A stretch of 64,000 nucleotides of DNA, from contig NZ_JAYESJ010000001.1 of assembly GCF_034720595.1 (NCBI RefSeq), positions 2,692,001-2,756,000 of the forward strand. Direction: 5' to 3'. The translations under genes and the position numbers were made by a program. This document shows positions 1-64,000 of the stretch, piece by piece. The stretch is from Rhizobium sp. CC-YZS058. Its GTDB lineage: Bacteria; Pseudomonadota; Alphaproteobacteria; Rhizobiales; Rhizobiaceae. Position 1 is the first letter of the stretch. Each line of letters starts with the position of its first letter. The notes under the pieces are model-generated. The model searched no databases. It was not told the DNA's origin and was given only the letters and a program-made list of their open reading frames with translations.

Positions 1-45
1 TCACCGGCACCACGTCCGAAGCAGTCAATGCCCTTGGGAAATTCA

Positions 46-1884
46 ATGCCTAAAGTCCACGTCTACACCAGCTTCTCCTACGCCTACCTGTCCCGTGCGC
101 GCATCCTTGCGCAGTCGATCAGACGCACTCACCCGGACTGGGTGATCTGGGCTGTCCTTGTTGACCGGCCGCCGCCCGGCTTTAGCGAAACGGCCTGGCA
201 GTCGGACTTCGACGAGATTCTCGATCCGGAAGTCCTGTTTCCGGACTGGAAGGCCTTCGTGTTCAAACACGACATCGTTGAGGCGTGCACGGCGGTGAAG
301 GGGCGAGCTCTGCAGCACCTTCTGGCGTCTGGTGCGGACAAGGTCGTCTACCTTGATCCCGATATTGCCGTTTTCCACTCTCTCCAACCGATCATCGACA
401 AACTGGATACGGCATCCGTCGTTCTCACACCTCACCAGGTCGACCCGAATGAAAGCGTGGATGACTTCCGTGACAACGAGCAGATTTCCCTAAAATACGG
501 AATCTACAATCTTGGGTTCATCGCTGTAAAGAACGATCCAGTCGGTAACGCTGTCGCTGACTGGTGGGCAACTTGCCTTTATCGAGCATGCTATGACGAG
601 ATCGAAAACGGTATTTTCACCGATCAGAAATATTGCGATCTCATCCCTTGTCTGTTCGATAACGTCTATATCGAGCGCAAGCCCGGGTTCAACGTTGCGA
701 GCTGGAACATCAGCCGCCGCCATCTGAAAATCGAGCATGATGGCAACGTGAAGGTGAACGACGATCTTCTACGCTTCTACCATTTCACAAAGATCAATTC
801 GGACGGCGAAGGGATGACGAAGCGCTTCGCGGCCGGAAACTATTCCGTTTTCGAAGTTTGGAATTGGTACAAAAGGCAGTTGCTGGCTCTTGAAGTGCCT
901 GGAATCCCGGGTCGGTACTGGCACTATTCCGCCCTCGACGATGGTACGGCCATTCCGAAATCCGTAAGGGTTTTCTTCCGGCAAAACCTGGCGGCGATCC
1001 AGGCGGACGATCCCTTTTCCGTCGAGCCGGGATCATTCGCCGCGCGTTTTCGTGTCAGTGGCAAGAAGCGGTACTTCAATCCGTTGCGCAAACCCAGCCA
1101 GACGAAGATTGCCTGCGTCATTCACGCGTTCTATCCCGAACTTCTCGACGAGATGCTGGCAGAGCTTTCCGAATACCGCGGGAACCTGAAGCTTTTCCTG
1201 ACCGTACCGAGCGACAAGGTCGGCGCTGTCAAGGATGTCCTGTCTCAGTACAAGTTCGAAGCAGAGATTCTCGCCTGCGCCAATCGTGGCCGCGACGTTC
1301 TCCCGTTCCTTACGGCGCTGAAAAAGATCGATCCCGAAGAATTCAGTTTGGTCCTCAAGCTGCACACCAAGCGGTCCAAACATCTTCAGAACGGCGAGGC
1401 ATGGCGTCGAGAACTGCTGGCATGCTTTACCAAGCCGCAGGAGTTGGAAGCCGCCGTGAAGATCTTCGACGATCGACCCGACATCGGCATTCTCGGCCCA
1501 TCCGGACACAATGTTTCGATGGAAGGCTACATGGGAAGCAATGAAGGAAGGCTTTCGGATTTGAAGCGGCGGATGGGTGTGGGCGATATACGGAACGCCA
1601 AGCTCGGCTTCATCGCCGGCTCCATCTTCATGGCCAGGCCGGCTGCGCTCGAAGCCCTTCTCGATCTTGATCTGACGGAAGAGGATTTTGAGAGCGAAGC
1701 GGCACAAACAGATGGCACACTGGCACATGCCATCGAGCGCGCGTGGACATTTGCAGCCAGCGCCCGGCTCCTCAAGGTCGCAACCAAGCCGATCTCGACG
1801 GCGCAGGGGCAGCTCCGCGTCGACGACACCATCGCAACGTCCTATGACTTTGCGCCGCGCAGTCACGAGATCGCAGCGGAGTAA
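46..1884 (+). CDS. Glycosyltransferase with C-terminal rhamnan synthesis F (RgpF) domain
   Basis: A 612-residue protein of two parts. Residues about 1-260 look like a nucleotide-sugar transferase; the DPDIAVF segment near residue 105 supplies a DxD-type metal/sugar-nucleotide site. From about residue 350 it matches the rhamnan synthesis F family, with RGRDVLPFL and a LHTKRSKH segment followed by tryptophan. The expected role is to add sugars, plausibly rhamnose, to a cell-surface polysaccharide. This fits the dTDP-rhamnose genes next to it on the other strand. I chose the ATG at 46 because GGGA lies 8-12 bases upstream; an ATG at 28 in the same frame is less well placed. Acceptor and linkage cannot be inferred. 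There is no signal peptide, so it is probably cytoplasmic or membrane-associated. Confidence 0.8.
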   Translation: MPKVHVYTSFSYAYLSRARILAQSIRRTHPDWVIWAVLVDRPPPGFSETAWQSDFDEILDPEVLFPDWKAFVFKHDIVEACTAVKGRALQHLLASGADKVVYLDPDIAVFHSLQPIIDKLDTASVVLTPHQVDPNESVDDFRDNEQISLKYGIYNLGFIAVKNDPVGNAVADWWATCLYRACYDEIENGIFTDQKYCDLIPCLFDNVYIERKPGFNVASWNISRRHLKIEHDGNVKVNDDLLRFYHFTKINSDGEGMTKRFAAGNYSVFEVWNWYKRQLLALEVPGIPGRYWHYSALDDGTAIPKSVRVFFRQNLAAIQADDPFSVEPGSFAARFRVSGKKRYFNPLRKPSQTKIACVIHAFYPELLDEMLAELSEYRGNLKLFLTVPSDKVGAVKDVLSQYKFEAEILACANRGRDVLPFLTALKKIDPEEFSLVLKLHTKRSKHLQNGEAWRRELLACFTKPQELEAAVKIFDDRPDIGILGPSGHNVSMEGYMGSNEGRLSDLKRRMGVGDIRNAKLGFIAGSIFMARPAALEALLDLDLTEEDFESEAAQTDGTLAHAIERAWTFAASARLLKVATKPISTAQGQLRVDDTIATSYDFAPRSHEIAAE

Positions 1885-1916
1885 GGTACCCGACGGCCTG
1901 TTGGCTTCGTCGAGAC

Positions 1917-1951
1917 AAAAAAAGGCCCTGTGGAGAGAGACCACAGGGCCG
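1917..1951 (-). terminator. Rho-independent terminator of the rfb operon
   Basis: A perfect 10-bp stem (1924-1933 with 1941-1950) and a 7-nt loop are followed, on the minus strand, by seven T residues (A run at 1917-1923). It lies 88 bp beyond the rfbA stop. It may also stop + strand transcripts of the preceding glycosyltransferase, though that side is less T-rich. Confidence 0.88.
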
Positions 1952-2038
1952 TTCCTCGTTGTTCCAGCCGTTCATTGCCACTTGGGTTCGCGCGGCATTC
2001 ACGATGGCCGCGGCATCCCCTGCTCGATCGGGAAGCAG

Positions 2039-2911
2039 TTAGATGAGGCCTCCGGCGACGGCGAGAAGATACTTGCCGTATTCGCTCTTGCCGAGCTTCC
2101 TGCCAAGCTGCTCCAACTGATCCACATCGATAAAGCCTTGATGGAACGCCACTTCTTCCGGGCAATTGATCTTAATGCCCTGTCGCCTCTGCAGAGTGCC
2201 GACGAACTCACCGGCCTCCAGCAGGCTGTCCGGCGTTCCGGTATCCAGCCATGCGTAGCCTCGACCCATCCGCTCAACGTTCAGCCGACCACGCTCGAGA
2301 TAGATCCGATTGACGTCCGTGATCTCGAGCTCGCCCCGCGCTGAGGGCCTCAGATTTGCGGCGATGTCCACGACGGCCGCATCGTAGAAATAGAGACCGG
2401 TCACCGCCCATGTCGAGCGCGGGTTGACTGGTTTCTCCTCGATGGACAGCGCCCGCATCTCCTTGTCGAACTCGACGACGCCGTAGCGTTCCGGATCCTG
2501 CACGTGGTAGGCAAAGACGGTGGCGCCTTCCTTCCTGGCAGCGGCGCTCTTGAACAGGTCGGTAATGCCGTGCCCGTAGAAGATGTTGTCACCGAGCACG
2601 AGGCAGGAGGAATCCGAGCCGACGAAATCGGCGCCAATGATATAGGCTTGCGCGAGCCCGTCCGGAGAAGGTTGCTCCGCATAGGAGAGCGAGATGCCCC
2701 AAGCCGATCCGTCTCCAAGCAGGCGCTGGAAGTTGGGCAGATCATGCGGCGTCGAGATGATCAGGATCTCACGAATTCCCGCTAGCATCAGCGTAGAAAG
2801 CGGATAGTAGATCATCGGCTTGTCATAAACCGGCATCAGTTGTTTGGAAGTAACAAGCGTCATCGGATGGAGGCGCGTGCCGCTTCCACCTGCAAGAATG
2901 ATACCCTTCAT
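2039..2911 (-). CDS. rfbA: Glucose-1-phosphate thymidylyltransferase
   Basis: A 290-residue protein of typical RmlA length. It makes dTDP-glucose from dTTP and glucose-1-phosphate, the first step of dTDP-L-rhamnose synthesis. The N-terminal signature [11 protein letters not shown] (nucleotide binding) is present from residue 8, followed by the family's [17 protein letters not shown] region. It is the last gene of rfbC-rfbB-rfbD-rfbA: it starts 24 bp after the rfbD stop and is followed by a strong terminator. The enzyme is usually feedback-inhibited by dTDP-rhamnose. No truncation or unusual residue is visible. Confidence 0.97.
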
Positions 2912-2935
2912 ATAGTCCTCTTTTCTCAGTCGGCC

Positions 2936-3826
2936 CTAAGCCGTCAGCAGCCGCTTGAGTGTAACAGCCACCGAGTCCTGCCAGTCGGGCATGGCGATCG
3001 TGTGGAAAGCGAGAAGCTTGCCGCAATCGAGCCTTGAATTCTTGGGGCGCCGCGCTTTCGTGGGGTAGTCGGCTGTCGAGATCGGCCGCACCGCCGCGGT
3101 CGGGCCACCCTCTTTCGAAGACTGAGCGAAGATCTCGGATGCGAACTCGGCCCAGCTCGCGCTGCCGGTTGCCGTGAGGTGGAAAACGCCGCGCAGGTTG
3201 CTGGCAGGCGAGGAAAGAAGATTTTCGCCGACCTTCACCATCGCGTCCGCAATATCCAGCGCAGAGGTCGGGTTGCCGAACTGATCGCCGACGACCGAAA
3301 TCATGTCGCGCGTCTCTGCCAGCGTCAGCATCGTCTTCAGAAAGTTCTTGCCGAACGGGCTGTAGACCCATGCGGTGCGCAGGATCACATGGTCTGCGCC
3401 CGAATCCCGAAGTCGGCGCTCCCCTTCCAGCTTGGAGCGCCCGTAAGCGCCAAGCGCGTTGACGGCGTCGTCTTCCCGATAGGGCGTTGCCTTCTCGCCA
3501 TCGAAAACATAGTCGGTCGAAAGATGGATGACGGGCACGCCGAGGTCCTTCGCCACCCGGCCGATCTCCCCCACCGCTTCGGCATTGATGCGGAAGGCCG
3601 TCTGCTCCTCGTCCTCGGCCTGATCCACCGCCGTATAGGCGGCGCAGGAAAGGATCACATCCGGCCTGGCGGCACGGAGCGCGGGCTCGATCGTCTCGAT
3701 CCGCGCCAGATCGAGGTCCGGCCGGCCGATCGCGCAGATCTCACGGTCGGCCTCGGCAGGGGCTCGCTCCAGCAGCGCGCGGGCCACCTGTCCTGTCACG
3801 CCGGTGACAACGTAGCGCGTCGGCAT
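2936..3826 (-). CDS. rfbD: dTDP-4-dehydrorhamnose reductase
   Basis: A 296-residue short-chain dehydrogenase/reductase catalysing the last, NAD(P)H-dependent step of dTDP-L-rhamnose synthesis. The Rossmann motif GVTGQVA is at the N-terminus, STDYVFDG contributes the catalytic Thr/Ser, and YGRSKLEGE gives the Tyr-x3-Lys pair. An in-frame extension to 3901 exists, but the ATG at 3826 is right because the family begins just before the Rossmann motif. Its start overlaps the rfbB stop by one base (TGATG), which indicates translational coupling. Confidence 0.96.
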   Translation of the reverse strand: MPTRYVVTGVTGQVARALLERAPAEADREICAIGRPDLDLARIETIEPALRAARPDVILSCAAYTAVDQAEDEEQTAFRINAEAVGEIGRVAKDLGVPVIHLSTDYVFDGEKATPYREDDAVNALGAYGRSKLEGERRLRDSGADHVILRTAWVYSPFGKNFLKTMLTLAETRDMISVVGDQFGNPTSALDIADAMVKVGENLLSSPASNLRGVFHLTATGSASWAEFASEIFAQSSKEGGPTAAVRPISTADYPTKARRPKNSRLDCGKLLAFHTIAMPDWQDSVAVTLKRLLTA

Positions 3827-4884
3827 CACTTCGCTCCCGTCTGCGCCAAAAGGCCAAGGCGGCGGCCGTCGTAGCCTTCGCGCAGCGGTCCCCACCACCA
3901 TTCATTCTCAAGATACCATTTCACCGTTTTCTCGATCCCGGACTCGAAGGTCTCCATTGCCGTCCAGCCCAGTTCGGTCTCCAGCTTCGTCGCGTCGATC
4001 GCGTAGCGCGCATCATGGCCTGGGCGGTCCGTGACATAGGTGATCAAGTCCGCATGGCTGGCGGCCTTTGGGTGGAGGTCATCCATCAGGCCACAGATGC
4101 GGGTGACCACATCGATATTGCGCCGTTCGTTCCGCCCGCCGACATTATAGGTTTCGCCGATGCGTCCGCGCTCGGCAATGAGATCCAGCGCACGCGCATG
4201 ATCCTCGACATAGAGCCAGTCACGGACATTCGCGCCGTTTCCGTAAACGGGCAACGGCTTGCCGTGCAGCGCATTCAGGATCACGAGCGGGATCAGCTTT
4301 TCCGGAAAATGATACGGGCCGTAATTGTTGGAGCAATTCGAGACGACGACGGGAAGGCCATAGGTCCGTGCCCAGGCCTTCGCGAGATGATCGGACGCGG
4401 CCTTGGATGCCGAATAGGGGGAGGAGGGATCATAAGGCGTCTCCTCCGTGAACAGGCCTTCGTCGCCAAGCGAACCATAGACCTCATCCGTGGAGACATG
4501 CAGGAACCGAAAACGCTCCTTCCGCTCCTGCTCAAGATCGTTCCAATAATGCCGGGCCGCTTCGAGAAGTGTGAACGAGCCGAGTACATTGGTCTCGACG
4601 AAGTCTCGCGCGCCGGTGATCGAGCGATCGACATGGCTTTCCGCGGCAAGATGCATGACGCGGTCTGGCTTGAAGGTCTCGAACGCCTCCTGCATCGCCG
4701 CCCGGTCGCAAATGTCGGCTTTCAGAAATCGATGGCGTGGATCGTCCTTCACCGCAGCGAGCGACGTCAAGCTGCCGGCATAGGTCAGCTTGTCGATGGT
4801 CAGGACCTCATAGCCCTTGCCGATGAGATGACGAACGACGGCAGATCCGATAAACCCGGCTCCGCCAGTGACGATAACGCGCAT
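3826..4884 (-). CDS. rfbB: dTDP-glucose 4,6-dehydratase
   Basis: A 352-residue extended SDR enzyme converting dTDP-glucose to dTDP-4-keto-6-deoxyglucose. It begins [20 protein letters not shown] (NAD-binding GxxGxxG), has STDEVYG (the Thr-Asp-Glu of the dehydratase active site) and [11 protein letters not shown] (Tyr-x3-Lys). The open frame runs upstream to 5040 inside rfbC, but homology begins at the ATG at 4884. It lies 22 bp after rfbC and couples to rfbD through a TGATG overlap. Confidence 0.97.
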
Positions 4885-4906
4885 GCCTGTACTCCGGACC
4901 GGAAGA

Positions 4907-5464
4907 CTACAAAGAGAAGTTGGCGTCGAGCTCAGCAAGACGCGGCTGGACCATATCCTTGGCAGAGATCGTGGCCTTGCCGGGATCGACCGGCCAATCG
5001 ATCTCGAGCGCGGGGTCGTTCCACAGGAGCCCGCGATCATGTTCGGCGCTGTAGTAGTCGGTCACCTTGTAGGAGATGATGCTGCTCGGCTGCAACGTGC
5101 AGAAGCCATGGGCGAAACCCGGCGGCACCCATAGCTGCTGACCGTTCTCTTCCGACAACTCGACCTTTACATGCCGCCCATAGCTCGCGGAGCCCTCGCG
5201 GATGTCGACCACGACATCAAGGATGGCGCCGGAAATACAGCGGACCAGCTTTCCCTGTGCCCTTGGCGCAAGCTGGAAGTGGAGGCCGCGAATCGTTCCG
5301 ACTTCGCGCGAAAGCGACTGATTATCCTGGACGAACGGAAAGTGTCCGACATTCTCGGCAAATTTGTCCTCGCGGAATGTTTCGGAGAAATATCCGCGGC
5401 TGTCGCCGATCTTCTTCGGAATGATCAGCACCACGCCGGGAATTTCTGTCTGTTCAAACCGCAT
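4907..5464 (-). CDS. rfbC: dTDP-4-dehydrorhamnose 3,5-epimerase
   Basis: A 185-residue cupin-type epimerase (RmlC) acting on dTDP-4-keto-6-deoxyglucose. Visible signatures are [13 protein letters not shown] (substrate contact), LHFQLAP with the catalytic His, and [10 protein letters not shown] in the second half of the barrel. It opens the rfbC-rfbB-rfbD-rfbA series and starts 94 bp after the GT2 gene stop, so all five genes may share one transcript. Length and motifs are normal. Confidence 0.97.
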
Positions 5465-5558
5465 GCTTCGATCCTTGCGTCCGAAAAGGGTAAGGCAGTG
5501 CGCTCATAGCAACCGAGGAAGGGCGGCGCAACGCCTGATGGCGATCTGGTCTCGATGT

Positions 5559-8219
5559 CTAATGCGACAGAAGAAGCGAGAAATCCTCGTGCTGGCGGGT
5601 CAGGTTCGGGCTGTAGAAGGGGTCTTGCAGGATCCGGTCTCCCCATGTCGAAACCATATGCGCCGCCTCCCTCGAAAATCGTGCCGCCCGCTCGCCGGAC
5701 AGGTCGAGGCCGCGAGAGAGGCTTTCATGATGGTAGAGCACCGCGGAAGGGACAAGGAGACTCCGCCATCCCCACGCAGCGAGTTTCAGACACAAATCTA
5801 CGTCGTTGAAGGCAACGACGAGGTTGGCTTCATCGAGCCCCCCGACGGCATTGTATTTCCATGCTTCCACCACCAGGCAGGCCCCGGTGACCGCCGTCAC
5901 TGTCTGCTGGACGACCAGTCTGTTCATGTATCCCGCCGCATCGCGCGGCTCGAACTTGTGGCCATGCCCCGCCACCGTGCCCACGCCTCCGATGATGCCG
6001 GCATGCTGCACATGCCCGCTGCCGTAGAGCAGCTTCGCTCCCACCGCTCCGATCGTCGGATCGAGCGCCGGCGCCACCATTTCGGCAAGCCAGTCCCCGT
6101 CCTCAACCTCGACATCGTTGTTGACCAGCGCGAGAACGCTGCCCCTTGCCACCGCAGCCGCGCGGTTGTTCAGCCGCGAGAAATTGAAAGGCCCATCGTC
6201 ACGCAAGACGGAAACACGTCCGGTCGCTTCGACCTCCGCAAGATAGGCAAGGCTCTCCGGCTCGACGCTGCCATTGTCGACGACGAGAATGTCGAACCGC
6301 GGATAGGCGGTCTTTTCGAGAATGGAATCGACGGCCGTCTTCAAAAGGTCGATCCGGTCACGGGTCGGGATGATGAGCGTCACATGCGGCGGCGTCTCCG
6401 GCAGCGGCCAGACGAGCTTCGCGGTGCCCGGCAGGGGACCGACCTGCGCACGCACCCCTTGCCCCTGAGCATCGAGGAAGGCTCTGACGGGTTCGAGGAT
6501 GGATGGCTGTTTTCCAGATACATGACGATGCCAAATGGGCCGCGGAAGGTGAACGATCGTCTCTCTCTCGACCTGGGCTGCGATGCGCAGCAGGAGATCG
6601 TAGGTTTCAAGGCCAGGAAACCGGTTCTGCCACCCCCCGGCGTCTTCGGCAGCCGAACGGCGAAACAGAACAGCCGGGCCGACATAGTTGAAGCACAGAA
6701 GATAATCGAGGTTCCAGTCGGGCTTGAACGAAGGCGACAGGCGCCGTCCTTCTGCATCGAGGTCGTCATGGTCGCAGACGAGGATGGCAAGGTCGGGATG
6801 ACTATCGGCTTCGTTCAGAATCGACGCTACGGCGTCCGAAGCAAGTTCGTCGCCCGCGGGGAGATGCGCGATCAGGAGAGCCTGAAGGCGTTCCATAGCG
6901 GCGGAAAAAGCCTGCGCGGGCTGCATCCGCTCCGTCTGGCGAACAAGGTGGCACCGGGAGTCGCCTTCCCGCGCCGCCTCCAACGCCGCGATCGCAGCCG
7001 TTGACAGACCAGGGTCGAGAAGCAGGATCAGCGTCCAGGACGGGCAGGTTTGCGCCCTCAGACTGCGCAGGGATCGTGCAGCGCCATCAACGTCCTCCGC
7101 GCTGACGAGAGTGAAGAAGCCGAGCCTCCCGGCCTCGCCTGCCTGCCTCTGCGCCGACTGGGACGGACGTTCATGCAGCGCCATCCAGTGAGCATAGTCG
7201 TCGGCCATGGTGGCGGGACCGCTCTGCGGGGTTGCGTTGTCGTCTCCACCCCGGACCCGCTGCAGAAGCGCGCCGAGCAAAGGCTGCCCCGGCTGGTTCA
7301 TCATGCGCCCGATGGGACTGAGATCGGGGCACAGCGTGACCCGTAGATCGCCCAGCGAGAACCGCCCAGGTGCGTGCACGGGATCCAAGCGAAGGGAGAC
7401 GAAGGTTTCAGGCAGTTTGACCAAGGTGCTGTAGCGATCTCCTTGTGTCTGGAGCAGCCTTGTCGCGGTGAAATTGGCCCAACCGACCGCGTTCTCCACG
7501 AGCAAGATTGGATCGACGACCGTTTCCAGACCGGCAACCGACAGACTGATGTCCACCCACCGCCCGGCCAGCATGCTCATCTGCACGACGCCCTCAGGCA
7601 GGAAGCGCATCCGAGGGTTCGAGGTCGTCGCGCGGTAAGATCCCTCCTCGATGACCAGATCGGCCATGGGCTCGAGACGCAGCGCTACCGGCCGTCTTTC
7701 CGTAATGCGCTGGACGTTGAGGCTCGCGCGGATCTGTGGCCACCGTTGGCCGCGTGCAAAATCTTCAGCGTGCAGCCAGGACCGAAGTCTGTCATCCTGG
7801 CGACGTAAAGGCTCGGGCAAGGGCTTGAGATCGACGCCATCGCCGGGCCTGCCGGCATGCTTGCCGTTCAGCTTCGCGACGACTAGGCCGTTGATCTCGG
7901 GCCGCACATGCGGGCCGTAGGGAATTCGCTCTGCCGCCATGAAGACATCGATCGCTTCGTCGATTCGGCCCAGCCGTTTCAGAAGATGACCAAGATGCAC
8001 ATGGGCATCGCCGGCCGTGCCGTCCCACCGAACTGCAGCCTTGTAAGCCCCGACAGCTGACCGCAAATGCCCGGCTTCCTTGAGCATGTGGCCGTATTGA
8101 ACGATGAGGCCGGCAGAGGGATCGAGGGGAATTGCTTCGGCATAGGATCCGGCCGCCGCCTCGAAATCTCGGCGTTCCACAGCCGCGGCAGCAGCCAGAA
8201 GTTTCTCGTCGAACGTCAT
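5559..8219 (-). CDS. Large glycosyltransferase with TPR-like N-terminus and two GT2 domains
   Basis: An 886-residue protein. Residues about 1-100 form helical TPR-like repeats. A middle region of about 200 residues without a recognisable family is followed by a degenerate GT2 domain, containing DHDDLDAEGR and FKPDWNLDYL. A full GT2 domain occupies the C-terminal third, with TLIIPTRDR, VVDNGS, ALVNNDVEVE (the DxD position) and FNDVDLCLK. Tandem GT2 domains of this type build O-antigen or other surface glycans. It is co-oriented with, and 94 bp upstream of, the dTDP-rhamnose genes, so rhamnose is a plausible substrate; that is inference. No membrane segments are obvious. Confidence 0.85.
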   Translation of the reverse strand: MTFDEKLLAAAAAVERRDFEAAAGSYAEAIPLDPSAGLIVQYGHMLKEAGHLRSAVGAYKAAVRWDGTAGDAHVHLGHLLKRLGRIDEAIDVFMAAERIPYGPHVRPEINGLVVAKLNGKHAGRPGDGVDLKPLPEPLRRQDDRLRSWLHAEDFARGQRWPQIRASLNVQRITERRPVALRLEPMADLVIEEGSYRATTSNPRMRFLPEGVVQMSMLAGRWVDISLSVAGLETVVDPILLVENAVGWANFTATRLLQTQGDRYSTLVKLPETFVSLRLDPVHAPGRFSLGDLRVTLCPDLSPIGRMMNQPGQPLLGALLQRVRGGDDNATPQSGPATMADDYAHWMALHERPSQSAQRQAGEAGRLGFFTLVSAEDVDGAARSLRSLRAQTCPSWTLILLLDPGLSTAAIAALEAAREGDSRCHLVRQTERMQPAQAFSAAMERLQALLIAHLPAGDELASDAVASILNEADSHPDLAILVCDHDDLDAEGRRLSPSFKPDWNLDYLLCFNYVGPAVLFRRSAAEDAGGWQNRFPGLETYDLLLRIAAQVERETIVHLPRPIWHRHVSGKQPSILEPVRAFLDAQGQGVRAQVGPLPGTAKLVWPLPETPPHVTLIIPTRDRIDLLKTAVDSILEKTAYPRFDILVVDNGSVEPESLAYLAEVEATGRVSVLRDDGPFNFSRLNNRAAAVARGSVLALVNNDVEVEDGDWLAEMVAPALDPTIGAVGAKLLYGSGHVQHAGIIGGVGTVAGHGHKFEPRDAAGYMNRLVVQQTVTAVTGACLVVEAWKYNAVGGLDEANLVVAFNDVDLCLKLAAWGWRSLLVPSAVLYHHESLSRGLDLSGERAARFSREAAHMVSTWGDRILQDPFYSPNLTRQHEDFSLLLSH

Positions 8220-8415
8220 GCACTGATCTTTCGAATGATCAAGGTGGGAAGGTCAACCAGGCGAAGGACGCCGGCCGTCCTTTAGCAAGTCATTATCATA
8301 GGCGGCCAGTCCCTGTCAGCCGTTCTTCGATCGCGGCTGACCGCTCGCCAACGGCTCTCCGCGTCTCAACCTTGATGCTCGGGCTCGCTGGCGCGGTCGT
8401 CTGAAATTGGAAAAC

Positions 8416-8490
8416 TGGCTGGGGCGCCTGGATTCGAACCAGGGGATGGCGGTACCAAAAACCGCTGCCTTACCGCTTGGCTACGCCCCA
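8416..8490 (-). tRNA. tRNA-Gln (anticodon TTG)
   Basis: A 75-nt cloverleaf read on the minus strand. The acceptor stem TGGGGCG pairs with CGCCCCA, then discriminator G and an encoded CCA. The D-arm segment is AGCCAAGCGGTAAGGC. The anticodon stem GCGGT/ACCGC encloses the loop TTTTGGT with TTG in the anticodon position. The T arm contains GGTTCGAATCC. It stands alone between the GT2 gene and a divergent hydrolase gene. No integrase or duplicated 3' end is visible nearby, so it does not look like an occupied attachment site. Confidence 0.95.
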
Positions 8491-8611
8491 ATGCCGGCCG
8501 AACCGGGAGTGCGCCTGCGGCGTTTCGGTTCGTTGGGCGCCTGATAGCAAAGGCTGCGCGCAGCGACAACGGGGAAGTTGCGGCTTTGCGCGAGAAAGAC
8601 GAAGATCGGCC

Positions 8612-9658
8612 ATGGACGAGAGCAGCACAGTCGCGATCCTTTCGGACGCAGAGACATTCGACACACAGACCCCGGACGCAACCAAGCCGGGCTCACCCCA
8701 GTCTGACAGCGGCCCGCCACAGCGGATCGCCGCGGACGAGGAGTTGGCCGAGCCGCGCTTCACGCGGGCCTTCACGCCGGCCCATGGCGAGCCGATTCCG
8801 GTGGCGGAGGGCGTCGTTCGGATCACGGCGGGCAATCGCGGCCCGCTGACCTTCGAGGGCACGAACAGCTATCTGGTCGGCACGCGCAGCCTGGCGGTGA
8901 TCGATCCCGGGCCGGATGACGACGCGCATTTTTCCGCCCTGATGGCTGCGATCGATGGCCGCCCCGTCAGCCATATCGCCGTGACGCACACGCACCGCGA
9001 CCATTCCCCGCTCAGCCGCCGGCTGAAAGCGGCAACGGGGGCCGAGGTGGTGGCCGAAGGGCCCCACCGCGCAGCCCGTCCCCTGCATGAGGGGGAGAGC
9101 AATCCGCTCTCGGAAAGTGCCGATCAGGTCTTTTCGCCGGACCGGCGGCTGCACGACGGCGAGACGATCGAGGGAGACGGCTGGCGGCTTCAGGCGCTGT
9201 TGACGCCGGGCCACACGGCCAACCACGCGGCCTATGCGCTTCTCGGCACCGGCATCGTCTTTTCCGGCGATCACGTCATGGCCTGGGCGACCAGTATCGT
9301 GGCTCCGCCGGATGGCGCCATGCGCGACTATATGGCCTCGCTCGATCGTCTGCTCGCCCGGCCGGAGGACCGGCTCTACCTGCCCGGCCATGGCGGACCG
9401 GTGGAGGAGCCTCATGCCTTCCTGCGCGGGCTGAAGGCGCACCGCCGCCTGCGCGAGCGGGCGGTGCTGGAGCGGCTGCGCAAGGGCGACCGCACGATCG
9501 GCGAGCTGGTGCGCAGCATCTACGCCTCGACCGATCCGCGCCTGCATGGTGCGGCCGGCCTCTCGGTCTTTGCGCATCTGGAAGATCTCGTGGCGCGCGG
9601 CGCAGCGCGGACCGATGGTCCGCCTGCGCTAAACGGGGTTTACTTCCCGCAGACCTAA
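8612..9658 (+). CDS. Metallo-beta-lactamase-fold hydrolase (LACTB2-like)
   Basis: A 348-residue MBL-fold protein. The zinc-binding signature HTHRDH is at residues ~130-135, TPGHTANHAAY supplies another His ligand, and SGDHVMAW the bridging Asp. A C-terminal winged-helix-like tail of about 80 residues is typical of the LACTB2/SdsA-like branch, whose members include RNases and hydrolases of unknown substrate. The open frame extends upstream through the tRNA gene, so I chose the ATG at 8612, preceded by GAAGA-rich sequence. The first ~50 residues are acidic and low in complexity. Its exact substrate cannot be read from the sequence. Confidence 0.85.
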   Translation: MDESSTVAILSDAETFDTQTPDATKPGSPQSDSGPPQRIAADEELAEPRFTRAFTPAHGEPIPVAEGVVRITAGNRGPLTFEGTNSYLVGTRSLAVIDPGPDDDAHFSALMAAIDGRPVSHIAVTHTHRDHSPLSRRLKAATGAEVVAEGPHRAARPLHEGESNPLSESADQVFSPDRRLHDGETIEGDGWRLQALLTPGHTANHAAYALLGTGIVFSGDHVMAWATSIVAPPDGAMRDYMASLDRLLARPEDRLYLPGHGGPVEEPHAFLRGLKAHRRLRERAVLERLRKGDRTIGELVRSIYASTDPRLHGAAGLSVFAHLEDLVARGAARTDGPPALNGVYFPQT

Positions 9659-9670
9659 CGTGGCGCCGGC

Positions 9671-10576
9671 TCAGTCGCCGGCGATGCCCAGGAGTTCCGC
9701 GTCGAGCGCGTGGAGAAAGCGCTCGGAAAGCGCGGCGCTGGTGCCGAGATCATGCGGGCCGAAGCGGGCGGCCGTGCGGATATCGACGAAGGTCGTCTCC
9801 GCCTCTTCCCGCAGGCGGATCACCAGGTCGTAGCGCGTGCCGACCACGAAGCTGCGCCATTCGCCCTGCAGCAGAATATCGGTGGCGCGCAGGCCGGGCG
9901 GCAGATCCTGCGGCTGGCTGGTCTCGGGCCGCGCCATCGGAATCGGCACCGGGCCATCGTCACTGGGCGGCCCCTCCGGCAGTTTCCCCGGCTGGCCGAG
10001 ATCCTCGATGTCCGGCTCTGCATTTTCCAGGCCCTGATCGGCAGTGAGCGCGATGCCCATGCTCTCGCTGACCGTACGGACCCCCGCCAGCACCCGATCG
10101 AGCGCGCCGTCATAGCGGCGGCCGGTCAGCGCCGGATAGGCCTCTGCCTGTGCCGCGCGGTCCGCTGGCGTGGGCGGTCGAGGCTTCAGCCAGCCCACCT
10201 CGCCGACGGGAGGACGAATGAAGGGCGGCGGATTGGCAAGATCGGTCGTCACATCGCTCAAGGCCGGCTTGGTTGCGAATGCCTCCAGCCCGTAGCCGGC
10301 CACGCCGAGAGGCAGAAGGGCATAGAGGATCGCCGCCACCGAAGCGATGCCGCCCACCGCCGCCACCTGCCACAGCCGCACGAGGCCGACGATCGCCAGC
10401 AGCACGCCAGCAAGCGCCAGCCCTGCCGAAAGCAGGACGAGCGCGACGAAGCTCGACGTATCCACCGGGCCGAAACGGTGGGCGGCGAGCGAGAGAACGA
10501 AGATCCCGAAGGCCAGCCGCGACAGGCGACGCGCCCAGAGGGCGGCAAGCGAGACGGGGCGTTCAAAGGTGATCAT
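9671..10576 (-). CDS. DUF1499 membrane protein
   Basis: A 301-residue protein. The first ~110 residues carry three hydrophobic segments (around residues 15-35, 40-65 and 75-95), and the remainder is a soluble DUF1499 domain containing PRPPTPADRAAQAEAYP and, near the end, the FVVGTRYDLVIRLREE strand pattern. The function of DUF1499 is unknown. The start ATG at 10576 fits the first membrane segment better than the in-frame ATG at 10627. It is convergent with the upstream hydrolase, with 12 bp between the stops. Confidence 0.75.
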   Translation of the reverse strand: MITFERPVSLAALWARRLSRLAFGIFVLSLAAHRFGPVDTSSFVALVLLSAGLALAGVLLAIVGLVRLWQVAAVGGIASVAAILYALLPLGVAGYGLEAFATKPALSDVTTDLANPPPFIRPPVGEVGWLKPRPPTPADRAAQAEAYPALTGRRYDGALDRVLAGVRTVSESMGIALTADQGLENAEPDIEDLGQPGKLPEGPPSDDGPVPIPMARPETSQPQDLPPGLRATDILLQGEWRSFVVGTRYDLVIRLREEAETTFVDIRTAARFGPHDLGTSAALSERFLHALDAELLGIAGD

Positions 10577-10886
10577 CGCGGCGCGGGTCCTTGCCTGTCC
10601 TGGTCTCGCGCATTCGGGTGAGGACATCTCACCGCACTTGCGCCGTCATCGTCGTGCTGCACATCCAGGCAAGAGGCCAAGCCCGGTAGCGCCGCTGACT
10701 GCATCCTCCCGCCTCTGCAGCCTGCGTGCGGGTTCGTCAGCAGCCCCGCCTCCTCCTACTGCAGAATCGCCCGAACCGAAATCGGCGGCTGACCGGCAGA
10801 TGCGCTTGGCGGACAGCCGTGTCTTCGCTGCAGCAGTGGGCGAACCGATAGGGTCGACGGAATGCGCGTTTTCACACTGCCGCAGT
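10577..10886. other. Non-coding spacer between divergent genes
   Basis: This is the first part of a 466-bp gap between the DUF1499 gene (minus) and the acidic unknown gene (plus). I find no convincing gene or hairpin terminator in it; it must carry the DUF1499 promoter. The only recognisable signal in the gap is the EcfG-like promoter at 10887-10912. Confidence 0.5.
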
Positions 10887-10912
10887 GGAACAAGATGACG
10901 CTTCGCTTCGTT
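10887..10912 (+). promoter_or_regulatory. EcfG-type (general stress sigma factor) promoter motif
   Basis: GGAAC (10887-10891), 17 bases, then CGTT (10909-10912) matches the alphaproteobacterial EcfG/RpoE2 consensus GGAAC-N16/17-CGTT exactly. The next gene on this strand starts about 130 bp downstream. The match is by eye; no expression data are implied. Confidence 0.6.
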
Positions 10913-11042
10913 AGACGGGGCTGACCAGCTTGCCGCAGTTCCACGCTTGTCTCAAGCGACCCTTGCGTGCGCTTCGCGTGCCCGGTCGCCGTGAGGACGG
11001 TGACGAACGATCGGGCTGGAGGAGAGAAAGGGGATCCCGTTG

Positions 11043-11435
11043 ATGCTGTCATCGCAACCCGCCGTCAAGGCTGCCGCCGAGCCCATGAGCGACAGCGAAA
11101 TCGATCTTGCCGGCGATTTTCCCATGGAGATGCTCGAGCTCGAACTGTCTCTCGACAGTCTCGATGGCGAGGAAGACCGGTTTGCCGACAAGGTGCGCCA
11201 GGCGGCGAGCGACCTCAAGGGCGCCTTCCTCTTCGACCTGCCGGCATCCGGCCTTGTCGAGGACTGCGACCGCATCGCCGTGCTGCGCATTCCGCGGGAC
11301 GCGGATGGCCGGGCGGACACGATCTTCGCCTGCCTCGAACCGCAGGGCACGATCCGCATCGAACGGCCGAGCGAACGGACCGCCGGTCTGCAGACCTTCG
11401 CCCAGGCTTTCGTGGACGTTTTCCAGCGCCTGTAA
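11043..11435 (+). CDS. Small acidic protein of unknown function
   Basis: A 130-residue protein I do not recognise. It has no signal peptide or membrane segment. The first 60 residues are strongly acidic (EMLELELSLDSLDGEEDRF), and the rest reads as a compact alpha/beta domain. A ribosome-binding sequence GGAGGAGAG ends about 15 bases upstream. A TTG directly before the ATG could also serve as start. It sits alone and converges with ppdK, 24 bp from that gene's stop. The EcfG-like promoter upstream suggests stress induction, but that is inference. Confidence 0.65.
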   Translation: MLSSQPAVKAAAEPMSDSEIDLAGDFPMEMLELELSLDSLDGEEDRFADKVRQAASDLKGAFLFDLPASGLVEDCDRIAVLRIPRDADGRADTIFACLEPQGTIRIERPSERTAGLQTFAQAFVDVFQRL

Positions 11436-11459
11436 CCCCTGAACCGCGCGGCGAGCGCC

Positions 11460-14126
<2,667 letters not shown>

Positions 14127-14276
14127 TGTCCGGCCTCCACACCTGACACGCTCCCCCGCTCTGGTGTAGCGCATCCAAAGCACGGAGAGAACAGGGCAAA
14201 ACAGAAAATCTGCTGCGCTGCAATATGCGCGCGCGGCACGGATGCTGCGCTGCAAAAGCGACGGAAAGAGGGCCGG

Positions 14277-17200
14277 TCAGCCGGCCTCGCGCAGCCGCTC
14301 AGCCGTCTGAAGATCGACCGAGACGAGCTGGCTGACCCCCTGCTCGGCCATGGTGACGCCGAAGAGCCGGTTCATGCGGGCCATGGTGATAGGATTGTGG
14401 GTGATGATGACGAAGCGCGTTTCGGTCGAGGCAGCCATCTCGTCCATCAGGTTGCAGTAGCGCTCGACATTGTGGTCGTCGAGCGGCGCATCGACCTCGT
14501 CGAGCACGCAGATCGGCGCGGGGTTGGTCAGGAACACGGCGAAGATCAGCGCCATGGCGGTCAACGCCTGTTCGCCGCCGGAGAGCAGCGTCATGGTCTG
14601 CGGCTTCTTGCCGGGCGGGCGGGCGAGGATTTCGAGGCCGGCATCCAGCGGATCCTCGCTCTCGATCAGCTGCAGCTCGGCCGTGCCGCCGCCGAAGAGA
14701 TGGGTAAAGAGGCGCTTGAACTGGGCGTTGACCACCTCGAAGGCGGCAAGCAGCCGTTCCCGCCCTTCGCGGTTCAGGCTCTGGATGGCGCTGCGCAGCT
14801 TGCGGATCGCGTCGATGACGTCTTCCCGCTCGCGGATGATCCCGGCATGGCGGTCGGAGAGCTCCTTCTGCTCCTCCTCCGCCCTCAGATTCACGGCGCC
14901 GAGCCGCTCGCGCTCCATCTTCAACCGGTCGAGCTCGCGCTCCACCTGGCGCGCATCGGCGGGCACGGCGTCGGCGGCGCGGCCGGTGAGACGCAGCACC
15001 TCATGCGGCGCCACCTGCAGCGCCTGGCGGATTGCGGTTTCGATTTCGATGCGCTTCTCACGCGCGGAGACCAGCCGCTCTTCCACCCGTCCCCGGCGCT
15101 CGCGCGCTTCGGCAAGGGCGGCGAGCGCGGCGGCGGCGCGCCGGTCGGCCTCGCGCTGCCGGGTCTCCGCCTCGGCCAGGTGATCGGCTGCCAGGCGCCG
15201 CTCCGCCTCCAGCTTGGTCAGAGCGCTCATCAGCGCGCGGCGCTGGTCCTCGAACTCTTCCGGCGCATCGACAAGCTCTTCCAGCTCCTCGCGCGCCTCC
15301 GCCTCGCGCTCGCGCAGGGTTTCGATATGGTGGACGGCGCTCTCAGCCCGCTCGGTCCAGGTGGCCTTCTCGGCGGCGATGGCGGCGAGCCGGCGGCGGC
15401 GGGCCTCGGCCTCGCGGGCAAGCCCGTCGGCCAGCGCCCGCGCCTCGGCCAGCGCGGCGCGATCCTGCGCCACCTGTGCCGTCTGTTCGAGGAGTCTGGC
15501 ATCGAGGGCCGCGGTATCCGGCGCATCGGCGAGCGCGGTTTCCGCCTCGTCATAGGCCTCGGCCACCTCTTCGACTTGGCTTTCGACCTGGCTTGCCGCC
15601 TCTGCCGCCACCGCGCGGCGGCGCAGGAAGTCGCCGGCGGCGCGTTCGGCAGCGGCCAGCGCCTCGCGCGCCTCGCTCAGCCGGCGCTGCGCCAGCCGCT
15701 CGCTTTCCCGCGCCGATTTCAGCCCCGCCTCCCCGGCGGCAATGGCCGAGACGGCCTGGCGGTGGAGCGTCTCGGTCGTCTCCAGCGCCGCCAGCGCCAT
15801 CTCGATCTCCGCATCCAGCTCCGCCAGACGGTTGCGCTGTTCGAGCCGCAGCGTTGCCGCACTCGGCGCATCGGTGCCGGTCACATGCCCGTCCCAGCGC
15901 CAGACGGCGCCCTGGCGCGTAACAAGGCTTTGCCCGGCAGAGAGCGTCGGAAGCAGGCGTCCGGCCACGGCCTCGTCGGCGACGATGCCGATCTGCGCCA
16001 GCCGGCGCTCAAGCTCCGCCGGCGCTTGCACGACGCGGGACAGCGGTGTCGCCTCGCTCGGCAAAGCGGGGTCGGCCGTCGCCTCGCCCGGCATCCGCCA
16101 ATGCTGCGGCGCGGCAGTGTCGAGCGGGCTGTCCAGATCGTCTCCAAGTGCGGCGCCGAGCAGCGGCTCATAGCCGCGCTCCACGGTCATGGCGTCCACC
16201 ACCGGCGCGGCGCCGCTGGCGGCACCGGCCGCCTCCAGCATGCGGCGGATCGTGCGTGCTTCCGTTTCCAGCGCGTTCAGCGCAGCGCGAGCCCTGTCCA
16301 CCGGCCCCCGCGCCTCAGCCTCCGCCTTGCGAGCTTCTCCCAGAGCCGTTTCAGCCTCGATCGCCTCGCCTTCCAGCCGCTCGAGCTCGGCCTCGGCCGC
16401 CTCCACCGCCTCGCGCCGGCTCTCGCCATCGGGCAGCGCGGCGATCTCGCGGTCGAGGCTGTCGAGCACGGCCTGCTGGTCTGCCAGTTGCCGCGCAAGG
16501 CGCTGGCGCCGGTCGGCAAGCTCGCGGATCAGCCGTTCGAGCTGGCTGCGCCCGGCTTGCGCCTCGGCGCGCTCGGCCGTGACGACGGCGAGCGCACGCT
16601 CCCTCTCCGCCAGCCGGTCGGAGGCGTCGGACTGGCGTTCGCGCGCCTCCTCGCCACGCTCGGCTGCCTCGCCCGCCTCCTCGCGCAGCTCTTCGTCCTC
16701 CCGTTCGAGCCGGGCGAGAAGCTCGGCATTCTCCCGCGTCAGCCGCTCCTCGCGGACGAGATCGTCCTGGAGCTGGGCGAGCCTTCGGCCGAGCTCGTCG
16801 CGCCGGCGCAGCGTCCGGTTCATATCCTCGTCGAGCTGGGTGCGGGCGATCTGCACGCGCTGCAGGGCAGCGGCGGCGCGCGCCTCCTCGTCGCGCAGCT
16901 GCGGCAAGCGCAACCCCTCGACCGCCTGGTCCTTGGCCGCTTCCATCTGCGCCTGCGCGCGCTCGGCAACGAGATTGGTCTCGCGGTTGAGCAGGCTGTC
17001 GGCCTCGGCCTCGCTCTCCTTCGCCTGCGCCCAACGCAGATGCAGCAGCATGGCCTCATGCGCGCGGATCTCGGCCGAGAGCATCTTGAACCGGTTGGCC
17101 TGGCGCGATTGTCGCTTGAGGCTTTCGATCTGGCTTTCCAGCGCCGAGATCACGTCCTCGAGCCGCTCCAGATTGGTCTCCGCGCCCCGCAGCCTGAGCT

Positions 17201-17741
17201 CCGCCTCATGCCGGCGGGAGTGGAGACCGGAAATGCCGGCCGCCTCTTCGAGCAGCTGGCGGCGGGCCTGCGGCTTGGCGGCGATCAGCTCGCCGATCCG
17301 CCCCTGGCCAACCATGGAGGGCGAGCGCGCTCCGGTCGAGGCATCGGCGAAGAGCAGCTGCACATCCTTGGCACGCGCCTCCTTGCCGTTGATGCGGTAG
17401 ACCGAGCCGTTCTCGCGCTCGATCCGCCGGGTCACCTGGATCTCGTCGGCATCGTTGAAGGCGGCCGGTGCGGTGCGGTCGGCATTGTCGAGATAGAGCC
17501 CCACCTCGGCGGTGTTGCGGGCCGGGCGGTTGCCGGAGCCCGAAAAGATCACGTCGTCCATGCCGGAGGCGCGCATGTTCTTGTAGGAGTTTTCCCCCAT
17601 GACCCAGCGCAACGCCTCGACAAGGTTCGACTTGCCGCAGCCATTCGGTCCCACCACGCCGGTCAGCCCCCGTTCGATGACGAATTCGGCGGGTTCGACG
17701 AAGGATTTGAAGCCGACGAGACGAAGCTTGGTGAACCTCAT
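14277..17741 (-). CDS. smc: Chromosome segregation SMC ATPase
   Basis: A 1154-residue protein of standard bacterial SMC length, which organises and segregates the chromosome together with ScpA/ScpB. It has a Walker A motif in VVGPNGCGKSNLVEALRWVM and a Q-loop region (GQGRIGELI). Two long coiled coils rich in Glu/Arg/Ala flank a hinge near the middle (~residues 510-650). The C-terminal signature LLSGGEQALTAMALIF is followed by Walker B VLDEVDAPLDDHNVERY. The open frame extends to 18023, but homology starts at the ATG at 17741. A RIME-like repeat lies just upstream. Confidence 0.98.
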   Translation of the reverse strand: MRFTKLRLVGFKSFVEPAEFVIERGLTGVVGPNGCGKSNLVEALRWVMGENSYKNMRASGMDDVIFSGSGNRPARNTAEVGLYLDNADRTAPAAFNDADEIQVTRRIERENGSVYRINGKEARAKDVQLLFADASTGARSPSMVGQGRIGELIAAKPQARRQLLEEAAGISGLHSRRHEAELRLRGAETNLERLEDVISALESQIESLKRQSRQANRFKMLSAEIRAHEAMLLHLRWAQAKESEAEADSLLNRETNLVAERAQAQMEAAKDQAVEGLRLPQLRDEEARAAAALQRVQIARTQLDEDMNRTLRRRDELGRRLAQLQDDLVREERLTRENAELLARLEREDEELREEAGEAAERGEEARERQSDASDRLAERERALAVVTAERAEAQAGRSQLERLIRELADRRQRLARQLADQQAVLDSLDREIAALPDGESRREAVEAAEAELERLEGEAIEAETALGEARKAEAEARGPVDRARAALNALETEARTIRRMLEAAGAASGAAPVVDAMTVERGYEPLLGAALGDDLDSPLDTAAPQHWRMPGEATADPALPSEATPLSRVVQAPAELERRLAQIGIVADEAVAGRLLPTLSAGQSLVTRQGAVWRWDGHVTGTDAPSAATLRLEQRNRLAELDAEIEMALAALETTETLHRQAVSAIAAGEAGLKSARESERLAQRRLSEAREALAAAERAAGDFLRRRAVAAEAASQVESQVEEVAEAYDEAETALADAPDTAALDARLLEQTAQVAQDRAALAEARALADGLAREAEARRRRLAAIAAEKATWTERAESAVHHIETLREREAEAREELEELVDAPEEFEDQRRALMSALTKLEAERRLAADHLAEAETRQREADRRAAAALAALAEARERRGRVEERLVSAREKRIEIETAIRQALQVAPHEVLRLTGRAADAVPADARQVERELDRLKMERERLGAVNLRAEEEQKELSDRHAGIIREREDVIDAIRKLRSAIQSLNREGRERLLAAFEVVNAQFKRLFTHLFGGGTAELQLIESEDPLDAGLEILARPPGKKPQTMTLLSGGEQALTAMALIFAVFLTNPAPICVLDEVDAPLDDHNVERYCNLMDEMAASTETRFVIITHNPITMARMNRLFGVTMAEQGVSQLVSVDLQTAERLREAG

Positions 17742-17790
17742 CGCCGCGACCGGGCGTGGGAGGCAGGCCGGAGAGTCCGCGCGCGAAAAG

Positions 17791-17978
17791 TCCCCCTCTG
17801 CCTGCCGGCATCTCCCCCACAAGGGGGGAGAGCGCTGGGGGCGCCGACTCTTTCCGCATCGACGGACGTCGGACGAAGAACGGTCCTCATCTTCGACACC
17901 CTCAAAAGGGAGCGAGCGGCCCGCCTCCGGGTCTCTCCCCCCTTGTGGGGGAGATGGCCGGCAGGCCAGAGGGGGTCT
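17791..17978. repeat. RIME-like intergenic palindromic element, copy 1
   Basis: Two inverted arms, about 17791-17835 and 17931-17978, share the core CCCCCTCTGCCTGCCGGC next to TCTCCCCCACAAGGGGGGAG; each arm also folds on itself. A roughly 95-bp centre separates them. It lies between dsbA and smc. It resembles the Rhizobium intergenic mosaic elements; the family assignment is from memory. Confidence 0.8.
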
Positions 17979-18023
17979 TCTGCGAAGCAGGGGCGGCAAA
18001 CCGGCACTTCCCGTCGCACGCAT

Positions 18024-18054
18024 GAAAAAGCGCCCCCCGCCGTGCGGCGGGCGC
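18024..18054 (-). terminator. Rho-independent terminator of the DsbA-like gene
   Basis: On the minus strand a GC-rich stem (GCGCCCGCC with GGCGGG-GGCGC, small bulge, GCAC loop) is followed by five T residues. It lies directly after the DsbA-like stop codon and separates that gene from smc. Confidence 0.8.
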
Positions 18055-18062
18055 TGGAGCGA

Positions 18063-18881
18063 TCAGAGCAGCGGGTCGATAAGGGCCGACATGGTGTCAA
18101 CCGACATGTCTCCGGAATAGCGCTTGCCGTTGATGAAGAACGTCGGGGTCGAAGCAACGCCGAATTCCTTGGCGCCCTTCTGCATCACGGCGTTCACATC
18201 ATCCAGAAGTTTCTGGTTCGTCAAGCAGGCTTCGAAGCTCTCCTGTGTAAAACCGGCGAGCTTGGACATCTGCAGCAGCGCGTCGCGGCCGTTCTGGGCC
18301 GCGGCCCACTGTTCCTGCTGCTTGAAGAGCATGGAGACCATCGGGAAATACTGGCCTTCCGGCGCGCAGCGCGCCAGCATGAAGGCGGCCGCAGCACGCG
18401 GGTCGAAGGGGAATTCGCGAAGGACGAACCGCACCTTGCCGCTTTCGACATATTTCTGCTTCAGCGCCTCGAAGGAGGTGTTGTGGAAATGGGCGCAGTG
18501 CGGGCAGGTCATCGACATATATTCGACAACCGTCACCGGGGCATCGGCCTTGCCGATCGCCTGTTCCGGCAGCGCGCCCGGTGCCATCAGCGCGGACATC
18601 TCCACTTCGCCATCCGGCTTCGGCACCTCGACGGAGGCGGCCGGCGCTGCTGCCTGCGCCACCTCGGTGGCGGGTGCCATGGTGGACGAGGCGGCGGGCG
18701 TCGCGGTGGAGGTTGCAGGGGTCGAGGTTGCTGGGGTCGAGGCCGTCGTCATCGCATCGGCGGGCGCGGCCGACGTGGCGCTCTCCTTCTCGTCGCTGCA
18801 GGCGGCAAGGCCGAGCGCGAGCACGGCGACGGCTGCGCCGGTGAGGAGACGGGTCTGAAGGCGCTTTCCGGTATGAAGCAT
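18063..18881 (-). CDS. DsbA-like thiol:disulfide oxidoreductase (lipoprotein)
   Basis: A 272-residue protein. The N-terminus has a basic region, a hydrophobic stretch and a lipobox (LGLAAC), so it is probably a lipoprotein facing the periplasm. An Ala/Thr/Pro-rich linker of ~60 residues, including TSTPATSTPATSTATPA, precedes a thioredoxin-fold domain whose active site is CPHC in MSMTCPHCAHF. The DsbA/TrbB-like insertion and a cis-Pro region (VASTPTFFINGKRYSG) are present. It should form or transfer disulfides in periplasmic proteins; the partner is not shown. It is followed by its own terminator. Confidence 0.88.
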   Translation of the reverse strand: MLHTGKRLQTRLLTGAAVAVLALGLAACSDEKESATSAAPADAMTTASTPATSTPATSTATPAASSTMAPATEVAQAAAPAASVEVPKPDGEVEMSALMAPGALPEQAIGKADAPVTVVEYMSMTCPHCAHFHNTSFEALKQKYVESGKVRFVLREFPFDPRAAAAFMLARCAPEGQYFPMVSMLFKQQEQWAAAQNGRDALLQMSKLAGFTQESFEACLTNQKLLDDVNAVMQKGAKEFGVASTPTFFINGKRYSGDMSVDTMSALIDPLL

Positions 18882-19012
18882 GATTCACCTGTTCGCATGT
18901 TCGAAGCGAGGACGAGACTGTCGACCCCTGCGATATCCCGCCTCTTCAAGGGCGGCAAGGGCCGGCACCGACCAGAGGGTCAAACAATTGTGACCTTTTT
19001 GGCGACCGGCTT

Positions 19013-19642
19013 TCAGCGGCGGGCCGAGAGGACGGCGGTGCCGAGACGGGCGAGCGCGGCCTTCAGTCGGTCGTCCTCGATGCCGGATACCAGGTCGGCG
19101 AGCTTTGCCGCCGGCGCGCCGGTCAAGGCGCGGGCGGGCGGACGTCGGCGGACCGGAGGGGCCACCGGCTTCTGGACGATGCGGATGCGGCCGATCGCCG
19201 GGAAGCCGAAGAAGGCGTTGATGCGCGAAATGAGCTCACCTTCCGCATGGGCGAGGAACAGGGCGCGCGACCCTTCGCAGGCGACGGTCAGCGTGCCGGG
19301 CCGGTTCTCCCCCTCGCCCTCCATCTCCGCGCCCCGCCGCGGCCAGGCGATCTTTTCCGGACGCGAGCAATCGGCGAAGGCCTCGCCGGCAATCTCGTCC
19401 CAGGAGCCGAGCAGCATGGTATCGATGCCGGCGCGGCGCGCGAGCACCGGATCCACCAACGCATTGGCGACCTCGCTGATCTGCACCACGCCTCTGCGGC
19501 CCATCTTGCCCGGTTTTGCCATTCTGGCCGGTGTCCCTGATCTCGTCCGCGGATCGTCGCTCGCCTCGCCCGCAACAGCCGCCATTCGGCGGGCCTGCTT
19601 GAAGCGCGCGGCGATCTCGGCCACAAGGGGGTCTGTTAGCAT
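19013..19642 (-). CDS. DUF721 (DciA family) protein
   Basis: A 209-residue protein with a DUF721 domain: WDEIAGEAFADCSRPEKIAW followed by the strand TLTVACEGSRALFLAHAEGELISRINAFFG. DciA-type DUF721 proteins act with the replicative helicase DnaB, but rhizobial members are poorly studied and this one has a basic C-terminal tail of about 60 residues. The ATG at 19642 is preferred; an in-frame ATG at 19732 would lie inside mutY. Its start is only 9 bp from the divergent mutY start, so each gene's ribosome-binding site and promoter must sit inside the other. Confidence 0.75.
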   Translation of the reverse strand: MLTDPLVAEIAARFKQARRMAAVAGEASDDPRTRSGTPARMAKPGKMGRRGVVQISEVANALVDPVLARRAGIDTMLLGSWDEIAGEAFADCSRPEKIAWPRRGAEMEGEGENRPGTLTVACEGSRALFLAHAEGELISRINAFFGFPAIGRIRIVQKPVAPPVRRRPPARALTGAPAAKLADLVSGIEDDRLKAALARLGTAVLSARR

Positions 19643-19651
19643 GTTCGGACC

Positions 19652-20797
19652 ATGATGCCCAGCCAGCCCCCTGCGGCCGACGCGCCGCCGCCCCCCGCCG
19701 CCCTGCTTCTTGCCTGGTATGACCGCGCCCACCGCCGCCTACCCTGGCGCATCACGCCACCCATGGCGGCGGCGGGCGAGCGCGCCGATCCCTACCGCGT
19801 CTGGCTGTCCGAGGTCATGCTGCAGCAGACCACGGTGCAGGCGGTCAAACCCTATTTCGAGGCCTTCCTCGCCCGCTGGCCGACGGTGGAAGACCTGGCG
19901 GCGGCGGAGACGGAGGCGGTAATGAAGGCCTGGGCCGGCCTCGGCTATTATGCGCGCGCCCGCAACCTGAAGAAATGCGCCGAGGCCGTGGCGCGCGAGC
20001 ATGGCGGCCGCTTTCCGGATACGGAAGAGGGTCTGCGCGCCCTGCCCGGCATCGGCGCCTATACGGCGGCGGCCGTGGCGGCGATCGCCTTCAACCGGCC
20101 AAGCGCCGTGGTGGACGGCAATGTCGAGCGGGTGATTTCCCGGCTGGAGGCGATCGAGACGCCGCTTCCCGCCGCGCGGCCCGCAATCCGCCGCGTGACC
20201 GAAGCGCTGACGCCGCTCGACCGGCCGGGCGACTTTGCCCAGGCGATGATGGATCTCGGCGCCACGATCTGCACGCCGCGCAAGCCGGTCTGCGCGCTCT
20301 GTCCGCTGAACACGCTCTGCGCCGCCTTCAGGCAAGGCGAGCCGGAGCGCTTTCCGGTCAAGGCGGCGCGGAAAGCAAAGCCGGTGCGCTACGGCGCCGC
20401 CTTCGTCGCGCTTGCCCCGGATGGCGCCGTCTATCTGCGCAAGCGGGCCGAGACCGGCCTGCTCGGCGGCATGACGGAAGTACCGGGCAGCGACTGGACG
20501 AGCACGCCCTCTGGCACCGATCTGGAGGCCGCCCCCTTCCCCGCCGACTGGACAGAGGTCGGCACGGTGGTGCATGTCTTCACCCATTTCGAGCTGCGGC
20601 TCACCGTCTACCGCGCCACGCTGGCCTCGCCGGACAGCCGGCTCGGCAATGGCTGGTGGCAGGGCCGCGCCGGCCTGATGGACGAGGCCTTGCCGACGGT
20701 GATGAAGAAGGTGCTGGCCGCAGCCGAGCCGTCGCTTGCCGCACGCGCCAAGGGTGCCGCCGGCACCCGCAGCAAAAAGAAGGACCTGACCGCATGA
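19652..20797 (+). CDS. mutY: A/G-specific adenine DNA glycosylase
   Basis: A 381-residue protein that removes adenine mispaired with 8-oxoguanine. Features are the helix-hairpin-helix region (LPGIGAYTAAAVAAIAF) followed by the catalytic Asp (VVDGNVERV), and an iron-sulfur cluster loop with Cys spaced C-x6-C-x2-C-x5-C (CTPRKPVCALCPLNTLC). The C-terminal NUDT1-like domain that recognises 8-oxoG covers about residues 230-350. It overlaps the next gene by ATGA, indicating coupling. It is divergent from the DUF721 gene with only 9 bp between start codons. Confidence 0.96.
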   Translation: MMPSQPPAADAPPPPAALLLAWYDRAHRRLPWRITPPMAAAGERADPYRVWLSEVMLQQTTVQAVKPYFEAFLARWPTVEDLAAAETEAVMKAWAGLGYYARARNLKKCAEAVAREHGGRFPDTEEGLRALPGIGAYTAAAVAAIAFNRPSAVVDGNVERVISRLEAIETPLPAARPAIRRVTEALTPLDRPGDFAQAMMDLGATICTPRKPVCALCPLNTLCAAFRQGEPERFPVKAARKAKPVRYGAAFVALAPDGAVYLRKRAETGLLGGMTEVPGSDWTSTPSGTDLEAAPFPADWTEVGTVVHVFTHFELRLTVYRATLASPDSRLGNGWWQGRAGLMDEALPTVMKKVLAAAEPSLAARAKGAAGTRSKKKDLTA

Positions 20798-21408
20798 CCA
20801 CCCCGATCCGCCACGTCGTCTTCGATATCGGCCGCGTGCTGATCCACTACGATCCCAACATCCCCTTCAGCCGCCTCATTCCCGACGAGGCCGAACGCGC
20901 GACCTTCTTCGAAACCGTCTGCACCCATGACTGGAACCTGGAGCAGGACCGCGGCCGCAGCTGGGCCGATGCCGAGGCCGTGCTGATCGCCGACTGGCCG
21001 GACCAGGCCGAAAACATCCGCGCCTTCCGCACCCACTGGAACGAGATGGTGCCGCATGCCTATGAGGGCACGGTCGAAATCATGCGCGCGCTGATCGATG
21101 CCGGCTGCGACGTGACCATGCTGACCAATTTCGCCGAGGACACGTTTCGCGAGGCGCAGGCCAAGTTCCCCTTTCTCGCCTGGCCGCGCGGCGTCACGGT
21201 TTCGGGCGAGAAGCGGCAGATCAAGCCGGACCGCGAGATTTACGATACGCATGTGCAGGCCTTCGATCTCGACCCCGCCGCCTCGCTCTTCATCGACGAC
21301 AGCCTCGCCAATGTCGAAGGGGCCAGGGCGGCCGGGTGGCAGGCGGTGCATTTCAAGGATGCCGACACGCTGCGCCGGGATTTGAAAGCGCTCGGCCTTC
21401 CCGTCTGA
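20794..21408 (+). CDS. HAD-family phosphatase (YihX-like)
   Basis: A 204-residue HAD subfamily IA hydrolase. The nucleophile motif reads VVFDIGRVLI: the first Asp is present and the usual second Asp is Gly, as in the YihX/alpha-D-glucose-1-phosphate phosphatase branch and some haloacid dehalogenases. Motif II Thr is in TMLTNF, the motif III Lys in KPDREIY, and motif IV in LFIDDSLANV. It starts inside the mutY stop codon (ATGA). The substrate cannot be deduced. Confidence 0.85.
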   Translation: MTTPIRHVVFDIGRVLIHYDPNIPFSRLIPDEAERATFFETVCTHDWNLEQDRGRSWADAEAVLIADWPDQAENIRAFRTHWNEMVPHAYEGTVEIMRALIDAGCDVTMLTNFAEDTFREAQAKFPFLAWPRGVTVSGEKRQIKPDREIYDTHVQAFDLDPAASLFIDDSLANVEGARAAGWQAVHFKDADTLRRDLKALGLPV

Positions 21409-21523
21409 TCGGGCGAACCCGGCCTCCGCGATTGCGGCACGACCCCTGGCGCAAGTCCGCGAAACCGGGCTTTCCGCACCCTTGACGCATGCCACCGCCG
21501 CCTTAGCTTGCCCTATTCATATC

Positions 21524-21543
21524 ACCGAAATGCCATATTCGGT
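21524..21543. promoter_or_regulatory. Palindrome upstream of the RTX gene
   Basis: ACCGAA (21524-21529) and TTCGGT (21538-21543) form a 6-bp inverted repeat with an 8-base spacer, about 70 bp before the RTX gene start. It is operator-like in position; no regulator is known. Confidence 0.25.
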
Positions 21544-21611
21544 TCAGACACCGTTCACCAAACGGACGGCATTCTCGGCAGCGAACCGCATAAGGGAAGG
21601 AAGGCCTGACA

Positions 21612-22643
21612 ATGGCAACGATCCGAGGCACGGACTATAGCGACCGCATCTACCAGGACGACCTGGTTGCCGTAGACATCTACGGCTATGGCGGCAACGA
21701 CTCGATCTATCTGAACCGCACCGACTCGCGTGGCGGCGGCAATTTCGTCGATGCCGGCTCGGGCCGCGATACAGTCGTCAACTATTTCGAGGGTGACAAC
21801 GACATCTACCTCGGCTCCGGCAACGACACCTATATTGCCGACATCCGCGCGGTCGATGTGGATGCCTACGACGTCGTCCATGGCGAAGAAGGCAACGATC
21901 TCTTCGAGGTCAACAGCGAGCAGAGCAAATATTACGGCGATTCCGGCAACGACACCTTCCGCTCGACCGGCTTCAACAACTATTTCAACGGTGGCTCGGG
22001 CGTCGATACGATCAGCTATGTCCTGCAGGACGATGATCGCGACCAGGCAGGCCAGGGCGTCGAAATCGATCTTGCCGATGGCACGGCCTATATCAACAGC
22101 GACCAGATCGAGGACCTGATCTCGATCGAAAACGCGACGGGCACGGACAGCGCGGACGATATCTACGGGAGCTCCGCCCGCAACGTCCTGCGCGGTGAAG
22201 ACGGCAACGACCTTCTCGACGGCCGCAGCGGCAATGACGACCTTTATGGCGGCCGTGGCAATGATGATCTCTATGGCGGCAGCGGCGCGGACGACCTGAT
22301 CGGCGGCCTCGGCTCCGACTATCTCAAGGGTGGCTCGGGTGCCGACCTCTTCGTCTTCGACAGCATCCGCGAGTCGGTCGTCGGCGGCAATCGCGACATC
22401 ATTGCCGATTTCCGCGCATCCGAGGACGATCTGGTCGACCTGTCCGGCATCGATGCCAACACCCTGCGCGGCGGCAACCAGGAGTTCGACTTCATCGGCG
22501 GCAGCCGCTTCACCAAGGAGGCCGGCGAACTGCGCTTCGTCAACGGCGTGGTGCAGGGCGACGTCAACGGCGACGGCCGCGCCGATTTCGAGATCCGCAT
22601 GGTCGGCGTGACCAAGATGTACGACACGGACTTCGTCCTCTGA
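21612..22643 (+). CDS. RTX (haemolysin-type calcium-binding repeat) protein
   Basis: A 343-residue acidic protein lacking a Sec signal. The first ~190 residues contain degenerate GGNDxIY/GSGNDTY repeats. Residues ~190-240 carry regular glycine/aspartate nonapeptides (RGEDGNDLLDGRSGNDDLYG and following) that bind calcium and roll into a beta-helix. The last ~100 residues match the serralysin-type C-terminal domain (DLFVFDSIRES, then DIIADF) used for type I export. No catalytic domain precedes the repeats, so it may be a structural or adhesive extracellular protein. No type I transporter genes lie next to it. A strong terminator follows. Confidence 0.85.
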   Translation: MATIRGTDYSDRIYQDDLVAVDIYGYGGNDSIYLNRTDSRGGGNFVDAGSGRDTVVNYFEGDNDIYLGSGNDTYIADIRAVDVDAYDVVHGEEGNDLFEVNSEQSKYYGDSGNDTFRSTGFNNYFNGGSGVDTISYVLQDDDRDQAGQGVEIDLADGTAYINSDQIEDLISIENATGTDSADDIYGSSARNVLRGEDGNDLLDGRSGNDDLYGGRGNDDLYGGSGADDLIGGLGSDYLKGGSGADLFVFDSIRESVVGGNRDIIADFRASEDDLVDLSGIDANTLRGGNQEFDFIGGSRFTKEAGELRFVNGVVQGDVNGDGRADFEIRMVGVTKMYDTDFVL

Positions 22644-22667
22644 ACGAAGTTCAGGACTGAACGATAA

Positions 22668-22703
22668 ACGCCCGGAAACCTTGCGGTTTCCGGGCGTTTT
22701 TTC
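22668..22703 (+). terminator. Rho-independent terminator after the RTX gene
   Basis: A perfect 13-bp stem (22668-22680 with 22685-22697) with a TTGC loop is followed by a run of T residues. It begins 25 bp after the RTX stop codon. Confidence 0.93.
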
Positions 22704-22985
22704 GTTCGCCGGGACTGAAGGTACATGGACCGGCCAACGAACTGGAGCGACGGGCGGAACGCACCCATGGCAGGGACGAGGGTCGCAGTTTCGCGCCGTG
22801 CCACGGCGTCGCGTCGAGGCACGGCACCGTCATGCAGGCGGCGCGCGGCCGGCCGTCGGTTGATCGACGCCCGGTGCCCGACGAAGCTATGTCGTAGCTG
22901 GTAAAGCCTTTGTTAACTCGGCATGCGGCGCCGGGGCGTTGTGCACAGCAGAGCGCGGTTAAGCCTAAGCGGCCGGCGATCTCAA

Positions 22986-23215
22986 AGACCCCCTCTGCGC
23001 TGCTGCCCATCTCCCTTGAAAAAGGGAGAGAAACCGTGCTGCGGCCGCTCGCTCCCAATTGGGGCTCGCCTTATCCCTTAAAAATCTGCCCAAACCGAAC
23101 ATCTCCGCCATCGATCTCGCATCTCCACCAGCAGAGAAGAGGGATCGGCGGTCCCGCCCCAGGGTCTCTCCCCCCCCTTATCGCTCCTTTGTGGGAGAGG
23201 AGGTCATTTCGCCGA
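22986..23215. repeat. RIME-like element, degenerate copy 2
   Basis: The left arm (about 22986-23032) reads ACCCCCTCTGCGCTGCTGCC then CATCTCCC and a short inverted GGGAGAG. The right arm (about 23160-23213) has GGGTCTCTCCCCCC and TTTGTGGGAGAGG. It is more diverged than the copies at 17.8 kb and 37.6 kb, with a ~130-bp centre. It fills most of the ~590-bp gap between the RTX terminator and the ccrM terminator; the rest (22704-22985) shows no gene. Confidence 0.6.
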
Positions 23216-23220
23216 ACAGC

Positions 23221-23253
23221 AAAAAGCGACCGGTGCAGGGAAACACCGGCCGC
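23221..23253 (-). terminator. Rho-independent terminator of ccrM
   Basis: On the minus strand GCGGCCGGTG pairs with CACCGGTCGC (one mismatch) and is followed by five T residues. It lies 45 bp beyond the ccrM stop. Confidence 0.75.
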
Positions 23254-23297
23254 GCGAGACTGGAGGGTCTCTTTCAGGAAGGGGTAGAGCCAAGCCC

Positions 23298-24500
<1,203 letters not shown>

Positions 24501-24641
24501 TTAGCAAAGCGTGAAGGCGGAGGCGGGACGTCTCATTTTCTCGGCAAGCTGGGCGGCAGCCATGCGCGCAGGGCGGTTGTTTGGGCAGGCGGAAAGGTAT
24601 AGAGCCGCGGCAGACCTGAAACGGGAATGGAAACCGGCGGA

Positions 24642-25337
24642 ATGACCGATATCGAGCTCATCATCTTCGACTGCGACGGCGTGCTCGTCGATTCCGAAAT
24701 CATCGCGGCGGAAGTCGAAGCGGCGCTGCTGACGGAAGCGGGCTATCCGATCAGCACCGAGGAAATGGCCGAGCGCTTTGCCGGGATGACCTGGCAGAAC
24801 ACGCTTCTGGCCGTGGAGAAGGATGCCTCGATCCCGCTTTCGGCCAGCCTGCTTTCCAAGCAGCAGGCGGTGCTGGAGGCGCGGATCGATGCGGATCTCA
24901 AGATCGTCGACGGGGTGAAGGCGGCCTTGTCACAGATCCGCCTGCGCAAATGCGTCTGCTCCAACTCGACCTCCGAGCGGCTGGACAAGATGCTGACCAT
25001 GGTCGGCATCAAGGCGGTGTTCGGCAAGAACATCTTCTCCGCTCGCGATCTCGGGCCGGACCGGGTGAAGCCAAAGCCCGACATCTTCCTGCATGGCGCG
25101 GCTCAGATGGGTGTCGCACCGGAGGCGGTGCTGGTGGTGGAGGATTCGGTTCACGGCGTGCATGCGGCCCGCGCCGCCGGCATGCGCGTCATCGGCTTCA
25201 CCGGCGCCTCGCACAGCTATCCCTCGCATGCCGACGCTCTGACGGAAGCCGGCGCCGAAACCGTCATCTCCCGCATGACCGCCCTGCCCGCCACCATTGA
25301 GGCGCTGTCGGAATGGTCGGGGTCGCTGAGCGCCTGA
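24642..25337 (+). CDS. HAD-family hydrolase (beta-phosphoglucomutase/GPH-like)
   Basis: A 231-residue HAD subfamily IA protein with all motifs: IIFDCDGVLVDSE (both catalytic Asp), CVCSNSTSERL (motif II Ser/Thr), KPKPDIF (motif III Lys) and VLVVEDSVHGV (motif IV). A helical cap lies between motifs I and II. Members dephosphorylate small sugar phosphates such as phosphoglycolate or convert hexose phosphates; the substrate is unknown here. The ATG at 24642 begins just before motif I, while an in-frame ATG at 24627 would add 5 residues. It is divergent from ccrM with about 200 bp between. Confidence 0.88.
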   Translation: MTDIELIIFDCDGVLVDSEIIAAEVEAALLTEAGYPISTEEMAERFAGMTWQNTLLAVEKDASIPLSASLLSKQQAVLEARIDADLKIVDGVKAALSQIRLRKCVCSNSTSERLDKMLTMVGIKAVFGKNIFSARDLGPDRVKPKPDIFLHGAAQMGVAPEAVLVVEDSVHGVHAARAAGMRVIGFTGASHSYPSHADALTEAGAETVISRMTALPATIEALSEWSGSLSA

Positions 25338-25404
25338 GGCGGAAGACGAGGTCCCGGTCCATTTTCGCCCCGGCCGGGCTCACTCATGCACCGCCGACTC
25401 GAGA

Positions 25405-25749
25405 GAACGGTCATTGACCATCAATAGAACACTGCGTGGCAATCGGGCAGCGCCCTCTCACCATCGGTACACCAGCCAACCAGCCAGAGCCCAACCTCCT
25501 CGCCTGTCAGATGACGACCTGTTTCCTGATAGGCGACCCAGGATGCCAAGGCCTCCTGTTCAAAACTCTTCTTGGTATCCCGACGGTTCGGATGCTGCCG
25601 GATCGCTTCGATCATGATCCAATGCCCAGCGCGCTGCTGCCGGCTGACAAGCTGTTAGACGCGGGTATGCAAATCTCCATCAATCCTGAGAAACGAGCCA
25701 ATCGTCTCTCCAAATGGCTTCGCATGAGAGAGTCTTAACATGACCGTTC
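25405..25749. repeat. Short inverted repeats flanking the antitoxin remnant
   Basis: GAACGGTCA at 25405-25413 and its reverse complement TGACCGTTC at 25741-25749 bracket the broken antitoxin gene exactly. Nine bases can match by chance, so a mobile-element origin is not shown. Confidence 0.3.
25421..25741 (-). pseudogene. CopG/RHH-type antitoxin gene broken by a nonsense codon
   Basis: Read from an ATG at 25741 with an AAGGAAC ribosome-binding sequence, one frame runs to a stop at 25421 (106 codons) but has TAA at codon 29 (25655-25657). The residues before it (FLRIDGDLHTRV) resemble the start of a ribbon-helix-helix fold. Those after it (QRAGHWIMIEAIRQH and WVAYQETGRHLTGEEVGLWL) match the C-terminal half of CopG-type antitoxins found with ParE/RelE toxins. 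The TAA stands where a Glu or Gln codon is expected, so a single substitution would explain it. No toxin gene follows: the 83 bp before the HAD gene encode only a 13-codon ORF. A sequencing error cannot be excluded. Confidence 0.7.
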
Positions 25750-25813
25750 CTTGATGGACTGTCTGTGCCCCCCGCTTGTGCTGCAGGCCTCGCAGAAAAC
25801 GCCCCCATCGCGT

Positions 25814-25915
25814 GTCATCCTCGGGCTTGACCCGAAGATCTACGCCCCTCCCCCAGTCCTCGACCGCGCATGCTCGGCAGCCACCGCAGATCCCCGGGAC
25901 AAGCCCGAGGATGAC
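25814..25915. repeat. Intergenic palindromic (REP-like) element
   Basis: GTCATCCTCGGGCTT (25814-25828) and its exact reverse complement AAGCCCGAGGATGAC (25901-25915) are separated by 72 bp. A secondary GACCCGAAGATC/GATCCCCGGGAC pairing lies just inside. Elements with this core are common between genes in Rhizobiales. The rest of the gap around it (25742-25813 and 25916-25969) holds no gene. Confidence 0.7.
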
Positions 25916-25969
25916 GATTGTGGCAAGGTGGAGCGCGGTAGGGGCGCAGGTCTTGCCAGACCGGTTCGG

Positions 25970-26533
25970 CTACTTCTTCTTCGGCTTCTGGCCCGGCCCC
26001 TCGTCGAAGCCGAGGTAGATTTTCGTGAAGTTGCCGGCGCCGGCCGGGATGGTGATGACCTTGGAGAAGATGAACTGGGTGGCGCCGGCGCCGGGCTGGA
26101 CTTCGGCCGGGAACTGGGTGAGTTCGGAGACGAGCACCTTGTCGCCATCGGTGGCGGCGACGCGGATCGGCATGGTGATGGTGCCTGCCCCGCCGGCCGG
26201 GCCCGAAACGACACGGCCCTGGGCGACCACGGTCACCTTCAGCTCCGTCTCGCTCTGGATGCACTGGCGCGTCGTGTCGGCAAGCGAGGCCTGGTAGACG
26301 ATCGCATTCGGATCATCCTTGGCGCCGCCTTTGGAATAAGTCCGGTACATGGCCGTGCCGTCGCGCAGATAGACCTGCGGGCAGACGGCCTGAATGACCG
26401 CCGGTGTCGGCGTGGAAGCCGATCCGCCGGCGGCGATGGCGCCCCCGGTCTGCGTCTGGTTGCATCCGGCAACGACGAGAAGCGACGCGACAATGGCCAA
26501 ACGGCCTGCTGAGTGAACCTGCACCTGTTCCAT
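25970..26533 (-). CDS. Putative lipoprotein of unknown function
   Basis: A 187-residue protein. The N-terminus has a hydrophobic stretch ending in a lipobox (LVVAGC), so it should be lipidated and face the periplasm. The mature part begins with a Gly/Ala/Thr linker, then a conserved-looking beta-rich region with CPQVYLRDGTAMYRTY and two Cys (around 55 and 95) that could pair. It ends in a Lys-rich tail (GPGQKPKKK). I recognise no named family beyond conserved alphaproteobacterial lipoproteins. The ATG at 26533 is preferred over 26548. Confidence 0.7.
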   Translation of the reverse strand: MEQVQVHSAGRLAIVASLLVVAGCNQTQTGGAIAAGGSASTPTPAVIQAVCPQVYLRDGTAMYRTYSKGGAKDDPNAIVYQASLADTTRQCIQSETELKVTVVAQGRVVSGPAGGAGTITMPIRVAATDGDKVLVSELTQFPAEVQPGAGATQFIFSKVITIPAGAGNFTKIYLGFDEGPGQKPKKK

Positions 26534-26873
26534 CCCCTGTTCTTTCAAGCCGGCCCGCGCCTGTCCGCGCTGGGCTGCCTGACCCCTTGCCGGGCTCTTC
26601 TCTCTTCTGCCGGATCGTCCGGCGGCCTGTCTTCTGCCGGAAACTCCGGCGGAAATCGGTCTGCGCCTTGCTCATCCGCCCTGGCCGAAGCGGCGGGACA
26701 GCGCAGGCCGCGCGGCGCTTCCTTCGGCGGCGGCGATGGTCTATAGCAGCGGCGCGCCGGAAAATCGATTGGCGTTGCAAGGCCTCCGATCATTTTTTGC
26801 CGGCGCGCCAGGCGAGAATTCCGCGGCGAAGCGCCGCTTGCGGGCGACAGAGGCTGCTGCCCGACGACGAAGG
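26534..26873. other. Spacer between the lipoprotein gene and thrC, with two tandem hairpins
   Basis: This 340-bp divergent spacer has no supported gene. It holds a 23-bp unit repeated with 27-bp spacing (26603-26625 and 26630-26652). In each, TCTTCTGCCGGA, three variable bases, then TCCGGCGG forms a short hairpin. No T run follows, so these are not terminators. Their role, if any, is unknown. Confidence 0.45.
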
Positions 26874-28280
26874 ATGGTGACGGTGAAATATATCTCCACC
26901 CGCGGCGAAGCGCCCGCTCTCGGTTTCTCGGATGCCCTGCTGGCCGGGCTCGCGCGCGATGGCGGCCTCTATGTGCCGGAAAGCTGGCCGAGCTTCTCCA
27001 AGAAGGAGATCCGGGCGCTGCGCGGCCTCACCTACCAGGAAACGGCCTTCGCGGTGCTCAAGCCCTTCGTCGGCGGCGAGATCGACGATCAGACGCTCAA
27101 GGGCATGATCGACGAGGCCTATGCCACCTTCCGCCACCGCGCGGTGGTGCCGTTGGTGCAGACGGGGCCGAACAGCTTCGTGCTGGAGCTCTTCCACGGC
27201 ACGACGCTCGCCTTCAAGGATGTCGCCATGCAGCTGCTCGCCCGGCTGATGGACCATGTGCTCAAGGAGCGCGACGCGCGCGCCACCATCGTCGGCGCCA
27301 CCTCGGGCGACACGGGCGGCGCGGCGATCGATGCCTTTGCCGGCCGCGCCCGCACCGACATCTTCATCCTGTTCCCCGAAGGCAAGGTCTCGCCGGTCCA
27401 GCAGCGGCAGATGACCACGTCGCATGCCGACAATGTCCACGCTCTGGCGATCCGCGGCAATTTCGACGACTGCCAGGCGCTCGTCAAAGACATGTTCAAC
27501 GACGTGTCCTTCCGCGACCGGGTGCAGCTCTCGGGCGTCAATTCGATCAACTGGGCGCGGATCATGGCCCAGATCGTCTATTACTTCACCGCCGCCGTGG
27601 CGCTCGGCGCGCCGGATCGAAAAGTCTCCTTCACCGTTCCGACCGGCAATTTCGGCGATATCTTCGCGGGCTTCGTGGCGATGAAGATGGGCCTGCCGAT
27701 CGCCCGGCTCGTCGTGGCCACCAATGAGAACGACATTCTCTCCCGCACGCTGAAGACGGGCCGCTACGAGATGCGGGCGGTGAAGGCCACGACTTCGCCC
27801 TCGATGGATATTCAGATCTCCTCCAATTTCGAGCGTCTTCTGTTCGAAAGCTATGGCCGCGACGCAGGCCAGGTGCGCAGCGCCATGGCCGGGCTGAAGC
27901 AGTCCGGCGCCTTCGAGATCGAGAAGCCGGCCTTGACCGCGATCCGCAAGCATTTCCGCGCCGGACGCGCCAGCGAGAACCAGGTGGCGGCGACGATCCG
28001 CGCCATGCTGGAGGCAACCGGCATGCTGCTCGATCCGCATTCGGCGATCGGCGTCATGGTGGCGGAGAAGTTCGAGCGCAGCAACGAGCCGATGGTAACC
28101 CTCGCCACTGCCCATCCGGCCAAGTTCCCGGCTGCGGTAAAATCGGCCTGCGGTATTGACCCGGCGCTTCCGACGTGGCTTGCTGACCTGATGCACAGGG
28201 AGGAGCGGTTCGACAGCCTGGAGCCCGAGCTGAAAGCCGTTGAAGCCTTCATCAGCGACCATGCCCGCGTTCTCGGTTGA
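26874..28280 (+). CDS. thrC: Threonine synthase
   Basis: A 468-residue PLP enzyme converting O-phosphohomoserine to threonine. The family's N-terminal KYISTRGEAPALGFSDAL segment is present. The PLP lysine lies in GTTLAFKDVAMQLL, and the phosphate-binding loop in GATSGDTGGAAIDAF. The ATG at 26874 was chosen; GTG codons at 26877 and 26883 are alternatives, and the upstream frame lacks homology. Homoserine kinase (thrB) lies elsewhere in this window, at 38.2-39.2 kb. It is followed 17 bp later by the M16 peptidase gene, so they probably form an operon. Confidence 0.96.
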   Translation: MVTVKYISTRGEAPALGFSDALLAGLARDGGLYVPESWPSFSKKEIRALRGLTYQETAFAVLKPFVGGEIDDQTLKGMIDEAYATFRHRAVVPLVQTGPNSFVLELFHGTTLAFKDVAMQLLARLMDHVLKERDARATIVGATSGDTGGAAIDAFAGRARTDIFILFPEGKVSPVQQRQMTTSHADNVHALAIRGNFDDCQALVKDMFNDVSFRDRVQLSGVNSINWARIMAQIVYYFTAAVALGAPDRKVSFTVPTGNFGDIFAGFVAMKMGLPIARLVVATNENDILSRTLKTGRYEMRAVKATTSPSMDIQISSNFERLLFESYGRDAGQVRSAMAGLKQSGAFEIEKPALTAIRKHFRAGRASENQVAATIRAMLEATGMLLDPHSAIGVMVAEKFERSNEPMVTLATAHPAKFPAAVKSACGIDPALPTWLADLMHREERFDSLEPELKAVEAFISDHARVLG

Positions 28281-28297
28281 GGAGCGCAGAAAGACGG

Positions 28298-29602
28298 ATG
28301 ATGAGAGTTGAGTGTACACGGCTCGCTTCGGGCCTGACCGTCGTAACCGAGCACATGCCGCATCTGGAAAGCGTGGCGCTTGGCACCTGGATCAAGTCCG
28401 GATCGCGCGACGAGACCGATGCCGAACATGGCATTGCCCATCTTCTCGAACATATGGCCTTCAAGGGCACCAGCCGCCGAACGGCCCGCCAGATCGCCGA
28501 GCAGATCGAGAATGTCGGCGGCGAGGTCAACGCCGCCACCTCGACCGAAACGACCTCCTATTACGCCCGCGTGCTGAAGGACGATGTCTCGCTCGCGGTC
28601 GACATCCTGGCCGATATCCTGGTCGACTCCGCGTTCGAGGAGGATGAGCTCGAGCGCGAGAAGCAGGTGATCCTGCAGGAGATCGGCGCGGCCAACGACA
28701 CGCCGGACGATGTGGTCTTCGACCGCTTTGCCGAAACTGCCTATGCCGACCAGACGATCGGCCGGCCGATCCTCGGCACGCCGGAGACCGTGCTGTCCTT
28801 CACGCCGGACCAAATCCGCGCCTATCTGTCCCGCAACTACACCACCGACCGCATGTTCGTGGTCGCAGCCGGGGCGGTCGATCACGACCGCTTCGTGGCC
28901 GAGGTGGAAGAGCGCTTCGCCGGACTGCCCGGTGCCGGCACGGCGCCGGTCACCCCCGTGGCCGCGCGCTACACCGGCGGCGAGACGCGCGAGGACCGCG
29001 ATCTCATGGATGCGCAGGTGCTGCTAGGCTTCGAGGGCAAGGCCTATCATGCGCGCGACTTCTATTGCTCGCAGATCCTCGCCAACATCCTCGGCGGCGG
29101 CATGTCCTCCCGCCTCTTCCAGGAAGTGCGTGAGCATCGTGGCCTCTGCTACTCCGTCTATGCCTTTCACTGGGGCTTTTCCGACACCGGCATCTTCGGC
29201 GTGCATGCGGCGACCGGGGGTGAAAACCTGCCCGAGCTGATGCCGGTCATCATGGACGAGCTGCGCAAGACCTCGCTGTCGATCGACCAGCAGGAGATCG
29301 ACCGGGCGCGCGCGCAGATCCGTGCGCAGCTGCTCATGGGCCAGGAAAGCCCGGCTGCCCGCGCCGGCCAGATGGCGCGCCAGCTGATGCTCTACGGCCG
29401 GCCGATTCCCAATGAGGAGCTGATGGAGCGCCTCTCCGGCATTACCGTCGGCCGCCTGACGGACCTTGCCGGCCGGCTGTTCTTCGACACCGTACCCACG
29501 CTTTCTGCCATCGGTCCGGTGGAGAAACTGGCGCCGATGGACGACCTTCTGGGAGCCCTGACCGGCCAGCAGGTTCCCCTGCCCCGCGCGGCCCGCGGCT
29601 GA
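28298..29602 (+). CDS. M16-family zinc metallopeptidase (processing-peptidase-like)
   Basis: A 434-residue pitrilysin-family protein. The inverted zinc motif HxxEH is present (HLLEHMAFKGT near residue 50), with the downstream Glu in the helix FEEDELEREKQVILQEI. The C-terminal half carries the inactive partner domain, with REHRGLCYSVYAFHW. It resembles mitochondrial processing peptidase beta and bacterial PqqL/YmxG-like proteins. The cellular substrate is unknown. Two adjacent ATGs (28298, 28301) can serve; thrC ends 17 bp upstream. Confidence 0.92.
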   Translation: MMRVECTRLASGLTVVTEHMPHLESVALGTWIKSGSRDETDAEHGIAHLLEHMAFKGTSRRTARQIAEQIENVGGEVNAATSTETTSYYARVLKDDVSLAVDILADILVDSAFEEDELEREKQVILQEIGAANDTPDDVVFDRFAETAYADQTIGRPILGTPETVLSFTPDQIRAYLSRNYTTDRMFVVAAGAVDHDRFVAEVEERFAGLPGAGTAPVTPVAARYTGGETREDRDLMDAQVLLGFEGKAYHARDFYCSQILANILGGGMSSRLFQEVREHRGLCYSVYAFHWGFSDTGIFGVHAATGGENLPELMPVIMDELRKTSLSIDQQEIDRARAQIRAQLLMGQESPAARAGQMARQLMLYGRPIPNEELMERLSGITVGRLTDLAGRLFFDTVPTLSAIGPVEKLAPMDDLLGALTGQQVPLPRAARG

Positions 29603-29682
29603 GACAAGGGCCCGGCAATGCGACCGCCGTTCTCGTGTCGCCGGCAGGACGACGAGCCGTTTTCGGCATCGCGGAGGATGGC

Positions 29683-30294
29683 ATGACACGCTCGGTGTTT
29701 CGGTTCCTGTCGCGGCAGCCGGACCCGATCATGCTTTCCAGCGACCGGCATGTGCTGCGCCTGCCGCGCCAGAGCGACTTCAAGCAATGGTATGCGCTGC
29801 GCGTGGCCAGTCGCCGCTTCCTGGAGCCCTGGGAGCCGACCTGGCGGGCCGACGAGATGACTCAGGCCGCCTTCCGCGCCCGCACGATCCGCAACGAGGA
29901 GGAGTTCACCTCCGGCCAGTCGGTGCCGCTGTTCCTGTTTTCGAAGGCGGAAGAGGAGCTTCTGGGCGGGCTGACCATCGGCTATATCCGCCGCGGTGCG
30001 GCGCAATGCTGCATGATCGGCTACTGGATGGGCGAGCGCCATGCCGGTCATGGGCACATGGGCGCGGCCGTCAAGCTCGCCATCCCCTACATCTTCTCCA
30101 GCCTTCAGTTGCACCGTATTGAAGCAGCCTGTATTCCCGAGAACGACAGAAGCATCCGGCTTCTCGAAAAGGCCGGCTTTCAGCGCGAAGGCTATCTGCG
30201 CGACTATCTGAGGATCAACGGCCAATGGCGGGACCACCTGCTTTTCGCCCTGCTCTCCACGGATCGTGCGCCTAACGGGACCTTGAGTGACTGA
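29683..30294 (+). CDS. GNAT acetyltransferase (RimJ-like)
   Basis: A 203-residue GNAT-fold protein similar to the RimJ/RimL ribosomal-protein N-acetyltransferases. GYWMGERHAGHGHMGAAVKL fits the acetyl-CoA pyrophosphate loop. The C-terminal pattern LHRIEAACIPENDRSIRLLE with KAGFQREGYLRDYLRI is characteristic of this branch. It lies 80 bp after the M16 gene, and its stop overlaps the start of the GGDEF-EAL gene by one base (TGATG). The substrate is not deducible; it may act on S5 or another protein N-terminus. Confidence 0.88.
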   Translation: MTRSVFRFLSRQPDPIMLSSDRHVLRLPRQSDFKQWYALRVASRRFLEPWEPTWRADEMTQAAFRARTIRNEEEFTSGQSVPLFLFSKAEEELLGGLTIGYIRRGAAQCCMIGYWMGERHAGHGHMGAAVKLAIPYIFSSLQLHRIEAACIPENDRSIRLLEKAGFQREGYLRDYLRINGQWRDHLLFALLSTDRAPNGTLSD

Positions 30295-33209
30295 TGGATT
30301 CGATGCGTTTCTCGCCGCCGGCGCTCTCAGCGCGGCTTCTCAGCCTGGTGGCCCTCCTCGCCGCGGCGCTGCTCTGGCTGAACTGCGGCCTCGCCCAGGC
30401 GATCGAGCCGGTGAAGATCTCGCGGGAGGACACGGCGCTCGACCTGACGGCGACGACCGAGATCTATACGGGCCGGGGCGAAGCCTTCCAGGTGTCTACC
30501 GCGCCGGGCACCGACGGCATCGTGCGGCGCATCGAGGTGCGCTCCAGCGCCGACAACCACCAGGGCGACTGGGCCGTCTTCGCGCTGGCCAATGTTTCGG
30601 AAGAGCAGCTGGAGCGGGTGATCGTCGCGCCGCATTTCCGGCTGGTCAATTCCAAGATCTTCTGGCCGGATCTCGGCTCGCAGCGCATCCTCTCCATCAC
30701 CCCGTCCGAGGGGTTTGCGCTTGACCGGCAGCCGAGCGAGGAAGCGGACGTGTTCCGCATCACGCTCAATCCCGGCTCGGTCATCACCTTCGTGGCCGAA
30801 CTGGCGACGCCGGACCTGCCGCAGATGTATCTCTGGGAGCCGGACGCCTACAAGGACACGGTCAACGCCTTCACGCTCTATCGCGGCATCGTGCTCGGCA
30901 TTGCCGGCCTGCTTGCCGTGTTCCTGACCATCCTCTTCGTCGTCAAGGGCACTTCCATGCTGCCGGCCACGGCTGCGCTCGCCTGGGCGGTGCTGGCCTA
31001 TATCTGCGTCGATTTCGGCTTCCTCTCCAAGCTCATCTCGATCACGGCCGGCGACGAACGGATCTACCGGGCGGGAACGGAGGTGTTCCTGGCGGCGGGC
31101 CTCGTCATCTTCCTCTTCACCTATCTGAACCTCAACCGCTGGCACCAGCATCTCTCCTATGCGACGCTCGCCTGGGTTCTGGGTCTCGGCCTGCTGTTCG
31201 GCGTCGCCATCTATGATCCGGCCATTGCCTCGGGCATCGCGCGCGTCTCCTTCGCGCTGACCGGCACCGTCGGCATCCTGCTCATCGCCTATCTCGGCTT
31301 CAACCGCTACGACCGGGCGATCCTCCTGGTGCCGGCCTGGCTGCTTACGCTCCTCTGGCTGTTCGGCGGCTGGCTGACGATCACGGGGCGGCTGTCGAAC
31401 GACATCGTCCAGCCGGCGCTGGGCGGCGGCCTGGTGCTGATCGTTCTCCTGATCGGTTTCACCGTGATGCAGCACGCCTTTGCCGGCGGCGCTTATGGCC
31501 AGGGTCTGTTCTCCGATCTCGAGCGGCAGGCGCTAGCGCTGACCGGGTCCGGAGATACGGTCTGGGACTGGGACGTGGCGCGCGACAAGGTGGTGACCAT
31601 CCCCGATATCTCGTTGCGGCTGGGCCTGCCGCCGGGCGACATGCATGGCGCGGCCCGCAACTGGCTGCCGCGGCTGCATCCGGACGACCGCGATCGTTTC
31701 CGCGCCACGCTCGATATCCTGCTCGAGCACCGCCGCGGCCGGCTGAACCACGAGTTCCGCGTGCGCGCGGAAGATGGGCACTATCACTGGCTGGCGATCC
31801 GCGCCCGGCCGGTGCTGGGCTCCACCGGCGAAATCATCCGCTGCGTCGGCACGCTGGTGGATGTGACCGAGCAGAAGAACTCGATCGACCGGCTGCTGCA
31901 CAATGCGCTGCACGACAATCTGACCGGCCTGCCGAACCGCCAGGTGTTCCTCGACCGGCTGCAGTCGATCCTGTCGTTGGCACCGGGCACCAACGGCGTG
32001 CGCCCGACGGTCATCACCGTCGATATCGACCATTACAAGCAGACCGTGAACGATGCCTTCGGCATTGCCGCCGGCGACAACATCCTCATCGCGCTGACCA
32101 GACGCCTGCGCCGGCTTTTGAAACCGCAGGACACGCTGGCGCGGCTTGGTGGCGACGAGTTCGGCCTGATCCTGATGTCGGAGCGCGACCCTGCCAAGAT
32201 CGCCGATTTCGCCGAGGCGATGAGCCGGGCGATCATGGTGCCGATCCCCTTCGGCAATCGCGAGATCAACCTCACCGCCTCGATCGGCCTCGTCTCCTGG
32301 GTGGACCAGCAGGAAAACGCCGCCTCGCTGCTGGACGATGCCGAGCTTGCCATGTTCCGCGCCAAGAAGGCCGGTGGCAACCGCGTCGAGCCCTACCGGC
32401 CCTCCTTCCGCGCCTCGGGCACGGACAGGCTGCAGCTCGAAAGCGATCTGAAGCGGGCGATCGAGCGCAACGAGCTGAGCCTCGTCTATCAGCCGATCGT
32501 GCGGCTGGCGGACGCTGAGATCGCCGGTTTCGAGGCGCTGATGCGCTGGGACCATCCCAAGCGCGGCAGCGTGCCGCCGTCTGAATTCATCCCGATTGCC
32601 GAAAGCTCTGACATCATCAACCAGCTCGGCCTCTTCGCCTTCGAACGGGCCACCAGCGACCTTTCCGAATGGCAGATCCAGACCGGCCATCTGCCGATCT
32701 TCGTCTCGGTCAATTTGTCGAGCGCCCAGCTGCTCAACAACGACCTGCATGACGATGTGCGGGCGATCCTCCACAAGAACCGCTGCGACCCGAGCCAGGT
32801 GATGGTGGAGCTGACGGAATCGCTGATGATGGAAAACCCGGAGCAGGCCCGCCTCGTCCTGCAGAAGCTGCGCGATGCGGGCTTGAAGCTGGCGCTGGAC
32901 GATTTCGGCACCGGCCATTCGGCGCTTGCCTATCTCACCCGCTTCCCCTTCGACACGATCAAGATCGACAAGGCGCTGGTGAAGGATCCGAGCGACAAGC
33001 GCACGATCCTGCTCAAATCGGTGATCTCCATGGCCCGCGACCTCGACATGCAGGTGGTGGCCGAAGGCATCGAGTCGGAGGAAGACGCCATCCAGCTCGG
33101 CCAGACCGGCTGCGACTACGGCCAAAGCTTCCTCTTCGGCCCCCCCATCAGCGCCGACCTCATCCTCCGGCTGCTGAAGGAGCGGTTTCCGTTGATGAAG
33201 AGGGCGTGA
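30294..33209 (+). CDS. Membrane-bound GGDEF-EAL protein (cyclic di-GMP turnover)
   Basis: A 971-residue protein. A signal sequence is followed by a ~150-residue extracytoplasmic sensory domain, then seven or so membrane segments (about residues 195-395, a 7TM-DISM-like layout). A PAS domain with PAC follows (TVWDWDVARDK to GTLVDVTEQKN), then GGDEF (motif LGGDEFGL intact) and EAL (EALMRW, NLSSAQL, VELTES, DDFGTGHSAL, VVAEGIES, all catalytic positions intact). It can in principle both make and degrade c-di-GMP. Translation is coupled to the GNAT gene by a TGATG overlap. Confidence 0.93.
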   Translation: MDSMRFSPPALSARLLSLVALLAAALLWLNCGLAQAIEPVKISREDTALDLTATTEIYTGRGEAFQVSTAPGTDGIVRRIEVRSSADNHQGDWAVFALANVSEEQLERVIVAPHFRLVNSKIFWPDLGSQRILSITPSEGFALDRQPSEEADVFRITLNPGSVITFVAELATPDLPQMYLWEPDAYKDTVNAFTLYRGIVLGIAGLLAVFLTILFVVKGTSMLPATAALAWAVLAYICVDFGFLSKLISITAGDERIYRAGTEVFLAAGLVIFLFTYLNLNRWHQHLSYATLAWVLGLGLLFGVAIYDPAIASGIARVSFALTGTVGILLIAYLGFNRYDRAILLVPAWLLTLLWLFGGWLTITGRLSNDIVQPALGGGLVLIVLLIGFTVMQHAFAGGAYGQGLFSDLERQALALTGSGDTVWDWDVARDKVVTIPDISLRLGLPPGDMHGAARNWLPRLHPDDRDRFRATLDILLEHRRGRLNHEFRVRAEDGHYHWLAIRARPVLGSTGEIIRCVGTLVDVTEQKNSIDRLLHNALHDNLTGLPNRQVFLDRLQSILSLAPGTNGVRPTVITVDIDHYKQTVNDAFGIAAGDNILIALTRRLRRLLKPQDTLARLGGDEFGLILMSERDPAKIADFAEAMSRAIMVPIPFGNREINLTASIGLVSWVDQQENAASLLDDAELAMFRAKKAGGNRVEPYRPSFRASGTDRLQLESDLKRAIERNELSLVYQPIVRLADAEIAGFEALMRWDHPKRGSVPPSEFIPIAESSDIINQLGLFAFERATSDLSEWQIQTGHLPIFVSVNLSSAQLLNNDLHDDVRAILHKNRCDPSQVMVELTESLMMENPEQARLVLQKLRDAGLKLALDDFGTGHSALAYLTRFPFDTIKIDKALVKDPSDKRTILLKSVISMARDLDMQVVAEGIESEEDAIQLGQTGCDYGQSFLFGPPISADLILRLLKERFPLMKRA

Positions 33210-33240
33210 GGTGTGGGAGTGGGGAGCGAATGGGGTTCGG

Positions 33241-33275
33241 CAGTCGGCAGTCGGCAGTCGGCAGTCGGCAGTCGG
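33241..33275. repeat. Heptanucleotide tandem repeat (CAGTCGG x5)
   Basis: Five perfect copies of CAGTCGG lie between the convergent GGDEF-EAL and metallopeptidase genes. About 65 bp further on, GATTGCCGATTGCCGACTGCC (near 33343-33364) is an imperfect inverted copy, so the region can fold into a long hairpin. It could slip and vary in copy number. Confidence 0.85.
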
Positions 33276-33371
33276 AATAGGATGCAGGGACTAGTTTGCC
33301 TGTCAATCACTCGCTAGTCGCTCTCTGCGTCAGCCCGACTGGCGATTGCCGATTGCCGACTGCCTAATTCA

Positions 33372-34472
33372 CTACGCTGCCTTCGCCTCCCCCGCCTGCG
33401 TCCCTCTCCCCGCCCGATGGATCAACCCATTGATGAAGTCGAGTTTCTCGATGACGGGGGTGGAGAGGATGAAGGGGTAGCTGTCGTGCTGGCCCATGGA
33501 GCGCTGGATCGAGTTCAGCGCCACGCTGAGCGGCACCCAGGCATCGACCAGCGTCTGCGCGCTGTCGGCGTTGTAGGGGTTGAAGTCCACCTCGGCGGCC
33601 ATGTCGCCATGGCGGCGCGGATCGGTGGAGAGGCCGAAGGACCGCGCGGTTTCCAGCGTATCGACGATGTGGAAGAAATGCGCCCAGCATTCGGCGAAAT
33701 CTTCCGCCGGGTGGCAGCTTGCATAGGTGGAGATGAAGCGGTTCTGCCAGTCGGCCGGCGGGCCTTCCTCGTAATTGCGCTGGAGCGCGGCGGCATAATC
33801 CTCGCGCTCGTCGCCAAAAAGGGCGCGGGCCTCGGAGAGGGTTTGCTCGTCGCGGCAGAGCTGGGCGAAGTACCAGTGGCCGATCTCATGGCGGAAGTGC
33901 CCGAGCAGCGTGCGATAGGGCTCGCCCATGGCAACGCGGATCTGCTCACGCGTCGCGTCGTCGGCTTCCGCCGCGCGCAGGCTGATCAGGCCATCCTCAT
34001 GGCCGGTCATCGCCGCTTGAACGACATTGCCGTTCGCGTCCACCTCGTCGGCCAGGAAGTCGAAGACGAGGCCGCCCTGAGGGTCGACATCACGGCCGGG
34101 GCGCGGCAGGTTCCAGCGCAGGAGCGAATAGAAGAGATGGCGCTGGGCGGCGCTGATCTTCTGCCAGCGCGACAGGCCTTCCGGATTGTCGGCCACGGGG
34201 ACGATGCGGTTGTAGCTGCAGGCAACGCAATAGCTGTTCTGGCTCCCGGCCGGCACGAGCCAGTTGCAGATATCGTGATCGGCATTGGCGCAGAAATGGA
34301 CAGCGGTATCCGTGGAGCCGCCGATGACGGTCCAGTCGGTGCCGCCGGCCGGTGCCAGCGCATGCATGACCAGCTTGTCGCTGTCGAAGCCGAGCCGTGA
34401 ATTGCAGTTCACGCAGACGCTGTTGTCGAAGTGAACGGGATTGCCGCAGTTGCTGCAGGTAAAGAGCCTCAT
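33372..34472 (-). CDS. Zinc-ribbon protein with putative metallopeptidase domain (Mx-like)
   Basis: A 366-residue protein. The N-terminal zinc ribbon has Cys pairs in FTCSNCGNPV and CVNCNSRLGF, and a second set appears around residues 70-85 (HFCANADHDICNW, CVACSYNR). The main domain carries HEIGHW (HExxH zinc site) near residue 205 and a downstream CHPAEDFAECWAHFFHI helix that can give the third ligand. It matches the 'putative zinc-binding metallopeptidase' family; no substrate has been established. There is no signal peptide. It is convergent with the GGDEF-EAL gene. Confidence 0.8.
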   Translation of the reverse strand: MRLFTCSNCGNPVHFDNSVCVNCNSRLGFDSDKLVMHALAPAGGTDWTVIGGSTDTAVHFCANADHDICNWLVPAGSQNSYCVACSYNRIVPVADNPEGLSRWQKISAAQRHLFYSLLRWNLPRPGRDVDPQGGLVFDFLADEVDANGNVVQAAMTGHEDGLISLRAAEADDATREQIRVAMGEPYRTLLGHFRHEIGHWYFAQLCRDEQTLSEARALFGDEREDYAAALQRNYEEGPPADWQNRFISTYASCHPAEDFAECWAHFFHIVDTLETARSFGLSTDPRRHGDMAAEVDFNPYNADSAQTLVDAWVPLSVALNSIQRSMGQHDSYPFILSTPVIEKLDFINGLIHRAGRGTQAGEAKAA

Positions 34473-34778
34473 CTCATGTCCCCTCGGAGCCCGCGCTCCG
34501 CTTGAAAAAGTGCCGTGAATACTGTTCGGTCGCGAGCATGGATGCGCGGCGTGTGACCGCTATCTTCCTGCTCAGCCTGCACCGGAGCGGCGCAGTTCGT
34601 CTGTGAAATGAATGCAAAGCAACTCGCCGGAGGCCATGACGGCCCTTCAAGCGAGGAATGCCCGCTGGCGCGAAGCTCAGCGGGCATCGGCGCACATCAC
34701 CATCCAGTTGAACCCGTCAGGACGGCGACAGTTGCGCACCTCGATGCCGGGGCGGGACGCCTCGGCAATCGGCAAATC
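34473..34778. other. Gene-free spacer downstream of csbD
   Basis: This ~306-bp spacer has no supported gene. It contains a 10-bp perfect stem (34658-34667 with 34678-34687, loop 10) that could end or stabilise the csbD transcript, although no T run follows. Confidence 0.45.
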
Positions 34779-34970
34779 TTAGAGACGGTCGACGGCGTCC
34801 TTGGTGGCAGCCTTGGCCTTGCCGGCGGTCGACTGGACCTTGCCCTTGACTTCCTGGCCCTTGCCTTCGGCTTCGAGACGTTCATTGTCGGTTGCACGAC
34901 CTGCGGCCTGCTTGATCTTGCCAGCGGCCTGGTTTGCTGCACCGGAAATCTTGTCGGATGCGGAACCCAT
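34779..34970 (-). CDS. CsbD-family stress protein
   Basis: A 63-residue hydrophilic protein rich in Lys, Ala, Gly and Asp. It matches the CsbD family pattern (DKISGAANQAAGKIKQAAG, then GKGQEVKGKVQ). CsbD proteins are abundant under general stress and their molecular role is unknown. A GGGAG-type ribosome-binding site (AAAGGGAG) precedes the ATG. A perfect EcfG promoter motif lies about 60-90 bp upstream, consistent with control by the alphaproteobacterial general stress response. Confidence 0.9.
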   Translation of the reverse strand: MGSASDKISGAANQAAGKIKQAAGRATDNERLEAEGKGQEVKGKVQSTAGKAKAATKDAVDRL

Positions 34971-35031
34971 TGTAAAACTCCCTTTCAGCGCGGCGATCTC
35001 GCTTGTCTCTTGCGTCGCCGCTCGTCATGGA

Positions 35032-35056
35032 AACGGGTCGTCCGAAAAAAGGTTCC
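35032..35056 (-). promoter_or_regulatory. EcfG-type promoter of csbD
   Basis: On the minus strand GGAAC (35056-35052), 16 bases, then CGTT (35035-35032) matches the EcfG/RpoE2 consensus exactly. It lies 62 bp before the csbD start. Confidence 0.8.
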
Positions 35057-35150
35057 GTTACAGTTTTGTCATAAACGCAAGAGAATTTTTAATATCTCCG
35101 GTTGTTTCGGCGGAACAAAATCGAAGAGGCCGGCGGCCGGCTATTCTGCG

Positions 35151-35759
35151 TCACGCGTGGCCTGCGACAGGAGAAAGCATGGCCGGCGCGACGCCCATCA
35201 GCGCCAAGGCCCGGTCGTACTTGTCACCCAAGGCGCGGTCGAAGATCAGCTCCTCGCTTGCCGGGCAGGTCAGCCAGCCATTGTTGGCGATCTCGCTTTC
35301 CAGCTGGCCAGCAGCCCAGCTGGCATAGCCGAGCATCATCATCGCCTTCTGCGGGCCCTTGCCGCGCGAGATGGCCCGGACGATGTCGAGCGTCGCCGTC
35401 AGGCACAGATCGTCATTGAGGGGGATCGAGGAGTCGCTCAGGTAATCATCGGAGTGAAGAACGAAACCACGGCCGGTCTCCATCGGCCCGCCGGTCTGGA
35501 TCTGGAAGTCCTTGGTCGTCTCGGGCAAGCGGATCGCCTGGTCCTGATCGACGATCTCGAGATGCAGCAGAACATCCGGGAAGGTCAGCTGCTGCGGACG
35601 GTTGAGGACGAACCCCATGGCGCCGTCGCTCGAATGGGCGCAAACGAAAATCACCGTGCGTGCGAAATCGGTGTCGAACATGCCCGGCATGGCGATGAGG
35701 AATTGCCCGTCGAGGATTCCGCGCTCGCGCGTCTTCTGAAAACTAGCCATCGTGGTCAT
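35151..35759 (-). CDS. YqgE/AlgH family protein (UPF0301)
   Basis: A 202-residue protein with the family hallmarks: [30 protein letters not shown] and [14 protein letters not shown]. AlgH/YqgE proteins are widespread in proteobacteria; the structure is known but the function is unclear (regulatory links to alginate and redox have been proposed). No signal peptide or membrane segment. An ATG at 35750 is an alternative start. It is divergent from the DsbD-domain gene, with about 240 bp between the starts. Confidence 0.9.
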
Positions 35760-36000
35760 GTCCTATCTGTCCCGTGCTCGTTCGGTTGCTCTGTCCTGCC
35801 CCTCTGCATCCCCCTCGCGCGCGCTGCATCGTAAAGCAGCAAATGAACGAAGGCCCCCAGCCTGTCTTCGCCGCCCCGGCGCTGACGTGGCGCAATCCAC
35901 CCCGGCCCCATTCGTTCCGCCGGGCGGCGTTCGAAAAATTGAACGATCCCCGTCCGGTCACCGCTTTTCCATATGAAGGAAACCCGATAGGTCTCGACAC

Positions 36001-36867
36001 ATGATCGCGCGCGCTTTCCTTGCAAGTTTGACGCATCCAGCCTTGCTGGCAAGCCTTGCTGCGAGTTTTTTTGCGCTCTCGCCGTTGACGAGCGCGTTAC
36101 CGGCGCGGGCCGCACAGAGTGCGCTGGTCGAAACGCCGGGCGGCAGCCTGCGGCTGATCCTCGGCGCCATGGAACCGGACGGAACGCTGCCTGCCCTTCT
36201 CGACATCCGGCTCGAACCGGGCTGGAAGACCTATTGGCGGGCACCGGGCAGCAGCGGCATCCCGCCGGAACTCTCGATCGAGGAGGGATCGGTTGCCCTC
36301 GCCCGCTTTTCCCTGCCCGCCCCGAGGCGGCTTGGTGAAGGGATTGCGCAGATCATCGGCTACGACCGACCCGTCGCCTTCCCGCTGGCGCTGACCGGCG
36401 TTCCGCGCGGCGTCGCCGTCCCGATCACGGCGGAGGTTTTCGTCGGCATCTGCAAGGACATCTGTATCCCGGTCTCCGCCACCCTGACCGCGACCCTGCC
36501 TGCCGATGGGCACGCCGCTCCGCTCGACCAGGCGCGCATCGATGCGGCGCGCAAAGCGCTGCCGGAGGCGCCGGGGCCGGATTTCTTCCTGGGGCAGAGC
36601 AGCCTCGATCCGGAGACCGGACGTCTTTCCGTCACCCTGCGCCTGCCGGACACGTCCGCCGGGCAGCCGGTCGATCTCTTCCTCTCCGGGCCGGAGGATT
36701 TCCATGCCGGCGAGCCTGTCGCGGTGTCGCGAAGCGGCCAGACGGCGCGGTTCGAGTTCCCTCTGAAGCCTGGTCAGGCGCCCTCCAATGGCGGCGAAGG
36801 CGACGCACTGGTGCTGACCGTGCGGGCGGGCGGGCGGAGCATGGAAACGCCGCTTGCCTTCGACTGA
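36001..36867 (+). CDS. Periplasmic DsbD N-terminal-domain protein
   Basis: A 288-residue protein with a signal peptide (hydrophobic ~10-33, cleavage near ARA-AQS). The mature part matches the immunoglobulin-like N-terminal domain of DsbD/ScsB (DsbD-alpha), with WKTYWRAPGSSGIPPELS and the CxxxC pair CKDIC at 151-155. Unlike full DsbD it lacks the membrane and C-terminal thioredoxin domains, so it needs a separate electron donor. It probably passes electrons to periplasmic thiols. A peroxiredoxin gene follows 88 bp downstream. Confidence 0.82.
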   Translation: MIARAFLASLTHPALLASLAASFFALSPLTSALPARAAQSALVETPGGSLRLILGAMEPDGTLPALLDIRLEPGWKTYWRAPGSSGIPPELSIEEGSVALARFSLPAPRRLGEGIAQIIGYDRPVAFPLALTGVPRGVAVPITAEVFVGICKDICIPVSATLTATLPADGHAAPLDQARIDAARKALPEAPGPDFFLGQSSLDPETGRLSVTLRLPDTSAGQPVDLFLSGPEDFHAGEPVAVSRSGQTARFEFPLKPGQAPSNGGEGDALVLTVRAGGRSMETPLAFD

Positions 36868-36955
36868 GGATTTCCTATCTTGCGCAACGATCGATGCCGC
36901 GCCGCATCATCCTGCCTTTGCCCATTCCCCCTCCCCATCCCGAAAGGACCAGGCC

Positions 36956-37441
<486 letters not shown>

Positions 37442-37521
37442 GCCGCTCTCACTGGCTCTGAATGTGACGCTCTGGTTCGCGCCTCACCCAAGGGATGAAG
37501 GCACCGGGCGTGCGGTCAGAA

Positions 37522-37742
37522 AAGACCCTCTCTGGGCTGCCGCCCATCTCCCCCACGAGGGGGGAGAGACCGTGGGGCGGCCGCTCGTGCCATTCACGCG
37601 GTGGAGTGGATGAGATGTCGTGCGAGGATGCGCAGGATGCGCGCGCGAGACAGCGGGCTTGGACGGGTCACGGGGCGTGAGGCGGCGCCTCCTGGTCTCT
37701 CCCCCCTTGTGGGGGAGATGGGCGGCAGCCCAGAGGGGGTGT
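37522..37742. repeat. RIME-like intergenic palindromic element, copy 3
   Basis: The left arm (37522-37577) contains GACCCTCTCTGGGCTGCCGC followed by CATCTCCCCCACGAGGGGGG. The right arm (37694-37742) is its inverted match, with TCTCTCCCCCCTTGTGGGGG and GGGCGGCAGCCCAGAGGGGG. A ~115-bp centre lies between. It fills the peroxiredoxin-rnhA gap and has the same architecture as copies 1 and 2. Confidence 0.8.
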
Positions 37743-37770
37743 TCCGGCAAGTTTTGGGTGGCAACCGCCG

Positions 37771-38229
37771 TCAAAGCGCGCGGGCGGGACGTTTTGTCTT
37801 GAAGGGTTCCATGCCGGTGCGGGCGAGTTCGTCGGCGCGTTCGTTTTCCGGGTGGCCGGCATGGCCCTTGACCCAGTGCCAGGTGACCTTGTGGCGCCGG
37901 TTCGCCTCGTCCAGCGACTGCCAGAGCTCGACATTCTTCACCGGCTTGCGATCGCCGGTCTTCCAGCCGTTCTTCTTCCAGCCATGGATCCATTTCATGA
38001 TGCCGTCCATGACATATTTGCTGTCGGTGTAGAGATCGACCTCGCAAGGCTCCTTCAGCGCGTTCAGCGCCGTCGTCGCCGCCGTCAGCTCCATCCGGTT
38101 GTTGGTGGTCGCAGCCTCGCCGCCCGAAAGCTCGCGCTCGCTCTCGCCATAGCGCAGCACCGCACCCCAGCCGCCCGGGCCGGGATTGCCCGAGCAGGCA
38201 CCATCGGTGAAGATATCGATATGTTTCAT
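37771..38229 (-). CDS. rnhA: Ribonuclease HI
   Basis: A 152-residue RNase HI that degrades RNA in RNA-DNA hybrids. The catalytic carboxylates are visible: Asp in [19 protein letters not shown], Glu in NRMELTAA, Asp in [12 protein letters not shown], and a C-terminal Asp in ERADELART. The basic-handle region ([18 protein letters not shown]) is present. Its start overlaps the thrB stop by 4 bp (ATGA), giving the rhizobial ispH-thrB-rnhA order. Confidence 0.97.
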
Positions 38230-39206
38230 GCATTCGGCTCCGAAACGGCAAGCCCATAGTCTAGCGCGGTTGATACCTGCTGGTGGAAGCGGAGCTTGGT
38301 GAAATATTCGAGCGGATCCTTCTTCACCACCAGCGCACCGGCTGGCGTCGTTAGCCAGTCAAAGAGCCGAGTGAGGAAGAAGCGCAGCGCGGCGCCGCGC
38401 GCAAGGACCGGCAGGGCCGCGATTTCCGGCGCGCTCAAGGGCCGGAGCGCCTGATAGCCAGCCAGAAGCGCCACGCCCTTCTCCATCTCGAAGGCGCCAT
38501 CGCGCGTGAAACACCAGGCATTGAGGCAGACGGCGATGTCATAGGCCAGCTGATCGTTGCAGGCGAAATAGAAGTCGATCACGCCGGACAGCCTGTCATC
38601 CAGGAAGAAGACATTGTCGGGAAAGAGATCGGCATGGATGACGCCCAGCGGCAGATCGCGCGGCCATTCAGCCTCGAGGAAGGCGAGCTCGGTGGCGACC
38701 GTTTCGCGCAGGCCCGGCTGGACCTCGTCGGCGCGCGCCTCGGCCTTTTCCCAAAGCGGCCGCCAGCCTTCGACGGACAGTGCATTGCGCCGCGTCAGCG
38801 CAAAGCCTTCGCCCGCCAGATGCAGCCGCGCTAGAGCCTCGCCCACCTGCCGGCAATGCTCCGCATCCGGCGCCCGCAGCCAGATTCCCTCGAGAAAGCT
38901 GATGATCGCCGCCGGGCGCCCCGCCAGCGTGCCGAGCAAGGCTGCGTCCCGCCGGGCAAGCGGCAGGGGGCAGGAAAGGCCGCGATCGGCCAGATGCTGC
39001 ATCAGACCGAGAAAGAAGGGTAGATCGCCCGCATCGACCCGCTTTTCATACAGCGTCAGAATGAACCGGCCGGATGTGGTGGTCAGCAGGAAATTGCTGT
39101 TCTCCACGCCCTCGGCGATGCCCTTGTAGCTCGTCAGCGTGCCGATGTCGTAATCGGCGAGAAAGGCGGCCAATTCGGCTTCGGTGATGTCGGTATAGAC
39201 GGCCAA
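38226..39206 (-). CDS. thrB: Homoserine kinase
   Basis: A 326-residue kinase of the aminoglycoside-phosphotransferase/choline-kinase fold, the alphaproteobacterial type of ThrB rather than the GHMP type. It phosphorylates homoserine ahead of ThrC, which is encoded at 26.9 kb. The catalytic loop is [14 protein letters not shown] and the metal-binding motif [10 protein letters not shown]. It lies about 150 bp after ispH and overlaps rnhA by ATGA. Confidence 0.94.
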
Positions 39207-39359
39207 GATCCGCGCCCCATGGTCTTCCGGAATGTCGAGGCAGCCATAGCGCGCAGCGCCGCCACAGACCAGCCCGATTGCATCTGGAACATAGGAAATG
39301 GGCGAAGCCTAGCCGCCGAGACGGGCGCGCGATCGCTCGACATTTGTCAAGTAAAAAGC

Positions 39360-40382
39360 CTAGCCGTTCACCCACGCCATGTCGTCCTGCGTCAGCGGGA
39401 CATGGCGCAGTTCGCGGTTGACGAGGAAGTTTTCGTTTTCCTCGACCGTATCGGCGAGTTCCACCACGGCCGCGAAGCGGGCGCGGAAAGCTTCGATGAT
39501 CTCGTTGACGATGACCTCCGGTGCCGAAGCACCGGCCGAGAGACCCACCGTGCGGATCTCGCCGAGCGTGTCCCACGGAATCTCCGCGGCACGCTGGACC
39601 AGGAGCGAACGCGCGGCGCCGGCCCGCAGCGCCACTTCGACGAGACGCTTGGAGTTGGAGGAGTTGGGTGCGCCGACCACGAGGAAGAGATCGCAGCCGG
39701 GGGCGGCCTGCTTCACCGCCTCCTGGCGGTTGGTCGTCGCATAGCAGATCGAATCGGCGGCGGGCGCCGTCAGATTGGGAAAGCGCTCGTGCAGCCGCTT
39801 GATCACCCCGGCCGTATCGTCGACCGAGAGCGTCGTTTGCGTCACGAAGCCGAGATTGTCGGGATCGACGGGTTGATAGACATCGGCATCCTCCACCGTC
39901 TCGATCAACGAGACGCTGCCTTCGGGCAACTGGCCCATCGTGCCGATGACCTCCGGATGGCCTGCATGGCCGATCAGCACGACATGGCGGCCGAGGCGAT
40001 TGTGGCGCATGGCCTGTTTGTGGACCTTGGACACCAGCGGACAGGTGGCGTCGAGATAGAAGAGATTGCGCTGATCGGCATCGGCCGGCACGGATTTCGG
40101 CACGCCATGCGCCGAGAAGACCACCGGCTGGCGGCGATGCTCCGGCGGGATCTCGTCCAGCTCCTCGACGAAAACCGCGCCCTTGGCTTCCAGACCCTCC
40201 ACCACATAGCGATTGTGGACGATCTCGTGGCGGACATAGACCGGGGCGCCAAACTCCTTGAGCGCCAGCACGACGATCTGGATGGCGCGGTCGACACCGG
40301 CACAGAAGCCGCGCGGGCCGCACAGGCGGATCGTCAGAGGCGGCTTGGAGGGAAGCGCCGTTTCCGGGAGCTGTGAAGCCAT
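39360..40382 (-). CDS. ispH: 4-hydroxy-3-methylbut-2-enyl diphosphate reductase
   Basis: A 340-residue iron-sulfur enzyme, the last step of the MEP isoprenoid pathway, yielding IPP and DMAPP. The signature [15 protein letters not shown] has the first cluster Cys. The second is in [13 protein letters not shown] and the third in [12 protein letters not shown], with the catalytic Glu-Thr (FVTQTTLS) downstream. The ATG at 40382 was chosen; an in-frame ATG at 40421 would add 13 residues without homology. Confidence 0.96.
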
Positions 40383-40487
40383 GATGGTGTCTTGCCCGTC
40401 TTCATCGATCGTGGCCGGCATTGCGCCTGGGCCTCGGTCTATATAGCGATCAGGCGCTGAGGCACAAGAACGAAGCCGCCCCGCCGC

Positions 40488-41282
40488 TTAAGCCGGCCGT
40501 GCCCGCATGCGGATGACGGCGAAGAGCGAGAAGCCCGCAAGGGCAGCGGCCAGGCCGTACCAGGTCAGCGCATATTGGAGATGGTTGTTCGGCAGGTCGA
40601 ACTGCGTGACGCCACCGATCGGCAGGCCGGAGGGATTGGGCGTCGCATCGGCATCGATGAAGAACGGCAGCACGCGCGCGGGATCCAGCCCATCGCTCTG
40701 CGCCATGACCGTCAGGTCCTTCCAGTAGAAGATGTTCTTGGCCGGATCATTGTCCGGCACCACCCAGGACGGCTTGGCGGCCAGCCGGGCGCGGGCGAGG
40801 CCGGTGATGGTGACGGGACCCTCTGGCTGGCTGCCGGGACGCGTCGCCGGCTCCTTCAGTTCGAAGGGCACGAAGCCGCGATTGACGAAGACCAACCGCC
40901 CGTCCCCGAGATCGAGCGGCGTGTAGACATAATAGCCGGTGCGGCCGTCATAGGTCGCGAAGAAATGCCGCTCGCCTGCATGGCGGAAGGTGCCGGTGGC
41001 GGTGACGGCGCGGAAATCGATGGCGCTGCCCTCCCCCTCGCCCGCGCCTTCGCCGGCATGGCTTTCGATCTCGTCCACCGAAACCGGCGGCGCCGCGCGG
41101 CGCTCGGCGATGGCGGCAATCAGCCCCTCTTTCCAGTGCAGGCGCTGCATCTGCCAGGTGCCGAGCGACAGGAGAAGGGCCAGCGCGCACAGCACGAGCA
41201 CAGCCGCCAGCACCACCCTGCCATGGCGAACGGAGCGGAGCGGATGCGCGTCGGATGAAGAGGCGATCGGCGACTCAGCCAC
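40488..41282 (-). CDS. SURF1-family cytochrome oxidase assembly protein
   Basis: A 264-residue membrane protein with the SURF1 layout: one N-terminal membrane helix (VVLAAVLVLCALALLLSLGTWQMQR, about residues 24-48), a periplasmic loop of ~180 residues and a C-terminal helix. The family signature GTWQMQRLHWKEGLI and the C-terminal NNHLQYALTWYGLAAAL are clear. SURF1 aids heme a insertion into subunit I of aa3 oxidase, which fits its place downstream of the cox genes. It overlaps the DUF983 gene by 8 bp. Confidence 0.93.
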   Translation of the reverse strand: MAESPIASSSDAHPLRSVRHGRVVLAAVLVLCALALLLSLGTWQMQRLHWKEGLIAAIAERRAAPPVSVDEIESHAGEGAGEGEGSAIDFRAVTATGTFRHAGERHFFATYDGRTGYYVYTPLDLGDGRLVFVNRGFVPFELKEPATRPGSQPEGPVTITGLARARLAAKPSWVVPDNDPAKNIFYWKDLTVMAQSDGLDPARVLPFFIDADATPNPSGLPIGGVTQFDLPNNHLQYALTWYGLAAALAGFSLFAVIRMRARPA

Positions 41283-41658
41283 GGTCGATCTCGCCTTGGC
41301 CGGCCTTGTTGCGATACTGCAGGTCGATCAAAATCCCCTTGATCATGCGCGTCAGCCCCAGGGTGACGATGGCGGCCAGCGGGGTCCAGAGCAGGAAATG
41401 GACCCAGAGCGGCGGATCGAAGCGCGCCTGCAGCCAGAGCGCACCGCCGAGCACGATGGCGCCGGCCAGAATCGCCACGAACACGACGGGGCCGTCGCCC
41501 GGCTCGGCAAAGCCATAATCGAGGCCGCACACCGTGCAGGCGGGGCGGAGCGTCATCAGCCCGTTGAAGAGGCGACCCTGGCCGCAGCGCGGGCACAGAC
41601 CCTTCATTCCCGCACGTACCGGATCGACCGGCGGATAGTGGGCGCTGTCTTCGTGCAT
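41275..41658 (-). CDS. DUF983 membrane protein
   Basis: A 127-residue protein. The N-terminal part holds a zinc-ribbon-like CxxC pair (LCPRCGQGRLF) and a second (CTVCGLDYGF), followed by two membrane segments (around 55-75 and 80-105). DUF983 genes accompany cox clusters in alphaproteobacteria, and a role in oxidase assembly is suspected but not established. The 8-bp overlap with the SURF1 gene indicates co-translation. The start at 41658 is preferred over 41676. Confidence 0.88.
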   Translation of the reverse strand: MHEDSAHYPPVDPVRAGMKGLCPRCGQGRLFNGLMTLRPACTVCGLDYGFAEPGDGPVVFVAILAGAIVLGGALWLQARFDPPLWVHFLLWTPLAAIVTLGLTRMIKGILIDLQYRNKAGQGEIDRG

Positions 41659-41719
41659 GGTCGGCCTCCCTGACACCGGGCCGCATGGCCCGATGGTGGG
41701 GCGGCCGGTGTCTCCCTGT

Positions 41720-41995
41720 CTACGCGCGCTCGATGGTCAGCTTCAAGCCGAGGGCGGCCACTATCTTCTGCGTCGTTTCGAAGCGGAGCTTGGAGCCGCT
41801 GCGCAGCGACTTGTAGAGACTTTCACGCCCCAGCCCGCTCTTCTCCGCCACCATGGCCACCCCTCTGGCCCGCGCAACGTCGGAGAGGGCTGCCAGAAAA
41901 ACATCGGAGTTCGGATCTTCGAGCGCGGCTGAAAGGTATTCCGCGGCACTCTCGTTATCGGTGATGTACGTGGCGGCATCGAAGAGCATGGCCAT
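41720..41995 (-). CDS. HigA-like addiction-module antitoxin (orphan)
   Basis: A 91-residue DNA-binding protein. The pattern AAEYLSAALEDPNSDVFLAA then VARARGVAMVAEKSGLGRES followed by YKSL matches the 'putative addiction module antidote protein' family, with a helix-turn-helix in the second half. Partners normally encode a RelE/ParE-type killer protein just upstream. Here the upstream 125 bp hold only a terminator and promoter-like sequence before coxC, and the downstream gene is DUF983. It is therefore an orphan inside the cox cluster. Whether it represses a promoter here is unknown. Confidence 0.85.
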   Translation of the reverse strand: MAMLFDAATYITDNESAAEYLSAALEDPNSDVFLAALSDVARARGVAMVAEKSGLGRESLYKSLRSGSKLRFETTQKIVAALGLKLTIERA

Positions 41996-42033
41996 GAAAG
42001 CGCCTTATCACTCTCTCGAAACAGTCGATCTCC

Positions 42034-42062
42034 ATCCTGCGACGATGCCGGCGAGAGGTCAA
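42034..42062 (-). promoter_or_regulatory. Possible promoter of the orphan antitoxin gene
   Basis: TTGACC (42062-42057) and CAGGAT (42039-42034) are spaced 17 bp on the minus strand, immediately after the coxC terminator. The -10 match is weak (3 of 6). Confidence 0.3.
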
Positions 42063-42094
42063 GAAAAAGCCCCCGCTCCGTTGGAACGAGGGCT
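42063..42094 (-). terminator. Rho-independent terminator after coxC
   Basis: A 12-bp stem (42068-42079 with 42083-42094, including G-U pairs in the transcript) and a 3-nt loop precede a T run on the minus strand. It ends the cox transcript about 30 bp beyond coxC, before the orphan antitoxin gene. Confidence 0.85.
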
Positions 42095-42120
42095 CCTTGC
42101 GAGAGGCATGAAGGGCGGGA

Positions 42121-42996
42121 TCAGCCGCCCAGCGGCGCGCCCCAGCCGCCCCAGATGTAGATGGAGAAGAACAGGAAGAGCCAGACGACGTCGACGAAGT
42201 GCCAGTACCAGGCAGCCGCTTCGAAGCCGAAGTGCTGCTGGGGCGTGAAGTCGCCGCGCAGTGCGCGGATCAGGCAGACCAGCAGGAAGATGGTGCCGAC
42301 CAGCACGTGGAAGCCATGGAAACCGGTCGCCATGAAGAAGGTGGCGCCGTAGATGGAATCCTTGAAGGCGAAGGGGGCGTGCATGTACTCGTAGGCCTGC
42401 ACGAAGGAGAAGAGAACGCCGAGCAGCACGGTGAGCGTCAGGCCGGAGATGAGGCCCTTGCGATCATTGTGAAGCAGTGCGTGATGCGCCCAGGTGACCG
42501 TGGTGCCGGAGAGCAGCAGGATGACCGTGTTGTAGAGCGGCAGGTGCCAGGGATCGAGAACCTCGATGCCCTTCGGCGGCCACTGACCGCCGGTAAACGC
42601 GGTGCGGGTTGCCTGGATCGCTTCGCCCGGGAAGAGGCTCGCATCGAAATAGGCCCAGAACCAGGCCACGAAGAACATCACCTCGGAGGCGATGAACATG
42701 ATCATGCCGTAGCGCAGATGCAGCGAGACGACGCGGGTGTGGTGGCCCTGATGCGCCTCCTGGATCGTATCCGCCCACCAGGCATACATGGTATAGAGCA
42801 CGATGGCCAAGCCGATGAACAGGATCCAGGGGTTGGCGAGGTTCATGCCGAACATCGTAAAGCTGCCGCCCGAGAGGTAGCGCATATAGGCGATGCCGCC
42901 GAAGGCCATGACGAACGCGCCGATCGAGGCGAGCAGCGGCCACGGGCTCGGATCGATAATGTGGTAGTCGTGGTTTTTCTGATGCACGTCGGCCAT
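42121..42996 (-). CDS. coxC: Cytochrome c oxidase subunit III
   Basis: A 291-residue protein with seven predicted membrane helices. Recognisable segments include HDYHIIDPSPWPLLAS at the N-terminus, the conserved Glu in a helix of FIASEVMFFVAWFWAYF, and WYWHFVDVVWLFLF near the C-terminus. It forms the aa3 oxidase with CoxA and CoxB. The ATG at 42996 is chosen; the frame is open to 43074. It is the last cox gene before a terminator and lies 130 bp after ctaG. Confidence 0.97.
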   Translation of the reverse strand: MADVHQKNHDYHIIDPSPWPLLASIGAFVMAFGGIAYMRYLSGGSFTMFGMNLANPWILFIGLAIVLYTMYAWWADTIQEAHQGHHTRVVSLHLRYGMIMFIASEVMFFVAWFWAYFDASLFPGEAIQATRTAFTGGQWPPKGIEVLDPWHLPLYNTVILLLSGTTVTWAHHALLHNDRKGLISGLTLTVLLGVLFSFVQAYEYMHAPFAFKDSIYGATFFMATGFHGFHVLVGTIFLLVCLIRALRGDFTPQQHFGFEAAAWYWHFVDVVWLFLFFSIYIWGGWGAPLGG

Positions 42997-43126
42997 GTCG
43001 AACTCCCCGAAGCCTCTCTTGCTTATCCCCGCCCGGCGGCCCGCATGCAAGACGCGTTTCCACCGGGTCCTCAATTCTCTTCTTCCGGCGGCGAACCGCC
43101 GGTCATTCGTTTCGTCCCGTCGCCCC

Positions 43127-43735
43127 CTAGAGCTTGCCCGCCTCGGGCGCGCTCGCCTTCAAGGCGGCGACGGGCTTGGACGGCTCGCGCGCATAGAAGG
43201 TGTAGGACAGCGTGATAAGGCCGATGCCCTTGGTTTCCGCTTGTTCGACGATCGCCGGATCGACGAAGAAGACCACCGGCATCTCTAGCTCTTCGCCCGG
43301 CTGCAGCGTCGTCTCGGTAAAGCAGAAACACTGCACCTTGTTGAAATAGGCGCCCGCCTGCATGGGCGTGACGTTGAAGACGGCCTGTCCGGTGGAGGGC
43401 GCCGCCGACATGTTCTTCGCCTTGAACGAGACCTGCACGGTCTCGCCGATGCGCGGCGTGATCTCGCGCGTCACCGGCTGGAACTTCCAAGGCAAACCGC
43501 TGACATTGGCGTCGAAGGTGACGCGGATGGTGCGGTCGAGGATGGTCTCGGAGGCCTGCTCGACGCGCTTGACCGTGCCGTTATAGCCCGTCACACGGCA
43601 GAACATGTCGTAGAGCGGCACGGCGGCATAGGCCATGCCGACCATGCCGACGACGAAAGCCAAGCAGGCGCCGACGATCAGCCCGTCGGAGCGACGGCGG
43701 GCCGGCGGCGTGGTTTGTGAACGTGTCTCGCTCAT
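43127..43735 (-). CDS. ctaG: Cytochrome c oxidase assembly protein (CuB insertion)
   Basis: A 202-residue Cox11-type protein: one N-terminal membrane helix ([20 protein letters not shown]), then a periplasmic Ig-like domain. Copper ligands are visible in VQCFCFTE, the conserved CFCF motif. [15 protein letters not shown] in the first part is also typical. It delivers copper to the CuB site of CoxA. It follows coxF by 16 bp and precedes coxC. Confidence 0.96.
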
Positions 43736-43751
43736 GCTCCCTCCGCTTTCC

Positions 43752-43892
43752 TCACGGCGCCATGCCGTTGCTGAACTTGATCAGCGTCACGACGTAGAAC
43801 AGCGCCACCAGAAAGAAGAGCACGAGGCCGAGCGCGATGTTGCGGCCGCGCCGCGCACGCTTCTGTGCGTCGGTGAGCTTGACGACATCCAT
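43752..43892 (-). CDS. coxF: CoxF-like small membrane protein
   Basis: A 46-residue protein with one membrane helix ([20 protein letters not shown]) and a basic N-terminus (QKRARRGRN). Its place between ctaB and ctaG, and the ctaB-coxF stop-start overlap of one base (TGATG), match the coxF position in rhizobial cox operons. Its role in oxidase assembly is not defined. The small size and hydrophobic stretch suggest an accessory subunit or assembly aid. Confidence 0.88.
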
Positions 43893-44845
43893 CACGCAGC
43901 TCCTGCATAATGCGCGATCAGCAGGCCTGCGCCGCGATCGATCATCAGGGCGGAGAAGATGGCGAAGAGGTAGAGGATGGAATAGGCGAACAGCTTCTTG
44001 GCCGGCACCATGGCCTGGTCGTCCTCGGCCATGCGGTAGACCAGCAGCGAATACCAGACGAAGATCGCGCCGAGCAGCAGCGCGACCGCGCCATAGACCG
44101 GGCTGGCAAAGCCGAGCAGCGTCGGACAGAGGCCGATCAGCGCCGTCAGAACCGCATAGATGACGATTTGCACCTTGGTGGTGGGGATGCCATGCACGTT
44201 CGGGAGCATCGGCACCCCGACCGCGCCATATTCCTTCATCTTGAACAGCGCCAGCGCCCAGAAATGCGCGGGCGTCCAGAGGAAGGTGATGAGGAAGAGC
44301 ACGATGCTTTCGACCGACACGCCACCGGTCACGGCAGCCCAGCCGATCATCGGCGGAAAGGCGCCGGCGGCGCCGCCGATGACGATATTCTGCGGCGTCG
44401 AGCGCTTCAGCCACATGGTGTAGATGACGGCGTAGAAGAAGATGGTGAAGGCGAGCAGGCCCGCCGACAGCCAGTTGACGACGAGACCGAGGATGGCGAC
44501 CGAAAAGGCCGAAAGCGTCAGGCCGAAGCCGAGTGCTTCGCGCGGCACGATCCGGCCGGCCGGAATGGGGCGGCTCGCCGTACGGCGCATCAGCGCGTCG
44601 ATATCGGCATCATACCACATATTCAGCGCGCCGGACGCGCCGGCGCCGACCGCGATGCAGAGGATGGCGACGAAGCCGATGACCGGATTGATGCTGCCCG
44701 GCGCCATGACCATGCCGGCCACGGCGGTGAAGACCACGAGCGACATGACGCGAGGCTTGAGCAGCGCGAAGAAATCGCGCGCCGTCGCTTCCGACAGGCG
44801 CACAGCGCCGTCTTCGAGCGGGGCGGAGGTGTCGAGCACGGTCAT
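43892..44845 (-). CDS. ctaB: Protoheme IX farnesyltransferase (heme O synthase)
   Basis: A 317-residue polytopic membrane protein of the UbiA prenyltransferase family. The first Asp-rich motif is in [16 protein letters not shown] and the second loop carries [10 protein letters not shown]. It converts protoheme to heme O, the precursor of heme A for the oxidase. It sits between coxA (163 bp upstream, with a hairpin) and coxF, which overlaps its stop codon. Confidence 0.96.
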
Positions 44846-44926
44846 GGACAGTCCTTCATCTGGCAGGCCTCGGAGTCCGCTGCCCTGGCCCTCCCCGCCG
44901 GGATACGGGGTCGGCTGTGTTTGAAC

Positions 44927-44954
44927 GGCCGGCCTCTCGCGAGAGAGACCGGCC
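44927..44954 (-). other. Hairpin between coxA and ctaB
   Basis: Twelve-base arms (44927-44938 and 44943-44954, one mismatch) around a GCGA loop lie 53 bp after coxA and ahead of ctaB. No T run follows on the minus strand, so it is more likely a transcript-stabilising or processing hairpin than a full terminator. The rest of the ~160-bp gap holds no gene. Confidence 0.5.
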
Positions 44955-45007
44955 CGATGTGAACCGCCGGTTCAAGGCAACGGGCAATAAGGCCCGCACG
45001 CCTTTCC

Positions 45008-46723
<1,716 letters not shown>

Positions 46724-46734
46724 CTAGACTCTCT

Positions 46735-47634
46735 TTACTCGGCGGCGTTGGCGGCGACCTTGACGGTCTCGCCCCGCTCCACGGACGCCATCAGCGCCTT
46801 GTTGGCCGCGCCGATATTGGTGGCGGCAGCCGAAATCCAGCTGTCATATTGCTGCTGGCTGACGACGCGAACCGCGATCGGCATGAAGGCATGGTCCTTG
46901 CCGCAGAGCTCGGAACACTGGCCGTAGAACAGGCCCTCGCGCTCGGCGCGGAACCAGGTCTCGTTGAGGCGCCCGGGGACCGCGTCGATCTTCACGCCGA
47001 AGGACGGCATGGCGAAGGCATGGATCACGTCGGCGGCGGTCACGAGCATGCGCACGGTCTTGCCGACGGGAACGACGACTTCGTTGTCGACGGCGAGCAG
47101 GCGCGGATAGGCGCCCTTGTCTTCCTTGCCGAGACCGGCACGGTCCTCGTCCTTCAGGAGCAGGCTGTCGAAGGTGACCGGCGTTTCGCCGACTTCATAT
47201 TCGTAGGACCAGTACCACTGGTTGCCGATCGCCTTGACGGTCAGGTCCGGCGCATCCGGCGGCGTCAGCTGCTTGGTCAGAAGCGCGAAGGACGGGAAGG
47301 CCAGGAACAGAAGGATCAGAACCGGGCCGAGCGACCAGGCGATCTCCAGGATATGATTGTGGCTGGTGCGCGACGGCGTCGGATTGGCCGATTCGCGGAA
47401 GCGCATGACGACGATCACCAGAAGCGCCAGCACGAACAGCGTGATGGGGACGATGAACCAGAGCGTATAATGCTCGAACCAGGTCACCTCTTCCATGATG
47501 CCCGTGGCGGCCGGCTGCAGATTGGTCTGCCAGGGTGCCGGCTGGTCGGCAAGCGCCGCCGTTGCCGACATCAAGCCTGCCAAGGACGCCAATCCGGCAC
47601 GCATGCCGGCAAAACCCATCTTTCTCACGATCAT
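46735..47634 (-). CDS. coxB: Cytochrome c oxidase subunit II
   Basis: A 299-residue protein: signal peptide, two membrane helices (about 62-85 and 105-128) and a periplasmic cupredoxin domain. The CuA motif is QCSELCGKDHAFMP (Cys-x3-Cys-x3-His-x2-Met), with a further His in ADVIHAFAMPSFG. It accepts electrons from cytochrome c. The ATG at 47634 is chosen; the open frame upstream to 47757 lacks homology. It opens the cox operon. Confidence 0.97.
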   Translation of the reverse strand: MIVRKMGFAGMRAGLASLAGLMSATAALADQPAPWQTNLQPAATGIMEEVTWFEHYTLWFIVPITLFVLALLVIVVMRFRESANPTPSRTSHNHILEIAWSLGPVLILLFLAFPSFALLTKQLTPPDAPDLTVKAIGNQWYWSYEYEVGETPVTFDSLLLKDEDRAGLGKEDKGAYPRLLAVDNEVVVPVGKTVRMLVTAADVIHAFAMPSFGVKIDAVPGRLNETWFRAEREGLFYGQCSELCGKDHAFMPIAVRVVSQQQYDSWISAAATNIGAANKALMASVERGETVKVAANAAE

Positions 47635-48266
47635 CAGTCTCCCCATTCGCCTCCCCAAGCGGCCGGCGCCAGCGGACGGCCCGCCTGCATACATCCTTGA
47701 ACCGCGGCCCGGTTCAAGGAAATAGGCAGTCTGGTGGGAGGCCTCCCGCCGCCGCACCGTCGAGCACGAACAGGACAGGCCGCGCCGATGCGCGACTCCG
47801 CCTCCCCGCCAAGCGCTTCAAACCACAGTTTGCAAGGGCTCGCAACCTCTCTCCACCCGGCGGCGACGCGCGGGGAAAGCCCCGCACCCGCCCGGAAGCG
47901 CCCTCCCCCCGCCTCCGGCCCTGAACGCAAGGGAAAGAGGGGCGTGACGAAGGCGCCAAAGGCGAAGAATTTCAATGTGGAGAATGCCACATCTTCGCGC
48001 GCCGATCCATCTTTGAGAACGCGCCGCCCATGCGGCATTCGCGCGCGGGCCGCATTTTGGCCACACGCGGCTTTCATGTCGCAAGGCAGGCCGGCTGCGG
48101 CCGACGCTGAACAGCCGCCGATCCGGCCGACATGGTCGAGGACAAGCGTCTCGACCGGTCGGCGGCGGCTTCGGGCCGGACAGCGGCGGGTCTCCTGTCC
48201 GGGGCTTTCCATTTTGGTGCCGGCCCTTCAAGAATAGCCGGACTGATTCGTACCTTCGAGGTTTCT
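47635..48266. other. Gene-free divergent spacer between coxB and ialB
   Basis: A 632-bp GC-rich spacer carrying the promoters of the cox operon (minus) and ialB (plus). Open frames here show no family resemblance and are shadows. I could not identify a specific regulator site. Confidence 0.5.
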
Positions 48267-48812
48267 ATGGGCCTGTCCCTTCCGTTCCGACTGCCGGTTT
48301 CCCTCCTTTCGGCCCTGGCGCTCGGCTCTGTCCTGGCAGCAATGCCGCAGGCGGCAGGCGCACAGCAGACGCAGCCCGCCGCGCCGGGCACGGTCAAGTC
48401 CAACCATGGCGCCTGGTCGATCGTCTGCGACCAGCCGGCCGGCGCCAGCGCCGAACAATGCGCCCTGATGCAGAACGTCATTGCCGAGGATCGCCCCGAA
48501 CTCGGGCTCTCGGTGGTGGTCCTGAAGACCGCCGACCGCAAGGCGAAGATCCTGCGCGTGCTCGCCCCGCTCGGCGTCCTGCTGCCGAACGGGCTGGGCC
48601 TCAATGTCGACGGAAAGGATATCGGCCGCGCCTATTTCGTCCGCTGCTTCTCCGACGGATGCTATGCCGAGGTGGTGCTGGAAGACGAACTGCTGAAGAC
48701 CTTCCGCTCCGGCGCCAAGGCCACTTTCATCGTCTTCCAATCTCCCGAAGAAGGCATCGGCATCCCGGTCGAGCTCAAGGGCTTCGGCGAAGGCTATGAC
48801 GCCCTGCCGTAA
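48267..48812 (+). CDS. Invasion-associated locus B (IalB) family protein
   Basis: A 181-residue periplasmic protein. The signal peptide (hydrophobic stretch ending AAGA) is followed by an IalB domain with HGAWSIVCD, CALMQNV and FVRCFSDGCYAEV; four Cys probably form two disulfides. IalB proteins were named from Bartonella but occur widely in Rhizobiales without a set function. The ATG at 48267 directly precedes the signal peptide. Confidence 0.92.
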   Translation: MGLSLPFRLPVSLLSALALGSVLAAMPQAAGAQQTQPAAPGTVKSNHGAWSIVCDQPAGASAEQCALMQNVIAEDRPELGLSVVVLKTADRKAKILRVLAPLGVLLPNGLGLNVDGKDIGRAYFVRCFSDGCYAEVVLEDELLKTFRSGAKATFIVFQSPEEGIGIPVELKGFGEGYDALP

Positions 48813-48862
48813 GGTTGCGTGGCGTCGTGAGAGTTGTGTTCGGCCGGCTGGGCCGCAGGCAG

Positions 48863-49399
48863 TCACGCCCGGAGAAGACCGAAAGAGGCGACCGGACGCT
48901 TCAGCAGGTAGCGTGAGGCCAGCCCGACTTCCCGGTTCGGATCGCCGGCGAAGCGAAACAGAAATTCGCTGATCTGGCGCTTGCTGGGAGACCGGCGGAG
49001 CAGCAGGAACAGAATTCCCTTGCTCACGGCCTGTCGGACGCCTTCGGCAAGGTCAGGGCGTGTCAGTGCCAGTCGATCAAGCTCTTCAAGGATCTGGAGC
49101 TCGTCCGCTTTCAGTCGCGACTCGCTCTCGAGGCCTCGATCAAAAGCGTCTGCGGCGGCCGGATCCGCGACTGCATCGGCAAAGGCAGCAAGGAAGCGCT
49201 GCGTGTTCGCCGGCAAGGCCGGATCGGAGATGACCTGCTCCATTCTCATCAGGTGGTCGACCAACGCCTGTTCCGCGATACGCAGACCGTGCAGCCTTGT
49301 TTTCAACCATTGCCGGACGACCAAAAGCACTCCGGCGCAAAAGCAGAAAGCAGCGGCCGCGTCGAGCGGATCAAGACTCGTCAGACCTATCCCGTCCAT
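48863..49399 (-). CDS. Membrane-anchored protein of unknown function
   Basis: A 178-residue protein. One hydrophobic segment at residues 10-28 (DAAAAFCFCAGVLLVV) is followed by a helical soluble part rich in Leu, Ala, Glu and Arg, with LKADELQILEELDRLAL near the centre and a weakly hydrophobic stretch KGILFLLLRR. I do not recognise a family. Its start overlaps the end of the neighbouring small membrane gene by 29 bp, so the two are probably one unit. Codon usage looks like its neighbours. Confidence 0.65.
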   Translation of the reverse strand: MDGIGLTSLDPLDAAAAFCFCAGVLLVVRQWLKTRLHGLRIAEQALVDHLMRMEQVISDPALPANTQRFLAAFADAVADPAAADAFDRGLESESRLKADELQILEELDRLALTRPDLAEGVRQAVSKGILFLLLRRSPSKRQISEFLFRFAGDPNREVGLASRYLLKRPVASFGLLRA

Positions 49400-49673
49400 G
49401 TCTGTCTCTCCGCGCAATGGCAGCGGCAGCCTTGCGCCGCACAACCAACCCCTGGTCTGCTTCGATCCTGCGAATATCCAACTGCTTCATCCGGTACTGA
49501 AAATAATAGTCGATGCACTCGCTTGCCAAGTAGAGAATGCTGAAAAAGCCGGGAGCAAAGATGGCAAGCGTATCGATCACCCCTCTGCGGATGAGCAGGA
49601 AGACGGTGAGCAGCAGGGCGAGTGCGAGGAAGAGCTCGCGCCTGTAACCCTTGAAGAGCTTGAGAATTGCCAT
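49371..49673 (-). CDS. Small double-membrane-helix protein of unknown function
   Basis: A 100-residue protein with two hydrophobic segments (LFLALALLLTVFLLIRRG and IFAPGFFSILYLASECIDYY) and a basic C-terminal tail (VRRKAAAAIARRDRHGRDR). It is upstream of and overlaps the 178-residue gene by 29 bp, which suggests co-translation and a physical partnership. The ATG at 49673 is chosen; the one at 49694 is an alternative. No family recognised. Confidence 0.6.
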   Translation of the reverse strand: MAILKLFKGYRRELFLALALLLTVFLLIRRGVIDTLAIFAPGFFSILYLASECIDYYFQYRMKQLDIRRIEADQGLVVRRKAAAAIARRDRHGRDRSDES

Positions 49674-49875
49674 GCCAAGAAGGTCGAGGGTCACAGCCGG
49701 GTGTCCACGAATGAGTGCCAGCCGCTTTATTCACGAATTCTAAAACGATTGCGAGCGCACGACGGCGATTTGCAGCGTTTCTTCCCGATTGCCCCTCGCA
49801 TTTATGCCCGGCGCCTTGCCCCCTCCCCGCGCCGCGCATACATAGCGGGGACCTTTTTGAAGCGGAGAGCGCGCC

Positions 49876-51291
49876 ATGACGACCGAGCTGATCACCCTGT
49901 TTGATGGCGACGAGGCTCAGGTGCGGCGGGTGCTGGAGGCGACGCTGGCCGGGGCGGATGACGGGGAGCTCTTCATCGAGCACAGCCAGTCCGAACAGCT
50001 CGCCTTCGACAATGGTCGCCTGAAGGGCGGCAGCTTCAACACCGATCAGGGTTTCGGCCTGCGCGCGGTCGCGGGCGAGGCGGTCGGCTATGCGCATTCG
50101 GGCGAGCTTTCGCTGGCGGCCCTTTCGCGCGCCTCCGATGCTGTCCAGGCCGTCACCCGCGGCCATTCCGGCACCTATGCCGCGGCGCCCCAGAAAACCA
50201 ACCACCGTCTCTACGGCGACGAGAACCCGATCGGCGAGCCGAGCTTCGAGGCAAAGGTGGCACTGCTTTCCGAGATCGACGCCTATCTGCGCGCCAAGGA
50301 TCCGAAGGTCCGCCAGGTGACGGTTTCCATCGCCGCCAGCTGGCAGGTGGTGGATATTCTGCGCGCCGATGGCGAGCATATGCACGATGTTCGCCCGATG
50401 ACGCGGATCAACATCTCGGTCGTGGCCGGCCAGGGCGACCGCCAGGAGGCGGGCTCCTACGGCATTGGCGGGCGGCGCGGCTTTGGCGATCTCATCACGG
50501 CGCAGAGCTGGAAGCACGGCGCCGACGAGGCGCTGCGCCAGGCGCTCGTCAACCTCGAGGCGATCGACACGCCGGCCGGCACGATGGATGTGGTGCTCTC
50601 CTCCGGCTGGCCGGGCGTGATGCTGCATGAGGCGGTCGGCCATGGGCTGGAAGGCGATTTCAACCGCAAGAAGACTTCGGCCTTTGCCGGACTGATCGGC
50701 GAGCAGGTGGCCGCCAAGGGCGTGACCGTGGTCGACGACGGCACGATCGGCGAGCGGCGCGGATCGCTGACGATCGACGACGAAGGCACGCCGTCCGCCT
50801 ACAACGTGCTGATCGAGGACGGCAAGCTGGTCGGCTATATGCAGGACCGCCAGAACGCCCGGCTGATGGGCATGCGCGCGACCGGCAACGGAAGGCGTGA
50901 ATCCTATGCCCATGTGCCGATGCCGCGCATGACCAACACCTATATGCTCGGCGGCGACAAGACGCCGGAGGAGATCCTCTCCTCCGTCAAGAAGGGTATC
51001 TATGCGGTCTCCTTCGGCGGCGGCCAGGTGGATATCACCTCCGGCAAGTTCGTGTTCGGCTGCACCGAGGCCTATCTGATCGAGAACGGCAGGATCGGCG
51101 CGCCGGTGAAGGGCGCCATGCTGATCGGCAACGGGCCGGATGCGATGAAGCGCATCACCATGATCGGCAACGACATGGCGCTCGACACCGGCATCGGCAA
51201 TTGCGGCAAGGGCGGCCAATGGGTGCCGGTCGGCGTCGGCCAGCCGCATCTGCGCATGAACGACATGACGGTGGGCGGCACGCAGGCTTGA
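49876..51291 (+). CDS. tldD: Metalloprotease TldD
   Basis: A 471-residue TldD subunit that, with TldE, forms a peptidase processing modified peptides and degrading unfolded short peptides. The zinc-type motif HExxxH is in MLHEAVGHGLEGDF near residue 255, and KKTSAFAGLIGE and GGGQVDITSGKFVFG are family signatures. Length is normal. A tldE partner is not in this window. It is preceded by a GGAGAGCGCGCC leader. Confidence 0.96.
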   Translation: MTTELITLFDGDEAQVRRVLEATLAGADDGELFIEHSQSEQLAFDNGRLKGGSFNTDQGFGLRAVAGEAVGYAHSGELSLAALSRASDAVQAVTRGHSGTYAAAPQKTNHRLYGDENPIGEPSFEAKVALLSEIDAYLRAKDPKVRQVTVSIAASWQVVDILRADGEHMHDVRPMTRINISVVAGQGDRQEAGSYGIGGRRGFGDLITAQSWKHGADEALRQALVNLEAIDTPAGTMDVVLSSGWPGVMLHEAVGHGLEGDFNRKKTSAFAGLIGEQVAAKGVTVVDDGTIGERRGSLTIDDEGTPSAYNVLIEDGKLVGYMQDRQNARLMGMRATGNGRRESYAHVPMPRMTNTYMLGGDKTPEEILSSVKKGIYAVSFGGGQVDITSGKFVFGCTEAYLIENGRIGAPVKGAMLIGNGPDAMKRITMIGNDMALDTGIGNCGKGGQWVPVGVGQPHLRMNDMTVGGTQA

Positions 51292-51368
51292 GCCCTGCTG
51301 CCGGCCTCGCCGCATCCTCCTACGCCGCGATGAACAGGCGCGCGTCCCCGTTGATGCATCCTCTTCTG

Positions 51369-51393
51369 GAACTTCTCCCTGTCTAGTTAGTTA
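51369..51393 (+). promoter_or_regulatory. EcfG-like promoter candidate upstream of the small peptide gene
   Basis: GGAAC (51369-51373), 16 bases, then AGTT (51390-51393), one base off CGTT. It lies 58 bp before the small peptide gene. A 7-bp palindrome (GAACCAA/TTGGTTC, 51403-51420) lies between it and the start codon. Confidence 0.4.
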
Positions 51394-51450
51394 GCGATGG
51401 CGAACCAAATACTTGGTTCCATCACGACAGGTCACATCAGGGAGAGTTTC

Positions 51451-51528
51451 ATGGGGCGCGGTATTCTGCTTTGGCTGTTGGGGGTTCCGATCCCGATCAT
51501 TCTGCTGATCATGCTGTTCTGGCATTGA
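51451..51528 (+). CDS. 25-residue hydrophobic membrane peptide
   Basis: An ATG with a clear ribosome-binding sequence (GGGAGAG ending 4 bases upstream) opens a 25-codon frame. The residues GILLWLLGVPIPIILLIMLF form one Pro-kinked membrane helix between MGR and WH. I recall similar one-helix peptides in other proteobacteria, but their role is unknown. It lies 10 bp before the 308-residue membrane protein gene, so they are probably co-transcribed. It is too short for standard ORF calling. Confidence 0.7.
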   Translation: MGRGILLWLLGVPIPIILLIMLFWH

Positions 51529-51538
51529 GGGCGCGGCG

Positions 51539-52465
51539 ATGAGCATCTCCGCCTCCTCGTCCGTGCCGGCTGCCGCCGTTGCGGTTTCGGCGTCCGAATC
51601 CTCCGTTTCCGCCGTCAGCTGGGGCGCCATCATCGCCGGCGCCGTTGCGGCTTCGGCTCTCACGCTGCTGATGACGCTGCTCGGCTCCGGGCTCGGCCTC
51701 AGCCTGGTCTCGCCCACATCGAACGACAACGCCTCGGCGGCCACCTTCGCGGTGTCGGCTGGCATCTGGCTGATTGTCGTGCAGTGGCTCTCCTCCGCCT
51801 TCGGTGGCTATATGACCGGGCGCCTGCGCACCAAGTGGAGCGGCATCCACAATGACGAGGCCTTCTTCCGCGATAGCGCGCACGGCATTCTCGCCTGGGC
51901 GCTTGCGACCCTGGTCGCCGTCGGCCTGCTCACCTCCTCGCTGTCTTCGCTGATCGGCACCGGCGTCCAGGCCGCCGCATCGGTGACGGGTGCCACGGCC
52001 AGCACGGCCGCGACGGCGGCCGCTGCCTCCGGCGCCGGCAGCGAGACGGATGGCAATGCCGCAACCGCCTATTTCGTCGATACGCTGCTGCGTCCCGCCG
52101 ATCCGCGCACGCCACCCGCCAATGCCTCCGCCGCCGATGCGACCCAGGAGGTCTCGCGCATTCTCATGAACGGCGCGACCGCCGGCAGCATCCCGGAAGG
52201 TGACCGCGCCTACCTCGCCCAGCTCGTGGCAGCGCGCACCGGCCTTTCGGAAGGCGACGCCAATGCCCGCGTCGATACGGTGCTGCGCAGCGTCGAGGAC
52301 GCGAAGAACGCGGCGCTCGAAGCGGCGGACACGGCCCGCAAGGCCAGTGCCGGTGCGGCTCTTGTCGGCGCCATCTCCATGCTGATCGGCGCCTTCTGCG
52401 CCGGCATCGGCGCGGTGATCGGCGGCCGCCAGCGCGATGACGATCTCGTTGCCCTGACGCGCTGA
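51539..52465 (+). CDS. Conserved membrane protein of unknown function
   Basis: A 308-residue protein with four hydrophobic segments: near 27-50 (WGAIIAGAVAASALTLLMTL), 75-95 (GIWLIVVQWLSSAFGGYMTG), 115-135 (LAWALATLVAVGLLTSSL) and at the C-terminus (LVGAISMLIGAFCAGIGAVI). Between the third and the last lies a ~140-residue polar, Ala/Asp-rich loop. Related rhizobial proteins are annotated loosely as PhnA-like membrane proteins, but I see no phosphonate connection. It follows the 25-residue peptide by 10 bp and is closed by a terminator. Confidence 0.75.
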   Translation: MSISASSSVPAAAVAVSASESSVSAVSWGAIIAGAVAASALTLLMTLLGSGLGLSLVSPTSNDNASAATFAVSAGIWLIVVQWLSSAFGGYMTGRLRTKWSGIHNDEAFFRDSAHGILAWALATLVAVGLLTSSLSSLIGTGVQAAASVTGATASTAATAAAASGAGSETDGNAATAYFVDTLLRPADPRTPPANASAADATQEVSRILMNGATAGSIPEGDRAYLAQLVAARTGLSEGDANARVDTVLRSVEDAKNAALEAADTARKASAGAALVGAISMLIGAFCAGIGAVIGGRQRDDDLVALTR

Positions 52466-52490
52466 GCCGCTTGATCCCGCAAAACTGCCG

Positions 52491-52522
52491 AACGGGCCGC
52501 GAAAGCGGCCCGTTTGTCGTTT
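52491..52522 (+). terminator. Rho-independent terminator
   Basis: A perfect 10-bp stem (52491-52500 with 52505-52514) with a GAAA tetraloop is followed by TGTCGTTTGT. It begins 26 bp after the 308-residue membrane protein stop. Confidence 0.85.
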
Positions 52523-52650
52523 GTCCCGCCACAGATGTTCACGAGGGGTTAACGTCGTGCTTCCTATGGTCCGGCTGCACGCGGTGCCGATTCGGCTGAC
52601 GGGTCGGCGCGTGTCTTCGATCCTGCCATGACAGCAAGGAGCCCTGCCTC

Positions 52651-53694
52651 GTGAAGACCGGTCTGAAACACACCCTGAAGCGCGCCGCGATCGTCACAGG
52701 ACTGGAGGCGGCGCGGCTTGCCAAGGCGGCAGGCCTGGCCCGGGGTGCCGGCGGCCGCGGGGTGATCTTCACGCTGCATCACGTCCGCCCCTTCACCGAC
52801 ACGGGCTTTGCGCCCAACGCGCATCTGGAGATCACGCCCGCCTTCCTGGAGGCGGCGATCCTGCAGCTGACGCGCGAGGGCTATCGCTTCATTGCGCTCT
52901 CCGAACTGCCCCAGCACCTCAATTCCTCGCTGCAGGACAAGGTGGCGATCTTCACGCTCGACGATGCCTATCGCAACACGCTGGAGGTGGCAGCACCGGT
53001 CTTCGCCCGCTATGCCGTGCCCTTCACCGTCTTCGTTTCGAAGGGGTTCGTGGAGCGCACCCATTCGCTCTGGTGGGAAACGCTGGCCGTGCTGCTGCGC
53101 GAACGGGACAGCCTGTCGTTCGACTTCGGCACGGGCGAGGTCACGCTGGCGCTCGCCACGCCTGCCGCCAAGCAGGCGGCCTTCGCCCGCTTTGCGGACC
53201 TCATCCATCGAACAGACGAGGCCGAGGCGGTGGCAAGGCTCGATGCGCTGGCACTGCGCGAGGGGGTCGATCCGCTGGCGCTGACGGAGGCCCTGACGCT
53301 CGACCGCGAGGGGCTGACCCGGCTGGCGGCCGACCCGCTGGCCGAACTGGGCGGCCATACGGTGAGCCACAGGGCGCTCGGCCGGCTGAGCGATGCTGAA
53401 GCGGCGAGGGAAATCGACGCCTCGCTGGACCTCGTCGCCGGCCTGATCGGCCGCGCGCCGGCGAGCTTCGCCTACCCTTACGGCAACCCGGCCGCCGTGT
53501 CGGAGCGCAGCAAGGCCCTGCTTGCCGAGCGGCAGATCCTTGCGGTCACGACCACGCCCGGCACGCTCGACGGAGACAGTGCGCTTGAGGCCCTGCCGCG
53601 CGTCTCGCTCAACGGGCTCTATCAGAAGCCCGCTTACGTCTCGGCGCTGGCTTCGGGCATTCCCTTCCTTGCCGGGCGTGGCCGGCGGGGCTGA
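52651..53694 (+). CDS. Polysaccharide deacetylase family protein
   Basis: A 347-residue NodB-fold protein. The catalytic Asp-Asp lies in FTLDDAYRNT near residue 110, and the metal-binding His pair in GGHTVSHRALG near residue 235. SFAYPYGNPA supplies the third motif. There is no obvious signal peptide. Such proteins remove acetyl groups from glycans; the substrate is unknown. Its stop codon abuts the stop of the convergent pdxH without a spacer. Confidence 0.88.
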   Translation: MKTGLKHTLKRAAIVTGLEAARLAKAAGLARGAGGRGVIFTLHHVRPFTDTGFAPNAHLEITPAFLEAAILQLTREGYRFIALSELPQHLNSSLQDKVAIFTLDDAYRNTLEVAAPVFARYAVPFTVFVSKGFVERTHSLWWETLAVLLRERDSLSFDFGTGEVTLALATPAAKQAAFARFADLIHRTDEAEAVARLDALALREGVDPLALTEALTLDREGLTRLAADPLAELGGHTVSHRALGRLSDAEAAREIDASLDLVAGLIGRAPASFAYPYGNPAAVSERSKALLAERQILAVTTTPGTLDGDSALEALPRVSLNGLYQKPAYVSALASGIPFLAGRGRRG

Positions 53695-54309
53695 TCAGGG
53701 ATAGAGCCGGGTCCGCGTCCAGCCGTCCCCTTCCCGGCGGAACTCCACCCGGTCATGCAGGCGAAAAGCGCCGTCCTTCCAGAATTCGATCGAGCGCGGC
53801 ACGACCCGGAAGCCCGACCAGTAATCCGGGCGCGGAATTTCGCCGATGTTGAAGCGCGCGGTATATTCCGCCACCGCCTTCTCGAGCGCGAAGCGGCTTT
53901 CGAGGGGGCGGGATTGCTTGGACGCCCAGGCGCCGATGCGGCTGCCGCGCGCCCGCGATTGGAAGTAAGCGTCGGCTTCCTCATTGCTGACGATTTCAAC
54001 ATCCCCGCGCACCCGCACCTGCCGGCGCAGGCTCTTCCAATGGAAGCCGAGTGCCGCCTTCCGGGTGGCAAGGATTTCCCCGCCCTTGCGGCTCTCGAAA
54101 TTGGTGTAGAACACGAAGCCGCGGCCGTCGAAATCCTTGAGAAGCACCATGCGGACATCCGGCAGTCCATCGGGATCGACGGTGGCGAGCGACATGGCAT
54201 TGGGGTCGTTGATCTCGCTTTTCGTCGCCTCCTCCAGCCAGTCGCCGAACAGGGTAAAGGGCTCGTCGGCGGTGGTGAAGTCACCAGTTGTTAACCCGAT
54301 TTCGTTCAT
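53695..54309 (-). CDS. pdxH: Pyridoxamine 5'-phosphate oxidase
   Basis: A 204-residue FMN enzyme making pyridoxal 5'-phosphate. Recognisable segments are [21 protein letters not shown] (FMN and substrate binding), [31 protein letters not shown] and, at the C-terminus, [16 protein letters not shown]. Length is normal. The 14 residues before the core match other rhizobial PdxH. It is divergent from the lipoprotein gene. Confidence 0.97.
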
Positions 54310-54409
54310 AATCGCTTTCCGAATGAGAGAGGTCTCTGCGGGGTCGAAAACCCGTGCGAGAGGGCCGCTGGACTGCTACAGGGTGACCGTGGGACACATA
54401 GCAAAGTGC

Positions 54410-54835
54410 ATGGCCGACACCAAGCCGCAAGTCTGGATCCTGCGTCTGGCGCTGGCAATCGGCGGAACGCTCTGCCTGACCGGCTGCATGGGCAATGGCA
54501 TCGGACTTGCCGATGCCAGCGGCGTTGATCTGCGCACCACCGGCTCCATTCCGGCGCCCGCCGGCCCCGGCATGGCCGATGCGGCTGCGGTGCAGACAGC
54601 CGTGCAGAGCGCCGATGTTGCCGGCGCCTCCGCCAACCCCATTCCCTGGGCCAACGCCAGTTCCGGCAGCAATGGCGTGATTTCCAGGATCGAGGAAGCC
54701 GAGGTGGACGGCCGGGTCTGCCGCCGTTTCACCACCACGCGCCACTCCTACGAAGGCATCGCCAAGTTCGACGGCAACACCTGTCGAACGGCCAATGGCA
54801 ACTGGACCCTGACAAGCTTCGCACCCCGCAGTTGA
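54410..54835 (+). CDS. RT0821/Lpp0805-like surface lipoprotein
   Basis: A 141-residue protein. A hydrophobic segment (LRLALAIGGTLCLTGC) ends in a lipobox Cys at ~25, so it is a predicted lipoprotein. The linker is Ala/Gly-rich, and the C-terminal ~50 residues match the small beta-rich domain seen in rickettsial/legionella surface proteins (RVCRRFTTTRHSYEGIAKF, then NTCRTANGNW). The ATG at 54410 is chosen; GTG codons at 54383 and 54389 are alternatives. Confidence 0.75.
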   Translation: MADTKPQVWILRLALAIGGTLCLTGCMGNGIGLADASGVDLRTTGSIPAPAGPGMADAAAVQTAVQSADVAGASANPIPWANASSGSNGVISRIEEAEVDGRVCRRFTTTRHSYEGIAKFDGNTCRTANGNWTLTSFAPRS

Positions 54836-55080
54836 CGTGATGCATGAAGGCGGGCTTCGAGTCACATCAAGGACTTGTGCCGGAACCCTGAAACGAGACA
54901 TCAGCGCCGCCGCTCTTCACCCGCCATTAACCAGCTTTTGTCTTAAGGCTGCGCCGTCGTCTCCTTGGCCGCCCTCACCGCCCGTGAACTAACCGCGCAT
55001 TAAGCGCCCGATTCGCATGATCCTGCCCAAACAATGGCGCGGCGGCCTCGACCCGCCGCTCTGACCTCGGAGCGAGAACC

Positions 55081-56154
55081 ATGTCGATGCGGGACCCCTA
55101 TGCGGTGCTCGGCGTGCGCCGCAATGCCGGCGCGGAGGAGATCAAGGCAGCCTGGCGCCAGGTCGCCAAGGCCGTGCACCCCGACCAGAATCGCGAAGAC
55201 CCACAAGCAGCCGCCCGTTTTGCCGAACTGGGCAGGGCCTATGAGGTCCTGAAGAACCCTGTGCTGCGCAGCCGCTATGACCAGGCGCGGCGCGAGGCGG
55301 ATCTGCGCCGGATGGAAGAGGCAAAGCGGCGCCACGAGCCGGAGACGGTGGATGCCGAGACCGCCGAGGAAGCGATGAACCGGATTTTCGCCGCCGACCA
55401 GGCCCGCAAATCCGCCGCCCAGGCCGAAACCAAAGCCCAGCCCACGGCCCAGGCGCCGAAGGGCGAGACACCGCGCGGCGACAGGCCGGTCGATGCCAAG
55501 CCCGAGCCGAAGGCCGAACCGGCGCAGGCCGAAACGAACGAGGCCGCCGTCGCCGCAGGCGTGGCCGCCCGCCCCAGCACGCAGGCCGCCGAGCTTCTGG
55601 GCGCGCTGATGCGCCGCTTCGGCATGACCGGCGGGCTGAAGGCCACGGACAAGGTGCCCGATATCCTCTGCGAGACCACCGTCACCATCGAGGATATCTA
55701 CCGCCGACGCAGGGCCGACACGATCCTCCCCGACGGGCAGACGCTGAAGGTCGCCATTCCCGATGGCACGACGGAGGGCAGCGAAATCCGCCTGAAGGGC
55801 GAAGGTTTCCGCATGGGGGCGCTGCGCGGCGATCTCGTCGTCAAGGTGCGGGTGGCGCGGGAGGCCCGCTACCGGCTGGATGGCTACAATCTTTACGCCC
55901 TGCTCAGCCTGCCGCTGCAGGATGCCGTGCTCGGCACCGAGACGACGATCGAAACGCCGACCGGCAGGGTGAAGGTGACCGTTCCGCCCTGGTCGGGCGC
56001 CGGCCGGGAAATCCGCATCGACGGCCATGGGCTGCGCGATGGTGCGGGCGGGCGCGGTGCGCTGATCGTCGAGCTGGCGATCATGCTCTCCGACCAGCCG
56101 GATCCGCGCCTTCTCGACCTGATGAAGAGCCAGCGCGACGGGCTGGTCGTTTGA
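55081..56154 (+). CDS. DnaJ-type co-chaperone without zinc finger (CbpA-like)
   Basis: A 357-residue protein. The N-terminal J domain (~1-70) has the HPD triad in KAVHPDQNRED and ends LRSRYDQARRE. A ~70-residue Ala/Pro/Lys/Glu linker follows (around residues 105-170). The C-terminal half matches the DnaJ substrate-binding domains (VTIEDIYRRRRADTILPDG, then LPLQDAVLGTETTIETPTG). The Cys-rich zinc domain of canonical DnaJ is absent. It should stimulate DnaK. It lies upstream of fabI in the same orientation. Confidence 0.92.
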   Translation: MSMRDPYAVLGVRRNAGAEEIKAAWRQVAKAVHPDQNREDPQAAARFAELGRAYEVLKNPVLRSRYDQARREADLRRMEEAKRRHEPETVDAETAEEAMNRIFAADQARKSAAQAETKAQPTAQAPKGETPRGDRPVDAKPEPKAEPAQAETNEAAVAAGVAARPSTQAAELLGALMRRFGMTGGLKATDKVPDILCETTVTIEDIYRRRRADTILPDGQTLKVAIPDGTTEGSEIRLKGEGFRMGALRGDLVVKVRVAREARYRLDGYNLYALLSLPLQDAVLGTETTIETPTGRVKVTVPPWSGAGREIRIDGHGLRDGAGGRGALIVELAIMLSDQPDPRLLDLMKSQRDGLVV

Positions 56155-56391
56155 GCGGAAACGCCAGCGCCGCTGCCATGCGGCATGACGACACTGACCC
56201 AATGTTACGGAAACTAACAGTTCCTGATGGAGCCTGCGCTTGAACGCCTGAATGGCCTATGCCATAGCCATGCCTCCATATTCCGGGCTTTCTTCCACAG
56301 GCGTGGGAGCGACCCGCTTATCTCGTTCACCATGTTTTCGTCGGGTCATTTGCCCGGTCGGCATGACAATCAGCATCTGGGGGCAGACACC

Positions 56392-57210
56392 ATGACGCAG
56401 GCAATCGGTCTGATGAGTGGCAAGCGTGGCGTCATCATGGGCGTCGCCAACAATCGATCGATCGCCTGGGGCATCGCCAAGGCCTTGCGCGCGCAGGGTG
56501 CCGAAATCGCTCTCACCTATCAGGGCGACGCGCTGAAAAAGCGGGTCGAGCCGCTGGCTGCCGAGCTTGGCGGCGTTCTCGCCGGCCATTGCGACGTCTC
56601 CGACGAAGCGACGATCGACGCGGTCTTCGACCATATCGAAAAGCTCTGGGGCAAGATCGACTTCGTCGTCCATGCCATCGGCTTCTCCGACAAGGACGAG
56701 CTGACCGGCCGCTATGTCGACACCTCGCCGGACAATTTCGCCAAGACCATGCAGATCTCGGTCTATTCCTTCACCTCCGTCGCACGGCGCGCCGAGAAGC
56801 TGATGACCGAGGGCGGCTCGCTGCTGACCATGACCTATTACGGCGCCGAGAAGGTCATGCCGAACTACAATGTCATGGGCGTGGCCAAGGCCGCACTCGA
56901 GGCGAGCGTGAAATATCTGGCGGTCGATCTCGGCCCGAAGAACATCCGCGTCAACGCCATTTCGGCCGGGCCGATCAAGACGCTCGCCGCCTCCGGCATC
57001 GGCGATTTCCGCTACATTCTCAAGTGGAACGAATACAACGCGCCGCTGCGCCGCACGGTGACGATCGAAGAGGTGGGCGATGTCGGCCTTTACCTCCTCT
57101 CCGACCTGTCGCGCTCGGTGACCGGCGAGGTGCACCATGCCGACAGCGGCTACCATGTCGTCGGCATGAAGGCCGTCGATGCGCCGGATATCGCGGTCGT
57201 CAAGGACTGA
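56392..57210 (+). CDS. fabI: Enoyl-[acyl-carrier-protein] reductase (NADH)
   Basis: A 272-residue SDR enzyme reducing enoyl-ACP in fatty-acid synthesis and the target of triclosan-type inhibitors. The NAD-binding segment is GVANNRSIAWGIAKAL, and the catalytic Tyr-x6-Lys is in YNVMGVAKAALE with the earlier Tyr in YYGAEKVMPNY. The open frame reaches back to 56227, but the ATG at 56392 fits FabI. A histidine phosphatase gene follows 68 bp later. Confidence 0.97.
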   Translation: MTQAIGLMSGKRGVIMGVANNRSIAWGIAKALRAQGAEIALTYQGDALKKRVEPLAAELGGVLAGHCDVSDEATIDAVFDHIEKLWGKIDFVVHAIGFSDKDELTGRYVDTSPDNFAKTMQISVYSFTSVARRAEKLMTEGGSLLTMTYYGAEKVMPNYNVMGVAKAALEASVKYLAVDLGPKNIRVNAISAGPIKTLAASGIGDFRYILKWNEYNAPLRRTVTIEEVGDVGLYLLSDLSRSVTGEVHHADSGYHVVGMKAVDAPDIAVVKD

Positions 57211-57278
57211 CGCGGCGGCCGGATCGACCTTCGCTGTTCCGGGGCCCGGCCCCTTTCCCTACCGATCGGGACTTCGCC

Positions 57279-57863
57279 TTGACCCTTTATGTGATCCGCC
57301 ACGGCCAGACGGACTGGAATGCCGAGATCCGCCTGCAGGGCCAGAAGGATATTCCGCTGAACGAGACCGGCCGCGCCCAGGCGCGAGGCAACGGCACGGC
57401 GCTCGCCGCCCTGCTCGGCGAAACCGCCGGGAGCTATGATTTCGTCGCCAGCCCGCTCGGCCGCACGCGCGAAACCATGGAACTGCTGCGCGCGGCCATG
57501 GGCCTCGACCCCGCGGCCTACCGCACGGACGAGCGGCTGAAGGAGGTCTCCTTCGGCGATTGGGAAGGCTACACGCTGGAAGAGCTGGAAGAGATCGCTC
57601 CCGGCAAGATCGCCGAGCGCGACGCCTCGAAGTGGGACTTCATCCCCCCGGGCAATGATGCCGAGAGCTACGAAATCCTCTCCTGGCGCATCGGCTCCTG
57701 GCTCAAGGAGGTCGACCGCCCGACTGTTTGCGTCAGCCATGGCGGGGTGATCCGCAGCCTCTTCAAGCTGAAAGGCGCGATGAGCGCCGAACAGGCCGCC
57801 ATGGGGGCCATTCCGCAGGACAGGATCCTGAAGATCGAGGGCGAGACGATCGGCTGGCTTTGA
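57279..57863 (+). CDS. Histidine phosphatase family protein
   Basis: A 194-residue phosphoglycerate-mutase-like protein. The phosphohistidine motif RHG is in YVIRHGQTDWN, and the second catalytic His in VCVSHGGVIRSLF. A conserved Glu-containing segment (KEVSFGDWEGYT) is typical of the acid phosphatase branch. The start is TTG at 57279, just before the first strand; no ATG or GTG fits better. The substrate is unknown. It follows fabI on the same strand. Confidence 0.87.
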   Translation: MTLYVIRHGQTDWNAEIRLQGQKDIPLNETGRAQARGNGTALAALLGETAGSYDFVASPLGRTRETMELLRAAMGLDPAAYRTDERLKEVSFGDWEGYTLEELEEIAPGKIAERDASKWDFIPPGNDAESYEILSWRIGSWLKEVDRPTVCVSHGGVIRSLFKLKGAMSAEQAAMGAIPQDRILKIEGETIGWL

Positions 57864-57873
57864 CGCGGGCTGA

Positions 57874-58134
57874 TTACTGCAGAACTTCGAGGTCGTTGAT
57901 GACGCGCTTGCCGTCGACCTCGGTGTAGAAGACCACGACCTTCACGCCGGCCTTCAGACCTTCGAAGTTGAACTCCTCCGGGGCCTGGTAGCTTTTCCCG
58001 TCGTCGAGCGAGAGGCTGAGACGCTCTGTATCGACGCTGGTGATGGTTGCCTCGACGTCAGCGCTTTCCGCAAAGGCGGCAAGCGGGGAGAAGAAGCTGG
58101 CGGTGGCCATCAGTGTCGCTACCAAGAAACGCAT
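57874..58134 (-). CDS. DUF1344 secreted protein
   Basis: An 86-residue protein with a clear signal peptide (ATLMATASFFSPLAAFA) and a DUF1344 domain of about 60 residues (ADVEATITSVDTERLSLSLD). DUF1344 proteins are small periplasmic proteins common in Rhizobiales; their function is unknown. It converges with the histidine phosphatase gene, 10 bp away. A palindrome (GGAACGA/TCGTTCC) lies upstream. Confidence 0.85.
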   Translation of the reverse strand: MRFLVATLMATASFFSPLAAFAESADVEATITSVDTERLSLSLDDGKSYQAPEEFNFEGLKAGVKVVVFYTEVDGKRVINDLEVLQ

Positions 58135-58509
58135 CGTCTAAACCTCTCGGATGGCGGAATGAGCTGTGCCGGAACGAGGCATGTTGTCGTTCCAGATTGT
58201 GGCAAAAATTCACCGCGTCGATGGCTTTTTCCGAGCAACGCCAGTTTCGCGCAACGTGGTTGACGCTTGGTTAACCTTTTTCACGCTTCGCTAAAGGTTT
58301 AAAATTACTTACCAAGTCATTGATCCTGCTCGTCTGCCTCTTGATACAGAGCCTGTCGCCCCGCCCTACGCGTTCCAGCCCTTCCCACCCCGTACCCCGA
58401 GGGTCGGAGCTCCTTCGATTCCGCGCGGCAGGGCTTTCGGATGGCGGTGTTTTTTTCTAAGAGGGGCGCCAGGATAAAGGGCGGCGGGGCCGCCGGTTCG
58501 CGAGGCGTC
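58135..58509. other. Divergent spacer between DUF1344 and aroC
   Basis: A 375-bp spacer without a gene. GGAACGA (58171-58177) and TCGTTCC (58187-58193) form a 7-bp inverted repeat 37 bp before the DUF1344 start, positioned like an operator. An AT-rich stretch (58268-58320) with a GGTTAACC palindrome lies in the middle and may hold the aroC promoter. Confidence 0.45.
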
Positions 58510-59610
58510 ATGTCGCACAATACGTTCGGTCACCTCTTCCGCGTCACCACCTGGGGCGAAAGCCACGGGCCGGCGCTCGGCTGCGTCATCGATGGCTGCC
58601 CGCCCGGCCTGCGGTTCACCGTGGCCGACATCCAGGCCGATCTCGACAAGCGCAAGCCCGGCCAGTCTCGCTTCGTGACGCAGCGTCGGGAAGAGGATCT
58701 GGTGCGGGTGCTGTCCGGCGTGATGCCGGAGGCAGAGGGCGACGGCCTGGTGACGACCGGCACGCCGATTTCGCTGATGATCGAAAACACCGACCAGCGC
58801 TCCAAGGACTATGGCGAGATTGCCCGGCGCTATCGCCCGGGACATGCGGACTACACCTATGATGTCAAATACGGCATCCGGGATTATCGCGGCGGCGGCC
58901 GGTCCTCCGCGCGCGAAACGGCGGCGCGGGTGGCAGCCGGCGCGCTGGCCCGGCGCGTGGTGCCCGGAATGACGGTACGGGCCGCGCTGGTGCAGATCGG
59001 CAAGCACAAGATCGACCGGGCGAACTGGGACTGGGCCGAGGTCGGCAACAACCCCTTCTTCGCCCCCGATCCTGAGATCGTGCCGGTCTGGGAGGCCTAT
59101 CTAGACGAGATCCGCAAGGCGGGCTCTTCGGTGGGTGCCGTGATCGAAGTCGTGGCCGAGGGCGTTCCGGCAGGCATCGGCGCGCCGGTCTATGCCAAGC
59201 TCGATCAGGACATCGCCGCCAATCTCATGTCGATCAATGCGGTCAAGGGTGTCGAGATCGGCAATGGTTTCGAGGCAGCCGCCATCACCGGCGAAGAGAA
59301 TGCCGACGAAATGCGCATCGGCCCTGATGGCAAGCCCGTCTTTCTCTCCAACCATGCCGGCGGCGTCCTGGGCGGTATTGCCACCGGCCAGCCGATCGTG
59401 GCGCGCTTCGCCATCAAGCCGACCTCCTCCATTCTGACCGAGCGGCGCTCGATCGATGCCGATGGCCAGGAGGTCGATGTGCGCACCAAGGGACGCCACG
59501 ACCCCTGCGTCGGCATTCGCGCCGTCCCCATCGGCGAAGCCATGCTCGCCTGCACCCTCGCCGACCACTATCTGCGCGACCGCGGGCAGACGGGACGGAT
59601 CTCGGGGTAA
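58510..59610 (+). CDS. aroC: Chorismate synthase
   Basis: A 366-residue FMN-dependent enzyme, last step of the shikimate pathway. It begins [20 protein letters not shown] (family N-terminus with His). [17 protein letters not shown] and [17 protein letters not shown] are the FMN/substrate signatures. The C-terminal [20 protein letters not shown] is conserved. The in-frame ATG at 58441 is rejected because homology starts at 58510. Confidence 0.98.
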
Positions 59611-59675
59611 CGGTAGGCGCAGCCGTTTACTTGCCGTGTGGGCGTGACGAGATCATCGACAGGGGCGCTTCGGCT

Positions 59676-60047
59676 TCATGATAGGCTATTCGAATTCCTG
59701 GCCTGAGCGATGAGAACAGGCAGGGTGTCCACAAGCGCTGGAATGCTCTGCTCGATTGTCGCCCAGATCGTTGCAAGATTGATCGTAGTGTGAGCATGGG
59801 CGATACGATTTCGCATGCCTTTCATGTTCCGCCAGGGGATTTCGGGAAAGCGCTCGGTGAACGACAGATCGATCTTCAGAATCCGCGCCGATGATTCGCC
59901 AACAAGCATCAGGTTGAAGAGAACGGCCTGGTAGGTTTTCTTGTCCGCAAAAAATTCGGAGCGATCGAGTGGCGCGCAGTATTCAAGCGCCTGAAGACTG
60001 GCCTCCTGCATGATGCGGAGATGGGCAACCGCGTTCAAAGAACTCAT
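59676..60047 (-). CDS. hepT: HepT-like (DUF86) HEPN RNase toxin, variant motif
   Basis: A 123-residue HEPN-fold protein of the DUF86 family, toxin of HepT/MntA systems. The RNase motif R-x4-H is intact in RNRIAH (Arg79, His84). The family's next key residue, the Tyr two positions after the His that the antitoxin AMPylates, is His86 here (HAH instead of HxY). Its start overlaps the antitoxin stop by 4 bp (ATGA). The rest of the helix pair (KTYQAVLFNLMLVGESSARI) is well conserved, so the gene does not look decayed. It converges with aroC. Confidence 0.85.
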   Translation of the reverse strand: MSSLNAVAHLRIMQEASLQALEYCAPLDRSEFFADKKTYQAVLFNLMLVGESSARILKIDLSFTERFPEIPWRNMKGMRNRIAHAHTTINLATIWATIEQSIPALVDTLPVLIAQARNSNSLS

Positions 60048-60325
60048 AAAGGAAGCGCTTCTTTCAACAGCTTCGTGCGCATATGTTCCGGAACATCCCC
60101 CGGCGTGAGTACGGACACTTCCGTTCCGAACAATTCTTCCAGTTCGATCTGAAGACCGCCAAGGTCGAAGAGGGTGGTGCCCGGGCGATCGTCGACGAGA
60201 AGCTCGATCTCGTTGCCCTCCACTTCGCCAACGGCACCGACGATCCTCGGATTGGACAGGTTGAAACGCCGTACCAGAGCGTGGACGGCTTCACGGTGCT
60301 TTTCAACGGCAACGGACGGCTTCAT
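60044..60325 (-). CDS. mntA: MntA-like nucleotidyltransferase antitoxin with lost catalytic motif
   Basis: A 93-residue minimal nucleotidyltransferase-fold protein, partner of HepT. The alignable core is complete (EIELLVDDRPGTTLFDLGGL and QIELEELFGTEVSVLTP). However, the GSxxRG loop is shortened to GAVGEVEGN, the DxD pair is Glu39-Ile-Glu41, and the third Asp of the family VDVxT motif is Ser71. It should therefore be unable to transfer AMP. The frame runs upstream to 60454, but homology starts at the ATG at 60325. It overlaps hepT by ATGA and lies 82 bp after the YcaQ-like gene. Confidence 0.8.
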   Translation of the reverse strand: MKPSVAVEKHREAVHALVRRFNLSNPRIVGAVGEVEGNEIELLVDDRPGTTLFDLGGLQIELEELFGTEVSVLTPGDVPEHMRTKLLKEALPL

Positions 60326-60407
60326 CGCGGTTCCAGAAGGTTGGGGGCGGCGGGCACACCATAATGATACGACTCTAGAACAGAAAAGCCTGAAATAAAA
60401 GTACTGC

Positions 60408-61598
60408 TCAACCCCTCGCTCCCTCCAGCCAGACCACCTCCCCCACCCCCGCAAAGCGGGCGATCCGGGCCAGTTCCGCCTCCAGGCGCTCCATCCGCCC
60501 GGCGCTCGTCCGCACGCCCTTCTCCCACCAGAGCCGCTTGACCTCGAGCGTGCCCTTCTTGCGGTTCGCCTTCATGTCGATCCGGCCGACCAGGCGGTCG
60601 CCCTCCAGCAGCGGGAAAACGTAGTAGCCGTATTCGCGCTTCGGCTCGGGCACGAAGATTTCGATTCGATAGGAGAAATTGAACAGGCGCTCGGCGCGTG
60701 CCCGGTCGCGCAGCAGAGGATCGAAGGGGCTGAGCACTCTGAGCCGCGCCGGCGGCTCCTTCAGCGTTGCGAGCGTTTCTGGAAAACCGGACAGCGCGTG
60801 GGATGCCCGGGGCCGGCTGCCATCGGCGGGCTCGATGACGACGGTCGTCAATTCATCCTGATGCGCCTGCACCCAGTCCCGCGCGGTCTCGGGCGAGACG
60901 AGCTTGAAGAAGGCCGCGATTTCGCCGTGGGTGGCAAAGCCCAGCCGCTCGAGCGCGGCCCGGCAGCACCAGTCGACGAAGCCCTCGCGGTCCACCTCGG
61001 GCAGCCGGTGCACGTCCGGCACCACCCGCTCTGTCAGGTCATAGACCTTCTGGAAGGCCTCGCGCCGGGCGATCGCCAAACGGCCAGTGCGCCAGAAATA
61101 TTCGAGCGCCGTCTTCGACGGATGCCAGTTCCACCAGCCGCCGGACGTGCGGCCTTCATGTTTGAAATCGCGCGCCAGAACCGGGCCCTTGGCCGTGATG
61201 TGAGCCAGGGTGTCGGCAAAGCTCGCCTCGAACGCCTCGCCCTGCCAGGTCCTCCAGCGGGCGAGGATCGATTGCTCCTCCTCCACGAAGCGGTGCTTCC
61301 AATAGCGGAAGAAGGCGGCCGGGATGATCGAGGCATCATGGGTCCAGTGCTCGAACAGCGCGCCGTCCTCTTCGAGAAGCTGGCGCAGCTGGTCCGGCCG
61401 ATAGGTCTGGTTGCGGGAAAACAGGATCATCTGGTGGGCCCGCTCCACCGTGGCGATGCTGTCCACCTGCACGAAGCCAAGCCGCGTGATGAGCGCGAGC
61501 AGCCCCGCCTTGTCGAGCGCCCGCCCAGGCGGATCGCTGAGCCCGGAACGATCGAGGAAGACGCGGCGGGCAACGGGATTGGTAAGGAGAATCGTCAT
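60408..61598 (-). CDS. Winged-helix YcaQ-like DNA repair protein
   Basis: A 396-residue protein of the winged-helix HTH_42 family. The N-terminal LGFVQVDSIATVERAHQMIL contains the family's Gln-x-Asp catalytic-type segment, followed by YDxx-like FEHWTHDASIIP. The C-terminal half carries the DPLLRDRARAERLF signature. Escherichia coli YcaQ/AlkX and Streptomyces AlkZ are glycosylases that unhook DNA interstrand crosslinks. The ATG at 61598 fits the family start; the open frame to 61766 does not. Confidence 0.85.
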   Translation of the reverse strand: MTILLTNPVARRVFLDRSGLSDPPGRALDKAGLLALITRLGFVQVDSIATVERAHQMILFSRNQTYRPDQLRQLLEEDGALFEHWTHDASIIPAAFFRYWKHRFVEEEQSILARWRTWQGEAFEASFADTLAHITAKGPVLARDFKHEGRTSGGWWNWHPSKTALEYFWRTGRLAIARREAFQKVYDLTERVVPDVHRLPEVDREGFVDWCCRAALERLGFATHGEIAAFFKLVSPETARDWVQAHQDELTTVVIEPADGSRPRASHALSGFPETLATLKEPPARLRVLSPFDPLLRDRARAERLFNFSYRIEIFVPEPKREYGYYVFPLLEGDRLVGRIDMKANRKKGTLEVKRLWWEKGVRTSAGRMERLEAELARIARFAGVGEVVWLEGARG

Positions 61599-61709
61599 GG
61601 GTCCGATCATGCTTTGTTCTGGCGCGGAATCAATCGGGCAGTCACCTCTGTTGCCTTTCGGGCAAATGGGCTTAAACAGCGCCCAGCCAGATCGCCGGGA
61701 CCGAGACGC

Positions 61710-62390
61710 TTGGACATTCGCTTTACCGATTGCAGCATCCGCTATGGCGAGACGGTCGCGCTTCACCCCCTGTCGCTCCGTTTGACAGAACGGCGGATCG
61801 GCATCATCGGCCTCAACGGCTCCGGCAAGACCAGCTTTGCGCGAGCGATCAACGGACTCGTCAAGCCGAGCAGCGGCACGGTCACCATCGACGGGCTGGA
61901 CACGGTCAAGGACGAGAAGGCCGTGCTTGCCAAGGCCGGCTTCATCTTCCAGTCGCCCCAGAACCAGATCATCCTGCCGATCGTCGAGGACGATATCGCT
62001 TTGACGCTGAAGAGCCGCGGCCTGTCGAAAGGCGAGATTACCACCGCCGTGTCCGCCATTCTCGCCCGTTTCGACATTTCAGACCTCGCGCGCCGAAGGG
62101 CGCACTCGTTGTCCGGTGGGCAAACCCAGCTTGTCGCCATGGCGAGCGTGCTCGTCGGCGCGCCGGATCTTCTGATCCTCGACGAGCCGACCAACCAGCT
62201 CGACCTGCGCAACCGCGCCCGCGTCGTGCAAGCGATCGCCAGCCTGCCGGAAACGGTCATCGCCATCACCCACGACCTCGCCTTGCTCGACGGCTTCGAG
62301 CGGGTCCTGCTCTTCCATGAGGGGCGGCTGGTGGCGGATGGCGGGGTGGAGGAGACGGTCCGCCGCTACGAGCGGATCGCGCTGTCATGA
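61710..62390 (+). CDS. bioM: Biotin ECF transporter ATPase BioM
   Basis: A 226-residue ABC ATPase. Walker A is GLNGSGKTSFARAI, the Q-loop FQSPQNQIILPI is typical of ECF ATPases, the signature is SLSGGQTQLVAM, Walker B is LLILDEPTNQLDL, and the switch His is in AITHDLALL. It powers biotin uptake with BioN and BioY. The start is TTG at 61710, directly before the first beta strand; the upstream open frame is antisense to the ycaQ-like gene. It overlaps bioN by 4 bp. Confidence 0.95.
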   Translation: MDIRFTDCSIRYGETVALHPLSLRLTERRIGIIGLNGSGKTSFARAINGLVKPSSGTVTIDGLDTVKDEKAVLAKAGFIFQSPQNQIILPIVEDDIALTLKSRGLSKGEITTAVSAILARFDISDLARRRAHSLSGGQTQLVAMASVLVGAPDLLILDEPTNQLDLRNRARVVQAIASLPETVIAITHDLALLDGFERVLLFHEGRLVADGGVEETVRRYERIALS

Positions 62391-62989
62391 AGAGCCTCTA
62401 TGTCGAAGGCCGGACGCCGCTGCACCGGGTCTCGATCCGGCTGAAGCTTGCCGGGCTGTTTCTCGGCAGCCTGCTCCTGTTTCTGTTTCCCTCTCCGATC
62501 TTCCTTGCGGCCTGCCTCCTCGTCGCAGTCGCGCTGCTGGCGAGCCTGCGCCTGTCCTGGCGTGATCTTCTTGCGCGGCTCGGCTGGCTGGTCGTCTCCA
62601 TTCTGCTCGTTGCCGCCTTCACCGCGGCATTCGAGGGCATCGAGGCGGGGGTCGTCTCGGCGCTGCGCTTCCTCACGCTCGTGGTTCTCGCCACGCTGGT
62701 GACGGCCTCGACCGAGCTCGGCGATTTCATGGACGAGATCCTGCGCCTGCTGACCCCGCTGGAGCGGATCGGCCTTCTGAAGGCGCGCGATGTGGCGCTT
62801 GCCTTCGGCCTGGTCCTGCGTTTCGTGCCGGACATCCTCACCCGCGCCTCTCAGATCCGCGAGGCTCATCGGGCGCGCGGGCTGAAGCCCGGGTTTTCGA
62901 CGCTGATCGTGCCGCTGATCATCCTGACGCTCAAAGATGCGGATATGGTCGCGCTTGCCATTGACGCGCGCGCGCTGCGCCGCCAGTAA
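62387..62989 (+). CDS. bioN: Biotin ECF transporter T component BioN
   Basis: A 200-residue membrane protein of the CbiQ/EcfT family with about five hydrophobic segments. The two short cytoplasmic motifs for ATPase coupling are visible as AHRARGLK and the Ala/Arg-rich end AIDARALRRQ. It links BioM to BioY. It overlaps bioM by ATGA, and bioY follows 36 bp later. Confidence 0.95.
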   Translation: MKSLYVEGRTPLHRVSIRLKLAGLFLGSLLLFLFPSPIFLAACLLVAVALLASLRLSWRDLLARLGWLVVSILLVAAFTAAFEGIEAGVVSALRFLTLVVLATLVTASTELGDFMDEILRLLTPLERIGLLKARDVALAFGLVLRFVPDILTRASQIREAHRARGLKPGFSTLIVPLIILTLKDADMVALAIDARALRRQ

Positions 62990-63025
62990 TCGCGCATCTG
63001 CTCATCTTCGTTTCGGAGCCCCGCC

Positions 63026-63589
63026 ATGTCGACCCGTGATCTGACGTTGATTGCCCTCTTTACCGCCATCATCGTGGCGCTCGGTGTGCTGCCGCCGATT
63101 TCGCTCGGATTCATTCCGGTGCCGATCACGGCGCAATCGATGGGCGTCATGCTGGCGGGCTGCATCATCGGCGCCAAGCGCGGCGCGCTCGCCTATCTGC
63201 TTCTGATCCTGCTGGTGGCTGTCGGGCTTCCCGTGCTCTCCGGCGGCCGCGGCGGCCTGGCCGTGCTCGTCGGCCCGACGGCCGGCTTCATCGCCGGCTG
63301 GGTGGTCGGCACCTTCCTGACCGGGCTGCTGGCCGAGACGCTGGTGCGCGAAAGCCAGACGGCACCCCGGCAGATGCTCGGCTTCTTCCTGGCCTCGATC
63401 GCCGGGGGCATCGGCCTCGTCTATCTGTTCGGCATCGTCTGGCTGGCCTTCTCGACCGGCATGGGCCTCGAAAAGGCGGCGCTCGGCTCGCTCGCCTTCA
63501 TCCCCGGCGATCTCGTCAAGGCTGTGGTCGCGACGCTTGCCGCCCGCGCCGTCATGGTCGGCTATCCGCTGCTGCCGCAGCGGGCGTGA
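63026..63589 (+). CDS. bioY: Biotin ECF transporter S component BioY
   Basis: A 187-residue integral membrane protein with six hydrophobic segments. The family motif lies in GGRGGLAVLVGPTAGFIAGW, and the C-terminal PGDLVKAVVAT is also conserved. BioY binds biotin at the outer face and can work alone in some alphaproteobacteria. It completes bioMNY. No BioR-type TTAT-NN-ATAA operator was found upstream of bioM. Confidence 0.96.
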   Translation: MSTRDLTLIALFTAIIVALGVLPPISLGFIPVPITAQSMGVMLAGCIIGAKRGALAYLLLILLVAVGLPVLSGGRGGLAVLVGPTAGFIAGWVVGTFLTGLLAETLVRESQTAPRQMLGFFLASIAGGIGLVYLFGIVWLAFSTGMGLEKAALGSLAFIPGDLVKAVVATLAARAVMVGYPLLPQRA

Positions 63590-63629
63590 CAAGGCTGGAC
63601 GGGACCGGCAACCGCGTTAGATCAGCCGC

Positions 63630-64000
63630 ATGACCACGATCCTCTATGAAAACCCGATCTTTCTCGAGCACCAGGTGCCGGAGGGCCACCCCGAACGGCC
63701 GGACCGGCTGCGGGCGCTCAACCTTGCGCTCGAACACGAGCGCTTCGCGCCGCTGAAGCGGCTGAAGGCGCCGCAGGGCAATGAGGACCTCGTCCTGCTC
63801 GCCCATCCGGAGGAGCATCTGCGCGCCGTGATGGCGGTGATTCCCGAAGAGGGCATCAACTCCTTCGAGGCGGACACGCATGCGAGCCCCGCCAGCCTGC
63901 AGGCCGCGCTGACCGGGATCGGCGGCGCCGTGGCGGCTGTCGACGCGGTCTTTGCCGGCGAGGCGGACAATGTCTTCGTCGCCTCCCGCCCGCCCGGCCA
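63630..64000 (+). CDS. Histone deacetylase family protein (partial, runs off window)
   Basis: The first ~123 residues of a histone-deacetylase-like/acetoin-utilisation (AcuC/APAH) protein. It starts MTTILYENPIFLEHQVPEGH, and HPERPDRLRAL is the family's N-terminal signature. The active-site His-Asp part lies beyond the window end, so catalytic completeness cannot be judged. It would deacetylate a small acetyl-lysine or acetyl-polyamine substrate. It begins 40 bp after bioY. Confidence 0.85.
   Translation, partial: MTTILYENPIFLEHQVPEGHPERPDRLRALNLALEHERFAPLKRLKAPQGNEDLVLLAHPEEHLRAVMAVIPEEGINSFEADTHASPASLQAALTGIGGAVAAVDAVFAGEADNVFVASRPPG

Follow-up and report, generated by a model that had tools for sequence, protein, structure and literature searches.

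The best described relatives of the locus considered here are the type VII toxin-antitoxin pairs, in which a minimal nucleotidyltransferase (MNT) antitoxin AMPylates a tyrosine in the RX4HXY motif of a HEPN-domain toxin. For the HepT/MntA pair of Shewanella, it was reported that the D39E/D41E variant of MntA and the Y104A variant of HepT each stop AMPylation, and that Y82F stops modification in an archaeal pair (PMC7641770). Y104A HepT remains toxic, and D39E/D41E MntA binds the toxin like the native protein, as a hetero-octamer, yet neutralizes it less; the authors concluded that binding is not sufficient (PMC7641770). In Legionella, a single D48E or D50E replacement was reported to block modification, helix 2 of the MNT protein was described as the docking surface common to three solved complexes, and the authors regarded RX4HXY as unlikely to be the catalytic site (PMC11586414). 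Conservation of RX4H alone is therefore no proof of RNase use. Mutants of a few pairs are the basis on which AMPylation is weighed against complex formation as the essential step of HEPN/MNT systems.

Here we describe a natural pair in a window of 64,000 nucleotides (the whole stretch of DNA that was analysed) from the genome of Rhizobium sp. CC-YZS058 (4.77 Mb, 4 contigs). Both genes are on the minus strand: the MntA-like antitoxin gene comes first (60044..60325, 93 amino acids), and the gene of the predicted HepT-like RNase toxin follows directly (59676..60047, 123 amino acids), the antitoxin stop and the toxin start sharing a 4-base ATGA overlap (60044..60047). In the toxin motif RNRIAHAH (59790..59813), Arg79 (cga, 59811-59813) and His84 (cat, 59796-59798) of RX4H are kept, and the AMP-acceptor Tyr is replaced by His86 (cac, 59790-59792), which in a profile alignment with 5yep corresponds to Tyr104 of Shewanella HepT (Ala in the deposited structure 6m6w). 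The antitoxin is predicted to be a catalytically dead nucleotidyltransferase. Gly30-Ala31 (60233..60238) replaces the Gly-Ser of GSX10DXD, Glu39-Ile-Glu41 (60203..60211; gag at 60209-60211 and at 60203-60205 for the two Glu) replaces DxD, and Ser71 (tcc, 60113-60115) replaces the third catalytic Asp. A preliminary description of this DNA had already placed His86 at the acceptor position, with Arg79 and His84 remaining, and had reported all three catalytic carboxylates as lost (Glu39-Ile-Glu41 and Ser71); codons and profile alignments bear out both statements, and the Ser of the GS motif proves to be lost as well. The shortening of the GSxxRG loop that it mentioned is real here, by three residues, but is special to the window's species among the seven examined in the genus. 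Reannotation through a different alignment is ruled out, as the profile alignments to 5yep and 1wot fix both motifs.

The toxin belongs to PF01934 (HepT-like; 74.2 bits against a Pfam cut-off of 23.5) and scores under the cut-off of the NCBIfam HepT model (33 against 60 bits). The best Foldseek matches of its structural model (mean pLDDT 91) are type VII HEPN toxins (7ae6, 6m6u and 5yep), with probability 1.00 and E values of 0.009-0.02, none being below 0.001. For the antitoxin of the window, zero matches were obtained in Pfam (E up to 10) or NCBIfam, and Pfam likewise gave zero for 6/6 clade antitoxins tried, so antitoxins of this kind are easily missed. It does match the solved minimal nucleotidyltransferase 1wot, both by phmmer (6.8e-8) and by profile (2.6e-20), and with its predicted structure (pLDDT 86 on average, below 50 at loop residues 32-36) Foldseek places 1wot first (E 2.5e-6), followed by 6m6u, 6m6w, 7bxo and 8xeo, with E values of 0.005 and up for the Shewanella MntA complexes. 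The locus accordingly has a HEPN (PF01934) gene directly after a minimal nucleotidyltransferase gene, the latter recognized by fold and profile and not by Pfam. Fold, gene order and RX4H make the pair a homologue of HepT/MntA; because both defining type VII signatures fail, it is not filed as a working type VII system. Some clade antitoxins are named nucleotidyltransferase in NCBI records, and PADLOC models with the name PDC-S09 (PDC for phage-defence candidate) match the antitoxin of the window (60044-60325), with a best E of 2.2e-15.

The pair is present in 7/7 genomes examined in the genus, without internal stops, with the same gap of -4 between the genes and behind the same AlkZ-like gene (Pfam having been run on the window's copy). 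The nearest named relatives at the locus are Ferranicluibacter rubi, from a Rhizobiaceae genus, and Rhizobium sp. strains of the PP, Leaf371 and DKSPLA3 kind. Several features of the surroundings were noted in passing. A sigma-70 scan of 59580-60480 found zero promoter-like sites; by eye, a conserved, promoter-like arrangement of TTGTAC (TTGTGC in G004), 16 bp and TATGAT (CATGAT in G001) lies upstream of the antitoxin in the six other genomes (G001-G006), and the consensus scan found no such site in the window. The gene after hepT in the window is aroC, on the opposite strand (58441-60047); at two other loci (L001 and L046) a gene of the ribB type is the next large one (PF00926/PF00925 in L001). 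Directly behind hepT in G001 (L001, 5803-6403) are a Gp49-like (PF05973) gene and an HTH_37 gene, likely a second toxin-antitoxin pair, which the ORFs behind hepT in G005 (L002) resemble.

Throughout the genus, the Arg and His of RX4H are present in 7/7 toxins, and residue 86 is His (in the window's genome, G000, and in G001 and G006) or Phe (G002-G005), never Tyr. Thr88 occurs in 7/7, at a position where canonical toxins have Asp or Glu. The full set of GSX10DXD and third Asp is found in 0/7 antitoxins: all read GA, six read ExE and that of G006 reads D-L-E, and the third Asp is replaced by S, Y or H. Among 14 distinct clade antitoxins, position 41 is Glu in every one, position 39 is Glu in 13 and Asp in that of G006, and the third Asp has become S, Y, H or L; antitoxin P0006 reads E-I-E. 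By analogy with published mutants, covalent toxin modification is predicted to be absent, and the single D-to-E result from Legionella would extend this to G006.

For comparison, HepT genes with a neighbouring MNT gene were gathered at 348 loci, which yielded 291 distinct pairs, identical pairs being counted once, and profile alignments supplied the residues at the motif positions. These loci came from relatives, the class, the order, the phylum, an additional family (around G822) and a scan of genome contigs; they are mostly the best-scoring part of the matches and form a non-random sample, genus loci were among those used to build the profiles, and 18 further distinct toxins for which no partner was found are left out. 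Within this sample, loss of both motifs is seen in 7/7 genus pairs and 0/284 others, which rules out chance or a one-off mutation. Because the genus pairs share kinship, the antitoxin loss counts once, and the 7/7 stands for a single event on the antitoxin side. DxD is intact in 283/284 outside pairs, the remaining one being a partial ORF. At the acceptor position, the 284 outside toxins have Tyr (272), a gap (8, in truncated or broken frames), His (2; L301 and L253), Asp (1; L328) or Arg (1; L168). The toxin of L328 has a scrambled start, the whole motif of L168 is degenerate and L253 encodes a more distant HEPN; all four Tyr-replaced toxins sit beside intact antitoxins. Across the 291 pairs, every loss of DxD was accompanied by loss of Tyr, and Tyr loss alone is occasionally tolerated; given the intact antitoxins of L301 and L253, whose toxins are normal apart from the His, Tyr loss therefore needs no DxD loss. 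The preliminary description had proposed testing whether Tyr-to-His in the toxin co-occurs with loss of DxD in its partner; Tyr loss does so inside the genus and does not at these two outside loci.

Searches with the individual proteins separated the clade along the same columns. Among the best 120 of 367 antitoxin homologues, the catalytic set is missing from each of 10 clade proteins, and GS and DxD are present in all 110 others (104 with the third Asp); in these 120, identity is 69-80% for 9 clade proteins and then, over full length, at most 60% (A1) to catalytic homologues. Among the best 120 of 6370 toxin homologues, 9 clade proteins have His or Phe, 110 have Tyr, and one outsider, P0131, has His. 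P0131 is the toxin of L301 (motif HGH), which beside its fully intact MntA is possibly an AMPylation-resistant toxin. The reverse of the window's pattern, Gly at the Arg of RX4H with His and the acceptor Tyr kept (GN..RHEY), was observed in 50/247 distinct pairs (for example L059, L175 and L176). A viral-contig scan with a canonical toxin returned 3 loci.

Both genes of the clade are under purifying selection. By NG86, dN/dS is 0.04-0.19 for the antitoxin (21 genome pairs) and 0.14-0.37 for the toxin (the 17/21 pairs with computable dS, synonymous change being saturated in 4); pooled within toxin types, the values are 0.11 and 0.22, the antitoxin being the more constrained. The most constrained part of the toxin is the RX4H helix (residues 72-90, pooled within-type dN/dS 0.044). 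In the antitoxin, taken over all pairs, it is the N-terminal helix (0.049), not helix 2, followed by residues 48-67 (0.055), the loop region of residues 22-47 (0.12), the tail (0.17) and residues 68-78 (0.34). Residues 48-67 (60125..60184; helix 52-66 with its flanks) correspond to the toxin-docking helix of solved MNT-HEPN complexes, and here 10 clade antitoxins agree at 85% with the consensus of 23 catalytic homologues, against 35% in the stretch 22-47, to which the nucleotide-binding loop belongs; agreement is 50-58% in the N-terminal helix, in the third strand and in the tail. By this pattern, the antitoxin appears to have shed its chemistry and kept the toxin-docking helix. The loop region is still constrained in the genus, and some use of it may be left. 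dN/dS is unable to separate a toxin from a harmless RNase.

Catalytically intact HEPN/MNT pairs exist elsewhere in the same genomes. G001 (L176/L353), G002 (L352) and G003 (L350) carry a second pair of another subfamily (GN..RHEY), with Tyr, GS, DxD and third Asp all in place, so a genus-wide loss of MNT catalysis is ruled out and the loss therefore belongs to this locus, not to the genus. G004 (L351) has a second pair with the intact antitoxin type whose toxin is broken by a deletion, part of it missing; this is real decay in the genus, unlike the window locus. In the window's genome, a PF01909 search returned two other nucleotidyltransferases, one within a 970-codon frame and one a small orphan MNT with GS and DxD (C1:2756863-2757168, about window coordinates 64863-65168 and thus just outside), and a search for another HepT found none besides the window's. 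Rescue by another AMPylator was considered for this small MNT and rejected: it has only 29-32% matches in 4/6 of the other genus genomes and none in 2, and without close genus relatives it does not explain the genus.

We consider it most probable, at about 0.6, that the antitoxin is a pseudoenzyme neutralizing a still-active RNase by direct binding, which would amount to a shift from type VII in the direction of type II, compensation having made binding sufficient, and we favor this over domestication of the HEPN protein. The common ancestor of the genus loci would have had an antitoxin already without its nucleotidyltransferase site (GA for GS, ExE for DxD, and S, Y, H or L for the third Asp) and still with the helix that MNT proteins use for docking on HEPN toxins; in the toxin, the RX4H residues of the RNase site would have been kept and the acceptor Tyr replaced, most simply twice, by His and by Phe. 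The toxin would then most likely be an active RNase held in check through direct antitoxin binding, with part of the allele specificity putatively in the last ~17 residues of the antitoxin. RNase activity, toxicity and antitoxin binding are what we infer for this pair, and it is the retained docking helix that suggests type II-like neutralization by binding. Judged by analogy, the Shewanella D39E/D41E MntA, which binds yet neutralizes less (PMC7641770), would count against an antitoxin that acts by binding only.

Domestication is an unlikely explanation, although several observations fit it. HepT would be non-toxic at its native level and serve as a regulated RNase or RNA-binding protein, the MntA relic being a structural subunit. 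The pair occupies one chromosomal locus beside ordinary genes in 7/7 species, a DNA-level search of 72,556 plasmid records gave zero matches, HepT relatives are patchy (any match in 23/141 genera), and domestication of MNT-HEPN modules is discussed by Anantharaman et al. (PMC3710099). Toxin relatives as such are found on many plasmids, P0131 matching 1486/72,556 records. A domesticated protein is harder to reconcile with the ATGA overlap, the antitoxin-first order and the constraint on RX4H, all of which are kept, and the two divergent, recombining toxin types resemble a toxin locus, not a housekeeping gene.

The preliminary description had also offered a self-resistant variant. Here a toxin no longer open to AMPylation would act as a free toxin or defence effector beside a leftover antitoxin gene. 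We now regard this as quite improbable, as the toxin's partner has no AMPylating site, and no predicted MNT activity, to resist; moreover, a leftover would drift, and the antitoxin is the more constrained gene (0.11 against 0.22, pooled within types). The toxicity of Y104A HepT in the laboratory (PMC7641770) and the Tyr-to-His toxins beside intact antitoxins at L301 and L253 speak for it. Scarcely better, and if anything a shade worse, is slow decay, with both genes relics on their way out: the catalytic motif is gone and the loop of the window's antitoxin is three residues shorter than its sisters', but there are zero stops in 7 genomes, dN/dS is low in both genes, and the truly decaying second pair of G004 looks different, its toxin being partly lost. 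The occurrence in 7/7 genomes and the purifying selection agree with the earlier reading of a functioning clade with matched loss and a kept ATGA overlap, as opposed to decay. Least credible of all is a pair that still transfers a nucleotidyl or some other group, using ExE as weak metal ligands and a different acceptor such as Thr88; the retention of Glu41 (14/14) and Glu39 (13/14) in clade antitoxins whose third Asp drifted, and of Thr88 in 7/7 genus toxins, might suggest this, but against it stand the joint alteration of GS, DxD and third Asp, the reports that D39E/D41E in Shewanella (PMC7641770) and a single D-to-E in Legionella (PMC11586414) stop the reaction, and the pLDDT below 50 of loop residues 32-36.

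In quick trees that came with long-branch warnings, the genus toxins form one group (SH-aLRT 99) split into a His branch (93) and a Phe branch (90), and the genus antitoxins likewise group together (100), at the end of a long stem. The His codons (CAT/CAC) and the Phe codon (TTC) are each one base from a Tyr codon and two from each other; on this basis the simplest account, by parsimony and not as proof, would be that Tyr was lost twice, as His and as Phe, in a lineage whose antitoxin was already non-catalytic. The antitoxin tail (residues 77-93, 60047..60097) is of one of two sequence types, GDVPE- or GGLP-, which track the toxin type in 7/7 genomes. The antitoxins of G001 and G005 are near-identical up to codon 79 of 96 and then differ abruptly in their tails, as do their toxins. 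The tree of the first 79 antitoxin codons is weak, and monophyly of the Phe types is not formally rejected there (AU p 0.067); the tree of tail and toxin, with a long-branch warning for G005 and G000, places G005 with the Phe types (100/99) and rejects its grouping with G001 and G006 (AU p 0.0006). P0006 with its presumed toxin partner P0126 looks like the reciprocal recombinant. In the tree of the AlkZ-like neighbour, G000 is widely separated from the six other genomes, although it has a His-type toxin; the two toxin types are therefore old or have been exchanged. Exchange fits tail-mediated recognition, and physical adjacency of tail and toxin alone would also favor their co-segregation. We propose only tentatively, at slightly less than even odds, the complete scenario of a type VII system reverted to binding-only (type II-like) neutralization at a single genus locus, comprising a pseudo-nucleotidyltransferase antitoxin, a Tyr shed twice, and two old toxin types exchanged between species with the C-terminal tail setting allele specificity.

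Selection has kept, genus-wide, a pair with AMPylation-stopping kinds of change in both partners. The locus may thus be viewed as a natural experiment on the conversion of an enzymatic antitoxin into a plain binder, in seven natural alleles and two toxin types. Among the open-access titles and abstracts retrieved, none concerned a natural HepT/MntA pair lacking both motifs. With the HepT/MntA pair of S. oneidensis (SO_3166/SO_3165; 5yep, 6m6u, 6m6w and 7bxo; PMC7641770), the window pair shares gene order, the HEPN and minimal nucleotidyltransferase folds and RX4H. It lacks that system's two signatures, the AMP-acceptor Tyr and GSX10DXD, and at 93 amino acids its antitoxin is too short for the C-terminal alpha4 helix of S. 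oneidensis MntA. The Legionella pneumophila HEPN-MNT pair (8xeh, 8xeo and 8yuf) is similar in that its MNT is short, without alpha4, and docks via helix 2; unlike the window antitoxin, this MNT was reported to have the catalytic motif and to AMPylate Tyr105 (PMC11586414). Class II HEPN/MNT pairs, as given in PMC7641770, combine a HEPN without RX4HXY with an MNT that has GSX10DXD, whereas the window pair has RX4H and no GSX10DXD. The nearest relatives are canonical MKPS-type MntA/HepT pairs (Methylobacter, Rhodoferax, Nitrosomonas, Photorhabdus and others; L003-L036), with 45-56% identity for the antitoxin and 37-44% for the toxin (11 aligned) and, in most, the same 4-base overlap; unlike the window pair, these have HGY toxins (HAY in L047) and antitoxins with GS and DxD, the third Asp being Glu in L032. 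The kinds of change introduced in the laboratory as Y104A, Y82F and D39E/D41E (as reported in PMC7641770) are found here in both partners at once, and, unlike those mutants, the genus has kept them through species divergence, which implies a compensation that the mutants lack.
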